From: Methylobacter sp.
Lineage (GTDB): Bacteria > Pseudomonadota > Gammaproteobacteria > Methylococcales > Methylomonadaceae
Direction: 5' to 3'
Assembly (NCBI GenBank): GCA_024636505.1
Contig: JAGXGY010000042.1
Span: 124,001 to 188,000 of the forward strand
DNA: 64,000 nt
Part shown: positions 1-64,000 of the stretch, piece after piece
Layout: the number at the start of each line of letters is the position of its first letter
How positions within the stretch are numbered: position 1 is the stretch's first letter
Notes under the pieces: model-generated
What the model saw: only the letters and a program-made list of their open reading frames with translations
The model's database searches: none
What the model was told of the DNA's origin: nothing
Translations under genes and position numbers: made by a program

Positions 1-642
1 GATAAACTGCCGATAACGGAACGGGCATTTCCCTACTGGAGCATGGGCTTTGAAAAGCTCGAAGGCAAAGAGCTGACCGAAACAGACGACTTGAATACTT
101 TTTTTGAAAAGGATTTCACACCTGCCGGTTTTGCCTCCCACAAGCACATTATCGGCCCGTTATTGGCTCATCTGCGCAGCAAGCTGGTAAAACAGGTGAC
201 CGTGGAAAGTCACGAAGAGTTGCCTATGCAGCACGAAGATCCGTTCATCCAATTCCTGCACCGCACCATACGCTTGGGCGTCAAGTTTCTCGCGTTGCTG
301 ATGGTGATCGTTATTTTGTTCGGCATTATTGATGTTGTTTATGTGATGTTTGAAAAAATCACCCAACCGCCGTTTATGCTGCTGTCCATCAATGACATGT
401 TGGAAACGTTTGGGGCTTTTTTGGCGGTGTTAATTGCCATTGAAATTTTCCTGAATATTACCTTGTATATCAGAAGCGATGTAATTCCGGTAAAACTGGT
501 GGTGGCGACCGCGCTAATGGCCATATCCAGAAAAGTCATCGTGTTTGATTACAAACATCTGCCGGCGGAATATGTCAGTGCATCGGCATTGGTTTTGGTA
601 GCGCTGGGCATTACCTATTGGCTCATTCAAAAGAAAGAATAA
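1..642 (+). CDS. PsiE-like membrane protein, 5' end cut by window edge
   Basis: The reading frame is open from base 1 and the residues before the first ATG (base 43) look coding, so the gene probably begins outside the window; ATG 43 would give 199 residues. The C-terminal part has about four hydrophobic segments and matches the general pattern of the PsiE (phosphate-starvation-inducible E) family: a short amphipathic region, paired helices, then a conserved-looking DVIPVKLVVATALMAISRKV stretch before the last helix. The N-terminal 65 residues are soluble and charged. Function of PsiE proteins is not established. The next gene starts 38 bases downstream on the same strand. The family call rests on motif memory only, and the soluble N-terminal part might belong to another domain of a longer protein. 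Confidence 0.6.
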   Translation, partial: DKLPITERAFPYWSMGFEKLEGKELTETDDLNTFFEKDFTPAGFASHKHIIGPLLAHLRSKLVKQVTVESHEELPMQHEDPFIQFLHRTIRLGVKFLALLMVIVILFGIIDVVYVMFEKITQPPFMLLSINDMLETFGAFLAVLIAIEIFLNITLYIRSDVIPVKLVVATALMAISRKVIVFDYKHLPAEYVSASALVLVALGITYWLIQKKE

Positions 643-679
643 AGCCCTCGCCAATGAGTTAATTCAGCCGTTAAACCTC

Positions 680-1204
680 ATGACCAAACCGCTAATATTC
701 TGTTTCGATCCTGTCGCAGATTTTAACGCCGAGCTATTGATTCTGGGCAGCATGCCTGGACAGGAATCTTTAACGGCAAACCAGTACTATGCGAATCGCC
801 GTAACGCCTTCTGGAAAATCATGGCTGACATACTCGGGCTTGATCCCGACGCTTGCTACGAGATCCGGCTACAGGCACTCAAGACAGGCCGCATCGCACT
901 CTGGGATGTGCTGCAGTCGTGTACCCGAGTCGGCAGCTTGGACGCAAGTATAGACGCCAACTCCATCACGGCAAATGACTTTCAGCGCTTCTTTCGTCGC
1001 CATGAACATATCCGTGCGGTGTTCTTCAACGGAGCAAAGGCGGAGTCGGCATACCGGCAACATGCCTTGCCTACCGTCAGTAGCGTTGCTGTCAGCTATA
1101 GGCGTCTGCCCTCGACCAGTCCGGCGCATGCCTCTCTTTCCTGCGAACAAAAACTTCAGCTATGGCAGGCAGCACTGAAACCAAAAATCAGCTTTGTACG
1201 TTAA
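680..1204 (+). CDS. Hypoxanthine-DNA glycosylase (UDG superfamily, family 6)
   Basis: A 174-residue protein of the uracil-DNA glycosylase superfamily. The motif GSMPGQESL (about residues 23-31) and the following YYANRRNAFW block (about 36-46) are the signature of the family-6 hypoxanthine-DNA glycosylases, which excise deaminated adenine (deoxyinosine) and act through an Asn in place of the usual motif-1 Asp. The C-terminal part carries an LPSTSPAH loop, matching the motif-2 loop LPSTSPA(H/R). Length agrees with the family, usually 160-190 residues. It would act in cytoplasmic base-excision repair. The gene stands alone; the gene downstream converges on it. Start ATG 680 is the first in frame. 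Confidence 0.82.
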   Translation: MTKPLIFCFDPVADFNAELLILGSMPGQESLTANQYYANRRNAFWKIMADILGLDPDACYEIRLQALKTGRIALWDVLQSCTRVGSLDASIDANSITANDFQRFFRRHEHIRAVFFNGAKAESAYRQHALPTVSSVAVSYRRLPSTSPAHASLSCEQKLQLWQAALKPKISFVR

Positions 1205-1245
1205 AGATGCGACATGGCATTAAATTTAAATTGCATAGCCTTTGC

Positions 1246-2124
1246 TTATAAATCGGCTAATAACTGACTGATCCTGTTTTCTGCTTGATGCAGATAGCCT
1301 TGACCAAACAGATTCAGATGATTGAGTATGTGATATAAGTTATACAGATTTTTCCGGCCGACATAGCCCGGATCCAGCGGATAAACAGCTTGATAAGCCT
1401 GATAAAATATTGGGCTGAAGCCCCCGAACAACTCGGTCATCGCCACATCCGTTTCCCGGTCGCCAAAGTAACAGGCCGGATCGTAAACAACCGGATTGCC
1501 CTGTTGGTCTGCCGCGACATTGCCGCCCCATAAATCGCCATGCACTAAAGCCGGTTGCGGCTGGTAGGCTAAAAACCAGGGTTTTAAATCGCTACAGAGT
1601 TTTTCGCCTAACGCTTGCAAACGACCGCCATAACCTTGGTCGGCGGCCAGTGCTAATTGATGCCCCAAGCGTTGTTCCTGCCAGAATGTAGGCCAGTTAT
1701 CATAACGGCCGTTGACTTGCCGAGTACTGCCGATAGTGTTGTCACGGTGCCAGCCGAAATACGCCTGTTGTTGCTTATGCAACTGCGCCAATTGTTGTCC
1801 CAACAACTGTTCGGAACGGCTATTCAAATTAGTTAAGGCGATATACTCAAGCACTAAAAACGCATGGTTGGCAGTTTGCCCGCAAACAATAACCTTCGGT
1901 ACGCGAATGCACTGGGTTTGCGTCAACGCTTGCAAGCCTGCGGCTTCCGCCTCAAACATCGAAGCTCGATCAGGCGTATTCAGTTTGACAAAAAAACTCC
2001 GGTTTTCCGCCTGCAACCGATACGCTACATTAATATCACCGCCAACCAAGAGCTTGGCATTTTGCAACACAAAAGCCTGTCCGGTCGCTGCTTCGATATG
2101 CTGAACAATAGCCTGCCAATTCAT
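1246..2124 (-). CDS. Fructosamine kinase family protein
   Basis: Member of the fructosamine/ketosamine-3-kinase family, which phosphorylates sugar-amine adducts on proteins and so starts deglycation; the fold is that of aminoglycoside phosphotransferases. The catalytic loop reads HGDLWGGN and the following metal-binding segment YDPACYFGDRETD, both diagnostic of the family. The frame is open further upstream, but the start at 2124 (MNWQAIVQHIEAATG) fits the family N-terminus and gives about 292 residues. This ATG shares one base with the TGA stop of the upstream metalloprotease gene, so the two are almost certainly translationally coupled. Whether the natural substrate is a glycated protein or a small molecule cannot be told from sequence. 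Confidence 0.85.
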   Translation of the reverse strand: MNWQAIVQHIEAATGQAFVLQNAKLLVGGDINVAYRLQAENRSFFVKLNTPDRASMFEAEAAGLQALTQTQCIRVPKVIVCGQTANHAFLVLEYIALTNLNSRSEQLLGQQLAQLHKQQQAYFGWHRDNTIGSTRQVNGRYDNWPTFWQEQRLGHQLALAADQGYGGRLQALGEKLCSDLKPWFLAYQPQPALVHGDLWGGNVAADQQGNPVVYDPACYFGDRETDVAMTELFGGFSPIFYQAYQAVYPLDPGYVGRKNLYNLYHILNHLNLFGQGYLHQAENRISQLLADL

Positions 2125-2627
2125 CAGTAGAGCTTGCCGACTAAATCCATATGGGTCAAATACAGCCGCATATCCAGCTCGTAGCGGTGATAACACGGCT
2201 CCATATGCTGACACAGCTGATAAAACGCCTTGTTATGTTCTTTTTCCTTTAAGTGCGCCAGCTCATGCACGACGATCATCCGTAAAAACTCCAGCGGCAC
2301 ATTTTTAAACAGCGAGGCCACCCGAATCTCATTTTTTGCCTTGTGCTTACCGCCCTGCACCCGGGAAATAAAGGTATGCAATCCTAAGGCATGATGCAGG
2401 TCTTTAATCTTGTCGTCGTAAATCACCTTGCTCAGCGGCTGGGATTGTTTCAGCGACGCATTTTTTATATCGACCGTATAACTATAAAGCGCTTTATCGG
2501 TTCTGACCGTATGAGCTACCGGATATTTTTTCAACAGCGTCTCGCCCAGCTTGTCGTTACTGATCAGCTCGCGTACCCGGCTGGTGACATTTTCGGGATA
2601 GCCGATTAAATATTTTAATTCCTGCAT
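2124..2627 (-). CDS. YgjP-like zinc metallopeptidase
   Basis: A 167-residue protein with the zincin motif HELAHLKEKEHN at residues 121-132: His121, Glu122 and His125 form HExxH and His131 is a likely third ligand. This short form, with LxHELAH near the C-terminal third and a CxxMEPCY-like segment after it, is typical of the YgjP/DUF45 (WLM, SprT-like) metallopeptidases. Substrates are unknown for the family. It sits directly upstream of the fructosamine kinase gene with a one-base overlap and 6 bases downstream of a hotdog-like gene, so the three probably form an operon. Confidence 0.75.
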   Translation of the reverse strand: MQELKYLIGYPENVTSRVRELISNDKLGETLLKKYPVAHTVRTDKALYSYTVDIKNASLKQSQPLSKVIYDDKIKDLHHALGLHTFISRVQGGKHKAKNEIRVASLFKNVPLEFLRMIVVHELAHLKEKEHNKAFYQLCQHMEPCYHRYELDMRLYLTHMDLVGKLY

Positions 2628-2633
2628 GACAGC

Positions 2634-3566
2634 TTACTTCAGAGTGTTCAATATTTGCTCTAACGGCGCCAGAGAAATCAGCGCCCGGTACAGAATCGTT
2701 TTATCTTCCATCAGACCGTAACATTCATAATGATAAGGCGAGTCTATGGCATGGCCTATGCCTTCTTTCCTCTCTTCCGGTGGAATTTGCCTGATCAGTA
2801 TATACAGTGCATCGCCGGATTTGAGCAGCGCAAGGTAGCTGCGATCGATGCTGATTTTATGCGACATATACACCAACGGATTGCGTTCGAAATCATGTTT
2901 TTCTATCACCGCCTTTTCCAGCAAGGCGCTGGATATCAGGCTGCACGGGAATATTTCAGGAAATACCGCTTTATCTTTAAAAGGGTCGAAAAAAGCATCC
3001 TGATCGACCAGCGAGCCGCACAAAAAGTTTTTGGCATTGCTGCTGGTGATAAATTTTCGTTTCAGAAAAAAATGGCTATCGGAGATAAAAGACCGATCGG
3101 GATGCTGATTAAGGACGCCACACTGTGGAATATGTGGATTGGGCAGAAACAAGGCAAATTTGGATTCGGTTTTGTAACCCAGCAAGGCCAATGCGCCGCC
3201 CGATTTAACCGTAATCCGGTTGCTGAGCATGGTCTCGGGATCTTGTTTAAATTGCGACTTTTTTATATCGATTAAGATCTCTTGCCCAGGCTTGACGGCG
3301 TTAACGAAAGAAAACTGGTAGTTACTAAAATGCAGGTTGTTATCGCTAATCAGTAGATTTTCATTATGTAACCGGCGATGAAGAAAAACTTTGTGTTCAA
3401 CCAACGATTCTAATTGAAATCCCAGTGCAATCGGGCCTTTGAACGGATTGTGATTGATGCGCCGCCATCGGTTTCTATCGTGAAACAGGTTGAAATCGTC
3501 CGTTGCATTACGTGCAACATCAATATGTATTTGATGAAAAACATCCGAACTGTCTGAATTATTCAT
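2634..3566 (-). CDS. Uncharacterised protein, probable double hotdog (MaoC/DUF3581-like)
   Basis: 310 residues, no signal peptide or membrane segment. The N-terminal part contains DDFNLFHD followed by NPFKGPIALGFQLESLVEH, which resembles the D-x-N-x-x-H motif and the following helix of MaoC-type hotdog dehydratases. A second, less conserved half (residues about 190-305) has the alternating pattern expected of another hotdog repeat. I recall similar gammaproteobacterial proteins under DUF3581, but cannot confirm the match. A role on acyl-CoA or acyl-carrier substrates would be inference only. First gene of the likely operon with the YgjP-like and fructosamine kinase genes; a gap of 81 bases separates it from aguB upstream. 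Confidence 0.5.
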   Translation of the reverse strand: MNNSDSSDVFHQIHIDVARNATDDFNLFHDRNRWRRINHNPFKGPIALGFQLESLVEHKVFLHRRLHNENLLISDNNLHFSNYQFSFVNAVKPGQEILIDIKKSQFKQDPETMLSNRITVKSGGALALLGYKTESKFALFLPNPHIPQCGVLNQHPDRSFISDSHFFLKRKFITSSNAKNFLCGSLVDQDAFFDPFKDKAVFPEIFPCSLISSALLEKAVIEKHDFERNPLVYMSHKISIDRSYLALLKSGDALYILIRQIPPEERKEGIGHAIDSPYHYECYGLMEDKTILYRALISLAPLEQILNTLK

Positions 3567-3647
3567 AGTGCCTCAACGATAGAATCCTTGGTTTGGCCAA
3601 TTTAAGACTGGAAACTTCCGTTTCCATAACGTTTAAGGCGGCGTGTT

Positions 3648-4532
3648 TTAATCAATAAAGCGTTTGGTCAAATCGCCATATTCGTCAATGCGACGATCAC
3701 GCAAAAACGGCCATATTTGCCTGACCCGCTCAACCCTGGCATTATCGATGGTGCAGCAAAGCAGCTTGGTTTCCGAATCATTGGCGCTGGTGATAATTTC
3801 GCCTTGCGGTCCGGCGATAAAACTATTGCCCCAGAAGTTAATACCGGTAGCCAAGTCCGGCGCTTGCTCAAAGCCGATACGGTTGCAGGAAATGACCGGA
3901 ATACCGTTGGCGACGGCATGAGAGCGTTGAATGGTCACCCAGGCATCCAGCTGACGCTGTTGTTCCACCGGCGTATCTTCCGGGTCCCAGCCTATCGCGG
4001 TCGGATAAATCAACATCTCCGCGCCGGCTAAAGCCATCAGCCGTGCAGCTTCCGGATACCACTGATCCCAGCAAACCAATACTCCTAATTTGCCGATAGA
4101 GGTTTCGATCGGCTTGAAACCCAAATCGCCGGGGGTGAAATAATATTTCTCGTAAAACCCCGGATCGTCGGGAATGTGCATTTTCCGGTACTTACCGGCA
4201 ATACTGCCATCCTTGTCGAAAACCACGGCAGTATTGTGATAAAGCCCCGGCGCCCGTTTTTCGAAAATGGTCGAGACGATGACGATGTTGAGTTCTTTAG
4301 CCACGTCCGACAGAATTTCAGTGGTGGGGCCTGGAATCGGCTGGGCAAGGTCAAAGTTATCGTAATCCTCGCTCTGGCAAAAATACGGTCCCAGATGCAG
4401 CTCGGGCAATACCACCAGATCTGCATTTTTAGCGGCGGCTTCATGAATTTTCTCAATAGAAAAATCAAGATTGGTTTGTCTGTCTTCATCGCAGGGCTGT
4501 TGCACAGCACTAACGGTTAATGTCGATTTCAT
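3648..4532 (-). CDS. aguB: N-carbamoylputrescine amidohydrolase
   Basis: Nitrilase-superfamily enzyme of 294 residues that hydrolyses N-carbamoylputrescine to putrescine, CO2 and ammonia, the last step of the agmatine route. The catalytic triad is visible: Glu44 in VLPELHLGPYF, Lys117 in KYRKMHIPDD, and Cys154 in VCWDQWYPEAAR. The segments DDPGFYEKYYFTPGD and CNRIGFE are typical of plant and bacterial AguB. Its partner agmatine deiminase (aguA) is on the same strand upstream, separated by two genes. Length is the usual one for the family. Confidence 0.93.
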   Translation of the reverse strand: MKSTLTVSAVQQPCDEDRQTNLDFSIEKIHEAAAKNADLVVLPELHLGPYFCQSEDYDNFDLAQPIPGPTTEILSDVAKELNIVIVSTIFEKRAPGLYHNTAVVFDKDGSIAGKYRKMHIPDDPGFYEKYYFTPGDLGFKPIETSIGKLGVLVCWDQWYPEAARLMALAGAEMLIYPTAIGWDPEDTPVEQQRQLDAWVTIQRSHAVANGIPVISCNRIGFEQAPDLATGINFWGNSFIAGPQGEIITSANDSETKLLCCTIDNARVERVRQIWPFLRDRRIDEYGDLTKRFID

Positions 4533-4626
4533 GATGATCGTCTGGGGTGGTTTTTGATGGGCGTTATTTTATAACGATTTAAGCGATAGAAAGAACAAAA
4601 CTGTATTGCCGCTGTGAAAATGCATA

Positions 4627-5241
4627 CTACGACGCTTGAACCGATCCAGCCGCTAACTTGCCAAGTTGCCGATCATGAAGGCGACTTAACATCGCCAATG
4701 CCAATATTGCGCCAAGCAGCGCATAAGCCATATCCGACTGCGTATCCCAAATATAGCCTTGGGTGCCTAAAAATGCTTCAGCAGCTTCCTGGCTTAATAC
4801 CGCAACCCACCACTCAATCAGCTCATAAAAAGCGCTGATCGCAAGACAGATGCAGATGACGAAAAAATGAAGCCAGCTGCTATTTTCCACAACCTGCTTT
4901 CTGATGATAATTTCCCTGGCGATGATGGCGGGAACAAAGCCTTGGGCAAAATGGCCGACCTTATCGTAATTATTGCGATCCAGATGAAATAAGTCTTTCA
5001 GCCAATCGAACAGCGGAACTTCGGCATAAGTGTAATGTCCGCCGACCATTAAAATAAGGCTGTGGATCAGGACCAAGCGATAAGCGAGGTCGGTTAACCT
5101 GAACGTCTGACGCGTCGTAATCAACACAATAAAAGCTATTATTGCCGGCGCTGTTTCAAGTATCCAGATCAGGTAATCTTTAGGATAGATACCCGACCAA
5201 ATCAGTGCCGAAAAAAATATTCCCAACCATGTTTTGTTCAT
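4627..5241 (-). CDS. YjdF-family (DUF2238) integral membrane protein
   Basis: 204 residues with about six predicted membrane segments. The conserved core DKVGHFAQGFVPAIIARE and the segment SAFYELIEWWVAV, followed by GTQGYIWDTQSDMAYAL, is the hallmark of the DUF2238/YjdF inner-membrane family. The histidines and acids in these blocks lie at membrane borders. Function unknown. The start lies 8 bases after the stop of the glutaredoxin-like gene, so the two share an operon; the placement between aguA and aguB may be incidental. Confidence 0.8.
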   Translation of the reverse strand: MNKTWLGIFFSALIWSGIYPKDYLIWILETAPAIIAFIVLITTRQTFRLTDLAYRLVLIHSLILMVGGHYTYAEVPLFDWLKDLFHLDRNNYDKVGHFAQGFVPAIIAREIIIRKQVVENSSWLHFFVICICLAISAFYELIEWWVAVLSQEAAEAFLGTQGYIWDTQSDMAYALLGAILALAMLSRLHDRQLGKLAAGSVQAS

Positions 5242-5249
5242 GAATGAGT

Positions 5250-5693
5250 TTATTTCGTTAACGCTTGTTGATAGGCAGCATCGCTAAAGCCACGGATGGT
5301 GACGCCATTAACGACTGCCAACGGAATTCCGCTATAACCCGGATCAAGTGTTTTCTTACGCGTTGCGGCATCAATATCTTGCTCAATATTGTAGGCATTA
5401 AAGACAATATTGTTCTTATGCAGAAAAGCCATGGCTTTTTTACAATAAGGACACCAGCTGGTGATGTAGATATCGACTTGCGGCGCTGCTTGATCGCCGT
5501 TATCGGCTGGATCAGGTTCTGATGCTTTATCTTCAAGATAAGCAACATTTTCTATAGATGCCGGATTAGCGGTTTTTGAGTCGGAGAAATGCGCCTTTCC
5601 ATTGGCATCTATCCATTTGTAGATTTCGGCCTGGACGGGGAATACGGCTGTTGTCAATGCAAACAACAGAATAAGCGATTGATTAATAACCAT
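5250..5693 (-). CDS. Exported glutaredoxin-like protein with DUF4124 N-terminus
   Basis: 147 residues. A cleavable signal peptide (about residues 1-22, ending VQA-E) is followed by a DUF4124 segment (YKWIDANGKAHFSD) and an acidic linker, then a glutaredoxin domain from about residue 73. The redox motif is CPYC (Cys81, Cys84) and the downstream GYSGIPLAVVNG with its cis-Pro and GFSDAAYQQAL end complete the glutaredoxin fold. A glutaredoxin in the periplasm is a disulfide reductase or isomerase candidate rather than a glutathione-dependent cytosolic enzyme. DUF4124 is common in exported gammaproteobacterial proteins and has no assigned function. Upstream of the YjdF gene in the same operon. Confidence 0.8.
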   Translation of the reverse strand: MVINQSLILLFALTTAVFPVQAEIYKWIDANGKAHFSDSKTANPASIENVAYLEDKASEPDPADNGDQAAPQVDIYITSWCPYCKKAMAFLHKNNIVFNAYNIEQDIDAATRKKTLDPGYSGIPLAVVNGVTIRGFSDAAYQQALTK

Positions 5694-5734
5694 ATAACGA
5701 CTAAATTTTGAACTGTATTGAGTATCCAGCTTTA

Positions 5735-5765
5735 TGCAGGACGCGGTTTAAAACCGCGCCCTGCA
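5735..5765. repeat. Intergenic palindrome (15-bp arms, one mismatch)
   Basis: Arms 5735-5749 and 5751-5765 around one central base pair as TGCAGGACGCGGTTT against its reverse complement with a single difference. It lies between aguA and the glutaredoxin gene. There is no U-tract on either side, so it is more likely a dispersed palindromic repeat than a simple terminator, though it could slow or protect transcript ends. Confidence 0.7.
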
Positions 5766-5787
5766 CAACGCGCCATAGTGTCGGATA

Positions 5788-6813
5788 TTAACCGGCAGCC
5801 ACTAATGTCTTTTCAGGAAACTGCATGGTCATGCAATGCAGACTGCCGTACTGATGCACCAAGGGCTGACAAGGAATAGCGATAATCTTGCGCTCAGGGA
5901 AACAACCGGCCAGGCGTTCCAGCGCAACCGCATCCATCGGGTCGCCATAAGTCGGTACCATAACGGCATGATTGATGATTAAAAAGTTGGCATAATTCGC
6001 CGGTAGCTGTTGCCCGTCTTCATCATAAATCGGTTGCGGCAACGGCAACGGCACCAGATGGTAGACGTCGCCGTCCTGGGTTCTTAGCGCTTGCAACTGC
6101 GTCTCCATGAATTTCAGGCTGTTGTAATGCAGGTTTTCAGGATCGTCGCAGCTGGTGTAAGCGATGGTGTTGGCGGAGCAAAAGCGGGCCAGGGTATCGA
6201 TGTGGGCATCGGTATCGTCGCCGGTCAGGTTTTCCTGATCCAGCCAGAATACCCGTTTTGCGCCAAGATGCTGGAGCAATTGCTGCTCTATGTCTTGCTG
6301 ACTCAGGCCTTTATTCCTATTCGGGTTTAACAGGCATTGCTTGGTGGTCAGGATGGTATCTATACCGTCGCTTTCGACGCTGCCGCCTTCCAATATAAAG
6401 TCTATATCGGTATAACTTTCGCCTTTAAAGGGTTTGGCATTTAGCAGCTTGTGATTGAGGTCGTTATCGTTTTGGTGCGAGTATTTTTCGCCCCAGCCAT
6501 TGAAAAGAAAATTCATGTGCATGATTTCACCGTCTTTTTCGACGCTGAGAAAAACGGTATCCCTGACCCAAATATCGTTCACGGAGGCGTGGATGAAGTC
6601 GATGTTGTCGTTCTTGCTTATCAGGCTTTGAATATGCAGCTGATGGCTGTCATCCAGACAGACGATAAGCAGTTTTTGATATTGACTGATGGTATCGCTA
6701 ATGACGCTGTAGGATTGTTCGACAGCATCAAGATTGCGAAAATCGCCGGTTTTATGCGGCCAGGCAATTAATACGGCGGATTGTTTTTCCCATTCTGCTG
6801 GAAATCTGTTCAT
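5788..6813 (-). CDS. aguA: Agmatine deiminase
   Basis: 341-residue member of the peptidyl-arginine-deiminase fold that converts agmatine to N-carbamoylputrescine and ammonia. Visible signatures: the N-terminal PAEWEKQSAVLIAWPH, NDIWVRDT, the acidic ILEGGSVESDG loop, TGDDTDAHIDTLARF with the catalytic His, and the nucleophile Cys327 in YGSLHCMTMQFP. Length is normal for AguA. With AguB it gives a complete agmatine-to-putrescine pathway. It starts 5 bases after the recN stop, so it may be transcribed with recN. Confidence 0.94.
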   Translation of the reverse strand: MNRFPAEWEKQSAVLIAWPHKTGDFRNLDAVEQSYSVISDTISQYQKLLIVCLDDSHQLHIQSLISKNDNIDFIHASVNDIWVRDTVFLSVEKDGEIMHMNFLFNGWGEKYSHQNDNDLNHKLLNAKPFKGESYTDIDFILEGGSVESDGIDTILTTKQCLLNPNRNKGLSQQDIEQQLLQHLGAKRVFWLDQENLTGDDTDAHIDTLARFCSANTIAYTSCDDPENLHYNSLKFMETQLQALRTQDGDVYHLVPLPLPQPIYDEDGQQLPANYANFLIINHAVMVPTYGDPMDAVALERLAGCFPERKIIAIPCQPLVHQYGSLHCMTMQFPEKTLVAAG

Positions 6814-6818
6814 AGGTT

Positions 6819-8525
6819 TTAGTTTCCTTGAGTTGGATATCCCGGCTCTAGGCCGGAAATAGATTGAAACAACATTTCTTTAGCGTGCGCCAGTGTATTG
6901 GCGGTGATATTGACGCCGCCCAACATTCTGGCAATTTCTTCAACGCGCTCTTCCGTTTTCAGTAGCCTGACACTGGAAGAGGTGATGTCGGTTCGATTGT
7001 TTTTTTCAACATAGAGATGATGATGCGCTTGTGCAGCGACTTGTGGTAGGTGAGTGACGCACATGACTTGCCGGTTATGGCTTAAGCTGCGCAGTTTTTG
7101 TCCGACGATTTCGGCAATGCCTCCGCCTATGCCTGAGTCTACTTCATCAAAAATCATCGTCGGGGTGGTTTTATCACTGGAGGTGGTGACTTGAATCGCT
7201 AGGCTGATACGGGATAATTCCCCGCCTGAAGCCACTTTAGCCAGTGGTTTTGCCGGCAGGCCCGGATTGGCACTGACCAGGAATTCGATTTTATCTTTGC
7301 CGTTCAGCTTGGGCGCGGCGCTGTCTACGGCGGCAATATCGACCAGAAACTCGCCTTGCGGCATACCCAGCTCCTTAATCATCGCGGAAATCTGCTGCTG
7401 CAATTTTTTGCCGCTCAGTTTGCGCTGTGCCGACAGTTGCGCTGCCAGCTGATAATATTCAGCCAGCAGTTTTTCAGTCTCGGCGGTCAAAGCTTCGATA
7501 CGTTCGCTGCTGTGCGCCAGGCTGTCGAGCTCGCGCTCAAGTTTGCCGACCAGTTCCGGCAGCTGGTGCGGAGTAACGTGATGCTTGCGGCTAAGACCTT
7601 GGATAATGCCGATCCGGCTTTCGACTTCTTCCAGACGCTGCGGGTCGGCTTCTTGCAATTCAAGAAAACGGCGCAATTGCAGCGATGCCTCTTCGACCTG
7701 AATTTGCGCTTCCGAAAGCATCGTGCAGATTTCGTTTAACTCGGGCGCAAATTGGGCAATGTGACTTAATTCGGCTAGGCTGTGATTCAGTAGTTGATTG
7801 ACCGATTGCCGGTCATTCTCATAAAGACTGTCAACCTGAATCTGGCCGGTGCTTAAAATCTGTCCAAGATTGGCCAGTTTGCCGTGTTCTTCCAAAAGCT
7901 CGGCATAGCTGAAATTTTCCAGAGCCAATTGCTGCAATTCGTCGAGCTGATAACGCAGCAATTCTTCGCGTTCGGTCTGGTCTGCGCTGGATTTAATCAG
8001 ACCGGCCAGTTCTTTGCTGGTTTGCTGCCATTGTCGGCAGCAGGCATTGACGCTATCCAGCAGGGACTGATTTTTTGCATAGGCATCCAGCAGGCGGCGC
8101 TGCTCGTCGGCATTCAGCAGGGTCAGATGCGCATGTTGGCCGTGAATTTCGACCAGTTTTTCACTCAGCTCCTGCAAGGCCTGCAAGGTAACCGGGCGGT
8201 TGTTGATATAGGCTTTGGAGCGGCCGTCATGATTAACAATACGCCGGATCAGGCATTGCTGCTCGGTATCCAGTTCATTGTCCTTTAACCATTGCTGTGC
8301 TAAAGGCGCATCGGCCAAATCGAATTCCAGATTAACCTCGGCGCGTTTGCATTCCGGGCGCACGTAACCGGAATCGGCGCGATCGCCTAAAGCCAGACCC
8401 AAGGCCGTTAATAAAATAGACTTACCGGCCCCGGTTTCGCCGGTAAGCACCGACATGCCTTTTTTCAGTTCGATATCCAATGATTTTACGACGGCGAGGT
8501 CGATAATATTAAGATTTAATAGCAT
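6819..8525 (-). CDS. recN: DNA repair ATPase RecN
   Basis: SMC-like ATPase of about 568 residues involved in double-strand-break repair. Walker A GETGAGKSILLTALG is near the N-terminus, the middle is coiled-coil (about 160-360), and the C-terminal ABC half carries ASGGELSRISLAIQV (signature) and TMIFDEVDSGIGGG (Walker B). The frame opens at a GTG 21 bases upstream, but ATG 8525 (MLLNLNIIDLAVV) fits RecN N-termini better. The start lies 17 bases inside the end of nadK, the well-known nadK-recN order of gammaproteobacteria. Confidence 0.95.
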   Translation of the reverse strand: MLLNLNIIDLAVVKSLDIELKKGMSVLTGETGAGKSILLTALGLALGDRADSGYVRPECKRAEVNLEFDLADAPLAQQWLKDNELDTEQQCLIRRIVNHDGRSKAYINNRPVTLQALQELSEKLVEIHGQHAHLTLLNADEQRRLLDAYAKNQSLLDSVNACCRQWQQTSKELAGLIKSSADQTEREELLRYQLDELQQLALENFSYAELLEEHGKLANLGQILSTGQIQVDSLYENDRQSVNQLLNHSLAELSHIAQFAPELNEICTMLSEAQIQVEEASLQLRRFLELQEADPQRLEEVESRIGIIQGLSRKHHVTPHQLPELVGKLERELDSLAHSSERIEALTAETEKLLAEYYQLAAQLSAQRKLSGKKLQQQISAMIKELGMPQGEFLVDIAAVDSAAPKLNGKDKIEFLVSANPGLPAKPLAKVASGGELSRISLAIQVTTSSDKTTPTMIFDEVDSGIGGGIAEIVGQKLRSLSHNRQVMCVTHLPQVAAQAHHHLYVEKNNRTDITSSSVRLLKTEERVEEIARMLGGVNITANTLAHAKEMLFQSISGLEPGYPTQGN

Positions 8526-9414
8526 GATTGTCGATGTGGTAACCACTGCTCCAGTTTAACTTGTTCCTGAGTATATAAAAAAAATCATGGCCTTCCGGGT
8601 GCAAAATTCGAATCGGCTTCGGTTCTTTTTTAATCAAAATCTTATCGCTAATCAACACCTCAGGAATTTCAATATGATCACAGGTCACCAAGGCGTTGAT
8701 TTGCTTATTCTGGCAAAAACTTATTTCAATTTCAGCTGAATCATTTATCACTATAGACCGATTCGACAAGGTATGGGGATTAAGCGGCACTAATACCAGG
8801 GCATTTAGTGCCGGGTGCAAAATCGGCCCGCCGGCAGACAAGGAATAAGCGGTTGATCCGGTGGGCGTGGAAACAATCAGACCGTCGGAACGTTGCGAAT
8901 TTAAAAACACATTATCGATTTTGGTGATAATTTCTATCATGCTGGGCGTTACCCAACGGTGCACGACCACTTCATTGACAGCGGTTTCTTCGTGGATAAT
9001 ACGCCCGTCACGGATGATTTTGGTGCGCAATAAATAGCGTTTTTCTTGCGAGTAATGGCCGTGAAGAATGTGAAGCAGCTTATCGGACAGCTCGTTGGGC
9101 GATATATCTACCAGAAAACCCAGTCGGCCCAGATTGATGCCAATCAACGGAATATCGTATTCAACAATAGCGCGGGCGGCGGCCAAAAAAGTGCCGTCGC
9201 CGCCAACGGCGATAACCAAGTCGCAATGCTGCCCCATCGTGTTGATCGCGCAGGATTTAACCGACGGGTTATCGATAAAATGTGCACTGTTTTCAGCAAC
9301 AATGACCCTGTAGTCATGTTGCTTCAAAAAAGTATGCAGGACCGTTAATGTTTTGGCAATACTGGGATCGCTGGGTTTGCCGATGATGCCAATAGTCTTA
9401 AAAGGTGTCTGCAT
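8509..9414 (-). CDS. nadK: NAD kinase
   Basis: ATP/polyphosphate-dependent NAD kinase, about 301 residues, making NADP from NAD. The GGDGT motif in AVGGDGTFLAAAR, the NLGRLGFLVDI segment, the NE motif in ETAVNEVVVHR and DGLIVSTPTGSTAYSLSAGGP are all present. ATG 9414 (MQTPFKTIGIIGKP) is chosen over an upstream TTG because it matches the family N-terminus. First gene of a nadK-recN unit with coding overlap. Confidence 0.95.
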   Translation of the reverse strand: MQTPFKTIGIIGKPSDPSIAKTLTVLHTFLKQHDYRVIVAENSAHFIDNPSVKSCAINTMGQHCDLVIAVGGDGTFLAAARAIVEYDIPLIGINLGRLGFLVDISPNELSDKLLHILHGHYSQEKRYLLRTKIIRDGRIIHEETAVNEVVVHRWVTPSMIEIITKIDNVFLNSQRSDGLIVSTPTGSTAYSLSAGGPILHPALNALVLVPLNPHTLSNRSIVINDSAEIEISFCQNKQINALVTCDHIEIPEVLISDKILIKKEPKPIRILHPEGHDFFYILRNKLNWSSGYHIDNHAIKS

Positions 9415-9641
9415 TATTGAATAAAAAATCGGGAAATGAATTTGATTATACAAAAAAACCAAGACTAGCCTACCAGTATTACAGATTCTTAAAATATTTT
9501 ACGTGATACACCGCTTGTACTTTACCTTTTAGCTTGATATTTTTAAACAATAGACACAATCTATAGCTTGCCGAATTGACTATTAAAGCGGTAATAGAAG
9601 GATAAAATCGAGTGTTAAATTATTAATGCAGGGGATTAGCA

Positions 9642-10247
9642 ATGAAACAATTACATAGAAAAGACCTATTTGGCTGGTCTGAGTTTAATCAGGAACGCAA
9701 CCTTGATTTTCACAGTGTGCTGTGGGTGCGTGACAACGGAAATGTCTTAATCGATCCCTTACCGATGTCCGAACATGATCACAGTCACTTGCAAAGCCTG
9801 GGCGGGGTAAGTTTTATTGTCATCACCAATAGCGACCACTGCCGCGATGCCGAACATTTAGCCGAGGTTACCGGCGCGGCGATTTACGGCCCGGCAGCCG
9901 AGGAAGAAACCTTTCCTCTGGTTTGCACTCGTTGGCTTCACGATCACGAAGAAATCGTTCCCGGACTGATTGCCTATCAGCTTAACGGTTCTAAAACGCC
10001 GGGAGAATTGGCGCTGCTTTTGGAGCACGGTACGCTGATAACCGGCGATTTAATCCGCTGTCATGTCGGCGGTGAATTATGCCTGTTGCCGGATGCAAAG
10101 CTGACGGATAAAAACAAGGCGGTGCAATCGGTTAAACGCATCGCCGATTTACCCGATATTAAAGCCGTTTTGACCGGCGACGGCTGGCCGCTGTTCGATC
10201 ACGGCAGTGAAGCTTTGCATCGCCTGGTAAAATCATTAAGCCATTAG
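9642..10247 (+). CDS. Metallo-beta-lactamase-fold protein with altered metal motif
   Basis: 201 residues resembling a shortened metallo-beta-lactamase fold: VLWVRDNGNVLIDP, then VITNSDHCRDAEHLAEVTGA in the place of the THxHxDH loop, TLITGDLIRCH in the place of the metal-bridging Asp strand, and VLTGDGWPLFDHG near the end in place of the last His motif. The usual HxHxDH is reduced to NSDHCRD, so metal binding and hydrolase activity may differ or be lost. The protein is hydrophilic and presumably cytosolic. It precedes yjbQ by 75 bases on the same strand. Family assignment moderately sure; substrate unknown. Confidence 0.6.
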   Translation: MKQLHRKDLFGWSEFNQERNLDFHSVLWVRDNGNVLIDPLPMSEHDHSHLQSLGGVSFIVITNSDHCRDAEHLAEVTGAAIYGPAAEEETFPLVCTRWLHDHEEIVPGLIAYQLNGSKTPGELALLLEHGTLITGDLIRCHVGGELCLLPDAKLTDKNKAVQSVKRIADLPDIKAVLTGDGWPLFDHGSEALHRLVKSLSH

Positions 10248-10322
10248 TCAACACCCTGAAGTCCTTTCTTCTCCACTGTGCCGTTTGACGCGGCATTTCA
10301 AGTCATACAGCAGGTTTTGTTA

Positions 10323-10751
10323 ATGTGGGTACAAAAAGAATTTTCATTATCCGAAAAAAACCGGGGATTTCACCTGATCACCGGTGAAATCCTGAATCTT
10401 GTGCCTGAATTGGCGGCCGTAGAGTGCGGATTACTCCATCTTTTTATCAAACATACCTCGGCATCGTTAACCGTTAATGAAAATGCCGATCCAACGGTGC
10501 GTATGGATATGGAAAGCCACTTTAATCGATTTGTGCCGGAAGGCGCGCCTTATTACAAGCATGCCTATGAAGGCGACGACGACATGCCCGCCCACATAAA
10601 AAACGCGCTATTGGGTTCCAGTTGCAGCATTCCCATTACCAATGGCAAACTTAATTTAGGCGTCTGGCAAGGCATTTACCTATGCGAACATCGCAATCGG
10701 GGCGGTAGCCGACGTATCGTAGCGACTATTCAAGGTCAATCTCGAACCTAG
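10323..10751 (+). CDS. YjbQ / UPF0047 family protein
   Basis: About 142 residues of the YjbQ family, whose members show weak thiamine-phosphate-synthase activity in E. coli but whose main role is unsettled. Diagnostic stretches: [20 protein letters not shown], the acidic [11 protein letters not shown], and GTWQ-like [18 protein letters not shown] at the end. The frame opens at an earlier GTG (10278), but ATG 10323 (MWVQKEFSL) gives the length usual for the family and matches its N-terminus. Confidence 0.85.
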
Positions 10752-11012
10752 CTCGGTAGCGCTTTGAAAATCGGTAAGTAACTGGATAGTAATTCGACAC
10801 GAATCGATCAAGCTTTCTTGCGATTTAAGAAACTTTCCTCAAATTATTCGGTGGCTCTGCATTTTGCCTTAGCGTTGATTTGGCGGCGTTAGAATATCAA
10901 CAGAACCACGGTCTCTTTAACGCATTAACGTTTTTTAATCGGCATAAATTCTCGAAAAAAGTCCCATTTTTCGCATAAACACGGCATAATTAATTTTTCA
11001 CATTGCAACCAA

Positions 11013-12029
11013 ATGCAGATGAACTTTAATCTTACAGTACAGCAAATTTTTTCTTGGACTATACAGTTATCTGCTCAGCAGGATTACCAGGCATTAACGC
11101 ATAAGTTTTTAGATATTCTTACTAAGATTCCTTGGATTGATAGCGCGACTGCGTATGAAATTTATAATCACGAAAGAAAAAACCCGGGAGAAACCGGAAC
11201 TGTTCGCGAGCTATTAATCAGACGATTCCCTTTGGATTTCACCAGAAATGATGAACAAGATCATAATAATCTATTTGATGGACTTGATCATTCAGCTGAT
11301 TTGAATCTCAGTGTTCCAGATGAATCCGGCCTATATGCCTGGGCTATTTTTTCCATAAAAGGAGGCGGCGGTCCTCAGCGTGCAATTCATCTAAAAGGTG
11401 CATTTAGACAGGAGATGCTTGAATTACTAGGCAATCTACGAGAAATCTATCGAAATCTGGTCATATTGCATGATACCAAAGAACGGGACGTGTTAACCAA
11501 ACTGCCTAATCGACAATCTTTAGATGCCCGCTTATTACAGGTTTGCGGACATTATAGTGACTATCAAACTATTGATAAGCAAGCAGAGAAAAGTTCGTGG
11601 ATTGCTCTATTGGACATTGACCATTTCAAGCGAGTTAATGATGACTTCGGTCATTTGTATGGCGATGAAGTACTGCTGATATTTAGTCAACTGCTGGGAA
11701 AATGCTTTCGTTATAATGACTTTCTGTTCCGCTTTGGCGGTGAAGAATTTGTTGTTATCCTGAATTTAGCCAGTCAAACCACAGCTCTGGCTGCCTTTAA
11801 CCGTTTCAGGGAAGAAATTGCCAATTACCACTTCCCGACTGTCGGCCAAGTCACCGTCAGTATTGGCTTAACCCAGATCAACGGTAAATCCATGCCCAGC
11901 ACACAACTGGATAGCGCCGATAAAGCGCTTTATTACGCCAAAGGCAATGGCAGAAACAGAGTGGTTTTGTATGAAGACATGGACATTCTTACCGGGAATG
12001 ATAACGTCGGCGAAGTTGAGTTATTTTAG
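11013..12029 (+). CDS. Diguanylate cyclase (soluble, GGEEF)
   Basis: 338 residues. The N-terminal half (about 1-155) is a soluble sensor-like region of unassigned type, possibly a degenerate GAF, including the segment WAIFSIKGGGG. The C-terminal half is a GGDEF domain: DVLTKLPNRQSLD, ALLDIDHFKRVNDDFGH, then FRFGGEEF. An RxxD (RYND) sits five residues before GGEEF, the standard product-inhibition I-site, so an active, feedback-inhibited c-di-GMP synthase is likely. No transmembrane segment. The 261 bases before it hold no gene that I can see and presumably its promoter. Alternative start at ATG 11019. Confidence 0.88.
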   Translation: MQMNFNLTVQQIFSWTIQLSAQQDYQALTHKFLDILTKIPWIDSATAYEIYNHERKNPGETGTVRELLIRRFPLDFTRNDEQDHNNLFDGLDHSADLNLSVPDESGLYAWAIFSIKGGGGPQRAIHLKGAFRQEMLELLGNLREIYRNLVILHDTKERDVLTKLPNRQSLDARLLQVCGHYSDYQTIDKQAEKSSWIALLDIDHFKRVNDDFGHLYGDEVLLIFSQLLGKCFRYNDFLFRFGGEEFVVILNLASQTTALAAFNRFREEIANYHFPTVGQVTVSIGLTQINGKSMPSTQLDSADKALYYAKGNGRNRVVLYEDMDILTGNDNVGEVELF

Positions 12030-12141
12030 ATAACCTCCACCTTACTTAGTCTTTGGCTATGTTAAAATCTTGTAAACCGCCTCGTAACTGATACACAAGT
12101 AAGGCCGGTCATACCCACCCATCATCCATGAGAACCTGCTA

Positions 12142-12831
12142 ATGGCCGATATAAAATCCCCAACTGTTTCAAATCCCGGCGTGTTAATTCCTGTTAATCC
12201 GGCCATTGAAAATTACATGAACGGTTTGCTGCGGCACACAGACCATCCGGTATTGACCGAGATGGAGGCACTGGCGCAAAAAAACAACTTTCCTATCATC
12301 GGGCGCTTGGTGGGGGTTTTTATTGCATCACAGGCCAAAATGATCAATGCTGAACGGGTGTTCGAATTTGGCAGCGGCTATGGTTATTCAGCCTATTGGT
12401 TTGCCAAAGCAGTAGGCTCTAAAGGCCAAGTGATCTGCACCGATGCCGACTTCCTCAATCAGCAGAAAGCCGAGCACTATCTTAGTGCTGCCGGTTTATG
12501 GGATCGAATCGATTTTCAGACAGGCCTGGCGCAAGATATTTTTTGCAAAACCGAGGGGGTATTTGACATCTGCTATAACGATGTCGATAAAGGCGATTAT
12601 CCGGCAATATGGCGTATGGCTAAAGACAGGATTCGCCCAGGCGGTCTCTATATTGCCGATAATGTGCTGTGGCGCGGTCGGGTCGCAGTAGAAAATCCTA
12701 GCGATATTTTCCCCGGCTGGACTGAGGCCATCATTGAACACAATGAATTAATCTTTAATGATCCCGAGTTTGACAGTTTTATTAACCCAACCCGTGACGG
12801 CGTTATCGTCGCGAGAAAGAAGACCGCATAA
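12142..12831 (+). CDS. SAM-dependent O-methyltransferase (CCoAOMT-like)
   Basis: 229 residues of the class I, caffeoyl-CoA-O-methyltransferase-like family. The SAM loop is VFEFGSGYGYSAYWFA, an acidic D follows in ICTDAD, the FDICYNDVDKGDY segment stands where the metal-binding DA(D/x)K of the family lies, and RPGGLYIADNVLWRG is the classic post-loop strand. The substitution of Asn-Asp-Val in the metal loop is slightly unusual. Substrate not predictable. Confidence 0.8.
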   Translation: MADIKSPTVSNPGVLIPVNPAIENYMNGLLRHTDHPVLTEMEALAQKNNFPIIGRLVGVFIASQAKMINAERVFEFGSGYGYSAYWFAKAVGSKGQVICTDADFLNQQKAEHYLSAAGLWDRIDFQTGLAQDIFCKTEGVFDICYNDVDKGDYPAIWRMAKDRIRPGGLYIADNVLWRGRVAVENPSDIFPGWTEAIIEHNELIFNDPEFDSFINPTRDGVIVARKKTA

Positions 12832-12900
12832 AAAAAGATACGTCTTCTTGATGAATAGCATTATGCTACTGTCTTAATTAATGAGTCACGAGGATTTACT

Positions 12901-13149
12901 ATGCCCTATACCCAAGATATTGTAGAGGAACTGAACATTCTGGCCCGCTACAACCTGACGACCACACTCGAAGGCATCAAGGTTCATAAAACAGCTACCC
13001 CGGAAACTATTGCCGCCACCCATCGCTTGTTCGAAAAAGGCCTACTATCACACGAAGACGGCGGTTATCTGACCAATCTCGGGAGGAAAACTGCAGAGCA
13101 GGCTCAAGCAGTTCTGGATATACTCAGTCCAACTCAAAATCTGTTTTAA
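12901..13149 (+). CDS. Small TIGR02647-type protein
   Basis: 82 residues with the layout of the TIGR02647 family of small gammaproteobacterial proteins: DIVEELNILARYNLTTT at the start, VHKTA, then RLFEKGLLSHEDGGYLT and LGRKTAEQAQ. The helical pattern suggests a winged-helix-like fold, but DNA binding has not been shown as far as I know. A purine-rich site (GAGGA) precedes the ATG. Followed by a strong terminator shared with rpoH. Confidence 0.75.
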   Translation: MPYTQDIVEELNILARYNLTTTLEGIKVHKTATPETIAATHRLFEKGLLSHEDGGYLTNLGRKTAEQAQAVLDILSPTQNLF

Positions 13150-13170
13150 TCAAGCCGTAAGGTCATAAAA

Positions 13171-13203
13171 AAGGCTTAGCGATAACATCGCCAAGCCTTT
13201 TTT
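13171..13203. terminator. Bidirectional rho-independent terminator between the TIGR02647-like gene and rpoH
   Basis: 13-bp arms 13171-13183 and 13187-13199 (AAGGCTTAGCGAT / ATCGCCAAGCCTT, one A-C mismatch on + that becomes G-U on -), 3-base loop, with T runs on the right and A runs on the left. It lies between two converging genes and serves both. Confidence 0.9.
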
Positions 13204-13232
13204 CCTTCAAACGGCGCTCAGAACTCAATAAC

Positions 13233-14090
13233 TCAAGCGGCTAGCTCAACGGCTGCTCTTACTTTTTTCATCGCATTTTGTTCCAATTGCCTGATTCTCT
13301 CTGCAGAGACATTATAGCGATCGGCAAGTTCATGCAAGGTCGCTTTTTTGTCCGTCAACCATCGGCTTGACAGAATATCCAGACTGCGTTCGTCCAACTT
13401 GGACAATGCCCCCGACAATAAATCCTGCTCATGGCCTTCCCAATCTGAATTTTCTAGCAGAACCGCAGGATCAGTGCCGTGCTGATGAAGATAACTGGCT
13501 GGAGCCACATAGCTTTCTTCGGCTGATTCATCGACCGGCATGTCAAATGACATATCCCTGCTGCCTAGACGTTTTTCCATTTCATAAACGATACTCACAT
13601 CGACATCAAGATCGTTGGCGATCGCCACCGCTTCGTCATTAGATAACCAACCGATATCCTGCTTGGATTTACGCAAGTTAAAAAACAGTTTACGCTGCGC
13701 CTTAGTGGTGGCAACTTTGACAATACCCCAGTTTTTGATCACATATTCATGGATCTCGGCTTTAATCCAGTGTACCGCGAATGAAACTAAACGCACCCCG
13801 ACATCAGGATCAAAGCGTTTAACCGCTTTCATCAAGCCGATATTGCCTTCTTGGATAATATCCGGCATAGACAAGCCATAACCGCTATAGCCTCGGGCAA
13901 CATGAATCACAAAGCGCAAATTAGTCATAACTAGCTCGCGTGCAGCTTCTAAATCACCCTCATCTCTGAATTTTAAGGCTAATTCGCGTTCCTGTTCTAC
14001 TGTCAATTTAGGCATTTGCCTGACGACATTTAAATAGGCATCAAACGTTCCTACCGATAAATTAACAGGTAATGCTAATGCGTTACTCAT
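13233..14090 (-). CDS. rpoH: Heat-shock sigma factor sigma-32
   Basis: 285 residues. Opens MSNALALPVN like other gammaproteobacterial RpoH. Region 2 contains DLVMTNLRFVIHVARGYSGYG and the RpoH-specific segment between regions 2 and 3 reads QRKLFFNLRKSK. Region 4 ends with the helix-turn-helix YNVSAERIRQLEQNAMKK. A good Shine-Dalgarno (GGAG, about 7 bases from the ATG) precedes it. Follows ftsX as in E. coli. A perfect CIRCE operator lies 33 bases before the start, suggesting extra control by HrcA. Confidence 0.97.
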   Translation of the reverse strand: MSNALALPVNLSVGTFDAYLNVVRQMPKLTVEQERELALKFRDEGDLEAARELVMTNLRFVIHVARGYSGYGLSMPDIIQEGNIGLMKAVKRFDPDVGVRLVSFAVHWIKAEIHEYVIKNWGIVKVATTKAQRKLFFNLRKSKQDIGWLSNDEAVAIANDLDVDVSIVYEMEKRLGSRDMSFDMPVDESAEESYVAPASYLHQHGTDPAVLLENSDWEGHEQDLLSGALSKLDERSLDILSSRWLTDKKATLHELADRYNVSAERIRQLEQNAMKKVRAAVELAA

Positions 14091-14123
14091 TGAGATCTCC
14101 AGATAAAAAACTTTTTTGCGATT

Positions 14124-14150
14124 TTAGCACTCTTAAACATTGAGTGCTAA
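14124..14150 (-). promoter_or_regulatory. CIRCE operator (HrcA binding site) upstream of rpoH
   Basis: TTAGCACTC-N9-GAGTGCTAA with no mismatch, the textbook CIRCE inverted repeat. It occupies the 67-base gap between ftsX and rpoH. On the rpoH strand a candidate promoter overlaps it: TTAGCA (14150-14145) as -35 and TAAAAT (14126-14121) as -10, spacing 18. HrcA bound here would block that promoter. The sequence match is direct; the promoter assignment is inferred. Confidence 0.93.
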
Positions 14151-14157
14151 TAATTTT

Positions 14158-15153
14158 CTACTCGGGTTTTAATTGCCTAAGTTGAAAATGAAGCACTATC
14201 CATGAACCCACCACACCCAGCACCGATGAAATAAGTAGTAATGCCAATGTTTCGGTAAAGCCCAAAAACAATACATGAAACGCGTCGTCATAAAGTCTGG
14301 AAAGCGTTTCGACAGGCCGTTTTAAAATCAGCATGATCGTTGTAATAATAAACCATGCAGTCACACCGGAAAAAAAACCTATCCAAAAACCGCTATACAG
14401 AAATGGCCTACAAATGAAACTATTGGTCGCTCCCACCAACTTAGCGATCACGACCTCATCACGACGTTTATACAATTCCAAGCGTATGGTGTTAGCGGTA
14501 ATAAACAGCACTCCAGCACCCAATAACAGGCTTAATAAGGTAACGCCGCGCCGTGCCACTTCCATTATGGATTGCAGACGCTTTACCCATTGCATATCCA
14601 TCTGGGCAAAATCGACTTCTGCCGACCGCTCAAGATCATCAAGCAAACCTGCAAGCGCCTGTTCGTTTTCCAATGAATTTCTGGGCAACACCTGAATAAC
14701 TACCGGCAGCGGATTTTTTTCCAGGGCTTTTACTGCGTCGCCAAACCCACTGTATGCCTGAAACTCGGCTAACGCCTGCTCCTTGGTAATTAATTTTACT
14801 GTCTGAATATCGGGATTTCTCCTGATACTCTCGGCAAACTTATTTATCCTGGCATCTGAAATTTCATCTTTAATAAATAATGAGATTTGATTGCTGGCTT
14901 CCAAATTGCCTGCCAACTGTTGAAGGTTCGCCACCAGGATATAAAATCCACTGGCAAGTGAGATCGCAATCGCCAATACAATAATGGTCATTGCAGAAGA
15001 GAACCGTGACGCGACTAATCGTCCAAGACTTGAAAACAACGCATGCGCATGAAGGTTCCGGTAAGCATACAATTTATCGACAAAATTACCGCCTGACATT
15101 TTAGTTTGCCAGCGTTGTTCCTGTTTAACAGGCTTTTTAGTCGCATGTTTCAT
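14158..15153 (-). CDS. ftsX: Cell division protein FtsX
   Basis: 331-residue, four-helix membrane subunit of the FtsEX complex, which couples ATP hydrolysis in the cytoplasm to peptidoglycan amidases at the septum. Helix 1 is at about residues 56-78; the periplasmic loop carries the FtsX ECD pattern QISLFIKDEISD and NPLPVVIQVLP; three helices follow in the C-terminal half. The basic N-terminal tail matches proteobacterial FtsX. Three bases separate it from ftsE. Confidence 0.95.
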   Translation of the reverse strand: MKHATKKPVKQEQRWQTKMSGGNFVDKLYAYRNLHAHALFSSLGRLVASRFSSAMTIIVLAIAISLASGFYILVANLQQLAGNLEASNQISLFIKDEISDARINKFAESIRRNPDIQTVKLITKEQALAEFQAYSGFGDAVKALEKNPLPVVIQVLPRNSLENEQALAGLLDDLERSAEVDFAQMDMQWVKRLQSIMEVARRGVTLLSLLLGAGVLFITANTIRLELYKRRDEVVIAKLVGATNSFICRPFLYSGFWIGFFSGVTAWFIITTIMLILKRPVETLSRLYDDAFHVLFLGFTETLALLLISSVLGVVGSWIVLHFQLRQLKPE

Positions 15154-15156
15154 CGT

Positions 15157-15813
15157 TTAATTTTCAACCAGTTGTCCGTGATTCAGCTTTAACACACGAT
15201 AGTTCATTTGGGCAATCAATGAAATATCATGCGAGGCAATCAAAACCGTACTTCCAACCTGTTGAAACTGCTCAAACAAATGCATGATCTCGGCGGATAA
15301 TTCCGGATCAAGATTTCCGGTGGGCTCATCGGCCAAAATCATCGGCGGTTTGTTAACCACTGCCCGGGCAATGCCTACCCGCTGCTGCTCCCCACCGGAT
15401 AACACCGCAGGATATTTTTTCTCTTTACCCAGCAGACTGACCTTATCCAATGCTGCCCGCACCCGCCGGGAAACTTCATGATGCCCGTAACCGGCAATGA
15501 TTAATGGCAAGGCCACGTTATCAAAAACGGTTCTGTCCTGTAACAACTTGTAATCCTGAAAGATCAAACCCACCTTCCTGCGTATGAAAGGAATGTGCCT
15601 ATCCTTAGCTTGATTGAGATTTTGATTATCCAATACAACCTGCCCCCGACTGCTGCGCTCAATGAGCGCAATCAATTTCAATAATGTACTTTTTCCTGCC
15701 CCTGAATGTCCTGTTAGAAAAGCCATTTCACCGCGCGCCAGATGAAAACTGACGTTACGCAAGACATCGCCTGCTCCCGGATACCTCATACTGACATTAT
15801 CGAACTGTAACAT
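15157..15813 (-). CDS. ftsE: Cell division ATP-binding protein FtsE
   Basis: 218-residue ABC ATPase partner of FtsX. Walker [14 protein letters not shown]-loop IFQDYKLL, signature [14 protein letters not shown], Walker [14 protein letters not shown] and the switch His in ASHD are all visible. ATG 15813 ([13 protein letters not shown]) is preferred over a start 30 bases upstream since FtsE proteins begin with this strand. It starts 7 bases downstream of the ctaA-ftsY fusion stop. Confidence 0.96.
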
Positions 15814-15820
15814 AGATTTT

Positions 15821-17815
15821 TTAGTCTTTAACAAACAATGCATTTACAAAAGCGTCTGCATCAAAATCCTGCAGATCATCAATACCTTCGCCTATTCCTA
15901 TAAAACGGATAGGGATAGTAAACTGTTTGGCCAATGCGAAAATAATGCCGCCTTTTGCGGTGCCGTCGAGTTTGGTCAGAACCAGACCACTCAAGGCAAC
16001 CGTTTCATTAAATAACTTGGTTTGCGACAAGGCATTTTGCCCGGTACCGGCATCCAATACCAGCAGCACTTCATGAGGCGCGGTATCGTCCAGCTTGCTG
16101 ATAATCCGCTTGACTTTTTTCAACTCATCCATCAGGCTGGATTTAGTATGCAAGCGTCCCGCAGTATCGGCAATCAACACATCAATACCTTTTGCCTGTG
16201 CGGATTGTACGCCATCATAAATGACAGATGCCGAATCAGCCCCGGTATGCTGGGCCACCACATGAATGTTATTACGCTCGCCCCAGGTTTGCAATTGCTC
16301 GACAGCCGCCGCTCTAAAGGTATCTCCGGCGGCTAACATCACGCTATGGCCTTGCGCCTGCAGGCGCTTAGCCAGTTTACCGATCGTTGTAGTTTTACCC
16401 GCTCCGTTAACACCGACAACCAGAATGACGAAAGGTTTGTCTTGCTTGGGAATATGCAAACGCTGACTGCACGGCTGCAGCATGCTCAGCAATTCCTGCT
16501 TTAAAGCCGCCGATAAGGCCGCACCGTCATTGAGCTGATGTCGCTCAACACGTTCAGTCAATCGTTTGATGATTGCAGTGGTCGCGTCCACGCCTATATC
16601 AGCCATTAACAAACTGGCTTCGATTTCTTCCAGCAAATCCTCATCAATTTCTTGTCGGCCCAAAGGAATATGAGCCAATACCCCGCTAAGTCCGGAACGG
16701 GTTCGCGTTAACTGTGTTTTAAGGCGTAAGTATAGCGATTCGGGTTCCGGCTCAACATAAGCCTCTTCCGCTGCCGGAACAACTTGCGGCTCAACTTTTA
16801 CCGCAGGTTTTGGCTCTTCAACATAAGCATATCGACTGTAAAAACCGATAGCAATCAACGGCAACATCAATAATGCGGCAAAAGCATTATGGACTAGCCC
16901 CGTCCATACAGGCGCACCGAGTTTAATGCCGATAATACCTGAACCGATCTGTAACAACAGCAATACACTCAGCCATAAACCCGCTCTTCTGATCGGTGTT
17001 GAATGACGAACGGATGTTGCGTTCAGCATTACCAGAGTGAGTACCATAAAACTAACCAGCGCACCAATCCTATGCAACCAATTGGCGGCAACTTGCGCAT
17101 CGAACACCATGACACCGGTATAACCGGTGCTTAAGCCGCTGAATAAATTCAGCGCGGTTTGATAATCGGCTTTAGGCCACCAGGAACCATTGCACGCCGG
17201 GAAACCCGAACAGGCTAAAGCCGCATAATTGGTACTGACCCAAGCGCCCAGAATAATTTGTAAAAATAACACCCCCATTGCAAATCGGGCCAATACAAGC
17301 AAACCTTTGCTACGCATAGTTACCGGCAAAATCTTTGGATTGACCCGCAAATACAGCCAAAACAATAGCCAGAAAGTCATCATACCCAGCAATAAATGGC
17401 CGGTGACAATAATCGGCATAGCGTACAACTTTACCGCCCACATGCCCAAGGCCGCCTGCAATGCGACCAATATCATCAATCCTAATGCGACTGAGACAGC
17501 CGCGCCGCGAGCTTGTGATACGCGCCACGAAAGCATCGCCAGCAACAATATGGTCAGGGCTAAAAAAGCGGCCAAATAACGATGACTCATTGCCTTCCGC
17601 GCTTTTGTTATATCAGGGGTCTGACCGGGGAAAGCCTTAGCGGCCTGTGTTATAAAGTCGGCATGATCGCTGACAATGGCTTGCCCATAACAACCGGGCC
17701 AATCCGGGCAACCCAGCCCTGCTCCGGATAAGCGAACGTATGAACCTGCTATGATAACTATTAAAGCTAAAATACCGCTAAAGAGAGTTATTTTTCTAAA
17801 CATGTTATTTTCCAC
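15821..17815 (-). CDS. Heme A synthase-FtsY fusion protein
   Basis: One uninterrupted frame of 664 codons joining two complete proteins. Residues 1-330 are heme A synthase (CtaA/Cox15): eight membrane helices, GAGLGCPDWPGCYGQ after helix 1, and the four heme-ligand histidines His78, His140, His248 and His309. Residues about 331-385 form a Pro/Glu-rich acidic linker. Residues about 386-664 are the NG domain of the SRP receptor FtsY: GVNGAGKTTTIGK (468-480), DTFRAAA (498-504), DTAGRL (550-555) and TKLDGTAKGG (614-623). CtaA's even helix number puts the NG domain in the cytoplasm, as FtsY needs. Between Met317 (inside helix 8) and the N domain there is no ATG or GTG codon, so no good independent ftsY start exists. 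Starts at GTG 17815 or, four codons on, ATG 17803. Followed by ftsE and ftsX. Confidence 0.9.
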   Translation of the reverse strand: MENNMFRKITLFSGILALIVIIAGSYVRLSGAGLGCPDWPGCYGQAIVSDHADFITQAAKAFPGQTPDITKARKAMSHRYLAAFLALTILLLAMLSWRVSQARGAAVSVALGLMILVALQAALGMWAVKLYAMPIIVTGHLLLGMMTFWLLFWLYLRVNPKILPVTMRSKGLLVLARFAMGVLFLQIILGAWVSTNYAALACSGFPACNGSWWPKADYQTALNLFSGLSTGYTGVMVFDAQVAANWLHRIGALVSFMVLTLVMLNATSVRHSTPIRRAGLWLSVLLLLQIGSGIIGIKLGAPVWTGLVHNAFAALLMLPLIAIGFYSRYAYVEEPKPAVKVEPQVVPAAEEAYVEPEPESLYLRLKTQLTRTRSGLSGVLAHIPLGRQEIDEDLLEEIEASLLMADIGVDATTAIIKRLTERVERHQLNDGAALSAALKQELLSMLQPCSQRLHIPKQDKPFVILVVGVNGAGKTTTIGKLAKRLQAQGHSVMLAAGDTFRAAAVEQLQTWGERNNIHVVAQHTGADSASVIYDGVQSAQAKGIDVLIADTAGRLHTKSSLMDELKKVKRIISKLDDTAPHEVLLVLDAGTGQNALSQTKLFNETVALSGLVLTKLDGTAKGGIIFALAKQFTIPIRFIGIGEGIDDLQDFDADAFVNALFVKD

Positions 17816-18411
17816 TATCCAATTTGTGAGATGCGCAAAAGATGCATAAGATCGCTTTTTACGTCGTAAGGATCAAATCCCGGCTCATACTGCATCATCA
17901 AATTACCCAACGGGTCCATTAACAGCAGCATTCCATCAGGAACATGACCTTGCCTGATTGCAGTAATTTTTTGGGTGAGTGCATCACTAGCGTTGACTCG
18001 CAATAAAGTTGGATCATCTCCCCACCATTGGCTGCCCACTTCGGGCATAACCGCCTTTAGGAGGACGACCATCCGACGTGTACGGGTCAATTCCTTATTT
18101 AACATTAACCGTAACTGCTTGGTTTTATAAATAGCGTCAAGACAGACTTCATTACAATCGCCGCCAGGAATCACATTAACCAGCAGCCAGTGTCCATTAA
18201 GCTCAGCGATATTGTCGAGCGAAAACCGGTCAAAACCGGTCAGATCTTCGCGTTCGGTTGTTTGCGGCGGCGTGATTAACTGCCCATGATTGGTTTGCCC
18301 GTTTAATAGCTGCGGATGCTCTTTTAATCCCCAAGCGATCAAAAATGGAATGAGCGTCATTCCAAATAGAACCATTATTAATAGATGATTTTTAGTCTTC
18401 TGATTTTGCAT
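17815..18411 (-). CDS. SCO-like cytochrome oxidase assembly protein
   Basis: 198 residues with one N-terminal membrane anchor (about 10-29) and a thioredoxin-like domain outside. The segment LNGHWLLVNVIPGGDCNEVCLDAIYKTKQLR carries the CxxxC copper motif (CNEVC) found in SCO proteins, and VPDGMLLLMDPLGNLMMQYEPG is the usual strand pair near the end. The SCO His expected near the C-terminus is not obvious, so it belongs to the divergent group that follows SURF1 in gammaproteobacterial cox loci. Overlaps surf1 upstream and the ctaA-ftsY gene downstream, pointing to tight coupling. Confidence 0.75.
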   Translation of the reverse strand: MQNQKTKNHLLIMVLFGMTLIPFLIAWGLKEHPQLLNGQTNHGQLITPPQTTEREDLTGFDRFSLDNIAELNGHWLLVNVIPGGDCNEVCLDAIYKTKQLRLMLNKELTRTRRMVVLLKAVMPEVGSQWWGDDPTLLRVNASDALTQKITAIRQGHVPDGMLLLMDPLGNLMMQYEPGFDPYDVKSDLMHLLRISQIG

Positions 18412-19114
18412 CGTTGTTTTTAAAACCGTACCAGATAAATAGTATTGTTAGTGTCAATGCCAATGCAAACCACTGAATTGCATAGGCCATATGTTGTTCG
18501 GGCGGCATAATGGCTGTTGTATGCCACTCCCGCTTAAACCCATCGGGTGAGCGTTGATCAAGCTCAACCTGGAATGGGAATAATGAATAGCCTAGTTTTT
18601 TAGCCAGCACCTGACTATCGACCACCTGCACTACTGATGGCCAATTTGCTGTGGGAATTTCCGCTCCTGCTAATTTTATACCGACACTGGGAAAATCATT
18701 AATCCGTCCGGTAATTGTTTTTTGTGCCTGGCTAAACTGTAAATCAGGTAAAATGGATCGATCCGGATTTGAAGGAACCCAGCCCCTGTTCACCAGAACG
18801 GCCTTGGCTTCACCATTCAATATCAATGGCGTCAACACAAAATAACCCGCCTTGCCTCCGCTGATTTGATTATCGATCAAAAACTGGTGTTCCACATCGT
18901 ATCGCCCGGTAACGTCAATCTGCCGATATCTCAGTGTCCCTGTATCGATTGCCATAGCCCCAGACAAATGCAGTGTTTCAGTTGCAACCGCTTGCTCTTG
19001 TAAATTAAGCAATGCCTGCTTCTGCTCTGAACGATCCAATTGCCACCCCCCCAAGGCTAACAATACAGGTAATAGACATAAATAAACTACTGTTGGAATG
19101 AATTTAAACTTCAT
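18392..19114 (-). CDS. SURF1-family oxidase assembly protein
   Basis: 240 residues with two membrane helices, one near each end (about 7-24 and 212-230), and the soluble SURF1 domain between. Signatures: LALGGWQLDRSEQKQ, the RYRQIDVTGRYD strand, FLIDNQISGGKAGYFVLTPL, LVNRGWVPSNPDR, and HMAYAIQWFALALTL at the end. It assists insertion of heme a into subunit I. The start codon lies about 100 bases from the divergent DUF2909 gene. Confidence 0.92.
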   Translation of the reverse strand: MKFKFIPTVVYLCLLPVLLALGGWQLDRSEQKQALLNLQEQAVATETLHLSGAMAIDTGTLRYRQIDVTGRYDVEHQFLIDNQISGGKAGYFVLTPLILNGEAKAVLVNRGWVPSNPDRSILPDLQFSQAQKTITGRINDFPSVGIKLAGAEIPTANWPSVVQVVDSQVLAKKLGYSLFPFQVELDQRSPDGFKREWHTTAIMPPEQHMAYAIQWFALALTLTILFIWYGFKNNDAKSED

Positions 19115-19216
19115 TGCATAGCGCCCGAAGGATCATACATTTTTTCCTTACCTATTGGCACAGACATCTAAATAACCGAGAATACCAAAACCTTAGCCAT
19201 CCATTTAACTGCACTC

Positions 19217-19465
19217 ATGATTATAAAAAGCATCATTATTATCGTCTTTATCCTAATAATTATCAGCCTCGGCTTTGCATTATTTCATCTGGTTAAACAC
19301 AAGACTCAGGCACAATCCGAAAAAACAGTCAAAGCGCTGACTTTTCGCATTACCCTTTCAATTATCTTATTTATTTTTATTTTTATAGCGCTTGCAACAG
19401 GGATGCTCACGCCTCACGGACTGGGGAATCAAATGCAGAAAACACCGACTGCCGCTATTCAATAA
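19217..19465 (+). CDS. DUF2909 two-helix membrane protein
   Basis: 82 residues, two hydrophobic helices (about 3-25 and 48-66) joined by a basic loop, the pattern of the DUF2909 'twin transmembrane' family that regularly sits between coxC and surf1 in gammaproteobacterial cytochrome oxidase loci. It is transcribed against its neighbours here. Role in oxidase assembly is a guilt-by-association inference. Confidence 0.75.
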   Translation: MIIKSIIIIVFILIIISLGFALFHLVKHKTQAQSEKTVKALTFRITLSIILFIFIFIALATGMLTPHGLGNQMQKTPTAAIQ

Positions 19466-19490
19466 GAACCGCCAACCATTCCGACAAAAA

Positions 19491-19519
19491 AAAAGCGCTG
19501 TCTGTGAGACAGCGCTTTT
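19491..19519. terminator. Bidirectional terminator between DUF2909 and coxC
   Basis: Perfect 13-bp arms 19491-19503 and 19507-19519 (AAAAGCGCTGTCT and its complement) around GTG, with A-rich left and T-rich right flanks. Serves the converging DUF2909 gene and the cox operon. Confidence 0.9.
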
Positions 19520-19538
19520 ATGAGTATGGCTGCTTGGC

Positions 19539-20402
19539 TTAAATTACATAAACAAATACAAACAAGCCCAACCAGACCACATCAACAAAATGCCAATACC
19601 AAGCTGCCGCTTCAAAAGCAAAGTGATTTTCTGGTGTAAAATGACCTTTCCAGCTACGAAATAAAACAACACCCAGAATAATAGCGCCGACACACACATG
19701 AAAACCGTGAAAACCGGTCAACATGAAAAAAGTAGATCCGTAAATACCGGATCCTAACGTCAAACCCATGTCGGTATAAGCTTCATGATATTCAATTGCC
19801 TGAAAAGTGACGAACAACAGTCCCAAACCGACAGTAGCGATTAAACCTTTAATTAACTGATCACGGTTTTTTGAAAGCAATCCATGATGCGCCCAAGTGC
19901 AAGACACGCCGCTGGTCAGCAGAATCAAGGTATTCAGAAAAGGCAGACCCCAAGCCCCCATAGATTCAAATTCGCCACCGACTTTACCGGGACCGTTAGT
20001 AGGCCAGACGGCTTCAAAAGCAGGCCACAACAGCTCTTTGGTCGCAGCGCCTGTACCTTCTCCACCTAACCATGGCACCGATAAATTACGGGTATACCAA
20101 AGTGTGCCGAAGAAAACCGCAAAAAACATGATTTCTGAAAAGATAAACCACATCATGCCCATACGGTAGGAAATACCTACCTGTGTGCTGTACATGCCCG
20201 ATTCGCTTTCGCCAGATTGCAAGGTAAACCACCCGCCCAGCATCACAATAAATACAATCAGTCCCAGCACCATCATGGTTGAACCGACTGATGAACCATT
20301 TAAATAATTTGCAAATCCAGCCAACATAATCACTAACCCGAGTGTGCCAATGACCGGCCAGGTAGCTTTATGCGGAATGTAATAAGCGTCACTTGTAGAC
20401 AT
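19539..20402 (-). CDS. coxC: Cytochrome c oxidase subunit III
   Basis: 287 residues with seven membrane helices. Conserved blocks: RMGMMWFIFSEIMFFAVFFGTLW with the lipid-contacting Glu, NTLILLTSGVSCTWAHH, QAIEYHEAYTDMGLTLGSGIYGSTFFMLTGFHG, and WYWHFVDVVWLGLFVFVYVI at the C-terminus. Last gene of the coxB-coxA-(small gene)-ctaG-coxC operon. Confidence 0.96.
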   Translation of the reverse strand: MSTSDAYYIPHKATWPVIGTLGLVIMLAGFANYLNGSSVGSTMMVLGLIVFIVMLGGWFTLQSGESESGMYSTQVGISYRMGMMWFIFSEIMFFAVFFGTLWYTRNLSVPWLGGEGTGAATKELLWPAFEAVWPTNGPGKVGGEFESMGAWGLPFLNTLILLTSGVSCTWAHHGLLSKNRDQLIKGLIATVGLGLLFVTFQAIEYHEAYTDMGLTLGSGIYGSTFFMLTGFHGFHVCVGAIILGVVLFRSWKGHFTPENHFAFEAAAWYWHFVDVVWLGLFVFVYVI

Positions 20403-20414
20403 AAACTTCCCCTA

Positions 20415-20960
20415 TTATTTTTTTACTGATGTTTCAGTATTATCAAAAAATGTATATGCAAGTGTAATCGTTTTATATTTTTCAGGTAACTCAGGATCAA
20501 CAACAAAACGTACCGGCATTGTTCTGCCTTCTCGCGCTTTAAATGTCTGCTCTGAAAAACAAAAACACTCTGTTTTTTTAAAAAATTCAGCCGCTAATCC
20601 GGGCGAAATACTTGGAATTGCCCGTGCAACCATGACTTTATCAGTCTTATTTTCGGCATAAAAATTCACCGTATAATACTCACCGGGATGAATTTTTAAT
20701 TTTTTTAATTCCGAACGAAATACCATCGGTGTCGCTTCATTCAGCGAAGTCATAAATTCTACGGTAATCTCTCTGTTTTTATCAACTACGTAGTTAACTT
20801 CATCTACAGCAGCCGCTTCAACCTTTCCATTAATGCCTGTTACTTCACACAATACATCATAAAGAGGAACTAAAGCATAACCGAAACCAAACATCCCCAA
20901 CACCACCAACACCAACACCTTAACCAGCTTAGTATTTTTTTTGGCAATATTTTCACTCAT
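20415..20960 (-). CDS. ctaG: Cytochrome c oxidase assembly protein CtaG/Cox11
   Basis: 181-residue copper chaperone for the CuB site of subunit I. One N-terminal helix (about 13-32) is followed by [19 protein letters not shown], the Cox11 signature, and the copper-binding segment [12 protein letters not shown] with its CxC. Exported immunoglobulin-like domain thereafter. Its ATG overlaps the stop of the preceding 32-codon gene (ATGA). Confidence 0.95.
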
Positions 20961-21055
20961 TGAGAAACCGCCCTTATCACCGCAAAAACATAAATAATGA
21001 CCGCAATGGTCACCAAAACCAATGCTGTCAAAATATTTTTCTTTTTTGTATTCAT
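20957..21055 (-). CDS. Small cytochrome oxidase assembly membrane protein (32 aa)
   Basis: A 32-codon frame: a basic head (MNTKKKN) and a single hydrophobic helix ([20 protein letters not shown]). A strong Shine-Dalgarno (AGGTGA) lies 8 bases before the ATG, and its TGA overlaps the ctaG ATG, so it is clearly translated and coupled. Tiny single-helix proteins at exactly this place between coxA and ctaG are known in many proteobacteria as small oxidase assembly proteins. Stabilising subunit I or the Cox11 complex is the likely role. Confidence 0.8.
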
Positions 21056-21117
21056 TATTTCACCTAATACGTAAATCTAAGCAGGTTGCTTTTACAAGCA
21101 ACCTGAAATACATCAGC

Positions 21118-22734
21118 CTAGATATGTTCCGTAGGTATAACTGCTGGCGGTGTAGTAAATGAATGATACGGCGGCGGTGAAGGCAAAGTCCATTCCAAGC
21201 TATGCTTAGCGGCATCTTCCCAGACTTCAGCCGTTACTTTTTCGCCGGTTCCGCCTCTGATGGTATGAATAACAATATACAAAAACAATAGCTGACTTGC
21301 GCCGAATATAAAACCGCCAATACTGGAAATCATATTCCAATCTGCAAATTGAACGGCATAATCCGGTATTCTGCGCGGCATCCCTGCCAACCCTAAGAAA
21401 TGCTGAGGGAAAAATAGAATATTGACCGATATCGCCGACAACCAGAAATGCAAGCGGCCAATTCTTTCGTCATACATGTTACCCGTCCATTTAGGCAGCC
21501 AGAAATAACCGGCAGCCATCAATATAAACACGGAAGCTGGAACCAATGTGTAATGGAAATGAGCAACAATAAAATAAGTATCATGATACTGAAAATCAAC
21601 CGGCGCAATAGCCATCATCAGACCGGTGAACCCGCCCATGGTAAACAACACGACGAAAGCAATACTGAACAGCATTGGCGTTTCAAAGGTCATCGCACCT
21701 TTCCACATGGTTGCCGTCCAGTTAAACACTTTAACGCCGGTAGGAATCGCAATTAACATAGTGGCGTACATGAAATATAACTCACCCGCTATCGGCATAC
21801 CCACGGTAAACATGTGGTGAGCCCAGACGATAAATGATAAAAATGCAATGGAAGCAGTCGCATAAACCATTGAACTGTAACCGAACAAAGGCTTACGCGC
21901 AAATACAGGAATAATGGTAGAGGCTATTCCGAAAGTGGGTAGAATCATCACATACACTTCGGGATGACCAAAGAACCAGAATATATGTTGATAAAGAACC
22001 GGGTCACCGCCGCCCGCTGCATCAAAAAAGCTGGTGCCAAAAAACTTGTCGGTCAACAACATGGTTACCGCACCGGCAAAAACCGGCATGATGGCGATTA
22101 ACAGAAAAGCAGTAATCAACCAAGTCCAAACAAACATCGGCATTTTCATTAAGGTCATGCCGGGGGCACGCATATTGAAAATGGTTGCAATGATGTTAAT
22201 AGCTCCCATGATTGACGAAATACCTAACAAATGCACCGAAAAAATCGCAAAAGGCAATGCTTTACCGGTTTGCAATACTAACGGTGGATATAGCGTCCAA
22301 CCGCTGGCTGGCGCACCGCCTTCCATGAATAAGGTACTGGCCAGCAATAAAACACCGGCAACCAGCAACCAGAAACTCATGTTATTCATACGCGGCAACG
22401 CCATATCCGGCGCGCCAATCATCATAGGAATCATCCAGTTGGCCAAACCGACGAATGCCGGCATCACCGCACCGAACACCATAACCAAGGCATGCATGGT
22501 AGTCATTGAATTAAAGAACTGCGGATTAACAAACTGCATACCCGGCTCAAATAACTCAGCACGAATAATCATTGCCATGGTGCCGCCGACAAAAAACATG
22601 GCCAGCGCGAAGAGCAAATACAAGGTGCCAATATCTTTATGATTGGTGGTAATAATCCATCTTAACAGCCCCTTAGCAGGACCATGCTCGTGATGAGCGT
22701 GATGATCATCATGTTCAGCAACTACAGCAGACAT
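21118..22734 (-). CDS. coxA: Cytochrome c oxidase subunit I
   Basis: 538-residue catalytic subunit of an aa3-type heme-copper oxidase, twelve membrane helices. Active-site landmarks: MTTMHALVMVFG (heme a His), FWFFGHPEVYVMILP (CuB His with the cross-linked Tyr), VWAHHMFTVG (two CuB His), and FIVAHFHYTLVPAS (heme a3 and heme a His). The HPEVY Glu and Tyr define an A-type oxidase. A His-rich N-terminus (DDHHAHHEHG) precedes helix 1. Central gene of the cox operon. Confidence 0.97.
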   Translation of the reverse strand: MSAVVAEHDDHHAHHEHGPAKGLLRWIITTNHKDIGTLYLLFALAMFFVGGTMAMIIRAELFEPGMQFVNPQFFNSMTTMHALVMVFGAVMPAFVGLANWMIPMMIGAPDMALPRMNNMSFWLLVAGVLLLASTLFMEGGAPASGWTLYPPLVLQTGKALPFAIFSVHLLGISSIMGAINIIATIFNMRAPGMTLMKMPMFVWTWLITAFLLIAIMPVFAGAVTMLLTDKFFGTSFFDAAGGGDPVLYQHIFWFFGHPEVYVMILPTFGIASTIIPVFARKPLFGYSSMVYATASIAFLSFIVWAHHMFTVGMPIAGELYFMYATMLIAIPTGVKVFNWTATMWKGAMTFETPMLFSIAFVVLFTMGGFTGLMMAIAPVDFQYHDTYFIVAHFHYTLVPASVFILMAAGYFWLPKWTGNMYDERIGRLHFWLSAISVNILFFPQHFLGLAGMPRRIPDYAVQFADWNMISSIGGFIFGASQLLFLYIVIHTIRGGTGEKVTAEVWEDAAKHSLEWTLPSPPPYHSFTTPPAVIPTEHI

Positions 22735-22788
22735 ATTTTATACCTCTTAAAACTATAAAAAAGATTAGATCGATAACAACGCAATGAC

Positions 22789-23943
22789 TTATTCATTTTT
22801 ATCTGCCGCCGACGTTGCCGATTGCAGAGCCTGAATAACAGAAGGTTGAATAGAATCTCCCACTGAATTACCCAGACCATTACGGGTATAGGTTACGACT
22901 GCAGCAAAATCCACTGCGCTTAACATTTTTCCGAAAGCCGGCATCATGCCTTTTCCATCCAATATAAGCTTAACTTGAGCATTTATATCACCGGTTACCA
23001 CCGGACTTGCGGTTATCGCAGGGAAAGTACCCGGCAGCCCGGCACCGTCTGCCATATGACAAGAAGAACAGCTGGTATCATAAATGGATTTACCTTTAGC
23101 GACGAGTTCTTCAGTAGACCATTCCTTATCAGCCGTACTTGCTTCTGCTACTGCCAGTGTTTTTTGTTTTTCTACCCAGGCATCGTAATCAGGCTCATCC
23201 ATTGCAATAACAACGATTGGCATAAAGCCATGATCCTTACCGCAAAGCTCGGTACATTGCCCGCGATAAGTACCCGGCTCATCTACTGAAGTCCATGACT
23301 CGTTGATAAATCCGGGGTTAGTGTCTTTTTTCCAGCCAAGATCGGGTACCCACCACGAATGGATTACGTCTGCCGAGGTAAATACAAAACGAATTTTCTT
23401 TTTAGTGGGGATAACTAAGGGTTTGTCAACATTTAACAAGTAATGAGGTACCGACCGTGGGTCTATACCTGAATTTAGTTGACGTGCTTTATTACTGGCT
23501 TCATCCAGGCTGCTGAAGAAATGAATCCCGTTATCAAGATATTCATATTCCCACTTCCATTGATGCCCGGTTACCTTAATAGACATTTCGGAGTCTTGCA
23601 CATCATCCAGCTCAATCATAGCTTTGGTAGCCGGGATAGCCATTCCAATCAGAATCAAGGTTGGAATAATCGTCCAAATAATTTCAACTGTGGTATTTTC
23701 ATGAAACTGCTCCGCTTTATGCCCTTTTGATTTACGATGATGGTAAATCGAATAGAACATGGTACCGAACACGCCGATACCTATGAATACGCAAATCCAT
23801 AAGATCAGCATGTGCAGGTCATAAATGTCATTACTGACCTTTGTAACCCCTTTCATCAAATTGAGCGTGTAATCCGCCTGCGCTGATCCTAAGCCTAAAG
23901 CCATTAAGATCAGACCTGCGAACAGTTGCTTTGTTTTCTTCAC
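22789..23943 (-). CDS. coxB: Cytochrome c oxidase subunit II with fused cytochrome c domain
   Basis: 384 residues. Signal-like N-terminus ending ADY, two membrane helices (about 40-62 and 85-106), then the cupredoxin domain with the CuA ligands in VIHSWWVPDLG and GQCTELCGKDHGFM. After about residue 280 there is a cytochrome c domain with heme motif CSSCH and GMMPAFGKM supplying the axial Met, giving the caa3-like form of subunit II. First gene of the operon. Confidence 0.96.
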   Translation of the reverse strand: MKKTKQLFAGLILMALGLGSAQADYTLNLMKGVTKVSNDIYDLHMLILWICVFIGIGVFGTMFYSIYHHRKSKGHKAEQFHENTTVEIIWTIIPTLILIGMAIPATKAMIELDDVQDSEMSIKVTGHQWKWEYEYLDNGIHFFSSLDEASNKARQLNSGIDPRSVPHYLLNVDKPLVIPTKKKIRFVFTSADVIHSWWVPDLGWKKDTNPGFINESWTSVDEPGTYRGQCTELCGKDHGFMPIVVIAMDEPDYDAWVEKQKTLAVAEASTADKEWSTEELVAKGKSIYDTSCSSCHMADGAGLPGTFPAITASPVVTGDINAQVKLILDGKGMMPAFGKMLSAVDFAAVVTYTRNGLGNSVGDSIQPSVIQALQSATSAADKNE

Positions 23944-24042
23944 GGAGCAGCCCCCTCGTTAGTAGTTATAAACCCTGGTATGCGTCATATCGTTTCGTAA
24001 TTTCAGGGCATGAAAAAACGACCCCATTCCATTTACGTAATA

Positions 24043-24071
24043 ATTATCACAAATAATCTTTGCAATTCTAA
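24043..24071 (-). promoter_or_regulatory. Candidate sigma-70 promoter for the cox operon
   Basis: On the coding strand TTAGAA (24071-24066) and GATAAT (24048-24043) are separated by 17 bases, about 100 bases before the coxB start. The match to consensus is fair (4/6 and 5/6). No experimental support; another promoter nearby cannot be excluded. Confidence 0.3.
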
Positions 24072-24121
24072 CCGATGCGAACCATCTACACCAGCTGTGC
24101 TTTGTTGAATTTATTCGGCAC

Positions 24122-24158
24122 AAAAAAAAGACTTGCGAATCAATACAACTCACAAGCC
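24122..24158 (-). terminator. Rho-independent terminator after the hemerythrin gene
   Basis: On the minus strand arms GGCTTGTGA (24158-24150) and TCGCAAGTC (24138-24130) pair over 9 bases with two G-U wobbles and are followed by eight T residues. On the plus strand these wobbles become mismatches, so it works for the leftward hemerythrin transcript and separates it from coxB. Confidence 0.8.
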
Positions 24159-24185
24159 TTTTTGTTTTTTAAGCTTAAAACCCAA

Positions 24186-24584
24186 TCAGCTGTTTAACGC
24201 ATCCGCATAGGGCATATCGAAATTAGGAATATGGCTATCCAACCAACCTTTAACCAATTGACCGACGCCTTCGTCAACCTCTGCCTCGCCTGCATGAAAT
24301 TTTGTTTGCAGGCCGGCACAAATACCTACTAAAGCATCATGCTCTTCTTTGTGGCGTTCGTAACCCGCATAATTTTTTGCCTGCATCTCTTTTTCTTCAT
24401 GGGCAAAATGTTCAACGACATATGAAATCAAATCATCTAATTGCGTACCAATTGTTGAGCGTTCTGCTGCGCCTGTTGCCAAATCATACAACTTATTAAG
24501 CTTATCAAATAAAATCTTATGCTCATCATCTGCAAAACTAACATTTGTACCGTATTGAGCTGCTGTCCAAGTAATTAAAGCCAT
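24186..24584 (-). CDS. Bacteriohemerythrin
   Basis: 132-residue single-domain hemerythrin. It starts MALITWTAAQYGTNVSFADDEHK and contains the diiron ligands in DDEHK, HFAHEEKEM, GYERHKEEHD and the late DSHIPNFDM, a complete set of His, Glu and Asp. ATG 24584 with a GAGGAGA site upstream is chosen over a start five codons earlier. Soluble, binds O2 reversibly. In methanotrophs closely related hemerythrins are abundant and have been proposed to deliver O2 to membrane methane monooxygenase; here the neighbour is cytochrome oxidase. Own promoter and terminator. Confidence 0.93.
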   Translation of the reverse strand: MALITWTAAQYGTNVSFADDEHKILFDKLNKLYDLATGAAERSTIGTQLDDLISYVVEHFAHEEKEMQAKNYAGYERHKEEHDALVGICAGLQTKFHAGEAEVDEGVGQLVKGWLDSHIPNFDMPYADALNS

Positions 24585-24754
24585 AACATCTCTCCTCATA
24601 TTTTTATTTATTGTTATTTACCGCAAAAATATTATGGATTATATTCGCATCCGAATCCATCTTTAATTTCCTTATAAACTAGGCTATTTCCCAGCCTACC
24701 CTAAAAAAACGTGTTAATTTTCATCGGCAGACAGTTATATCAGAATAACTTTAC

Positions 24755-24990
24755 TAAAGAGTGTCCGTAAAGCCCGTTCCTTTAGGTGGGGAGTAAGGAT
24801 GCTCTTGACTTTGTTTGTTCATCATTTATAACTTTTTCTGTTGGATGCGCTGTTGCTGCGTATCTCCTGCCATCAGGGTAACTGAGATGGCGTGAAGTAA
24901 GACGATTTTCAGAGTCGTCCCCTTCGGGCATGGAGGGCTGTACTAAGGAATCCCCTTGCTTTAGCTGGGGGTGGATGCAATGCTAACGCA
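24755..24990 (+). mobile_element. Degraded IS200/IS605-type remnant with a TnpB-like tail
   Basis: The gap between the hemerythrin gene and the lipoprotein gene (about 398 bases) holds two similar imperfect hairpin ends with a TTTA loop: around 24773-24791 (CCCGTTCC-TTTA-GGTGGGG) and 24952-24970 (CCCCTTGC-TTTA-GCTGGGG). Such ends are typical of IS200/IS605 family elements. Just before the second, one frame (about 24890-24984) ends with GCTKESPCFSWG, like the (K)ExxxF tail of TnpB proteins, preceded by stops. I read it as a decayed element or a short non-autonomous derivative. It overlaps the last bases of the lipoprotein gene. Confidence 0.4.
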
Positions 24991-26827
24991 GCTTTATCAA
25001 GAAAGTGGGATCAATTCGACAGCCTCCAATTTCGGGCCGATCCAACAAATCCTGTTCGAAATCCCGGTAAGTGGGCAACTGAAAGGCAATGCGCCTAATC
25101 TTACCATCGGAAAATTCAAATTCCATTGCCCCACCTTTAACACGCGGACTGCCTTCTTTAGTAGTAAACAATAAAATACCTGCAGATTTGCCCAAGCTAC
25201 CAGGAACCGGCCGCGCACAACTGAGTTCGCTTAATGACAAGCCTGAAAAGACTTGTGCCAGTTGAAGTGCACTGACAATAACGCCCTCGCCGGGAATAGC
25301 TGCCGCAGTGGACGCGGCCACCTTAGAAAGGACAACCTGTGTAACCGAAGCTTCTACCGGAGGATTCAACATCAATTCCAAGCCGAAATCCCCTAAATGA
25401 TTTTGCAGCAACACACTGCCATCACCCTGTTTTACGGTATTAAGCAAAGGAAACAGTTGCTGCTCCATTTCGGCCTTATTTGGATTCGTCAACACCGCAA
25501 CCAACTGCCGCTCTATCGACTTAAGCGGCATAAATGCGTGCTCTTTTTTTCGGCTTTCCGCTCCCATTTGCTCCCAGTCAGATAGCGTATTAACCGGCAA
25601 CCCCATCGCTTTCATCACGGTAAAATCATCGGCAGTTAAACAGTTGGCAAAATCTCTGCTGCGGTAACGTTCTATGATCTTAGGGCGCAGTTCTTCAGCC
25701 AAAATCTTTTGCCGGCTGATATGGTAATTGTTCCAGTCGCCGCTTTTAGCCAGGAAGTAGTAAATCACCGCATTCCGGTCAAACTTATTAAAACCAAAAT
25801 CCTTCATCACTAACTTCAATTGCCGACACACGCCTTCGACTTCCTGGTAATTATTCCAGTCAGGTTTTACATTCAGTTTTGCCGGATGCGTCGATTGCTC
25901 GAGCAGCTGCTGAAAATTAATGTCTCCCGTTGCGGATTTTATTGGCAAATAACCTATTTCTTCAAATGATAAATCACGCGCATCAGGGATGCCGTCGGCA
26001 CCGGTTTTAAATAATAAAGAAGGCACTATTTCCGGATAAATCTTCAGCTCGCCCAGCTTCGTCGTGTCCGAACCAAACAGATTGAAGCCGCCTTCCGCCA
26101 CATCATAAACATTGAACACCGTCTGGTTAAGCGTTCCCGTTTTACCTGAAAAAAGCGTAGCCATCGGCAGCGAATGCGATTCCGAACTGTGTTTGGCCGA
26201 TTGACGCGCGGCAGGCGCCGCCTCCGCCTGCTGATTGCTCTTTACCCATTGCCCTGCGACCTGCCCCATAATGGCAACGCCCATACCAACGCCGGTCAGC
26301 GCCAGCAAACTACTGGCGGCATTCACATCGCCGACCAAACTCGACACATCCATGTCGCTATTTGCATTGGTGTAAAAATTATAATCCACCACGGTTTCTT
26401 TGCCCGAATCCAGCCGTATCCAAGGTGTCAGATAAAGTTTTTTGGCATCGAAGGTGAAGTTGCACTTACCCGTAGTCGCCTGATACAAAAAACCGGTGGC
26501 TTCACGATTAAACTTGAGCGCCTCATTACGCACATTGTAAATAAGTGCCGCCGATAAATCGCCCTTGCCGTAAGACGGCGTCCTATTCGCACAACCGCCT
26601 TTTAAAACATTATCGCCTTTGAAGTCGAACTCCGAAATCAGCCGCACATAATAGTCATCGCCATCAATAGCTTGAAAGCCCGGCAAAGGCAAAAAATCGC
26701 TAGCTTGCGTCGACGGATGATCAACCACGATTTGACGGGTCGCGGTACATCCTGACAACAATGCGCCGACTATTAACACGGCCTGTACAGATGAGGGTTT
26801 TATAGATAAATAATAGCGAGTCAACAT
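24983..26827 (-). CDS. Large lipoprotein of unknown function
   Basis: 614 residues. A lipoprotein signal ends with LLSGC, lipidated Cys27, and position +2 is Thr, so outer-membrane sorting is expected. A Gly/Ala-rich hydrophobic patch lies at about residues 170-195 (LLALTGVGMGVAIMGQVAGQW). No enzyme motif is visible. Cysteines are few and scattered. The C-terminal part may be one beta-rich domain (AMEFEFSDGKIRRIAFQLP). The gene stands alone between an IS remnant and a divergent diguanylate cyclase gene. I do not recognise the family. Confidence 0.75.
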   Translation of the reverse strand: MLTRYYLSIKPSSVQAVLIVGALLSGCTATRQIVVDHPSTQASDFLPLPGFQAIDGDDYYVRLISEFDFKGDNVLKGGCANRTPSYGKGDLSAALIYNVRNEALKFNREATGFLYQATTGKCNFTFDAKKLYLTPWIRLDSGKETVVDYNFYTNANSDMDVSSLVGDVNAASSLLALTGVGMGVAIMGQVAGQWVKSNQQAEAAPAARQSAKHSSESHSLPMATLFSGKTGTLNQTVFNVYDVAEGGFNLFGSDTTKLGELKIYPEIVPSLLFKTGADGIPDARDLSFEEIGYLPIKSATGDINFQQLLEQSTHPAKLNVKPDWNNYQEVEGVCRQLKLVMKDFGFNKFDRNAVIYYFLAKSGDWNNYHISRQKILAEELRPKIIERYRSRDFANCLTADDFTVMKAMGLPVNTLSDWEQMGAESRKKEHAFMPLKSIERQLVAVLTNPNKAEMEQQLFPLLNTVKQGDGSVLLQNHLGDFGLELMLNPPVEASVTQVVLSKVAASTAAAIPGEGVIVSALQLAQVFSGLSLSELSCARPVPGSLGKSAGILLFTTKEGSPRVKGGAMEFEFSDGKIRRIAFQLPTYRDFEQDLLDRPEIGGCRIDPTFLIKLR

Positions 26828-27052
26828 GCATTAACCTTGTGCCGTCAGTTAAACGGCAAATCAAGAAAAAAAAGAAAAATAATAGAGCTTTCTCAAAGAC
26901 CTTGTCATGTTTTATTTTAGCCAGCCGTCGATGAAGACACCAAAGGCCGAATGTACATAAGAAATCAGGCCAAATTATTGTGTTAAGATGGCAACAAGTG
27001 ATCTACACTTTATTGAGATCTACGACCAAAATTATCAACCGGAAAAACCACC

Positions 27053-28111
27053 ATGATCAAGGAACCTTTTTTTCGCCTCAATCAAGAGCCCGATGCACTC
27101 AATGGCTTTTCCCGCACCATCGCGGAAATCGAATGGTTGCTGCTGGTCTTGATGATGTTTTATCTGGTGGTGGGTCGTATCGAAGACGACGTCAAAACCT
27201 TGTTACTGGGCGGTCTTTGCGCTTTCGCCGCCTTCGTCATGCTATTCCATTATGCCAACTTTTTTTCCAAAGCCAACGTTTGGAAACTGGCTTTAGAAAC
27301 CTGGGTTATGATTTTATTGATAACCTGGTCGGTTTGGCACACCGGCCGCCAGGACAGCTTATTACTTAACCTGTATTTTCTGCCCATTATCACCAGCGCC
27401 CTGGCTTTGGGCAAAGTCACCACATTACTGGAAGTGCTTTTAATCGGCTCTTGTTATGTCTATTTGAGCAGCAGCGGCGCGCCCAACGAAGAGGTCTTTT
27501 CCCTTAGCCAAAGCAGTGCCCTGCTGACCTGGCTGTTCCCTATGCTGCTGGTAGGCTACATCACGACCATGTTGTCCAGCGACATCTATCACGCTTTCAG
27601 CCGCATCAAAACCGTCGCGCAAACCGATGAATTAACTCATCTCAATAACCGAAGGGCTTTCATGGATCACTTGGAAAAACAGTTGCAACAAGCTCGGCGT
27701 AGCGACCATTCTTTCAGCTTGCTGCTGGGGGATTGCGACAATTTAAAAGTTATCAACGACCAATACGGTCACGAAGCCGGTAACCTGCTATTGAAAACCA
27801 TCGCCGACAACTTCCGTCACTGCTTAAGAGGCTGCGACACCGCCGCCCGTTACGGCGGCGATGAATTCACCGTATTATTGCCGGGCACCGACACTGAAGA
27901 TGCCGAACTGGTGGCAAAACGCATCAAAGAAACCTTGGCGGCCACCAGCTTTAGCTACCGGGGCAACACGGTCACCACCAATATCAGTATCGGCATTGCC
28001 ACCTATCCGCAACACGGCGTTACCGCAGAAGCATTGCTGCATCATGCCGATGAAGCCATGTATGTCCGCAAGCGCGAAAGTAAGAGTCAGGTTGCCGTGG
28101 CTACATGTTAG
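27053..28111 (+). CDS. Membrane diguanylate cyclase
   Basis: 352 residues. About six hydrophobic segments in residues 25-180 form a membrane sensor of unassigned type, then a GGDEF domain: DELTHLNNRRAFMD, LLGDCDNLKVINDQYGHEAGN, ARYGGDEFTVLLPG. An RxxD I-site (RGCD) lies five residues before GGDEF. The catalytic and metal residues are intact, so it should make c-di-GMP in response to a membrane or redox signal. Converges with bioD. Confidence 0.88.
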   Translation: MIKEPFFRLNQEPDALNGFSRTIAEIEWLLLVLMMFYLVVGRIEDDVKTLLLGGLCAFAAFVMLFHYANFFSKANVWKLALETWVMILLITWSVWHTGRQDSLLLNLYFLPIITSALALGKVTTLLEVLLIGSCYVYLSSSGAPNEEVFSLSQSSALLTWLFPMLLVGYITTMLSSDIYHAFSRIKTVAQTDELTHLNNRRAFMDHLEKQLQQARRSDHSFSLLLGDCDNLKVINDQYGHEAGNLLLKTIADNFRHCLRGCDTAARYGGDEFTVLLPGTDTEDAELVAKRIKETLAATSFSYRGNTVTTNISIGIATYPQHGVTAEALLHHADEAMYVRKRESKSQVAVATC

Positions 28112-28121
28112 CGGATTGCAG

Positions 28122-28781
28122 TCACAGCTTCAGCTGTTCCGAAAAAAAATCGAAATCGGCAATGCCCCGATAAGGCAACACGCCCAGCAAAGGCGCATCC
28201 ACAGCGATTTTTATCGCGGCTATATTCTCGCCCCGGCTTAACATACCGGAGTCCGTACACATCGCAATCCAACCGGCGCAGTTTACCCCCGACTGGACTA
28301 TCGCCTGATAAGTCAAGCGCGCATGATTGATGCAACCCAGCCTGATGGCGACAACCAAAATGACCGGCAGCGCCAGCGCTATCGCCAAATCGCTATTGGC
28401 TTCCCGTTCATTTAACGGGCTGTACCAGCCTCCCGCGCCCTCAACCACAACCGTGTCCGCCAATTTTTTTAAGCACTCAAACTGGACAAGCAGCTGCGCT
28501 AAATCGGCCGGATTGTTGACGCCGGCAATATGCGGGGACACCGGCAATTCATAGGCGTAGGGATTGATTAAATCGTAATCCACCGGCACTGAAGCGTTTT
28601 CTTGTATCAGCAAGGCATCTTCATTTTTCAATTGCCCGTCCTGCATCGCACAGCCTGCGGCAACCGGCTTCATGCCGACAACCGATTTACCCCGGTTTTG
28701 CAAGTGACGCATCAAGGCAATGGTCGCCCAAGTCTTGCCGACGTCAGTATCCGTGCCGGTTATAAAATAGCCCGTTGCCAT
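28122..28781 (-). CDS. bioD: Dethiobiotin synthetase
   Basis: 219 residues; ATP-dependent closure of the ureido ring of dethiobiotin. P-loop GTDTDVGKTWA at the N-terminus, Lys in MKPVAAG, and VVEGAGGWYSPLN are characteristic. Its ATG shares one base with the bioC TAA stop. Last gene of the bio operon. Confidence 0.95.
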   Translation of the reverse strand: MATGYFITGTDTDVGKTWATIALMRHLQNRGKSVVGMKPVAAGCAMQDGQLKNEDALLIQENASVPVDYDLINPYAYELPVSPHIAGVNNPADLAQLLVQFECLKKLADTVVVEGAGGWYSPLNEREANSDLAIALALPVILVVAIRLGCINHARLTYQAIVQSGVNCAGWIAMCTDSGMLSRGENIAAIKIAVDAPLLGVLPYRGIADFDFFSEQLKL

Positions 28782-29554
28782 TAGCTTACCCTCACCATAA
28801 AGACCTCAAAAGTCGCTGGAATAAATCCACCATTCCGATGCTGCTCATAAGCCGCCATCATCTGCCGCATTTGCGCCTTGGTGGTGATATTTTTGTTACG
28901 TCCCGCCATCACATTATGCGCGCCGATATGTTTGAGCTCTTGCATCAGCGCCAAAACAGAGGCATAGCGGGGCCGGTAAATGCGGATTTCAATGCTTATC
29001 TCGGCGTAACCCGCCTGCTGAAGAAAATGTCTTAACTGCGCTACGCTATGAAACTCATTAACATGGTTGAAGTCGTCAACGTCTGCCCATGCGGCTTTCA
29101 ATTCCTGCAATGTTTGCGGGCCGAATGTCGAAAACACCAGCCGCCCACCCGGTTTCAATACCCGTTTCATCTCGGTAAAAACCGCTTCGATATTGACACA
29201 CCATTGCAACGCAAGATTGGAAAATACGCCGTCGACGCTGTGTCCGGCCAGCGGCAATTGTTCGGCATCGGCGCAGATATAGCTGACATTCGCGGTACCG
29301 GCTAACTTGCTGCGCGCCACCTGCAACATCGGTAAAGCCATATCCAGCGCGATAAGCGATGGCGTATGCGCCAGCAACTCAGACGTTAAAAAACCGGTAC
29401 CGCAACCCACATCCAACAAATCGCCACTCAGGCTCTCGCGGTCGATCATAGCCAGCAGCGCCTTGCCGACAGTGCGCTGCAAGGCGGCAACGCCGTCATA
29501 AGTCACCGAGGCGGCAGCAAACGACTGCCTGATTTTGGCTTTATCCAACTGCAT
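28781..29554 (-). CDS. bioC: Malonyl-ACP O-methyltransferase
   Basis: 257 residues; methylates malonyl-ACP so that the fatty-acid system can build pimeloyl-ACP. SAM motif LLDVGCGTGFLTSELL, DMALPML, and LALQWCVNIEAVFTEMKRVLKPGG are typical. ATG 29554 ([16 protein letters not shown]) matches BioC; the frame is open 63 bases further up inside bioH. Overlaps bioH by 14 bases. Confidence 0.94.
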   Translation of the reverse strand: MQLDKAKIRQSFAAASVTYDGVAALQRTVGKALLAMIDRESLSGDLLDVGCGTGFLTSELLAHTPSLIALDMALPMLQVARSKLAGTANVSYICADAEQLPLAGHSVDGVFSNLALQWCVNIEAVFTEMKRVLKPGGRLVFSTFGPQTLQELKAAWADVDDFNHVNEFHSVAQLRHFLQQAGYAEISIEIRIYRPRYASVLALMQELKHIGAHNVMAGRNKNITTKAQMRQMMAAYEQHRNGGFIPATFEVFMVRVS

Positions 29555-30332
29555 TGTTAGCCATAAACCGGTCAATAATCGCCAGCGTTTCCAGGCTGTG
29601 CGACAAAAACGGCACATGCCCTGCCCTGTCGATAATGTTTAATTCCAAACTTGGTAATAATTGCTGCATTTTTTGACCTACATCCACAGGAACCAAAGCA
29701 TCAAGACTGCCTAAAATGGCCGAAACAGGAAAGTTTAATTCCGATAAAACAGGCCTCATATCGGCCTGCTTTAGTATATTTAAACCACCTTGCAATGTGG
29801 CTTGATCCGGTACAGCACATTCGAACACAGCGGTTTTAAGCGCCTTCAACAACGCCTTTTGATCCGGCAAGCCATTGACTTGCAAGGCTAAAAAACGCAA
29901 CAAGGTCGCCTGACAGTTTTCATTCAACTGTTCGGCAAAAGCATCCAGTAGCAGAACATCCATACCCGGCCATTGGCTTGTTGTGGGAGCGACGCCCACA
30001 AATGCAGGATTCCCCGCCAACATGATCAACGAAGACACCCGCTCAGGATAACGAGCCGCCATATCAAGCACCACTGTCGCGCCCAACGACCAACCCAACC
30101 AGCAACAGCCCTGCTCGGGAATGGCGTTAACCAACTCGGCACTGATCCGTTCCAGTGTAAACGGCTCGATTGCCTCACTATGCCCGTGCCCCGGCAAATC
30201 GACACAAATCACCCGGTAATTAAGCGCCAATTGCCGGGCAAATTCGCGCCAAATGCCGCTGTGCATCGCCCAGCCATGCACCAGCACGATAGGCTTGCCT
30301 TGCCCGAATGTCTCAAGATGAATTTTTGTCAT
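29541..30332 (-). CDS. bioH: Pimeloyl-ACP methyl ester carboxylesterase
   Basis: 263 residues, alpha/beta hydrolase that ends the BioC-BioH cycle. Nucleophile Ser in GWSLGATV, oxyanion [10 protein letters not shown], and catalytic His in [11 protein letters not shown]. The segment after the nucleophile strand, [18 protein letters not shown], is a few residues longer than in E. coli BioH; these extra residues are encoded by a perfect small palindrome (29981-30001). Overlaps bioF by 4 bases. Confidence 0.94.
29981..30001. repeat. Palindrome inside bioH
   Basis: TTGTGGG-AGCGACG-CCCACAA: perfect 7-bp arms around 7 bases, lying in frame in bioH. The core TGTGGGAGCG resembles REP-type repeats of gammaproteobacteria. 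Confidence 0.7.
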
Positions 30333-31498
30333 GTGCGGCCAATCATTGCTCTAGCCAAGGCATCCAGCAATCGGTCGACATCCGGCTCGTCATGCAAGGC
30401 CGAAAAAGTCACCCGCAACCTTGCACCGCCTTGCGGCACGGTCGGCGGACGGATAGCGCTGACCAGAAAACCGGCCTCCAATAAAGCATTGCTGATGTCC
30501 ACCGCTGTTTGACTGTCGCCGATTAAAATGGGTTGAATAGCCGACAACGACGGCATCAAACTTAAGCCCAACTGCTCAGCGCCCTGCCTGAATTGTTCCG
30601 ACAATTTTTTAAGTTTGTCCCGCCGCCAGTTTTCTTCGATGGCAATTTTCAAACTGGTTCGCGTCGCTTCGGCAACCGCCGCCGGTAACGCGGTGGTATA
30701 GATATAAGTGCGGGCTTTTTGGATCAGGGTTTCAATTAATGCCTCGGAACCCGCAACAAACGCACCGAACGTGCCAAAACCCTTGCCCAAAGTGCCCATC
30801 AGCACCGGCACCTCGTCCTGAGTAAAACCGTAATGCTCAACAATCCCGCCGCCCCGCTCGCCGATGACACCCAGTCCATGCGCATCGTCAACCATCAGCC
30901 AGGCACTCTGGTTTTTTGCCGTAAGCGCCAATTCATCCAGCGGCGCAAAATCGCCATCCATGCTGAATACGCCATCAGTGACAATCAGCTTGCGGCCTGC
31001 GGCTTTTTCCAGATTTGCGCTGAGATCAAGCACATCGGCATGCGCATAACGCTTAAAGCGTGCGCCGGACAACAGACCGCCGTCCAACAACGAAGCATGA
31101 TTCAAGCGGTCTTCAAACACCGCATCGCCACGCCCCACTAACGCCGAAATCACGCCGATATTTGCCATGTATCCGGTAGAAAACAATAATACCCGGTCGC
31201 GTCCAGTGAAAGCGGCGAGCTCTTCTTCCAGAGCATGATGAGCCGTGCTATGTCCGCAAATCAAATGCGCAGAACCACTGCCAACCCCGTATTGATCCAC
31301 CCCGGATTTAAACGCGCTGACCACATCGGGATGATCAGCCAGTCCCAGGTAATCATTGCTGCTAAAATTGACGATGTTCCTGCCGTCAATTTCCAGGTTA
31401 GTGCCTTGAGGGGATGCGATGATCCGCCGCGAACGATACAAGCCTTGTTGGGCAATATCGTCCAGGTTGGCGGTTAATTTTGAGAATGGGGTCGTCAT
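30329..31498 (-). CDS. bioF: 8-amino-7-oxononanoate synthase
   Basis: 389 residues, PLP enzyme joining L-alanine and pimeloyl-ACP. Landmarks: [37 protein letters not shown], the PLP-stacking [10 protein letters not shown], and the Schiff-base Lys in [11 protein letters not shown]. Second gene of the bio operon. Confidence 0.95.
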
Positions 31499-31587
31499 TG
31501 GATTTAAGGTTTGTATCCACGAAAGGCATGAAATAAATTACTTTGACTATTTTCGTACTTTTCGCGGACTGCTTTATTTCTCCAGCA

Positions 31588-32556
31588 TCAAGCGTAACTC
31601 GAACCACCGGAATACACGCCCAGCCGCTCAAACAAGGCCAAATCATGATTAGTCATCGGGTTATCGGTGGTCAACAATTTATCACCGTAAAAAATCGAAT
31701 TAGCACCGGCCAGAAAACACAATGCCTGCATTTCATCGCTCATCGCTTTGCGCCCTGCCGACAGCCGCACCCGCGATTTGGGCATCATGATCCGGGCAAC
31801 CGCAATAGTTCTGATAAAAATAATCGGATCCAAGGCTTCAGTCCCCATCAGCGGCGTACCCTCAACCTGCACCAGCATATTAACCGGCACACTTTCCGGA
31901 TGCTTGGGCAAATTCGCCAGTTCGATGAGCAGCTTAGCGCGGTCGACATCGCTCTCGCCCATGCCGACAATGCCGCCGCAACAGATGTTAATCCCGGCAT
32001 CCCTGACCCGCGCCAGCGTATCCAATCGATCCTGATAGGTCCGCGTAGTGATGACTTCAGAATAATAATCTTCCGAGGTATCCAGATTGTGATTGTAATA
32101 ATCCAGTCCGCCCTCTTTTAAGCGGATGGTTTGCGCATCGGTCAACATGCCCAAAGTCACGCAGGTTTCCAGACCCAGCGCTTTAACGCCCTGAACCATT
32201 TCCACCACCCGTTCCACATCCCGATCTTTAGGCTGACGCCAAGCCGCGCCCATGCAAAAACGCGATGCGCCCTGATCTTTAGCCAGTTGCGCCGCCTGTA
32301 AAACCTGATCGACCGGCATTAGCGCCTCGGGCGTCACATCGGAATCGTAGCGCGCGCTTTGCGGGCAATAGCCGCAATCTTCGGAACAGGAGCCGGTTTT
32401 GATGCTCAGCAAACTGCTGATCTGAACTTCATTGGGGTCGAAATTTTCGCGATGTACGCTTTGCGCCTTAAAAATCAGGTCATTAAAAGGCAACGCATAA
32501 AGCGCCTGTACTTCGTCCAACTGCCAGTCATGGCGGATTGCAGGGTTTGCAGACAT
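31588..32556 (-). CDS. bioB: Biotin synthase
   Basis: 322-residue radical-SAM enzyme that inserts sulfur into dethiobiotin. The radical-SAM cysteines are in [34 protein letters not shown] and GGIVGMGES follow. The conserved RLSAGR with its 2Fe-2S Arg is present. First gene of bioB-F-H-C-D; a 72-base gap to the divergent comF must hold both promoters. Confidence 0.96.
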
Positions 32557-32628
32557 TCTGTTAAGCTCCAGTCACTGTAAGTCTTAAACAAAGACAACCG
32601 ATAAATTGGTCAACTTGTTCAAATAAAA

Positions 32629-33462
32629 ATGGTATACAACTGGATCAATATTATACAGGATTACCTGCTGCCGCCTACCTGCATCTTATGCGGAAATGCA
32701 GGATCCCATTCCCGCGACATTTGTCATTCGTGCTATACGCAACTGCCTAAAAATAATCACTGCTGCTATCAATGCGCAGAAATACTGGAAACATCCGCAG
32801 CAGACCCGGCACAATCATGCCAGGCAATCCCTGCCCGGCACCCTTCGGGCGCTTCGCGCACAAAACCGCTTCCGGCGGTTTTGTGCGGTCGCTGCCTGAG
32901 CCGCCAGCCCGCTTTTGATGAGACTGTCGCGCCGTTCATCCATCAAGGTGCCATCCGGCATTTAATCAGCAGCTTAAAATTCGGCGCCAACTACAAGAAT
33001 GCCCGGTTACTGGGCATGTTATTAGCCGACCACCTGACAAATCTGTCTGCAACAGATTTACATCTACCCGAAGGATGTCGGGCAGAAAAGCCCGACATGA
33101 AACAAACCGCCGACCGGCCCGACTTGATTTTACCAGTTCCGCTGCATAAAGCCCGCTATCGCCAGCGAGGCTTCAACCAGGCCATAGAAATTGCCAGAAT
33201 CGTCAGCCGAGAATTACAGATTCCATTAGATCTTAACAGCTGCAAGCGCAATCGCGACACACCTCATCAAACCCGATTACCCGCTAAAAAACGCCGAAAA
33301 AACCTGAAAAATGCGTTTTCAATCATCAATCCCATCCATGCCCGGCACATCGCGATACTTGACGATGTAATGACTACCGGCTCTACTGCCCATGAACTGG
33401 CCTATGTATTGAAAAAAGCCGGCGCTAGCCGAGTAGATGTCTGGGTGTGTGCCAGGGCTTGA
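32629..33462 (+). CDS. comF: ComF-family phosphoribosyltransferase-like protein
   Basis: 277 residues. N-terminal zinc-finger-like cysteines (CILCG, CHSC, CYQC, CGRC) followed by a phosphoribosyltransferase domain with ILDDVMTTGSTAHELA. ComF/GntX proteins support DNA uptake in competent bacteria and sit beside bio genes in many gammaproteobacteria. The gene is longer than usual (about 235-245): two stretches between conserved blocks are encoded by perfect inverted repeats (32857-32887 and 33075-33098) that keep the frame open. Both lie in loops outside the catalytic motif. Confidence 0.9.
   Translation: MVYNWINIIQDYLLPPTCILCGNAGSHSRDICHSCYTQLPKNNHCCYQCAEILETSAADPAQSCQAIPARHPSGASRTKPLPAVLCGRCLSRQPAFDETVAPFIHQGAIRHLISSLKFGANYKNARLLGMLLADHLTNLSATDLHLPEGCRAEKPDMKQTADRPDLILPVPLHKARYRQRGFNQAIEIARIVSRELQIPLDLNSCKRNRDTPHQTRLPAKKRRKNLKNAFSIINPIHARHIAILDDVMTTGSTAHELAYVLKKAGASRVDVWVCARA
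32857..32887. repeat. Inverted repeat inside comF (first)
   Basis: Perfect 13-bp arms 32857-32869 (CGCACAAAACCGC) and 32875-32887 with a 5-base loop, in frame between the zinc-finger cysteines of comF. Confidence 0.8.
33075..33098. repeat. Inverted repeat inside comF (second)
   Basis: Perfect 9-bp arms 33075-33083 (ATGTCGGGC) and 33090-33098 with loop AGAAAA, encoding the extra segment CRAEKPDMK in frame. Confidence 0.75.
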
Positions 33463-33574
33463 TTCGCATCAATCGGTGACTATTTGTTAACAGCCAAGCT
33501 TAAGCCGTTAAAAATACACTGCGGCAATAACTGAAATGATCACTGTCCGCCCTACCCTCTGTTAAATAAGCATA

Positions 33575-33607
33575 AAAAAAGGCCGCATCCTTACGAATGC
33601 GACCCTT
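33575..33607 (-). terminator. Terminator after rpsI
   Basis: Minus-strand stem formed by 33605-33597 and 33588-33580 (GGGTCGCAT with ATGCGGCCT, two G-U pairs) followed by a run of T. Ends the rplM-rpsI transcript; the T-rich left side on the plus strand may also stop comF. Confidence 0.85.
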
Positions 33608-33654
33608 TTTGTTTCCAGGTGCGTAACCTAAGGTTACTACATGGATATAATCGA

Positions 33655-34050
33655 TTAACGTTTCGAGTACTGAGGACGTTTTCTGGCTTTGTGCAAACCG
33701 ACTTTTTTACGTTCAACAATACGTGAATCGCGGGTAACAAAACCGGCTTTTCTAAGCGCTGGACGCAAGGTTTCATCATATACCATCAACGCACGCGTTA
33801 AACCGTGACGAATAGCACCAGCTTGTCCAGATGGACCGCCGCCTTTAACGATGACATTAATATCGAATTTACCTTCCATATCAACACAACCCAATGGTTG
33901 ACGAGAAACCATTTGGTCGGTTTTACGACCGAAATAGTCTTCTAGGGTTTTTTTGTTAATAGTGATTTTTCCGGTACCTGATGTTGCGTAAACACGTGCT
34001 ATTGCACATTTACGACGACCTGTTCCGTAATACTGAGCTGCTGCTGCCAT
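33655..34050 (-). CDS. rpsI: 30S ribosomal protein S9
   Basis: 131 residues, ending in the conserved basic tail [17 protein letters not shown] whose final residues reach the decoding site. [15 protein letters not shown] at the start is typical. Eleven bases after rplM. Confidence 0.97.
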
Positions 34051-34061
34051 GATCTACCCGC

Positions 34062-34490
34062 TTATAATTCTAATACTTGTGGCTGTTGAGCCTGATGATC
34101 GTGTTCAGGACCTGCATAAACTTTCAATTTCTTGAACATTGCACGACCCAGTGGATTGTTAGGTAACATTCCTTTAACTGCTGTAGTAAGAATACGATCA
34201 GGGAAAGTTTTTCTCAATTTACCCAAGGTAACAGTCTTAAGATTACCAACATAACCTGTATGATGCTGATACAATTTGTCCTTTTCTTTATTGCCGGTAA
34301 CGCCTATCTTCTCTGCATTTACTACAATAATGTAATCACCGGTATCAACATGCGGTGTGTATTCTGGTTTATGTTTACCGCGAAGGCGAAGCGCAATTTC
34401 AGAAGCAAGACGACCAAGTGTCTTTCCTTCTGCATCGACCACGAACCAATCACGCTTAACTTCTGCTGGCTTTGCACTAAATGTTTTCAT
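34062..34490 (-). CDS. rplM: 50S ribosomal protein L13
   Basis: 142 residues, usual length. [54 protein letters not shown] and the [18 protein letters not shown] block are characteristic. First gene of the rplM-rpsI operon. Confidence 0.97.
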
Positions 34491-34597
34491 CGTTGCTTAG
34501 GCTTACTGTTAAAGGCTTGAATATAAAGAATGAGATTTTACTAAGAATTACCAAAAAGTTCAAGTTTATTTGTCACTCAGGTTCAAGGCGCTTACGC

Positions 34598-35959
34598 TTA
34601 CAATTTTATATTTAATGAGTGCAACTTACGGTAAAGATGCGTTCTCTCCATGCCTACTGCGGCTGACAATTTCGCCACACTGCCGCCGGTACGCTCAAAA
34701 TGATATTCCAGATAGGCTTTCTCAAAATGATCCCTGGCCTCTTTTAACGGTAAATTAAAAAATTCAGGCACCGAATGCGCGGTAACGGTATCGCCAATGA
34801 CCGAACCCAACGCGGCCTTCACCTCATCCAGCTCTATATCTTCCCCTACACCCAGTATCATCAAGCGCTGCACCAGGTTTTTCAATTCCCGCACATTGCC
34901 GCGCCAGCTGTAATTGCGCAAATAGTTTTGCGCTGCCATCGAAAATTTCCGAAAAGGCAATCTATCCTGGCTGATAAAATAATCCACATAAAAACTCAGC
35001 AATGCAGGCACATCCTCACTGTGTTCCCGTAACGCCTGCACATCAAGCGAGACCTCGTTAAGCAGATAATACAAATCCTGCCGGAAACGCCCCGCCTTGA
35101 CCTCTTCATCCAGAGCAATGCGAGTTGACGCCACCACCCGAACTTCAACACGAACAGCCTCGCCGCCGCCTACGCGCAGGAATGAACTTGACTCCAATGC
35201 GCCTAGCAATCTTAGCTGGGTTTCCTTATCCATGCCGCCGATTTCACCTAAAAATAGCGTCCCCTTATGTGCACGCTCCAACAAACCCGGATAAACTTTA
35301 CCCGCATCCTCTTTACCGAAGAACTCTACCGCCGAATTTTCCGGCGATATACTGCCTACCGCTACATCGACAAAAGGACCGTCTCGATGAAGACTGTTAT
35401 TATGCAGATAACGCGCATACATCTCCTTACCAACACCGGGCTCACCGACAAACAACACTCTGGCATCGTGCTGAGCCAAACGCTTTAATTGATCCTTGAG
35501 TCGGGCAACAGCAGCACTCTTACCAACCGGTTCAATATCGGCGTGCAATTGCTGTTTAAGCCCTGCATTTTCTATTTGCAGACTGCTGGCTTCCAAAGCC
35601 CTTTCTACAATCAATAATAATTTCGCCATAGACAACGGCTTCTCAAGAAAATCATAAGCCCCCAGCCGAGTTGCCTCAACAGCGGCTTCAACGGAGCCGT
35701 GTCCTGACATCATAACCACAGGACAAAGCATGGCTTCTTCAGCAACCCATTCTTTCAATAAGGTTATGCCATCGGTATCCGGCATCCAAATATCAAGCAG
35801 AATCAAATCAGGGTCTGTAGACTTTTTTAATTCCCTGGCGACGCCGGCATTTTCAGCCGTAACAACCTGATACCCCTCATCCTCAAGAATTTCACAGACC
35901 AGCCGACGAATATCCGGCTCATCATCTACAACTAATATACGAGGTATATGTACATTCAT
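34598..35959 (-). CDS. ntrX: NtrX-type response regulator with degenerate sigma-54 ATPase domain
   Basis: 453 residues in three parts: receiver domain with phosphorylatable Asp in LILLDIWMPD; AAA+ domain (about 140-370); Fis-type helix-turn-helix at the end (GGSVAKLSAAVGMERTHLYRKL). The ATPase keeps a P-loop (FVGEPGVGKEMYA) but lacks the GAFTGA loop: where ELFGHEKGAFTGA is expected it reads EFFGKEDAGKVYPG. Walker B is LFLGEIGGM, with Gly instead of the catalytic Asp. Activation of sigma-54 is thus unlikely and it may work as a sigma-70 regulator or repressor, as discussed for other NtrX proteins. Partner ntrY is 15 bases upstream. Confidence 0.9.
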   Translation of the reverse strand: MNVHIPRILVVDDEPDIRRLVCEILEDEGYQVVTAENAGVARELKKSTDPDLILLDIWMPDTDGITLLKEWVAEEAMLCPVVMMSGHGSVEAAVEATRLGAYDFLEKPLSMAKLLLIVERALEASSLQIENAGLKQQLHADIEPVGKSAAVARLKDQLKRLAQHDARVLFVGEPGVGKEMYARYLHNNSLHRDGPFVDVAVGSISPENSAVEFFGKEDAGKVYPGLLERAHKGTLFLGEIGGMDKETQLRLLGALESSSFLRVGGGEAVRVEVRVVASTRIALDEEVKAGRFRQDLYYLLNEVSLDVQALREHSEDVPALLSFYVDYFISQDRLPFRKFSMAAQNYLRNYSWRGNVRELKNLVQRLMILGVGEDIELDEVKAALGSVIGDTVTAHSVPEFFNLPLKEARDHFEKAYLEYHFERTGGSVAKLSAAVGMERTHLYRKLHSLNIKL

Positions 35960-35974
35960 ATGTTTTACGACATC

Positions 35975-38173
35975 TTAAAAATTACACGCCGGAAGCTGAA
36001 TAATAAATCCAGCCCCCACTTTGTCGCATCGGCTCCCTACCAATTGCAACACTTCTTCCGTCCCTGACAGTCGACGGCTGGTGTCAACCCAAATCGCACC
36101 GCCATGCTCTTCAACTATTTTTTTAACTATCGCCAAACCCAAGCCGGTTCCCTTGGCCTTGGTGGTGACATAAGGCTCAAAGATTCGTTCAATTTGCTCA
36201 TCCTTAATACCCGGCCCGTCATCATAAAGCGCTATTTCGATAAAACCGGTGTTATTTTTTTGCACCCGGCGCAGGCTTATTTCAATCAGCCCCTTAGCGC
36301 CTATCGCTTCCAGCGCATTTTTAATCAGGTTATGCAATACCTGCCGAATACTAACCGGATCACCCTTAACCTTTAACAAACCGGTCTCGTAATCGGTTTT
36401 AAATTTAACCCCGGACTTTACCACATAAAGCGCTAACACCTCCTGAACCAAAACGGGTAAATCAATGTTTACAGTCTGCTTTTTGGAAGGCTTGGCATAT
36501 TCCGAAAAATCATCCACCATTTCTTTCATCGCCTCAACCTGCTGCACGATAGTTGTGGTTGAGCGCCGCAACATGCCTGCATCGGTGTCGTTTAACTTGT
36601 CAGCCAGTTTATGTTGCAAGCGTTCTGCCGATAGCTGTATGGGGGTTAACGGGTTCTTGATTTCATGAGCCAGCCTTCTCGCCACTTCCCCCCAGGCCGC
36701 ATTTTTCTGAGCCTGAATCAAATCAGTCACATCATCAAAAACCACCACCGCCCCGACTCGCCGACCTTCCTGAGAAAACAGCGGCGTGCCTCTGCATAGC
36801 AATTCCTGACGACCGTTGGGACCTAAAAAAGCGATGCGTTGCTGCCATATATCATCGGCTTGTTCCAATAAGCGCTGAATAGACTTTAAAGGCTCGGCCA
36901 ATTCGGCATATCCCTGCACCAACTCCAACAAAGTCCGTCCGACAAACTGATTTACATGAACATGAAAAATCCGGTAAGCCGCCTGATTGGCAGTACGTAT
37001 CTTATACATGGTATCAAAACTAATGACTCCGGCGGTTAAGTTCGCCAGTATCGTTTCCAGATAAGCCCGTTGATTTTCCACCTCAATGCCGGCCATCCGG
37101 GTTTCATCTCTGGCCCTGGCAATGCGATGAGTCATCTCATTGAAAGACTCGACCAGAAAGCCCAGATCATCCTGAGCAGCAACCGGAAGATCTTGATCAT
37201 AATTCCCTGAAGCTACTGCCTGCGTACCTTTAACCAGCGCCTTTACCGGAGCGATAATATTACGGATACTGATAAAAGCCACCCAAATAGCCGCCAGTAA
37301 ACTCACCAACAAAACCAATGACAAAGTCAAAGAGAAGCTCAACTTTAATGAGTTTCTTAAAAAATTCATCTCCTGGTAACGCACAAAGGCAAATTCCACC
37401 GAATCGGCTAAATCGGCAATTCTTATCGGCACCGGATATAAAGCCTGCAAATATTGCGGTTCCCGGGTTTTAACGATAACGATAACCCGGATCATCAGCT
37501 CATCTTCGCGCACCGGCGCCAAAGCGACAAACTCCGTACTCTGCCGCAATTGCATCCAAATATGCTCATCCGGCAAACTCGGCAAAATATCACTGGGATT
37601 GATGCTGCTTGACGCCATAATCCTGCCCTGCCGGGAAAACAGCGTCATCTCGGATGCGCCGGAAAGTTCACGCAAATGTTCGATTTCCAGAGTCACCAAC
37701 GTTTCCGGCGAATCACTCAATCGCTCGGCCAATTGTTGCGTTTGTCGCAAATGCCAGCGCATCCGTTGGTCTAATGATGCTTGACTCAACTCCAAAGCAT
37801 CTTCCATCGCCCGGTCTATTTCCACATTAAACCAGCTATCGATACCCTGATGCAGGAACTGCATGGAAAAATAGAACACAATCACAGCAGGAGCCAGAGC
37901 CAGTACCACAAACAGCGATACCATGCGCGTCGTTAATCTTGAACCCGCCTCGCGTTTTTTTAACTGCTGCGCCAGAGAATAAATATTAGCACCGACTAAA
38001 CCGAGCAACACCACAGAACCCAGCGCATTGACCAACAGCAGCCATGAATACATTTCATTCAACTCTGAAGATTCCTGCGTTGCCGAACTCATCAGCTGCA
38101 ACAACAGTAAAATCAAGCCAAACAAAACCAATATGGACAGACTGACAGGCGGTTTTATTTTGTCAAAGGCCAT
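35975..38173 (-). CDS. ntrY: NtrY-type sensor histidine kinase
   Basis: About 732 residues. N-terminal helices (about three before residue 110), an extracytoplasmic sensor region to about 280, another helix, a HAMP domain, a PAS domain (AYLETILANLTAGVISFD), the phosphoacceptor His in RRLAHEIKNPLTPIQLSAERL, and the kinase boxes NLIKNALEAI, DDGPGI and GTGLGLAIVKKIVEEHGG. ATG 38173 (MAFDKIKPP) is preferred over a TTG nine bases upstream. It overlaps the DUF4390 gene by 19 bases. Signals sensed by NtrY are debated (nitrogen, redox). Confidence 0.92.
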   Translation of the reverse strand: MAFDKIKPPVSLSILVLFGLILLLLQLMSSATQESSELNEMYSWLLLVNALGSVVLLGLVGANIYSLAQQLKKREAGSRLTTRMVSLFVVLALAPAVIVFYFSMQFLHQGIDSWFNVEIDRAMEDALELSQASLDQRMRWHLRQTQQLAERLSDSPETLVTLEIEHLRELSGASEMTLFSRQGRIMASSSINPSDILPSLPDEHIWMQLRQSTEFVALAPVREDELMIRVIVIVKTREPQYLQALYPVPIRIADLADSVEFAFVRYQEMNFLRNSLKLSFSLTLSLVLLVSLLAAIWVAFISIRNIIAPVKALVKGTQAVASGNYDQDLPVAAQDDLGFLVESFNEMTHRIARARDETRMAGIEVENQRAYLETILANLTAGVISFDTMYKIRTANQAAYRIFHVHVNQFVGRTLLELVQGYAELAEPLKSIQRLLEQADDIWQQRIAFLGPNGRQELLCRGTPLFSQEGRRVGAVVVFDDVTDLIQAQKNAAWGEVARRLAHEIKNPLTPIQLSAERLQHKLADKLNDTDAGMLRRSTTTIVQQVEAMKEMVDDFSEYAKPSKKQTVNIDLPVLVQEVLALYVVKSGVKFKTDYETGLLKVKGDPVSIRQVLHNLIKNALEAIGAKGLIEISLRRVQKNNTGFIEIALYDDGPGIKDEQIERIFEPYVTTKAKGTGLGLAIVKKIVEEHGGAIWVDTSRRLSGTEEVLQLVGSRCDKVGAGFIIQLPACNF

Positions 38174-38787
38174 AACGTCCAATCACTGGATAAATACCAT
38201 TGGGGGTTAATATAGGCAATCGGGCGTAATGGCAACGGCAAGGCATCTCGATCAAGCGTTACTTTTATGCCGACGGTGTAGCGTTCTTCAGGCGTATAAA
38301 TCGCCTTATCCATTACTCGAAAACTGCGGATAGCCGACATAGCATCGAGCGCTGCCGATAACGTAGCAAAGTTAGTCACATCACCGGCACTTTCATTTCT
38401 GACCCGATACATATTCAGTAATGCATGATAGCCAATACGGTAACGGATACCGGTATTAACGAGCGTCTTATCCCAGAAAAGATCCCGATGCTGCAAGATC
38501 TTGATATGCGTATCCCAATACAAAGACACGCCATTTTTCAGCGCCTCCTTTGCCCGCGTACTGAGCCGATAATCTATATCCGCAGACAACACATAGCTAT
38601 CGCCTTGCAAGGTTATCTCGGCGTTTTCGACCACAACACCAAAGCCTTCGACTGGACTCGGAACCGGCTCTTCAGTCGGCTTAGGGACTGGGGTATCAGT
38701 ATGACCTATAACAGGAAATGCCGCTATCAACAAACAACACAGCAATACATAACAAAGCGATGTTTTATTGTTTGCTGATGCGCGCAT
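38155..38787 (-). CDS. DUF4390 exported protein
   Basis: About 210 residues. Signal peptide (CYVLLCCLLIAAFPVIGHTD) then a beta-rich DUF4390 domain with the pattern VENAEITLQGDSYVLSADID and FWDKTLVN, ending at WYLSSDWTLWPL. In gammaproteobacteria this family regularly sits between rsmB and ntrY, as here. Start ATG 38787 gives the signal peptide; the frame is open 48 bases further. Overlaps rsmB by 23 bases. Function unknown, perhaps a periplasmic partner of NtrY. Confidence 0.82.
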   Translation of the reverse strand: MRASANNKTSLCYVLLCCLLIAAFPVIGHTDTPVPKPTEEPVPSPVEGFGVVVENAEITLQGDSYVLSADIDYRLSTRAKEALKNGVSLYWDTHIKILQHRDLFWDKTLVNTGIRYRIGYHALLNMYRVRNESAGDVTNFATLSAALDAMSAIRSFRVMDKAIYTPEERYTVGIKVTLDRDALPLPLRPIAYINPQWYLSSDWTLWPLTK

Positions 38788-40051
38788 AATAAAATCCATC
38801 CATTGCCGATTCACCGGTAAAAATCTGGCGTCCACAGATTCTGGAAATCCCCCAACCCGCCTCTATAGGCAACTCGGCCGCATCGCTATGTTCGACTAAG
38901 AAAGATTGAACCAGCTGTTCGTTTTCCTGCTTTAAAATGGAACAGGTGGCGTAAACCAATAGTCCGCCGGGCGCCAGCAGCGGCCAGACGGCTTGCAGAA
39001 TGGCTTTTTGCATGATTTGTAACGACCCGATATCCTCGGCTCTGCGCAATAATTTAATATCGGGGTGACGGCGAATAACGCCTAAGGCTGAACAGGGCGC
39101 ATCCAGTAAAATCCGGTCAAACGGTTTGCCGTCCCACCAAACCTGAGGGTTAGTCGCATCGCCTACCACCAGCGTGGCTTGCAAGCCCAGGCGCTGACAA
39201 TTTTCACTAACTCGCTGCATTCTGGATGCGTCTATATCGACGGCGACCAGCTCTTTTAGCTGCGCCTGACTTTCAAGAATATGCGCGGTTTTGCCGCCCG
39301 GTGCGGCGCAGACATCCAGCACCCGCTGTCCCGGCTGCACATCCAGCAATCCGGCCGCCAGTTGCGCAGCAGTATCCTGAACCGATACCCAGCCATCGGC
39401 AAAGCCGGGCAGCAAATCTACCGACACCGGTTTATTCAGCTTGATTGCCGACGGACAAAAGTCAACCGCTTCAGCTGCTATGTCCTGTGCGGTTAATAGT
39501 TGCAGATACGGTTCTCTGCCGGTTTTAATCAGATTGACCCGCAACACCATCGGCGGTTGCAGGTTATTTTCCAACAATATATTTAACGCCTGCTCAGGCC
39601 AATCCTGCTGAATTTGTTTAATCAGCCAGTCGGGATGACTCAGTGCTGCAATCTGAATTTTATCGGCCCGATGTTCAAGCTCTTCCTGCTCGCGCAAATA
39701 GGTTCTAAGCAGCGCATTAATCAGCGACTTGGCCCACGGTTTTTTACGGATCGCAAAAACCGTTTCGGACACGGCGGCATGAGATTTTACCCGCATGAAG
39801 TTAAGCTGGTACAAGCCCACCAACGCCAAGGATTTAACGTCAGTATCCTTTAGCGGTTTATCCAGTAATTGGCTTAAAATAAAATCCAGCCGATGAAATT
39901 GCCTGCAAACGCCGTAACATAATGCTTGAATAAATGCCCGGTCTTTAGCCGACTCTACGCTCAGCAAGGCATTATCTAAAGCGGCGGTTAAAGACTGCCC
40001 GTCTTGCAAAACACGGGACAATACCCGTGCTGCGACTAATCGTGTATTCAA
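38765..40051 (-). CDS. rsmB: 16S rRNA (cytosine-967-C5)-methyltransferase
   Basis: 428 residues. N-terminal NusB-like RNA-binding domain (1-140), then a SAM methyltransferase with VLDVCAAPGGKTAHIL, ILLDAPCSALGVIRRHPDIK (catalytic PC) and ATCSILKQENE (second Cys). Overlaps fmt by four bases (ATGA), the usual fmt-rsmB coupling. Confidence 0.96.
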   Translation of the reverse strand: MNTRLVAARVLSRVLQDGQSLTAALDNALLSVESAKDRAFIQALCYGVCRQFHRLDFILSQLLDKPLKDTDVKSLALVGLYQLNFMRVKSHAAVSETVFAIRKKPWAKSLINALLRTYLREQEELEHRADKIQIAALSHPDWLIKQIQQDWPEQALNILLENNLQPPMVLRVNLIKTGREPYLQLLTAQDIAAEAVDFCPSAIKLNKPVSVDLLPGFADGWVSVQDTAAQLAAGLLDVQPGQRVLDVCAAPGGKTAHILESQAQLKELVAVDIDASRMQRVSENCQRLGLQATLVVGDATNPQVWWDGKPFDRILLDAPCSALGVIRRHPDIKLLRRAEDIGSLQIMQKAILQAVWPLLAPGGLLVYATCSILKQENEQLVQSFLVEHSDAAELPIEAGWGISRICGRQIFTGESAMDGFYYARISKQ

Positions 40052-41001
40052 CCGAGTTTTACCCCGTCAAGGTCGTGAGCACTGAGAAATGCCTGAACAG
40101 GCATGCGTTTCCCGCCGGGCAATTGCACCTCCAGCAGCCGTAAAAAACCGACGCCGGTCGCCACATCGATATGCTTATCGACACAGCGCACTGTGCCGGG
40201 TTCTTGTTGAGGCGACCGGCCGGTCGCCTCAACGCTAGAATCATCATCCACAGCCGCTGCCTGCCAGATACGTAACACCTTGCCCTGGTAAAGCGTCTGA
40301 GTGACCGGCCAGGCATTTAAGCCTCTTACCTTTCGGGCTAGATCCGCCGCCGACTGCGTCCAATCGATATCGGCTTCGCCTTTTTCCAGCTTTTCAGCAT
40401 AAGTCACCAGCGCCTCATCCTGAGGTTCGGGATGAATGTTTCCGGCTTCCAATTGTTTCAGTATTTTACTCAGACCTATTGCGCCCAACACGGCTAATTT
40501 GTCATGCAAATCGACAGCGGTATCGGTAACTTCTATCACGCATTCTTCCTTGTGTAGCATATCGCCGGCATCCAGTTTGCGCACAATCTGCATAATAGTC
40601 ACACCGGTTTTTTCATCTCCCGCCATCAATGCCCGCTGAATCGGTGCCGCTCCGCGCCAACGCGGCAACAACGAAGCATGGACATTGATGCAGCCCAGCT
40701 TAGGCGCATCCAGAACGGCTTGCGTTAAAATCACACCGTAAGCGACCACCACCATCAGATCGACATTAAATGCACCAATCTGCTGCAAATCCTCATCGGT
40801 CTTCATTGTCAATGGTTGAAAAACCGGAATTCCGGCCGCCAAGGCCAAGACTTTGACCGGACTGAATTGCAACTTACGTCCTCTGCCCGCCGGGCGATCC
40901 GGCTGGGTATAGACCGCGCAAACCTCATGTTCCGAATCCAGCAGCATCTGCAAGCAAGGAACCGCAAATTCAGGGGTTCCGGCAAAAATTATCTTCATCA
41001 A
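40048..41001 (-). CDS. fmt: Methionyl-tRNA formyltransferase
   Basis: 317 residues; formylates initiator Met-tRNA. Catalytic Asn and His in [19 protein letters not shown] and the late Asp in LDAGDM are present. In the C-terminal tRNA-binding domain an extra segment, [13 protein letters not shown], follows [10 protein letters not shown]; it is encoded by a perfect 28-bp palindrome and is absent from typical Fmt. The gene is otherwise normal. Overlaps def by four bases. Confidence 0.96.
40206..40233. repeat. Perfect 28-bp palindrome inside fmt
   Basis: Bases 40206-40219 (GTTGAGGCGACCGG) are followed at once by their exact reverse complement. It lies in frame in fmt and codes for the residues VEATGRSPQ that standard Fmt lacks. 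Confidence 0.9.
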
Positions 41002-41516
41002 CTCGTTTCCATTTTATGGTTTTTTTCCAATTTTTTCTTAATTCGCTGCCTTTTTAACGGTGAAATATAATCGACAAACAGTTTCCCGCTTAAATGGTCC
41101 AGTTCGTGCTGAACACAAACAGCCAGCAAATCTCTGGCACCAAATTCAAAAGACACACCTTCACGATCGAGCGCTCTAACTATAATATGCTCAGCCCTGG
41201 TCACTTTTTCAAAAAAACCGGGCACCGAAAGACAGCCTTCTTCGGACTCTTTAACCCCGTCTTTTTCAATAATTTCAGGATTGATTAAACATAAAGGAGC
41301 GTTCTTTTCCTCACTGACATCGATGACCACCACCCGCTGATGCACATTAACCTGCGTTGCGGCCAAGCCTACACCATGCGATTCATACATAGTCTCAAGC
41401 ATATCATCGACCAACCTTTTAATTTTATCATCGACTGTTTTTACAATTGCCGCTTTCTTACGCAACCGATTATCCGGAAACTCGAGAATAGATAGAATAC
41501 TCAACAAACCCACCAC
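40998..41516 (-). CDS. def: Peptide deformylase
   Basis: 168-172 residues. Motifs: [19 protein letters not shown] and [12 protein letters not shown], giving the Fe/Zn ligands Cys, His, His and the catalytic Glu. No ATG is available at the start: the frame opens with GTG (41516, 41513), and TTG 41504 (then [14 protein letters not shown]) fits the family N-terminus best. Upstream of fmt and rsmB in one operon; divergent from the LysM gene. Confidence 0.94.
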
Positions 41517-41602
41517 TATAATAATTGAATACTGGAATTCTATCTGAATTCATCTAAACTTTGAATTCAGATCGCACAAAAAGACTCGACAGGAACCCCA
41601 AC

Positions 41603-42715
41603 ATGGCTTTTCGAACATTCACCGGATTGATAGTTTCTCTGCTCATCGGCAACAGCGCATGGGCCGATGAGATACAAATAAATCCATCCCATCCCGATCA
41701 ATATACTGTCGCCAAAGACGATACGCTATGGGAACTATCCGGTAAATTTTTAACTCACCCCTGGCAATGGCCTGAATTATGGAGTCGTAATACCCAAATT
41801 AAGAACCCTCACCTTATTTATCCCGGCGATACCATTTATTTTTCAATAATCGACGGCAACCCTCAGCTAAGTCTTTCGCGTAGCGAACTCCCGCTGGCCA
41901 AATCCAATGCTCCCTGCGTACTTCTAGAAGAAGACTTCAAGCAAGGCCGCCGAGACTTTGCTGTTTCCGAAGACGGCAAAGTACTGCCTTGTATTCGGGT
42001 CATCGAGCTGAAACAGGCCATTAACTTAATCCCTGCTGAAACCATAAGCAGTTTCCTGTCATCACCCAATGTGGTTGATGAACATGAACTGAGCAAGGCG
42101 CCGTATGTTGTTGACTTTGCGGGCGAGCATCTGATTGTCGGTACCGACGACCGCGTTTATGTCCGCTCAATAACCGAACCGAAAAACCAATCCTACACGA
42201 TTTACCGACCGGGCAGCGCCTATATCAGCCCGGAAAGCGACGAAATTTTAGGCTATGAGGCGCAATATATTGCCGACGCCTCATTACAAAAACCCGGTGA
42301 CCCGGCGACATTAACCATAACCAAATCCGTCCAGGAAATTCGTATCGGCGATCGCATTATGCCTCATACTGAACAGGATATTGCGTTACATTATTTTCCC
42401 CGTCCGCCCGAACAACACATCAACGGCAGTATCATCAGTGTCCTGGGCGGCGTGTCCCAAATCGGCAAATATAACGTGGTAGTCATAGACAAAGGTAGAG
42501 TTGACGGGCTTTTAGCCGGACACGAACTGGACATCTATCAACGCGGTACTGTTATCCGGGATTTGAACAGTCCGGTTAAGAATGATCGCGTTAATCTTCC
42601 GGATGAAATGGCCGGTACCCTGATGGTTTTTCGACCGTTTGAGCGTGTCAGTTATGCGCTGGTCATGAAAGCGACTCAGGCGCTTCATATTTTAGACAAA
42701 GTTAAAACCCCCTGA
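41603..42715 (+). CDS. Exported LysM-domain protein
   Basis: About 370 residues. Signal peptide (FTGLIVSLLIGNSAWAD), then a LysM domain, YTVAKDDTLWELSGKFL-like, ending LIYPGDTIYF, which binds peptidoglycan. The remaining 290 residues show no catalytic motif. This gene is regularly found between def and dprA in gammaproteobacteria. ATG 41603 gives the signal peptide; an in-frame start 42 bases upstream adds unneeded residues. Confidence 0.88.
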   Translation: MAFRTFTGLIVSLLIGNSAWADEIQINPSHPDQYTVAKDDTLWELSGKFLTHPWQWPELWSRNTQIKNPHLIYPGDTIYFSIIDGNPQLSLSRSELPLAKSNAPCVLLEEDFKQGRRDFAVSEDGKVLPCIRVIELKQAINLIPAETISSFLSSPNVVDEHELSKAPYVVDFAGEHLIVGTDDRVYVRSITEPKNQSYTIYRPGSAYISPESDEILGYEAQYIADASLQKPGDPATLTITKSVQEIRIGDRIMPHTEQDIALHYFPRPPEQHINGSIISVLGGVSQIGKYNVVVIDKGRVDGLLAGHELDIYQRGTVIRDLNSPVKNDRVNLPDEMAGTLMVFRPFERVSYALVMKATQALHILDKVKTP

Positions 42716-43806
42716 ACATTCCCGAGCAAGACATTAACTGCTGGCTTGCGCTGTTGCGCACCCCGGGTATCGGTTGCAGGACATTTCTCCGCTTACTGAG
42801 CAGCCATACCCCGGCACAGTTATTTGTAGAATCCGCCTCCGCACTGAGCGCCTTGGGCTTAAAAAGCGACATCGTCAATGCGATCAAAAATCCTGATTGG
42901 ACGCTGATCGACTATGATTTGCGCTGGCTCAGTCAGGAGAATAACAGCGTTATCACCCTGAATGACCCAAACTATCCGCCGCTGTTAAAAGAGATCGCCG
43001 ACCCTCCGCCCCTTTTGTTTGTACGCGGCAACCCCGAACTGCTATCTTTGCCGCAAATTGCGATCGTGGGCAGCCGTAATCCGTCGGCATTAGGCCTTGA
43101 GATCGCCTTTAACTTCGCTAAAACCTTGAGTCATTGCGGCTTTACCATTACCAGCGGACTGGCCCTGGGTATCGATGCCGCCAGCCATCAGGGCGCATTA
43201 AAAGCCAAAGGCTATACGATTGCAGTCGCCGGAACCGGGCTGGATCGTGTTTATCCGGCCCGGCATAAAGACCTGGCCACTGACATTGTCAATTCCGGTG
43301 CAATGGTCTCGGAATTTCCGCCAGGCACTACCGCCAAAGCCAACCACTTTCCCCGGCGCAACCGCATTATCAGCGGCTTGTGCCAGGGCCTGCTGGTGGT
43401 TGAAGCTGCCAAGCAAAGCGGCTCCCTGATTACTGCGCGTATGGCCCTGGAGCAAAACCGTGAAGTTTTTGCCATCCCCGGCTCCATTCACAACCCGCTG
43501 GCCCGAGGTTGCAACGCACTAATCCGCGAAGGCGCAAAACTTGTCGAAACAACCCAAGATATTCTTGAAGAACTAAACCAATATAATCAACAAGATGAGA
43601 TTTTCGCCCCGGTAACAATACAATCAACACTTGACCTGGAGCAGCAAACATTATTGAATCTTGTCATGTTTAGCCCGACTTCTATCGATACTCTGGTTGA
43701 AAATGCCAATGAATCTGTCGAAGTTATTTCGTCAATGTTACTGATTCTGGAGCTGCAAGGTTACATAGAAGCAACCCCCGGCGGCGGCTATACGAGAATG
43801 AAATAA
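42712..43806 (+). CDS. dprA: DNA processing protein DprA
   Basis: About 360 residues; loads RecA on incoming single-stranded DNA. Rossmann-like core IAIVGSRNPSALGLEIAFN and ITSGLALGIDAASHQGAL, RIISGLCQGLLVVEAA and ALEQNREVFAIPGS are diagnostic. Conserved N-terminal residues (CWLALLRTPGIG) lie before the first TTG at 42754, so translation must begin further up with a rare codon, perhaps CTG 42712, which overlaps the stop of the LysM gene. Exact start unsure. Confidence 0.93.
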   Translation: MNIPEQDINCWLALLRTPGIGCRTFLRLLSSHTPAQLFVESASALSALGLKSDIVNAIKNPDWTLIDYDLRWLSQENNSVITLNDPNYPPLLKEIADPPPLLFVRGNPELLSLPQIAIVGSRNPSALGLEIAFNFAKTLSHCGFTITSGLALGIDAASHQGALKAKGYTIAVAGTGLDRVYPARHKDLATDIVNSGAMVSEFPPGTTAKANHFPRRNRIISGLCQGLLVVEAAKQSGSLITARMALEQNREVFAIPGSIHNPLARGCNALIREGAKLVETTQDILEELNQYNQQDEIFAPVTIQSTLDLEQQTLLNLVMFSPTSIDTLVENANESVEVISSMLLILELQGYIEATPGGGYTRMK

Positions 43807-43826
43807 TCATAAACAAACAAGAGCCT

Positions 43827-44294
43827 ATGAAAGAAAATATTTTTGATGTCCTGATGTACTTATTCGAAAACTATATGGAAGATGAAATTGAAATACTTCC
43901 TGACAGCGATGTCGTCAGAACAGAATTGCTGGAAGCGGGCTTTGAGCAAATCGAAGTCAACAAAGCTTTCGAATGGCTGGAATCGCTTAGCCTGCAACGC
44001 GCGATAAAAACGTCAGCCTCTCCTGTATTCCGTATTTTTTGCAGCCAGGAAAAAGCCAAATTGGATATTGAAAGCCGCAACTTACTGATGTTCCTTGAGA
44101 ATAGCGGCATCCTGAGCTCATCCAACCGGGAGATCGTCATCGACCGGGCCATGGCGCTGGAAAATGAAGAAATATCCATGGAAAAACTGAAATGGATCGT
44201 ACTGATGGTATTGCTCAGCCAGCCGGATGAAGAAATCGCCTTTTCAAGAATGGAAGATATCGTTTACGACCTTATTCCCACCTACTTGCATTAA
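43827..44294 (+). CDS. smg: Smg/DUF494 family protein
   Basis: 155 residues. MKENIFDVLMYLFENYM at the start and the C-terminal helices (LKWIVLMVLLSQPDEE) match Smg, which lies between dprA and topA in most gammaproteobacteria. Acidic, helical, cytosolic; molecular role unknown. Confidence 0.92.
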   Translation: MKENIFDVLMYLFENYMEDEIEILPDSDVVRTELLEAGFEQIEVNKAFEWLESLSLQRAIKTSASPVFRIFCSQEKAKLDIESRNLLMFLENSGILSSSNREIVIDRAMALENEEISMEKLKWIVLMVLLSQPDEEIAFSRMEDIVYDLIPTYLH

Positions 44295-44377
44295 CGAAGG
44301 CTCAAGAGTCAAGGTTCAAAACGCAGACCCTTTACCTTTCACCTTCCTTTAAACCTTTCACCTCTTTTTAAGAATAA

Positions 44378-46705
44378 ATGAGCAAGAATCTCGTCATTGT
44401 AGAATCGCCCGCAAAAGCTAAAACCATCGAAAAATATTTGGGCAAGGACTTTCAGGTTTTAGCCTCGTACGGACATGTGCGCGACCTGATCCCCAAAGAG
44501 GGCGCAGTTGACCCGAACAATGACTTTGCCATGAAATACGAGGTCATCGATCGCAACCAAAAACATGTTCAAGCCATTGCCAAAGCCCTTAAGACCGCAG
44601 ACACTTTATATTTGGCGACTGACCCTGATAGAGAAGGCGAAGCTATTTCCTGGCATTTGCTGGAACTGCTGAAAGAGAAAAAACTGCTAAAAGACAAGCC
44701 GGTACATCGGGTCGTATTTCATGAGATTACCAAAAAAGCCGTCACCGATGCCATTGCCAATCCCGAGCCATTAGCCGTCAACTTGGTCAACGCCCAACAG
44801 GCTCGCCGCGCCTTGGACTATCTGGTCGGTTTTAACCTGTCGCCGCTGTTATGGAAAAAAATCCGCCGAGGCCTGTCGGCAGGCCGGGTACAAAGCCCCG
44901 CCTTGCGTATGATCGTCGAGCGTGAACTTGAAATCGAGGCCTTTAAAACTCGCGAATACTGGACCATCAATGCCGCCTTAACCGCACAGGAACAGAATTT
45001 CAAAGCCAAACTGACCCGGTTTGACGGCGAAAAAATCAGCCAGTTCAGCATCACCGACGAACAGCTGGCTGAAAAGACCAGGCAAACCTTGCTGGATGCC
45101 GCCGACGGTCAATTAATAGTTGCCAAACTGGAGAAAAAACAGCAAAAACGCAACCCGGCACCGCCGTTCATCACTTCGACATTGCAACAGGAAGCCTCGC
45201 GCAAACTGGGTTTTACCACCAAACGCACCATGATCGTCGCTCAGCAACTCTATGAAGGCATTGATATAGGCGGCGAAACCGCCGGTCTGATCACCTATAT
45301 GCGTACCGATTCGGTCAACCTGTCGGTCGATGCTGTCGAAGATATCCGCGCGCTGATTGCCGAAAATTACGGTGCCGACAACGTGCCTAAAGAGCCCAGA
45401 CTGTTTAAAACCAAGTCGAAAAATGCTCAGGAGGCGCACGAAGCCATACGTCCGACTTATCCACGATACCTGCCCAACCAGATCAAAGAGCAGCTGAGTA
45501 TCGAACAGTTCAAACTCTATGAGCTGATCTGGAAGCGTACCATCGCCTGCCAAATGATTCATGCCACGCTGAATAGGGTCTCCGTCGATTTAACCTGTGC
45601 CGACGGCAAACACGTATTTCGGGCAACCGGTTCCACGATTGCTTCGCCCGGCTTCATGGCGGCTTATCTGGAAGGCAAAGATGACAGTGCCGAGAGCGAC
45701 GATAAAGAAAGCTTTCTGCCGCCGATGGAAGAAGGCCGCCCCGTCCAGCTGGACGACATCATTGCCGGACAGCACTTCACCGAGCCGCCGCCGCGCTACG
45801 GCGAAGCCAGCCTAGTAAAATCCCTGGAAGAGCACGGTATCGGAAGGCCATCAACCTATGCGTCGATTATTTCGACTTTGCAAAACCGCGAATACGTGAC
45901 GCTGGACGGTAAACGCTTCTACCCGACCGATGTCGGCCGTATCGTCAACAAATTCCTGACCGAACATTTCACCAAATACGTCGATTACGATTTTACCGCT
46001 AATCTGGAAGATCAGCTGGATGCGGTATCTCGGGGAGAAAAAGACTGGATTCCATTGATGCACGACTTTTGGAAACCGTTCACCACCCTGATTCATGAAA
46101 AAGAACAAAGCGTCCAGCGCAAAGATGTCACCCAGGAAGCCATCGATGAAAAATGTCCCGATTGCGGCAGTCCGCTGTCCATTCGTTTAGGGCGTAATGG
46201 CCGATTTATCGGCTGCACCAACTATCCTGAATGTTCCTATACCCGTAACCTGAACGATGATCCCGGCGCTAGCGATGAACCCGAGCTTATCGAAGGTCGA
46301 ACCTGTCCTAAATGCGAATCGCCTTTAGTGATCAAGACTGGCCGCTACGGCAAATTTATCGGTTGCAGCGCTTATCCCCAATGCAAGCATATCGAACCAT
46401 TGGAAAAACCGATGGATACCGGCGTTGAGTGTCCGCAATGCAAAAAAGGCAATATCCTCAAGCGCAAATCACGGAACAGCAAGATATTCTATTCCTGCTC
46501 GGAATACCCGAAATGCGATTACGCCTTATGGAACGCGCCGATCAAAGAAAGTTGCCCGGAATGTGCGTGGCCTATTTTGACCGTTAAAGAAACCAAACGG
46601 CGCGGCGTGGAAAAAGTGTGTCCGCAAAAAGACTGCAAATACGCAACGCCGTATGAAGGCGATCCTGCCGATGTGCAGGGACCTAAAAAGCTTGGTGCGT
46701 TGTAA
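44378..46705 (+). CDS. topA: DNA topoisomerase I
   Basis: 775 residues; relaxes negative supercoils. TOPRIM domain (KNLVIVESPAKAKTIEKYLG, TDPDREGEAISWHL), the active-site Tyr at about 307 in ITYMRTDS, and GRPSTYASII. The C-terminal third carries four zinc-finger cysteine clusters (CPDCG, CPKCE, CPQCK, CPEC). A short polypurine stretch precedes the start. Confidence 0.97.
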   Translation: MSKNLVIVESPAKAKTIEKYLGKDFQVLASYGHVRDLIPKEGAVDPNNDFAMKYEVIDRNQKHVQAIAKALKTADTLYLATDPDREGEAISWHLLELLKEKKLLKDKPVHRVVFHEITKKAVTDAIANPEPLAVNLVNAQQARRALDYLVGFNLSPLLWKKIRRGLSAGRVQSPALRMIVERELEIEAFKTREYWTINAALTAQEQNFKAKLTRFDGEKISQFSITDEQLAEKTRQTLLDAADGQLIVAKLEKKQQKRNPAPPFITSTLQQEASRKLGFTTKRTMIVAQQLYEGIDIGGETAGLITYMRTDSVNLSVDAVEDIRALIAENYGADNVPKEPRLFKTKSKNAQEAHEAIRPTYPRYLPNQIKEQLSIEQFKLYELIWKRTIACQMIHATLNRVSVDLTCADGKHVFRATGSTIASPGFMAAYLEGKDDSAESDDKESFLPPMEEGRPVQLDDIIAGQHFTEPPPRYGEASLVKSLEEHGIGRPSTYASIISTLQNREYVTLDGKRFYPTDVGRIVNKFLTEHFTKYVDYDFTANLEDQLDAVSRGEKDWIPLMHDFWKPFTTLIHEKEQSVQRKDVTQEAIDEKCPDCGSPLSIRLGRNGRFIGCTNYPECSYTRNLNDDPGASDEPELIEGRTCPKCESPLVIKTGRYGKFIGCSAYPQCKHIEPLEKPMDTGVECPQCKKGNILKRKSRNSKIFYSCSEYPKCDYALWNAPIKESCPECAWPILTVKETKRRGVEKVCPQKDCKYATPYEGDPADVQGPKKLGAL

Positions 46706-46716
46706 ATTTTTTTTAT

Positions 46717-46781
46717 TCACCATGAAGACACGAAGTTCACGAAGAAACACCAAGTTAAAAACTTCGTGTTCTTCGTGGTGA
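46717..46781. repeat. Imperfect inverted repeat downstream of topA
   Basis: Arms 46717-46737 and 46760-46781 pair with a few mismatches; the sequence type TTCACCAxGAAGAxACGAAG with its complement is a dispersed repeat seen in many environmental proteobacteria. It may also help end the topA transcript, but no U-tract follows. The rest of the 46706-46932 gap shows nothing else. Confidence 0.6.
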
Positions 46782-46932
46782 TATGCCTTAAGTCGGCAGG
46801 TTCCTTATCTCCAAATCACCTAAGTAGGTAGGCAAGAACTTTGTATTCAGCTAGGCCAGTATCAAAGCGCCATAAGGATAAAAATACTTATGCATTACTA
46901 CTTGGTCCACACATAGCGAAAGAACGAAAAAA

Positions 46933-47490
46933 ATGCCCTATCACTCCCGGTTCAAAATAAAAAACGCCGTCCGTCAGCTCAAAGCCGGAGCGGTGATTGC
47001 TTACCCCACAGAAGCCGTCTACGGCTTAGGCTGCGACCCGCTCAACGAAGCGGCGGTGATGACCCTGCTCGACGTCAAACAGCGCCCGATAGCAAAAGGC
47101 CTGATTCTTATCGCCTCGTCCCTTGCGCAACTGCGTCCCTACCTCGTTTTGGATCAAACCATTATCGACCGCATAACCCCCACCTGGCCCGGCCCTGTCA
47201 CCTGGGTTATTCCGGCCCAGTCCTGGGTGCCGAAATGGCTGACCGGCGAACATCAATCCCTGGCCGTCAGAGTGACCCGTCACCCGATAGCCCGCGACTT
47301 ATGCGCCCAATTCGGCAGCCCGCTGGTGTCCACCAGCGCCAACCCGACAACGCGGCCCGCCATCAAGGAATCGAGAAAACTGCTCAAAACCTTTGCCAAT
47401 GCCGATATTTTTATCGTTCATGGCAAAGTCGGCGAGTTGGCCCAGGAAACCGCTATTTATGATGCGCTGAGCGGACAGCGGTTACGTTAA
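46933..47490 (+). CDS. tsaC: Threonylcarbamoyl-AMP synthase (YrdC/Sua5 domain)
   Basis: 185 residues; makes threonylcarbamoyl-AMP for the t6A modification of tRNA. VIAYPTEAVYGLGCDP, KQRPIAKGLILIASS, WPGPVTWVIPA, LAVRVTRHP and LVSTSANPTTRPA are family signatures. Placed after topA, close to its usual position downstream of smg-topA. Confidence 0.95.
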   Translation: MPYHSRFKIKNAVRQLKAGAVIAYPTEAVYGLGCDPLNEAAVMTLLDVKQRPIAKGLILIASSLAQLRPYLVLDQTIIDRITPTWPGPVTWVIPAQSWVPKWLTGEHQSLAVRVTRHPIARDLCAQFGSPLVSTSANPTTRPAIKESRKLLKTFANADIFIVHGKVGELAQETAIYDALSGQRLR

Positions 47491-47523
47491 TGATAAACAT
47501 AAAATTATTCAGGATAATGCCCC

Positions 47524-50500
47524 TTATCTTTTAATCCGGCAACAACGCATTAGCCGATAAGCTGCCGGTATGACCAGCATCGACAGCAGCGGTGCGGTGA
47601 TCATGCCGCCTAGCATCGGCGCCGCTATCCGGCTCATCACTTCGCTGCCGGTGCCGCTTCCCCATATAATCGGTAATAATCCGGCGATAATCACGGCGAC
47701 GGTCATCGCTTTAGGGCGCACTCGCAGCACTGCGCCTTCTTGGATAGCGGCCAGCAAGTCGGCTTCGCTATGCTGACCGTTGTTAATGCGTTCGCCCCAG
47801 GCCTGTTTTAAATACATCAGCATGATTACGCCGAATTCGGCGGAAATTCCCGCCAACGCGATAAAGCCGACACCGGTGGCAACCGATAAGTTAAAGTCCA
47901 GTAGATACAGAAACCACACTCCGCCAGTCAGCGCAAAAGGCAGGGTGACCATGATCAACAAGGCTTCATCGATACGTGAAAAAGTCAGGTACAACAGGAC
48001 AAAGATAATCAGCAGCGTTGCCGGAACCACTAACATCAGGCGGGCATTGGCGCGTTCCAAAAACTCGAACTGGCCGGAATAGCTTAGGGTGATGCCCGGC
48101 TCAAGTTTGACATCGCGGCTTACGGCGGTTCTAAGATCATCGACAACCGAAGCTAAATCACGGCCGCGGACATCGATATAGACCCAGCCGCTGGGACGGG
48201 CGTTTTCGCTTTTCAGCATCGGCGGGCCGTCGCTGATATGGATATGCGCCACGGTGCCCAAGGTGATTTGACTGCCTTGGGCGGTTACGATGGGCAGTTG
48301 TTGCAGTCGCTCCAGGGTGTCGCGCCATTCACGCGGATAACGCAGATTAATCGGATAACGCGCCAAGCCTTCAACGGTTTCGCCTATATTATCGCCGCCG
48401 ATCAGGCCCGATACTACCGATTGCAGCTCGGCAATGTTCAGGCCGAACTGGGCGGCCGCCTTGCGGTCGATGTCAATATCGATATAACGGCCGCCGGTCA
48501 GCCGTTCGGCCAGTGCCGATGACACGCCTTGCACCTGTTTGGCGATGCGTTCAACACGCTGGGCGACCCGGTCGATGTCGGCCAAGTTGCTGCCGGTAAT
48601 CTTTACGCCTATCGGGGTTTTAACGCCGGTCGCCAGCATGTCGATCCGGTTGCGTATCGGTGGAATCCAGACATTGGTCAGCCCCGGCACTTTGACCGCC
48701 GCATCCAGCGCCTCCAGCAGTTTGTCCGGGGTCATGCCGGGTCGCCATTCGCTACGCGGCTTGAATTGTATGGTGGTTTCGAACATTTCTAGTGGTGCAG
48801 GGTCGGTCGCGGTATCGGCGCGACCCATTTTTCCGTAAACACGAGCCACCTCCGGTACGGTTTTGATCATGCGGTCGGTTTGCTGTAACAACTCGCTGGC
48901 TTTTTGAACGGATAACCCTGGCAGGGCGCTGGGCATATACAGCAAATCGCCCTCATCCAGAGGCGGCATAAATTCGCCACCCAATTGACTGACCGGCCAC
49001 AACACCGTCAACGACAGCATTACGGCGATTAGAAGGGTAGATTTAGGCCGACGCAGCACCGCATCCAGCAGCGGCCTATAAACCTTAATCAGCCAACGAT
49101 TAAGCGGGTTGTCGGTTTCGCTGGGTAATTTGCCGCGTATCCAGTAACCCATCAAAATGGGGATTAAGGTCACCGAAAGACCGGCGGATGCAGCCATTAC
49201 ATAGGTTTTGGTAAAAGCCAGTGGGCTGAATAATCGCCCTTCCTGTGCTTCCAGGGTAAACACCGGTAAAAACGACAAGGTGATAATCAGCAACGAAAAA
49301 AACAACGCCGGGCCGACTTCGACTGCCGCATCGGTCATGACTTGCCAATGCGCCTCGCCCTTCAGCGTTTCATCGGGATGGGCATGTTGCCAATTCTCGA
49401 TTTTCTTGTGTGCGTTTTCTATCATCACTACCGCCGCGTCAACCATCGCGCCGACCGCAATCGCAATCCCTCCCAGCGACATGATGTTGGCATTGATGCC
49501 CTGATAGCGCATGACGGCGAAGGCCGTCAGCACGCCCAGCGGCAGGGCGACTATCGCCACCAGCGACGAGCGAAAATGGCCCAGAAATAACACGCAAACC
49601 AACGCCACTACGATAAACTCTTCAATCAGCTTGTTAGTCAGGTTATCTACTGCGCGGTCGATAAGCTGGCTGCGATCATAGGTGGTAACAATCTCCACGC
49701 CTTTAGGCAGGCTGGCTTTAAGGGTTTCCAGTTTGTTGCGCACGGCGACGATGGTTTCCCTAGCATTTTTGCCTGAGCGCAAAATAATCACCCCGCCTAC
49801 GGTTTCGCCTTCGCCATCCAGTTCGACGATGCCGCGACGCATTTGCGGGCCGACCTGGATATGTGCGACATCGCCTAACAGCACCGGCACGCCGTCGGCC
49901 AGCTTTATGACTATGGACTTAAAATCCTCCAGCGATTTCAAATAGCCGTCGGAGCGCACCATCAATTCCGCCTCGCCCAGGGTCAACACCGCGCCGCCGG
50001 TTTCGGCATTGGCTTGATTGATGGCCGTGCTGACTTGCCCGTGGCTGATAGCTAGGCTGGCCAGTTTTATCGGATCGAGTACCACCTGATATTGCTTGAC
50101 CATGCCGCCGATGGTGGCGACTTCCGCGACATTGGGCAGGGTCTTAAGTTCGTATTTTAAAAACCAATCCTGTAATGAACGCAGCTCCGATAAATCGTGT
50201 CGTCCACTTCGGTCGACTAGCGCGTATTGATAAATCCAGCCGACACCGGTGGCATCCGGCCCAAGGTTTGCCTGTGCTGTGGCAGGCAACCGGCTTTGCA
50301 CCTGATTGAGATATTCCAAAACCCGCGAACGCGCCCAATACAAGTCGGTGCCGTCTTCAAACAGCACATAAACAAAGCTGTCGCCGAAAAAGGAATAACC
50401 GCGCACCGTCATGGCTCCAGGCACCGACAGCATGGTGGTTGCCAGCGGATAGGTGACCTGGTTTTCGACCACTTGCGGCGCTTGCCCGGGATAACTGGTG

Positions 50501-50649
50501 CGGATAATGACTTGTACATCGGACAAGTCCGGCAACGCATCAACAGCGGTGGTTTTAACCGACCAAATTCCCCAGGCGGCGATAAACAATGTAGCCAGCA
50601 GCACCAAAAAGCGGTTGGCAACCGACCAGCGTATCAATCCGGCAATCAT
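47524..50649 (-). CDS. cusA: Heavy-metal RND efflux pump, CusA type
   Basis: 1041-residue inner-membrane RND transporter with the twelve-helix duplicated layout and large periplasmic loops. [26 protein letters not shown] at the N-terminus, and [22 protein letters not shown], are typical of CusA/SilA (copper and silver) rather than CzcA. The proton-relay helix has [17 protein letters not shown]. Last of three overlapping genes cusC-cusB-cusA; the start overlaps cusB by 4 bases. Confidence 0.92.
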
Positions 50650-51902
50650 TGCGCACCATCCGTTGGTAAGTTGGCTGAACGGGCTTCAATGCTGTTAAGA
50701 CTGGCTTCGGAATCGATTAGGAACTGGCCGCTAGCGACCACTTGCTGACCGTTTTCTAGCCCGGCGCTGATGACGGTTTGGTTGCCGATTTCATGGCCGA
50801 GTGTGACTTGTTGCGGCGTATAGCGTCCTTGATCGTCCACCACCATCACCAAGGTGCGTTTGCCGGTACGGATCAACGCTTCGCTCGGTACGGCCAGAGC
50901 GGTGTCTTGGCTGGCGCTGCTTAGGGTGACTTGTGCCGACAATCCCGGACGCAGTTGTTGTTGGGGATTTTTCAGCTCTACTCGCACCCGGACGCTACGG
51001 CTGGATTCGTTGAGCATCGGCAAGATCGTCGCTACCCGGCCTTCAATACTGCGTTCCGGGAATGCGCTGAGCCGCACTTTGGCGCTGTCGCCTAGGCTTA
51101 TCGCCTCCGCCTGAGCTTCGGGAACCGCAACCTCCAGCCAAACGCTGGATAAACCATTGATCTGAGCCAGCGTTTGGCCGCGACTCAATGTCATGCCGTT
51201 ACGCACCTCCAGGGTTTGAATGACGCCGGCTATCGGTGCGCTGATCGTATAATACGATTGAACGGCACCGGTTTGCTCCAGTCGCTGAACCAGCTTTTCG
51301 GGCATACCCTGCAATAGCAAACGTTGGTGTGCGGCACCGAGTAACTGCTTATCGTTAAAGCCGCGTACCGCCAACAGTTCCAGTTGTGCTGCCGCCCATT
51401 CCGGCACCAAGATTTTGACCAACGGTTGTCCAGCTTTGACCACATCGCCGACAGCCAACGGCCAGACGCGTTCGACAAAGCCGCCGCTACGAGTTTGTAC
51501 GATGGCAATATCGCGCTCGTTAAAAGCCATTACACCGGTGGCTTCAATTTGGCGACTCAGCGGGATGCGGGTAACCGTCGCCAAGCGCAGGCCGATATTT
51601 TGCGTTACTGTCGAATCGATGCTTAATCCGGGTGCGGTGTCTTCATTGTTATCCTTGGTATTATCGGCGTACTTGGCGATTAAGGGCATGTCCATGAACG
51701 GCGATGGGCCGGGCTGGTCGAAGTGCTGCTGCGGCATCATCGGGTCGTACCAATAAAGGACTTTCTGTTCATTGTCGGCCGCTACCGGTTCAACGGGTGC
51801 AGGCTGATTTTGCAACGCCAACCGCCAGCCGATGCCGCCGCCTAATGCCAGCAGCAGAGCGGCTATGGTTAAAAGGAGTGGGGGGTTATTCGATATTTTC
51901 AT
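50646..51902 (-). CDS. cusB: Cus-type membrane-fusion (adaptor) protein
   Basis: 418 residues. N-terminal membrane anchor ([15 protein letters not shown]), then a heavy-metal-binding segment ([20 protein letters not shown] with MDMPL) with several methionines, the usual copper site of CusB, and the lipoyl/hairpin/beta-barrel adaptor body ([24 protein letters not shown]). Overlaps both neighbours by four bases. Confidence 0.93.
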
Positions 51903-53179
51903 GGCTGTAATTCCGCATGTTCCAGGGTTTGTTCGCTATAGGTGTAGTGCAGGTGGGCGGCCAATTGTCGGCGCTCGCCTTCTAGGGCGATGGCTTTCAG
52001 CTCGGTGTCTATGCGCTGTTGCCGCGCCGCGATCAAGGTCGTTAAATCGCCCCGATTGCCGCGCCAATCGGCTAAGGTCAGCGCAACTTTTTGTTCGGCT
52101 AAGGGGATCAAGGTTTCACGCGTCCGCCTGACCGCATTGGACAAGCGCCGGTGTTCGGCCAATGCCGATTCCAGCATGGCGGTATGTTCCAGCAAGGCCG
52201 CGTTACGTTCGGCAACTAAGGCATTGCGTTCGAGCAGCTTGGCCTCCAGTTTGGGTTGTTGCCGGGAGCCGGAAAACAACGGTAAATCGACGCTGACCTG
52301 CACCGACATCATGTCGCTAAATTCCGGGCCGCGCCGCTGGTACCCTACTTCCAAGGCCCAGTCAGGGATTTTGGCCGCTTTAGCTTCAGCAACTTCGGCG
52401 TCCAGCACTTGGGCTTTTGGATCGAATAAATCCAGTTCCGGGTGGCGGTGTAGACCATGCGAAAGCGAATGCTGATTAATCGGCCAGTCGGGCACCGTGC
52501 CGGTCAACGGCTGAGTCCCCGCTTCGCCTATCCAGCGTTTTAACTGGGCGATAGCCTGGGCTTGGCGGCTGGCCAGTTCATCACGGCGTTCTTCAATCAA
52601 CGCAGCTTCCCGGCGCGGGGCAACCAATTCGCCGGACATGCCTGAACCACCAGCAAAGTGCGCTTGTACGGCACGGTCGAACAGACGATTTTCATTCGCT
52701 AAATCGGCAATACGGGCAAGCTGGCTTTCGACGGTTTGCCGGGCAATCCAGGCGGCGGCTGTTTGCTTTAATACTTGAAGCCTGAGCAAGCGAGTTTGCG
52801 CCTCGGCCAGCGCTACACGACCTGCAGCTGCCGCAACACGCGCATCCAATTTGGCTGAATTGGGAAACGCCTGCATTATGCCGATGTGCTGCATGGTCAT
52901 AAAATCACTGGACAAGCTAAAGCTATTGTTGCCTTGTACAGGTAGGTTGTTTACCCCTAGTGCGAGTTTAGGATCGGGCAAGGCCCCGGCCGGAATTGCC
53001 GCCTGCCGGGCGGCATCTATTCGGGTTTCATTGGCGCTTAGAATCGGTGCTTCACGCAAGGCCAATGCTTGTGCATCGGCAAAAGACAAAGCGTTAACGT
53101 TGCAAGGCAGTGTAAGCAACAGCAGCGCGATGGCTGCACGACTTGCCGGGGTAAAGTCGGGATGGAATAAAAAAAACAT
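51899..53179 (-). CDS. cusC: TolC-family outer-membrane efflux protein, CusC type
   Basis: 426 residues. Signal peptide (AIALLLLTLPCNVNAL) followed by the long helical repeats of TolC-type channels (SFADAQALALREAPIL, then two OEP repeats). With CusB and CusA it forms a full tripartite metal exporter. No lipobox Cys at the cleavage site, unlike E. coli CusC. A 154-base gap separates it from the Cys-rich gene. Confidence 0.9.
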   Translation of the reverse strand: MFFLFHPDFTPASRAAIALLLLTLPCNVNALSFADAQALALREAPILSANETRIDAARQAAIPAGALPDPKLALGVNNLPVQGNNSFSLSSDFMTMQHIGIMQAFPNSAKLDARVAAAAGRVALAEAQTRLLRLQVLKQTAAAWIARQTVESQLARIADLANENRLFDRAVQAHFAGGSGMSGELVAPRREAALIEERRDELASRQAQAIAQLKRWIGEAGTQPLTGTVPDWPINQHSLSHGLHRHPELDLFDPKAQVLDAEVAEAKAAKIPDWALEVGYQRRGPEFSDMMSVQVSVDLPLFSGSRQQPKLEAKLLERNALVAERNAALLEHTAMLESALAEHRRLSNAVRRTRETLIPLAEQKVALTLADWRGNRGDLTTLIAARQQRIDTELKAIALEGERRQLAAHLHYTYSEQTLEHAELQP

Positions 53180-53333
53180 GGCCTAACTCCTGACGGCACA
53201 CGCGGCGTTTGCGGCGGCAGAAATGGACAAAATCCCTACGGCAGCGATAAGCAAACAGAGCAATGTGCAACATGATCGTTTTAAACCGCGCCTGTTTTTT
53301 TAGGCAAAATGGCGCGGGATTAATATGTCGGAA

Positions 53334-53678
53334 TTAGACGGAGGTTGGCGGTCGCCAAGTGGCAGAGGGGTCGAAAGACAACACAATAGTGCTGGGTGAG
53401 GGGGGTTTTTCAATACCGACCGGAGCGGATATTCGGCATTCCATTAGATGAATCATGCCCGGATTGACCGGTTGGCAATCTTGATCGGCTTTACAGAGCT
53501 TGCCGGTTTTGGCAATAGTATCGGCATCGTTACAACAGTCGTGAACCTCGGCTGAGTCCATCATCATCTCTGCGCATTTGGCGGCGCAAGAGGTATCGCT
53601 AACCATTGCATTCGCAACGGCCTGAAGCGGTAATGCAACGCAGAGCAAAGTGATCAAAAACAGATTTAAGGTTCGCAT
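53334..53678 (-). CDS. Small exported Cys-rich protein of the metal operon
   Basis: 114 residues. Signal peptide (about 1-24, LLCVALPLQAVANA), then a short domain with Cys31, Cys35, Cys48, Cys49, Cys62, Cys68 and Cys81, a Met run (EMMMD) and scattered His. The last 30 residues are Pro/Ser-rich with no cysteine. Position before cusCBA and the Cys/Met/His content suggest a periplasmic metal-binding protein (CopL-like role), though I recognise no named family. It starts 12 bases after serS. Confidence 0.75.
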   Translation of the reverse strand: MRTLNLFLITLLCVALPLQAVANAMVSDTSCAAKCAEMMMDSAEVHDCCNDADTIAKTGKLCKADQDCQPVNPGMIHLMECRISAPVGIEKPPSPSTIVLSFDPSATWRPPTSV

Positions 53679-53690
53679 GGGCAGGAGGTG

Positions 53691-54974
<1,284 letters not shown>

Positions 54975-55010
54975 TTACCTTTAATAAAAATGTGTAGTTG
55001 TTTCTCCGCA

Positions 55011-55057
55011 CCGCTGGAGCGGCGCAGACTGCGTTCCCATGCCAGAGCGCGGGAACG
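55011..55057. repeat. Two intergenic palindromes between serS and crcB
   Basis: CCGCTGGAGCGG (55011-55022) and an imperfect pair 55032-55042 / 55047-55057 of the type CGTTCCC...GGGAACG, a dispersed repeat found in many Methylococcales-like and other genomes. No gene is visible in this 131-base gap. Confidence 0.55.
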
Positions 55058-55096
55058 ATAAAAGCATGAGGCCTTTCGCCTTAAATATTGACCCTA

Positions 55097-55804
55097 TTAA
55101 ATCTGCCTGCCCACCAGCAAGCCCATCCAAATCACCAGAATACAGATCAGGCCATTGACGACAAACGTGCCCAGCATTAAGTTCAAATGGGTATCGAATG
55201 AATAGCCACTTTCTACTAGATATAACAATAAATATAAACCGGACAGGGTCAGAAAAACCCCGACCATAATCACCGTCAGTACGACCCGGTATTCCTCAGA
55301 CAGCGCGATTTTCTGCAACAAAATAGTCGCAATGATGCTGATCAGAAAAGCACCTATCGCGTTAATGCTCATCAACGCATAAGGAATAACGCCGCCCGAC
55401 CAGGAAATAACGCCATCCGAATAATAAAACAGGCCTCTGCCGCACAATAAGCCTATCCAGACCGCAAATACACAGGAAGTAATACTAGCGAATATATTCA
55501 ATGCTGCTTTGGTTAAGTGGCCCTGTTCGATTAAATAAAAAGTATCCAGTGAAAATGTCGAGAAGGTTGTCAGTGAACCTAAAAATCCGACCAAAATGGC
55601 CGCCCGGTATTCAAAGGTAATAGTGACGCGCTGCAGAATCAAGGTTTCAGCCAGCAAGCCGATCATAAACGAACCGATAATATTGACAACCAAGGTGCCA
55701 TAAGGAAACCCGCGTCCCAGCCATTGAGCAACACCCGATGACACCAGAAAGCGCAGCACCGCACCGAACGACCCGCCCAATGCAATCGCAACAATATGAT
55801 TCAT
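55097..55804 (-). CDS. crcB: Tandem two-domain fluoride channel (CrcB/FluC), second domain degenerate
   Basis: 235 residues, twice the usual 120-130. Residues 1-124 are a full FluC unit: LGGSFGAVLRFLVS (helix 1), TLVVNIIGSFMIGLL (helix 2 with pore Asn), EYRAAILVGFLGSLTTFSTFS (Phe-box, central Na+ site), and helix 4. Residues about 139-235 repeat the same pattern without helix 1: IPYALMSINAIGAF, EYRVVLTVIMVGVFLTLSG in place of the Phe-box segment, YLVESGY (compare YLIEQGH), and WMGLLVGR (compare WIGLLCGR). Seven helices in total put the two halves in opposite orientation, like a native FluC dimer. The second half has lost the TTFSTF residues. Confidence 0.88.
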   Translation of the reverse strand: MNHIVAIALGGSFGAVLRFLVSSGVAQWLGRGFPYGTLVVNIIGSFMIGLLAETLILQRVTITFEYRAAILVGFLGSLTTFSTFSLDTFYLIEQGHLTKAALNIFASITSCVFAVWIGLLCGRGLFYYSDGVISWSGGVIPYALMSINAIGAFLISIIATILLQKIALSEEYRVVLTVIMVGVFLTLSGLYLLLYLVESGYSFDTHLNLMLGTFVVNGLICILVIWMGLLVGRQI

Positions 55805-55807
55805 AAG

Positions 55808-56353
55808 CTAAAATTTGATAAAATGCTCACGGTAATAACGCAGTTCTTCGATAGATTCGACAATATCGGCCAAAGCCTGATGCGCAGACTGTTTTTTAAA
55901 GCCGTCTTTGACTTCAGGAGCCCATCTGGCCGCCAGCTCTTTAACCGTTGACACATCGATATTGCGATAATGAAAATACGCTTCCAGTGTAGGCATATAG
56001 CGATACAAAAATCGTCTGTCCTGGCCAATGCTGTTGCCGCAAATCGGCGAGGTATTTTCCGGCACCCACTGCTTTAAAAATGCCAGCGTTTGCCGTTCGG
56101 CTTCCGCCGTATCAATAGAGGAAGCCTTGACGCGCTCGATCAAGCCGGATTGCCCGTGGTGATGTTGATTCCAGTCATCCATGGCCGCCAACGCCGCATC
56201 GGGCTGATGCACAGCCAGCACCGGGCCTTGAGCCAGGATATTCAAATGGTTATCGGTAACAATCGTAGCAATCTCGATAATCGAATCACTGTCCGGATCA
56301 AGCCCGGTCATTTCAAGATCGATCCAGATAAGATGCAAGGAGTCCTGCGCCAT
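55808..56353 (-). CDS. orn: Oligoribonuclease
   Basis: 181-residue DEDDh 3'-5' exonuclease that degrades dinucleotides, including pGpG from c-di-GMP turnover. [15 protein letters not shown] (first Asp and Glu), [15 protein letters not shown], and the final HQALADI with active-site His and Asp are visible. Three bases separate it from crcB. Confidence 0.96.
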
Positions 56354-56441
56354 TTATTGATTCCGTTGTATATAAGGGGGCGGTTAGTGTAGCATTGGCT
56401 AATCTGTACGTCTAACTCTTAAACTTTGAAGAATCGCGCTT

Positions 56442-57689
56442 ATGAACAGCTTTACCATCGTCTTTTTAATCGCTCTAGCCCTGTCTTTTTCAGTGCAGTT
56501 TTGGCTGGCCAAGCGCCATAGCGATCACATAGCAAAGCACCGCTCCGCAGTGCCCGAAGCTTTTAAAAACACCGTCTCGCTGGAAGCTCATCAAAAAGCG
56601 GCCGACTACTCGCTGGAAAAAATCAGACTGGGTCATATAGACAGCATCATCAGCATTATCGTGTTGTTAATACTGACCGTCGGCGGCGGCATTAATTGGG
56701 CTTTCGAGTTTTGGGCGGCAACGGTGCAATCTCCTTTAGTTGCGGGCTTGGCGGCATTAGCGACGATTTTTCTCATCATGACCGCAACGGAAATTCCGAC
56801 TAGCGTCTACCAAACGTTTGTGATCGAGGAAAAATACGGTTTCAACAAAAGCACCCCGCAACAATTCATTAAGGATCAGCTGCTGCAACTGGGTTTAGTC
56901 GCCGCTATCGGCATGCCGTTGCTGGCTCTAATCCTGTGGGTCATGGACAGCATCGGTTCGCTATGGTGGTTATGGGCCTGGGGCATACTAATGGGCTTTT
57001 CGTTGCTGATGAGCTGGCTTTACCCAACCTTGATCGCGCCGTTATTCAATAAATTTACGCCGATGGAAGAAGGTTCGTTAAAAGCCCGGATTCAAGGCTT
57101 GCTTGCCCGGTGCGGCTTTAGCAGCAACGGCATCTTCATTATGGACGGCTCCAAGCGTTCAGGGCACGGCAACGCTTACTTCACCGGCCTTGGCAACAAC
57201 AAGCGCATCGTGTTTTTCGATACGCTGATCAACTCTCTGGATGACGAAGAACTGGAAGCGATACTGGCCCACGAACTGGGACATTTCAAATGCAAACACA
57301 CCATTAAGATGCTGATTGCCAACGCTATTATGACGCTGATCAGTTTCGCGGCGCTAGGCTGGCTGATCGGCCAGCAATGGTTCTACAGCGGCCTGGGCGT
57401 AGAACAACCGTCACATGCCGCCGCCCTGTTGCTGTTCATGCTGGTGTCCTCGTCATTTACCTTTTTTATTCAACCGATCATTGCTTACTTTCAGCGCAAA
57501 TTTGAATTCGAAGCCGATAATTTTGCGTCAAGTCATGCTAAAGCCGAGAAATTAATCAGCGCGCTGGTGAAGCTGTTTGAAGAAAACGCCAGCACCTTGA
57601 CGCCCGATCCTCTGTATTCCGCGTTCCATTACAGCCACCCGCCGGCGGCTATCCGTATCGCCAATTTAGAATCTCAAATACGTGTCTGA
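56442..57689 (+). CDS. M48 (Ste24-like) membrane metalloendopeptidase
   Basis: 415 residues with several membrane helices and the zinc motif LAHELGHFKCKH, then EFEADNFAS with the third ligand Glu. The family cuts membrane or prenylated proteins (Ste24/HtpX-like). The C-terminal PDPLYSAFHYSHPP block is typical of Ste24-type enzymes. Divergent from orn; overlaps rsgA by 8 bases. Confidence 0.92.
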   Translation: MNSFTIVFLIALALSFSVQFWLAKRHSDHIAKHRSAVPEAFKNTVSLEAHQKAADYSLEKIRLGHIDSIISIIVLLILTVGGGINWAFEFWAATVQSPLVAGLAALATIFLIMTATEIPTSVYQTFVIEEKYGFNKSTPQQFIKDQLLQLGLVAAIGMPLLALILWVMDSIGSLWWLWAWGILMGFSLLMSWLYPTLIAPLFNKFTPMEEGSLKARIQGLLARCGFSSNGIFIMDGSKRSGHGNAYFTGLGNNKRIVFFDTLINSLDDEELEAILAHELGHFKCKHTIKMLIANAIMTLISFAALGWLIGQQWFYSGLGVEQPSHAAALLLFMLVSSSFTFFIQPIIAYFQRKFEFEADNFASSHAKAEKLISALVKLFEENASTLTPDPLYSAFHYSHPPAAIRIANLESQIRV

Positions 57690-58563
57690 GTTAATTGAAG
57701 GCCTGGTCATCTCCCATTTAGGTCAGGGCATTGCGGTTGAACATGACGATAAGATTGTGCTGTGCCAAACGCTGCGGCGGATTGAAACCGTCGCAGTCGG
57801 CGACAGAGTGCTATGGACGCAATCCTCGCCCGATCAAGGCCGCATAGAAGAAATTCTGCCCCGGCGTTCGCTATTGATGCGTCCGTCCAGAAACGGCAAA
57901 ACCCGTCCGGTTGCGGCCAATATCGATACCGTATTTGTGGTCTTTGCGATTGAGCCTTACTGCGATTTTTTGCTGATAGACCAGTATCTGGCAATTTGCG
58001 AGAATCGCAATATCGATGCCGCCTTAGTGCTGAATAAAACCGATCTGCCGCAATCTGCCGGTATTGAACAAGAACTGCTGGACTATACCAAACTGGGCTA
58101 CGCGCTGTACCGGGTTAGCGCCACAGCGGCGGCCGGTCTGGATCAACTCAAGGTGGCATTAAAAGATCAGGTCAGTATTTTAGCGGGACAATCCGGCGTC
58201 GGCAAATCATCGCTAACCAACGCGATTATTCCCGACAAGGAGCTAAAAACCAACACCGTCTCGGCAACCACCAAACACGGGCGACATACCACCACGGCGG
58301 CAACGCTGTATCACATGGCCCAAGGCGGTGATTTGATCGACAGCCCCGGCGTCGCTATTTTCGGGCTGGCGGGTTTATCCGAACAGCAACTGGCTTACGG
58401 CTACCGCGAATTCCAGACGCTGATTGAACAATGCCGGTTTAAAAACTGCCGCCACTTGGTTGACAAGGGCTGCGCGGTGCGTCCGGCCGCCGAAAACGGC
58501 GATATTTCCATGACCCGGTATCAGCGGTTTTTAAAACTTAGAGAAAAAATGCCCACGGCGTAG
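57682..58563 (+). CDS. rsgA: Small ribosomal subunit GTPase RsgA
   Basis: 293 residues; assembly factor for the 30S subunit. OB-fold at the N-terminus, circularly permuted GTPase with NKTDL (G4) before GQSGVGKSSLTN (G1) and DSPGV (G3), then the zinc site CRFKNCRH...C in the C-terminal part. GTG start (SELIEGLVISHLGQG follows) inside the end of the protease gene. Slightly short N-terminus compared with E. coli RsgA. Confidence 0.95.
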   Translation: MSELIEGLVISHLGQGIAVEHDDKIVLCQTLRRIETVAVGDRVLWTQSSPDQGRIEEILPRRSLLMRPSRNGKTRPVAANIDTVFVVFAIEPYCDFLLIDQYLAICENRNIDAALVLNKTDLPQSAGIEQELLDYTKLGYALYRVSATAAAGLDQLKVALKDQVSILAGQSGVGKSSLTNAIIPDKELKTNTVSATTKHGRHTTTAATLYHMAQGGDLIDSPGVAIFGLAGLSEQQLAYGYREFQTLIEQCRFKNCRHLVDKGCAVRPAAENGDISMTRYQRFLKLREKMPTA

Positions 58564-58572
58564 ACCTGGCTT

Positions 58573-59895
58573 ATGGCGATAATGGATAAAAATAATCTTG
58601 CCATAGGTCATGCCAGTAACAAGGAGTTACTTGCCTGGGCTTTATTCGATTTTGCTAATTCCGGTTACACCACCGTAGTACAGACAACTATTTTCAGCGC
58701 CTATTTTGTAGGCGTTGTTGTCGCCAATAATACGATCGGCATCACCGCAGGAACAGGGACTTTACTCTGGTCTCTGGCCATTGGCAGCGCCAATTTTATC
58801 ATCATGGTCAGCGGTCCCTTGATTGGCGCAATTGCCGATGATCGGGCTTGTAAAAAACAGTTTCTGCTCATTTCCTCAATAGGTTGCATTGTCGCAACGG
58901 CGCTACTGGCAACGGTCGGCGTAGGCGATATCGTCCCGGCCATGATCTTGGTTATTTTTTCTGCAGTCATGTTCGCTGTCGGCGAGAATCTAATCGCCGC
59001 CTTTCTTCCTGAAATAGTCCCCAAAAAAGACATGGGAAAAATGTCCGGTTACGGCTGGAGTTTAGGCTATTTTGGAGGACTGTTAACCCTGGCTATTTGT
59101 TTAGCGTATATTGTCTGGGCGCGACAACACGGTCTGACCGAAGCGCAATCTGTCCCGGTCACCTTGTTAATCACGGCGGGCATTTTTGCCCTGGCAGCCG
59201 CACCTACTTTTTTGTGGCTACAGGAACGCGCCATACCGGTCGCCGCCGATCAACGACGTTCTGTTGTTGCTGCGGGTATTGCCCGTATACGAAATACGCT
59301 TAAGGAAGCCGCACGGTTTCGGGATTTATTCCGTTTTTTAATCACCCTGGCTACGTATCAATCAGGCGTAAGTACCGTGGTGGTTTTGGCGGCGATTTAT
59401 GCGCAGGAAGTAATGGGATTTGATACCCAGTCATTGATTGTCTTAATTATGGCGGTCAACGTCACCGCTGCGATTGGCGCATTTATTTGCGGATATTTAC
59501 AAGACCGGATCGGTTCAATACCCACACTGGCAATGACACTGCTTATTTGGATTGCGGCAGTCGCCACGGCTATTTTTGCCGAGAATCCCTCGCAAATGTG
59601 GTTTATCGGCAATATGATTGGATTAGCGATGGGCTCAAGTCAAGCCGTCGGGCGAGCGTTAGTCAGTCAATTTTCACCGCCTAAGCGAGCGGGCGAATTT
59701 CTGGGCTTATGGGGACTGGCAAACAGGTTATCAGCAATAACAGGGCCTTTGAGTTATGGTTTAATCAGTTATTTAAGTCATGGCGATCATCGCTTATCGT
59801 TGCTATCGACTTTAGTATTTTTTGTGGTCGGCTTACTGTTGTTATCCACGGTTAATGAGCAGCGCGGCAAAGCGGCAGCAATTGAAATAATTTAA
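58573..59895 (+). CDS. MFS transporter, UMF1 family
   Basis: 440 residues and twelve membrane segments. The N-terminal LLAWALFDFANSGYTTVVQTTIFSAYF is the signature of the UMF1/Atg22-like family, and GPLIGAIADDRACKKQFLL is the conserved loop between helices 2 and 3. Substrates are unknown in bacteria; amino acid export is seen in fungal relatives. Starts 9 bases after rsgA and may share its transcript. Confidence 0.85.
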   Translation: MAIMDKNNLAIGHASNKELLAWALFDFANSGYTTVVQTTIFSAYFVGVVVANNTIGITAGTGTLLWSLAIGSANFIIMVSGPLIGAIADDRACKKQFLLISSIGCIVATALLATVGVGDIVPAMILVIFSAVMFAVGENLIAAFLPEIVPKKDMGKMSGYGWSLGYFGGLLTLAICLAYIVWARQHGLTEAQSVPVTLLITAGIFALAAAPTFLWLQERAIPVAADQRRSVVAAGIARIRNTLKEAARFRDLFRFLITLATYQSGVSTVVVLAAIYAQEVMGFDTQSLIVLIMAVNVTAAIGAFICGYLQDRIGSIPTLAMTLLIWIAAVATAIFAENPSQMWFIGNMIGLAMGSSQAVGRALVSQFSPPKRAGEFLGLWGLANRLSAITGPLSYGLISYLSHGDHRLSLLSTLVFFVVGLLLLSTVNEQRGKAAAIEII

Positions 59896-60175
59896 CCCGC
59901 CTTTTATTACCGAAACCTGGAGACGACATACTGAATTTCTCATTATAAGTCAGCCTCTAAAAAAGATTAGCGGTGGCAAATAAAGCCATATTTACTTATA
60001 ATACGCGGTTAATTTTTGTCCTTTACCAAGCATATCCCTGTATTTCACCCTTCGGAGCAGTTGCTGACTGTTCAAATTCGCTGCAGACGAATTTATCGCT
60101 AACCTTTAAAGCACCAATAAAGCCTGTTTTTTTAGGCAGGCTGTATGAATAATCGAACCAATCAAACAGAGAACT

Positions 60176-63100
60176 ATGGAACCACAAAATCTTACTCTAG
60201 GCATCCCCGGCTTTAACTATTCCGATTTATACGATTCTGCACGTCTAAAAGATTTACTGGGCGTATTCGATGCGTCAGTTGAGCGCCATGATTCAGAGCT
60301 GCATCGCGAATTTAAGGCTTATCGCGAAAACCAGGGCGAAGGCTTGGCAGCAGAGACCATTTCCGATTTGCTGGTGCGTATGGGGCCTTATGTCGGGCAG
60401 TTTGTCGCCCAGATTTTCAATGTTTCCGAACAGCATCAGGCGCAGGGCGCAAAAATCAGGGACGAAATCGACAGTATTTTTACCTATAAAAATGAAGTGG
60501 TCGACAAGCTGGCGTTCTTTTTTAAAGGCCAGGATGCCGGCGATTGGGCGATTCCTGCCATCCTGAATCGTTTTGATTTATTGATTGACGCCGGCTTCCC
60601 GGAAGCCAACCAGGATGACGACGCCGAACGCCGCGTGGCACGGGTCGGCGCGGCTATCGGATTGCTGTACAGCCATTACAAGCTGCTTGCCAAAGGCAGA
60701 GACAGCGATTACGACAATGCCGATTTAGTCGCCGAGGCTTTGCGCGCCAAGCTCGCCGCCCACCCGGAAGCGGCAAGCGAATTTGCCGACATCATCAGCC
60801 TGCAAGACCCCGCCGAATTTATCAACGCACTGATGGACGTGGTGCTGCGCTGGAGCTTTGTCGCCCAGCAGGATAACGACGTGGTTGCCAACTGGCCGAG
60901 CTTCAAGCTCCCACAAAAACGCAATTTCGAGCATTTAGTCGAGCATGAACTGGTCGATCGCGGCGAATTCAAAGCCTGGATGGGCGAGCAGCAACACCGC
61001 CGCCGTCGCGACGGTTTTAAGCTGACCGATCCGCGTTACAACCAGCGCCAGGTATTGTCCGAAGTCAATCACTGCATTTACTGCCACGAGCGCGATACCG
61101 ATTCCTGCTCTAAAGGCATGCGCAACAAGAAAACCGAAACGTTCAAGGTCGATCCGTTGGGCGTGACCACCATCGGCTGCCCGCTGGACGAAAAAATCTC
61201 CGAAATGCATTGGGTCAAACGTCAGGGCGACAATATCGGCGCATTAGCGATGATCATCATCGACAATCCGATGTGTCCCGGCACCGGCCACCGTATCTGC
61301 AACGAGTGCATGAAAGGCTGCATCTACCAAAAAACCGATCCGGTCGATATTCCGCAAATCGAAACCAATGTGCTGACCGACGTATTGTTCATGCCTTACG
61401 GTTTTGAAATCTACAGTCTGCTGACCCGCTGGAACCCGCTCAACGTCAAGCGTCCGTACATGCTGCCTTACAACGGCAAAAACGCGCTGGTGGTCGGCCT
61501 CGGCCCCGCCGGTTACACCATGAGCCATTATTTATTAAATGAAGGCTTCGGCGTTGCCGGTATCGACGGCCTGAAACTCGAGCCGCTGCCGGTGGCCTTG
61601 ACCGGCGACAGCAACAACCTGCCTGCGCCGATTGAGAACTTCCAAGACCTGTACGAAGACTTGGACAAGCGCATTTTGGCCGGTTTCGGCGGCGTGGCCG
61701 AATACGGCATTACCGTGCGCTGGGACAAAAACTTCCTGAAAGTCATTTACCTGACCCTGCAACGGCGCGCAGCATTCCGAGCTTACGGCGGCGTGCGTTT
61801 TGGCGGCACCATCACCATTGAAGATGCCTGGAAAATGGGCTTCGACCATATCTGCATCGCTTCGGGCGCAGGCCAGCCGACTATTATCGGCCTGAAAAAC
61901 AACCTGATGCGCGGCATCCGCAAAGCCTCGGATTTTTTGATGGCGCTGCAATTGACCGGCGCGGCCAAGGCGTCTTCGCTGGCAAACTTGCAAGTGCGCC
62001 TGCCCGCTGGCGTGATCGGCGGCGGCTTGACGGCGATGGATACCGCGACCGAATTGCTGGCCTATTATCCGGTACAGGTGGAAAAAATCCTGCATCGCTA
62101 TAAAAAGTTGGTGGATGCGTATGGCGAGCAAGCTGTGCGTGGCCGTTACGACCGGGAAGAAACCATCATTCTCGATGAATTTTTGGCGCACGGCAAAGCC
62201 ATCGTCGCCGAACGCCAACGCGCCGAAGCGGCCGGTGAACTGCCTGATTTCCAACCGCTGGTCGAATCGTGGGGCGGCGTCACCCTGTTTTACCGCAAAG
62301 GCATTTACGATGCGCCCGCGTATCGCCAAAACCACGAAGAAATCGCCAAAGCGCTGGAAGAAGGTATTGCCCTGGCCGAAGGCATGAGTCCGCTGGCAGC
62401 CCTTGCCGACCAATACGGTCACTTGAACGCCGTCGAATTTGAAAAACAGGTATTGCAAGAAGGCCGCTGGAACAGCTCGGGGCAGAATGTCACCGTGCCG
62501 TTGCGCAGTCTGTATATTGCGGCAGGCACCTCGCCGAACACCATTTATCAAAGCGAATATCCCGACACCTTTGTCATGGACAAATGGTTCTTCCAGCGCT
62601 ATCAACCCGAATGGACCAATGATTCGGTGGAATTGGTGGCTATGCACGACGATACCATGCCCAAGCTCGGCAAACCCGCGCCGCTGACTTCGTATCAAAA
62701 AGACGGTAAATTTATCAGCTTCTACGGCGACAATCATCCGGTTTACGCCGGTAACGTGGTCAAGGCCATGGCCAGCGCCAAAAACGGCTACCCTTATGTG
62801 GTCAAGCTGTTTGAAAAAGAACTGGCCGGATTAAATCCTGCCGGGCAGGCGGAACGCGATGCGGCATTGAAAGCGCTGTTCGCCCAAATGGATGAGTCGT
62901 TAAAAGCCACTATCGTCGCCATTAACCGGCTGACGCCGACCATTATCGAAGTTATCGTCAAAGCGCCGCTGGCGGCAGAAAAATTCCAACCCGGACAATT
63001 TTACCGCGTGCAAAACTACGAAGCCTTTGCGCCGGTCATTGAAGGCACGGTATTAGCTGCCGAAGGCTTGGCGCTGACCGGCGCGGAAGTCGACAAGGAA

Positions 63101-63880
63101 AACGGCACGGTTTCGCTGATTGCGCTGGAAATGGGTTCGTCCTCGCGGCTGTGCGCCACCTGGAAAGTCGGCGATCCGTTAGTGCTGATGGGCGTAACCG
63201 GCACCCCGACCGAAATCCCGACCGGCGAAACCGTGTTGCTGCTCGGCGGCGGCTTGGGCAATGCGGTGCTGTTCTCCATCGGCAAGGCGTTACGGGCGGC
63301 GGGCAACAAGGTGATTTATTTCGCCGGCTACAAATACGCGCAAGACCGCTTCAAGGTCGAAGATGTCGAAGCCGCCGCCGATATTATTGTCTGGTCGGTC
63401 GATAAAGGCGAAGGTGTTGAAGCCTTTACCCCGACCCGCCCTCAAGACAAAACTTTTGTCGGCAATATCCTGGAGTGCATGCTGGCTTACGCAACAGGCG
63501 AATTAGGCGAACAGCCGATTTCGCTGGTCGATGTCGACCATTTGATTGTCATCGGTTCGGATCGGATGATGGCGGCGGTAAAAAGCGCGCGTTTCGATGT
63601 GTTGAAACCTTATCTGAACAAGGCCCATCATGCGATCGGCTCGATCAACTCGCCGATGCAGTGCATGATGAAAGGCATTTGCGCCCAGTGCCTGTGCAAA
63701 CATATCGATGCCGAGACCGGCAAAGAAGTATTCGTGTACTCCTGCTACAACCAGGATCAGGATTTGGACAAGGTCGATTTCCCGCATTTGAACGCCAGAT
63801 TGCGGCAAAATACCGTGCAGGAAAAACTGTCTAATCTCTGGCTGGATTATTTACTGGAAAAACAGCAGCCGAAGCAATAA
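60176..63880 (+). CDS. Multidomain FAD/Fe-S oxidoreductase (NfnAB-like single chain)
   Basis: 1234 residues in four parts. Residues 1-290: helical, unassigned. About 295-385: ten or more cysteines (CIYCHERDTDSCSKG; CP; CPGTGHRICNECMKGC), a likely 4Fe-4S pair as in GltD/NfnB. About 435-860: GltD-type flavoprotein with FAD motif VVGLGPAGYTMSHY and NAD(P) motif VIGGGLTAMDTATE. About 915-1215: PyrK/NfnA-type module with PGQFYRVQNY, LLLGGGLGNAVLFS and a 2Fe-2S site CMMKGICAQCLCKH ending with the Cys in YSCYNQD. NfnAB carries the same modules on two chains and bifurcates electrons between NADPH, NADH and ferredoxin; here they are fused. Large proteins of this kind are known in some Proteobacteria as pyridine-nucleotide oxidoreductases of unknown role. 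The first 280 bases upstream hold no gene. Confidence 0.82.
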   Translation: MEPQNLTLGIPGFNYSDLYDSARLKDLLGVFDASVERHDSELHREFKAYRENQGEGLAAETISDLLVRMGPYVGQFVAQIFNVSEQHQAQGAKIRDEIDSIFTYKNEVVDKLAFFFKGQDAGDWAIPAILNRFDLLIDAGFPEANQDDDAERRVARVGAAIGLLYSHYKLLAKGRDSDYDNADLVAEALRAKLAAHPEAASEFADIISLQDPAEFINALMDVVLRWSFVAQQDNDVVANWPSFKLPQKRNFEHLVEHELVDRGEFKAWMGEQQHRRRRDGFKLTDPRYNQRQVLSEVNHCIYCHERDTDSCSKGMRNKKTETFKVDPLGVTTIGCPLDEKISEMHWVKRQGDNIGALAMIIIDNPMCPGTGHRICNECMKGCIYQKTDPVDIPQIETNVLTDVLFMPYGFEIYSLLTRWNPLNVKRPYMLPYNGKNALVVGLGPAGYTMSHYLLNEGFGVAGIDGLKLEPLPVALTGDSNNLPAPIENFQDLYEDLDKRILAGFGGVAEYGITVRWDKNFLKVIYLTLQRRAAFRAYGGVRFGGTITIEDAWKMGFDHICIASGAGQPTIIGLKNNLMRGIRKASDFLMALQLTGAAKASSLANLQVRLPAGVIGGGLTAMDTATELLAYYPVQVEKILHRYKKLVDAYGEQAVRGRYDREETIILDEFLAHGKAIVAERQRAEAAGELPDFQPLVESWGGVTLFYRKGIYDAPAYRQNHEEIAKALEEGIALAEGMSPLAALADQYGHLNAVEFEKQVLQEGRWNSSGQNVTVPLRSLYIAAGTSPNTIYQSEYPDTFVMDKWFFQRYQPEWTNDSVELVAMHDDTMPKLGKPAPLTSYQKDGKFISFYGDNHPVYAGNVVKAMASAKNGYPYVVKLFEKELAGLNPAGQAERDAALKALFAQMDESLKATIVAINRLTPTIIEVIVKAPLAAEKFQPGQFYRVQNYEAFAPVIEGTVLAAEGLALTGAEVDKENGTVSLIALEMGSSSRLCATWKVGDPLVLMGVTGTPTEIPTGETVLLLGGGLGNAVLFSIGKALRAAGNKVIYFAGYKYAQDRFKVEDVEAAADIIVWSVDKGEGVEAFTPTRPQDKTFVGNILECMLAYATGELGEQPISLVDVDHLIVIGSDRMMAAVKSARFDVLKPYLNKAHHAIGSINSPMQCMMKGICAQCLCKHIDAETGKEVFVYSCYNQDQDLDKVDFPHLNARLRQNTVQEKLSNLWLDYLLEKQQPKQ

Positions 63881-63885
63881 GGAAA

Positions 63886-63935
63886 CATCCCTACGGGATG
63901 AAACCAATGATTGTGAAGGGGTCTGCATCCCCTTC
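63886..63935. repeat. Short hairpins after the oxidoreductase gene
   Basis: CATCC-CTACG-GGATG (63886-63900) and GAAGGGG-TCTGCAT-CCCCTTC (63915-63921 with 63929-63935), both perfect. They may end the transcript or be dispersed repeats. The last 65 bases of the window show no gene. Confidence 0.5.
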
Positions 63936-64000
63936 CCAATCCGCGCACTTCGCTTCGCTCGTTGCGGGCGCTCCTTTCGGCCTGAAGGCCGAGGTCTAAA

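Follow-up and report, generated by a model that had tools for sequence, protein, structure and literature searches.

A 64,000-nucleotide stretch of Methylobacter sp. DNA (the window; assembly GCA_024636505.1, contig JAGXGY010000042.1) carries a crcB gene that encodes two copies of the fluoride channel FluC in one chain, raising the question of how such a chain assembles. If the second copy is inverted relative to the first, must the fusion close upon itself to form a channel from a single polypeptide, or can it persist as a dual-topology dimer of two chains, each with a spare half?

A fused crcB gene in Methylobacter

We identified the whole protein as a member of the FluC/CrcB family. PF02537 matched it with an E value of 1.2e-29 and 103.1 bits (cut-off 32.9) in two stretches, and the NCBIfam models TIGR00494 and NF010791 scored 110.2 bits (cut-off 80.45) and 145.7 bits (cut-off 129), respectively. 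The four helices, the broken TM3 and the TTFSTF motif of the family are found together only in the first half, D1. The in-frame second half, D2, yielded weaker CrcB matches when searched alone as the C-terminal 117 aa (NF010791, E 3.1e-9; TIGR00494, E 7e-5; both below the curated cut-offs), bearing out the sequence-only reading of this locus, which had seen a FluC duplicated in one chain. As that reading supposed, a single crcB was found: the gene was the sole PF02537 match in its own assembly (86.7% complete), with no second, normal crcB found there. A fluoride riboswitch was matched neither in the genome, where 150 of 438 first-look candidates were scored, nor in the Rfam search of the window.

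The fused gene lies between an upstream neighbor that we take to encode an oligoribonuclease (orn-like) and a downstream one that presumably encodes seryl-tRNA synthetase (serS-like; Table 1). Such genes flank crcB in many of the compared loci, and serS also occurs near the single-domain crcB of other Gammaproteobacteria among these loci. Three further minus-strand genes, at 47524-53179 of the window, are ones that we would take for an RND metal efflux system.

Table 1. The fused crcB gene, its parts and its neighbors (positions in the window; residues of the fused protein)
Feature	Position	Strand	Basis or remark
Fused crcB gene	55097..55804	minus	235 aa, ATG start, 4+3 helices; open reading frame and profile matches
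D1, complete FluC unit, residues 1-125	55430..55804	minus	Best PF02537 stretch 6-119; model against FluC crystal structures
D1 TTFSTF, residues 79-84, TM3 break and Phe-box F81, F84	55553..55570	minus	Conservation, model
Junction region, residues 126-129; D2 homology begins inside former TM1	55418..55429	minus	D1/D2 identity profile
D2, second FluC copy without TM1 body, residues 129-235, inverted relative to D1 by helix count	55100..55420	minus	Profile, model, alignment
D2 counterpart of Phe-box segment, TLSGLY, residues 186-191	55232..55249	minus	Alignment; T186 and S188 kept, both Phe replaced
Helix TM2', residues 142-165	55310..55381	minus	AlphaFold2 model
Helix TM3', residues 170-198, predicted unbroken	55211..55297	minus	AlphaFold2 model
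Helix TM4', residues 207-234	55103..55186	minus	AlphaFold2 model
Upstream neighbor, orn-like	55808..56353	minus	3 bases from its stop codon to the crcB start
Downstream neighbor, serS-like	53691..54965	minus	Open reading frame

The second copy lacks most of its first helix and, by helix count, is inverted

Hydropathy analysis delineated seven hydrophobic segments in the window protein, and when a simple hydropathy rule was applied to 120 distinct fused proteins, 116 of them had seven such segments, two had eight and two had six. The better of two AlphaFold2 models (mean pLDDT 73.9, pTM 0.61) likewise has seven helices, those of D1 at residues 2-29, 35-56, 64-78 together with 81-93, and 97-127, followed by the three of D2 (Table 1); TM3 is broken at residues 79-80 in D1, whereas its D2 counterpart is continuous. 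D1 of this model superimposed closely on FluC chains in a structure search (rows 1-17: Z 17.7-18.6, rmsd 1.3-1.7, 123-125 residues). The model was built from an alignment with five additional single-domain rows, D2 being based on 14 fused rows only, and we are only moderately sure of the predicted placement of D2. An earlier model from a 15-row alignment (pLDDT 63.1, pTM 0.49) was set aside as too weak to place D2; Foldseek with that model ranked FluC at the top, but with no match at E 0.001.

The homology between D1 and D2 runs at a constant offset of 107 residues from TM2 upstream to about residue 22, in the end of TM1. Residues 22-33 and 129-140 share 30% identity over the 120 proteins, compared to 2-12% when 20 other offsets were tried; BLOSUM62 scores between the two halves average 1.24 at residues 21-33 and -0.33 at residues 8-20. 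Because the homology stops at the end of TM1, D2 lacks the body of helix 1, with the junction located inside the old TM1. An odd number of helices lies between equivalent helices, and therefore, as a matter of arithmetic, D2 is upside down relative to D1. The missing helix 1, the 4+3 layout and the inverted halves had all been proposed from the window sequence, and all three were corroborated. Such a gene could have originated by fusion of a tandem crcB pair, through deletion of both the stop codon of the first copy and helix 1 of the second; the product would be a chain of seven helices, by prediction, in which D2, from the helix count, is inverted relative to D1.

The fusion is widespread in Methylococcales

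Among 61 Methylococcales genomes searched, including that of the window, 57 contained a match, which extended through both halves in 47. The remainder consisted of seven single-domain FluC, all from families f7 and f8, a gene inside which its contig begins (G015), a shortened form of the fused gene (G057) and a 226-aa protein with D2 too divergent to match (G046). An order-wide search produced matches in 276 of 301 genomes, every match listed spanning at least 221 of the 235 positions; among the relatives with matches are Methylobacter tundripaludum SV96 and further Methylobacter records. Samples of the class (274 genomes, 221 with a match) and the phylum (249 genomes, 223 with a match) showed, among the matches listed, no one-frame match through D2 outside Methylococcales, a search that may overlook fusions whose second half has degenerated beyond the reach of the profile. 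These observations confirm that the 4+3 fused FluC with an inverted second half is real, conserved and widespread in Methylococcales.

Several candidates from other orders were examined and rejected. In the longest rows (G064, G158, G675, G657, G793), the match crosses stop codons, and the sequences from G793 and G657 each proved to be a single FluC gene followed by a different frame; G145, with an open frame of 211, encodes a 126-aa single FluC.

For comparative analysis, a first alignment of 62 rows, three of which were dropped, retained 49 fused and 10 short proteins. A larger one of 154 rows, reduced by five (L048, L029, L165, L024 and L166, with N runs, at a contig edge or broken), retained 120 fused proteins (at least 200 aa) and 29 shorter ones. 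A tree of D1 (128 of the 149 rows, 125 columns, quick method) left many forks undecided and implied four changes of the fused label, and the divergent fused rows L074 and L159 were placed near its root; therefore, it does not establish a single origin of the fusion.

In two genomes, a broken and an intact copy were found in the same assembly, on different contigs. In G011, one of the 47 genomes above, the copy between orn and serS (L058/L024, contig 73) is broken by in-frame stops, and an intact copy (L059, contig 93) belongs to an f4-rich tree group, a pattern that looks like replacement by horizontal transfer. G377 similarly carries a broken copy in the orn-serS place (L166, contig 29) and an intact fused copy (L142, contig 14) in the f4-rich group.

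Pore positions are conserved in D1, whereas D2 has mostly lost the Phe box

The pore-associated positions of the two halves differ sharply, and TM3 of D1 shows scarcely any variation. In D1, R18, T37, N41, G73, G76, T79, T80, F81 and F84 are present in all 120 fused proteins and N103 in 119; N103 aligns with Tyr104 of Bpe, a site at which homodimeric FluC, in the passages available of PMC8315801, has Tyr in 55% of cases and Asn in about 35%. In D2, where the Phe positions were set by aligning G182, T186 and S188 to G76, T80 and S82, the first is F in 11 proteins, L in 59, A in 21, G in 11, V in 9 and S in 9, and the second is F in only 6 of the 120, so that neither Phe is present in 103, the window protein included; a Phe anywhere in residues 185-192 occurs in 19. 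Threonine occupies the T37 position of D2 in a single protein, E or D is never found at the E87 position nor N at the N103 position, and N is found at the N41 position in 74. The proposed loss of the Phe-box/Na+-site segment (LTLSGL at 185-190 compared to TTFSTF at 79-84) is thus accurate as to both Phe residues, but the hydroxyls of T186 and S188 remain, so that a loss of the whole Na+-site segment is too strong a statement.

D2 nevertheless retains a conserved set of its own: G182 (106/120), S188 (98, with T in 9), E198 (96), N217 (100), W226 (96) and G228 (114). Mean pairwise identity is 0.64 for D1 and 0.33 for D2, and within the genus of the window dN/dS is 0.079 for D1 and 0.120 for D2 (18 proteins, 153 pairs, two saturated D1 pairs being excluded from the dS mean). 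Purifying selection on D2 is shown for this one genus, and, to judge from substitution patterns, D2 is under selection for something other than the known pore.

According to the passages available of PMC4969038, every FluC pore combines two Phe residues, the first contributed by one domain and the second by its partner. A Phe-less half would therefore spoil both pores. Pairing of D1 with D2 would leave each pore short of a Phe in 103 of the 120 proteins, the D1-side pore being complete in 11 and the other in 6. The suggestion that a single-chain pseudo-dimer would be left with one pore is not supported in these terms, given that such a pair, with D2 devoid of Phe, would have one Phe per pore and no complete pore. 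Nor is the proposed similarity to eukaryotic FEX in this respect: in FEX, as described in passages of PMC5417652, the first domain retains the first Phe and the second domain the second, so placed that they share one pore, and each domain has lost one Phe, both from the other pore, whereas here D2 loses both and D1 keeps both. F81 of D1, which would face the dead pore in a D1:D2 pair, shows no drift.

These Phe rules derive from Ec2, and an arrangement with both Phe lost from one domain lies outside the Ec2 tests, constructs without both Phe in one domain having been intractable (PMC4969038, in the passages available). For the first Phe position, a table passage of PMC5636608 gives L, A, S and T as inactive in Ec2; G and V lie outside that passage.

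Loop charge is balanced in single copies and opposite in paired copies

Passages of PMC3755343 report balanced loop charge for FluC singletons and opposite bias for twins, and the available part of PMC3962082 gives a charge bias of 0 for CrcB. Over the entire seven-helix chain, the K+R bias of the 112 unpaired fused proteins ranged from -3 to +1, with no two differing by more than 4, and the bias of D1 alone was 0 in 97 of 120. As a control, 12 other window proteins with at least three predicted helices showed an absolute bias of at least 6 in seven cases and at most 4 in five, so that a low bias is by itself of little diagnostic value.

Four genomes of one genus (G058, G334, G342, G346) each contain two neighboring fused genes on opposite strands, spaced by about 0.3 kb in three and by 1.6 kb in G342. 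Their biases were +5/-5 in G058, +3/-8 in G334, and +2/-4 in both G342 and G346, and six proteins from single-copy genomes of the same genus had a bias of 0 or -2. The two copies fall into separate groups of four rows each in the D1 tree, which means that their opposite bias has persisted during evolution; the four gene pairs are one related set and may represent one event. Balanced singletons and oppositely biased pairs, the charge pattern of dual topology, are hence both found, the pairs in one genus. A simple reading would be that antiparallel pairing takes place between entire chains. The paired fused genes are represented by rows L050, L128/L138, L120/L136 and L117/L137.

In some relatives D2 is cut or lost

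Three genes encode shortened products: L157 (G361, a single-contig assembly), a 133-aa protein with D1 only; L158 (G452), 118 aa by the chosen start and also D1 only; and L070 (G057, L070:1044-1523), 160 aa, with the linker and the last D2 helix only and serS close behind. All three nest among fused rows of the D1 tree (38-row group, SH-aLRT 92). A tblastn search for D2 remnants behind these genes gave no clear match (best E 0.010 for L070, 0.060 for L157 and 0.005 for L158). Apparently, D1 can do without D2 in these lineages, where other changes are possible, and the D2-less relatives may represent a return to homodimers. Behind the D1-only gene of L157 lies a short frame that, we presume, resembles DUF190.

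How the fused chain might assemble

The arrangement that we consider probable, if only by a little, is a dual-topology dimer between chains formed through D1:D1, with D2 as a non-conducting inverted appendage. The chain would insert both ways, and D1 of one chain would pair antiparallel with D1 of another, as conservation and loop charge suggest, producing a fluoride channel of the usual double-barrelled FluC kind in which the Phe boxes are complete. D2, devoid of the known pore residues, would not conduct; the purifying selection seen in one genus could keep it for a role in structure or assembly, and a few relatives have shortened or lost it. The invariant Phe residues of D1, the opposite bias in gene pairs and the loss of D2 in relatives seem to fit this D1:D1 dimer better. 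What speaks for the model of the sequence-only reading instead is that D2 is not simply decaying, considering its dN/dS of 0.120 and its kept residues, including the hydroxyl at the TM3 crossing, for which a closed D1:D2 pair would have a use. That model, a closed antiparallel D1:D2 pseudo-dimer in one chain, with a single working pore along the D1 polar track, would make the protein a bacterial parallel to FEX reached by helix deletion; we regard it as unlikely, if by no means far-fetched. The 4+3 layout gives the correct inversion, selection maintains D2 with S or T at the S82 position (107/120) and G at the G76 position (106/120), and in 11 of 120 proteins the Phe retained by D2 is precisely the one that would point into the D1 pore. 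Balanced charge is also compatible with a closed pseudo-dimer functional in either orientation, and FluC twins engineered into an antiparallel fusion were active as a single chain (PMC3755343, in the passages available). However, the D1-side pore would be without its first Phe in 109 of 120 proteins, in 89 of which the replacement is L, A or S, inactive in Ec2 (PMC5636608, table passage); F81 of D1 is invariant although it would face a dead pore, whereas FEX lost its counterpart (passages of PMC5417652); and the opposite bias of paired copies and the D2-less relatives would be left unexplained. Moreover, the better model (pTM 0.61) matched the Candida albicans FEX chain 9op1_C via D1 only (model residues 1-129, 124 aligned, Z 9.4), where for a closed FEX-like D1:D2 unit one would expect an alignment spanning D1 and D2; at this pTM, the result is a hint only. 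That one pore of a single-chain FluC arisen by helix deletion conducts with one coordinating Phe, the other being L, A, G, V or S in most proteins, contrary to the Ec2 rule, we find distinctly unlikely.

Another assembly, with a D1:D1 core and D2:D2 contacts in a four-domain complex, or with D2 as a regulator or anchor that has its own selected role, would account for a D2 that is conserved without pore residues and is compatible with the sequence, but D2 is absent in some relatives, and we consider such an assembly quite improbable. It is most improbable that crcB is an inactive relic. Pore residues have indeed been lost from D2, but dN/dS is low in both halves, the gene is the only crcB found in its genome, and most of the relatives searched have a frame that stays open across D1 and D2. 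Taken as a whole, the interpretation initially offered for this locus is partly supported.

Comparison with known systems

The Methylococcales protein resembles bacterial FluC/CrcB (PF02537; Ec2, Bpe) in the sequence and motif of D1, in its predicted fold (Z up to 18.6) and in its balanced loop charge. It differs in carrying an inverted three-helix second copy fused C-terminally, prokaryotic FluC being described as 120-130 residues long in passages of PMC3755343. In the literature searched, which covered few subscription journals, the titles, abstract beginnings and passages of the matches listed contained no description of a fused bacterial CrcB. The four genomes with two neighboring copies of opposite charge bias are reminiscent of FluC twins such as La1/La2, but here both members of a pair are 4+3 fusions in their own right, and the paired genes lie on opposite strands.

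With eukaryotic FEX, the protein shares two mutually inverted FluC units per chain, one of which has degraded pore residues. Unlike FEX, which has a 4+1+4 layout with a linker helix, it has seven helices by prediction (116/120 fused proteins and the model). Rather than one pore with intact Phe residues and one Phe lost per domain, we found both retained in D1 (120/120) and neither in D2 (103/120).

Passages of PMC3755343 explain fused antiparallel FluC by the capture of a linker helix, termed "evolutionary gymnastics". The fusion characterized here points to a simpler route to an inverted fusion, the loss of one helix at the junction, which is widespread in a bacterial order. Living relatives offer the single form, the fused form with or without a paired copy, and forms in which D2 is cut or absent. 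They therefore provide a setting in which to test if closure is obligatory for an inverted fusion or if such a protein may persist as a dual-topology dimer whose chains each carry a spare half. The two-domain fusions of DUF606, another family likened here by description only (PMC3962082, available part), are also inverted fusions in a dual-topology family. The fused half in Methylococcales looks like a naturally occurring intermediate on the way to the mirror-image repeats of many transporters.
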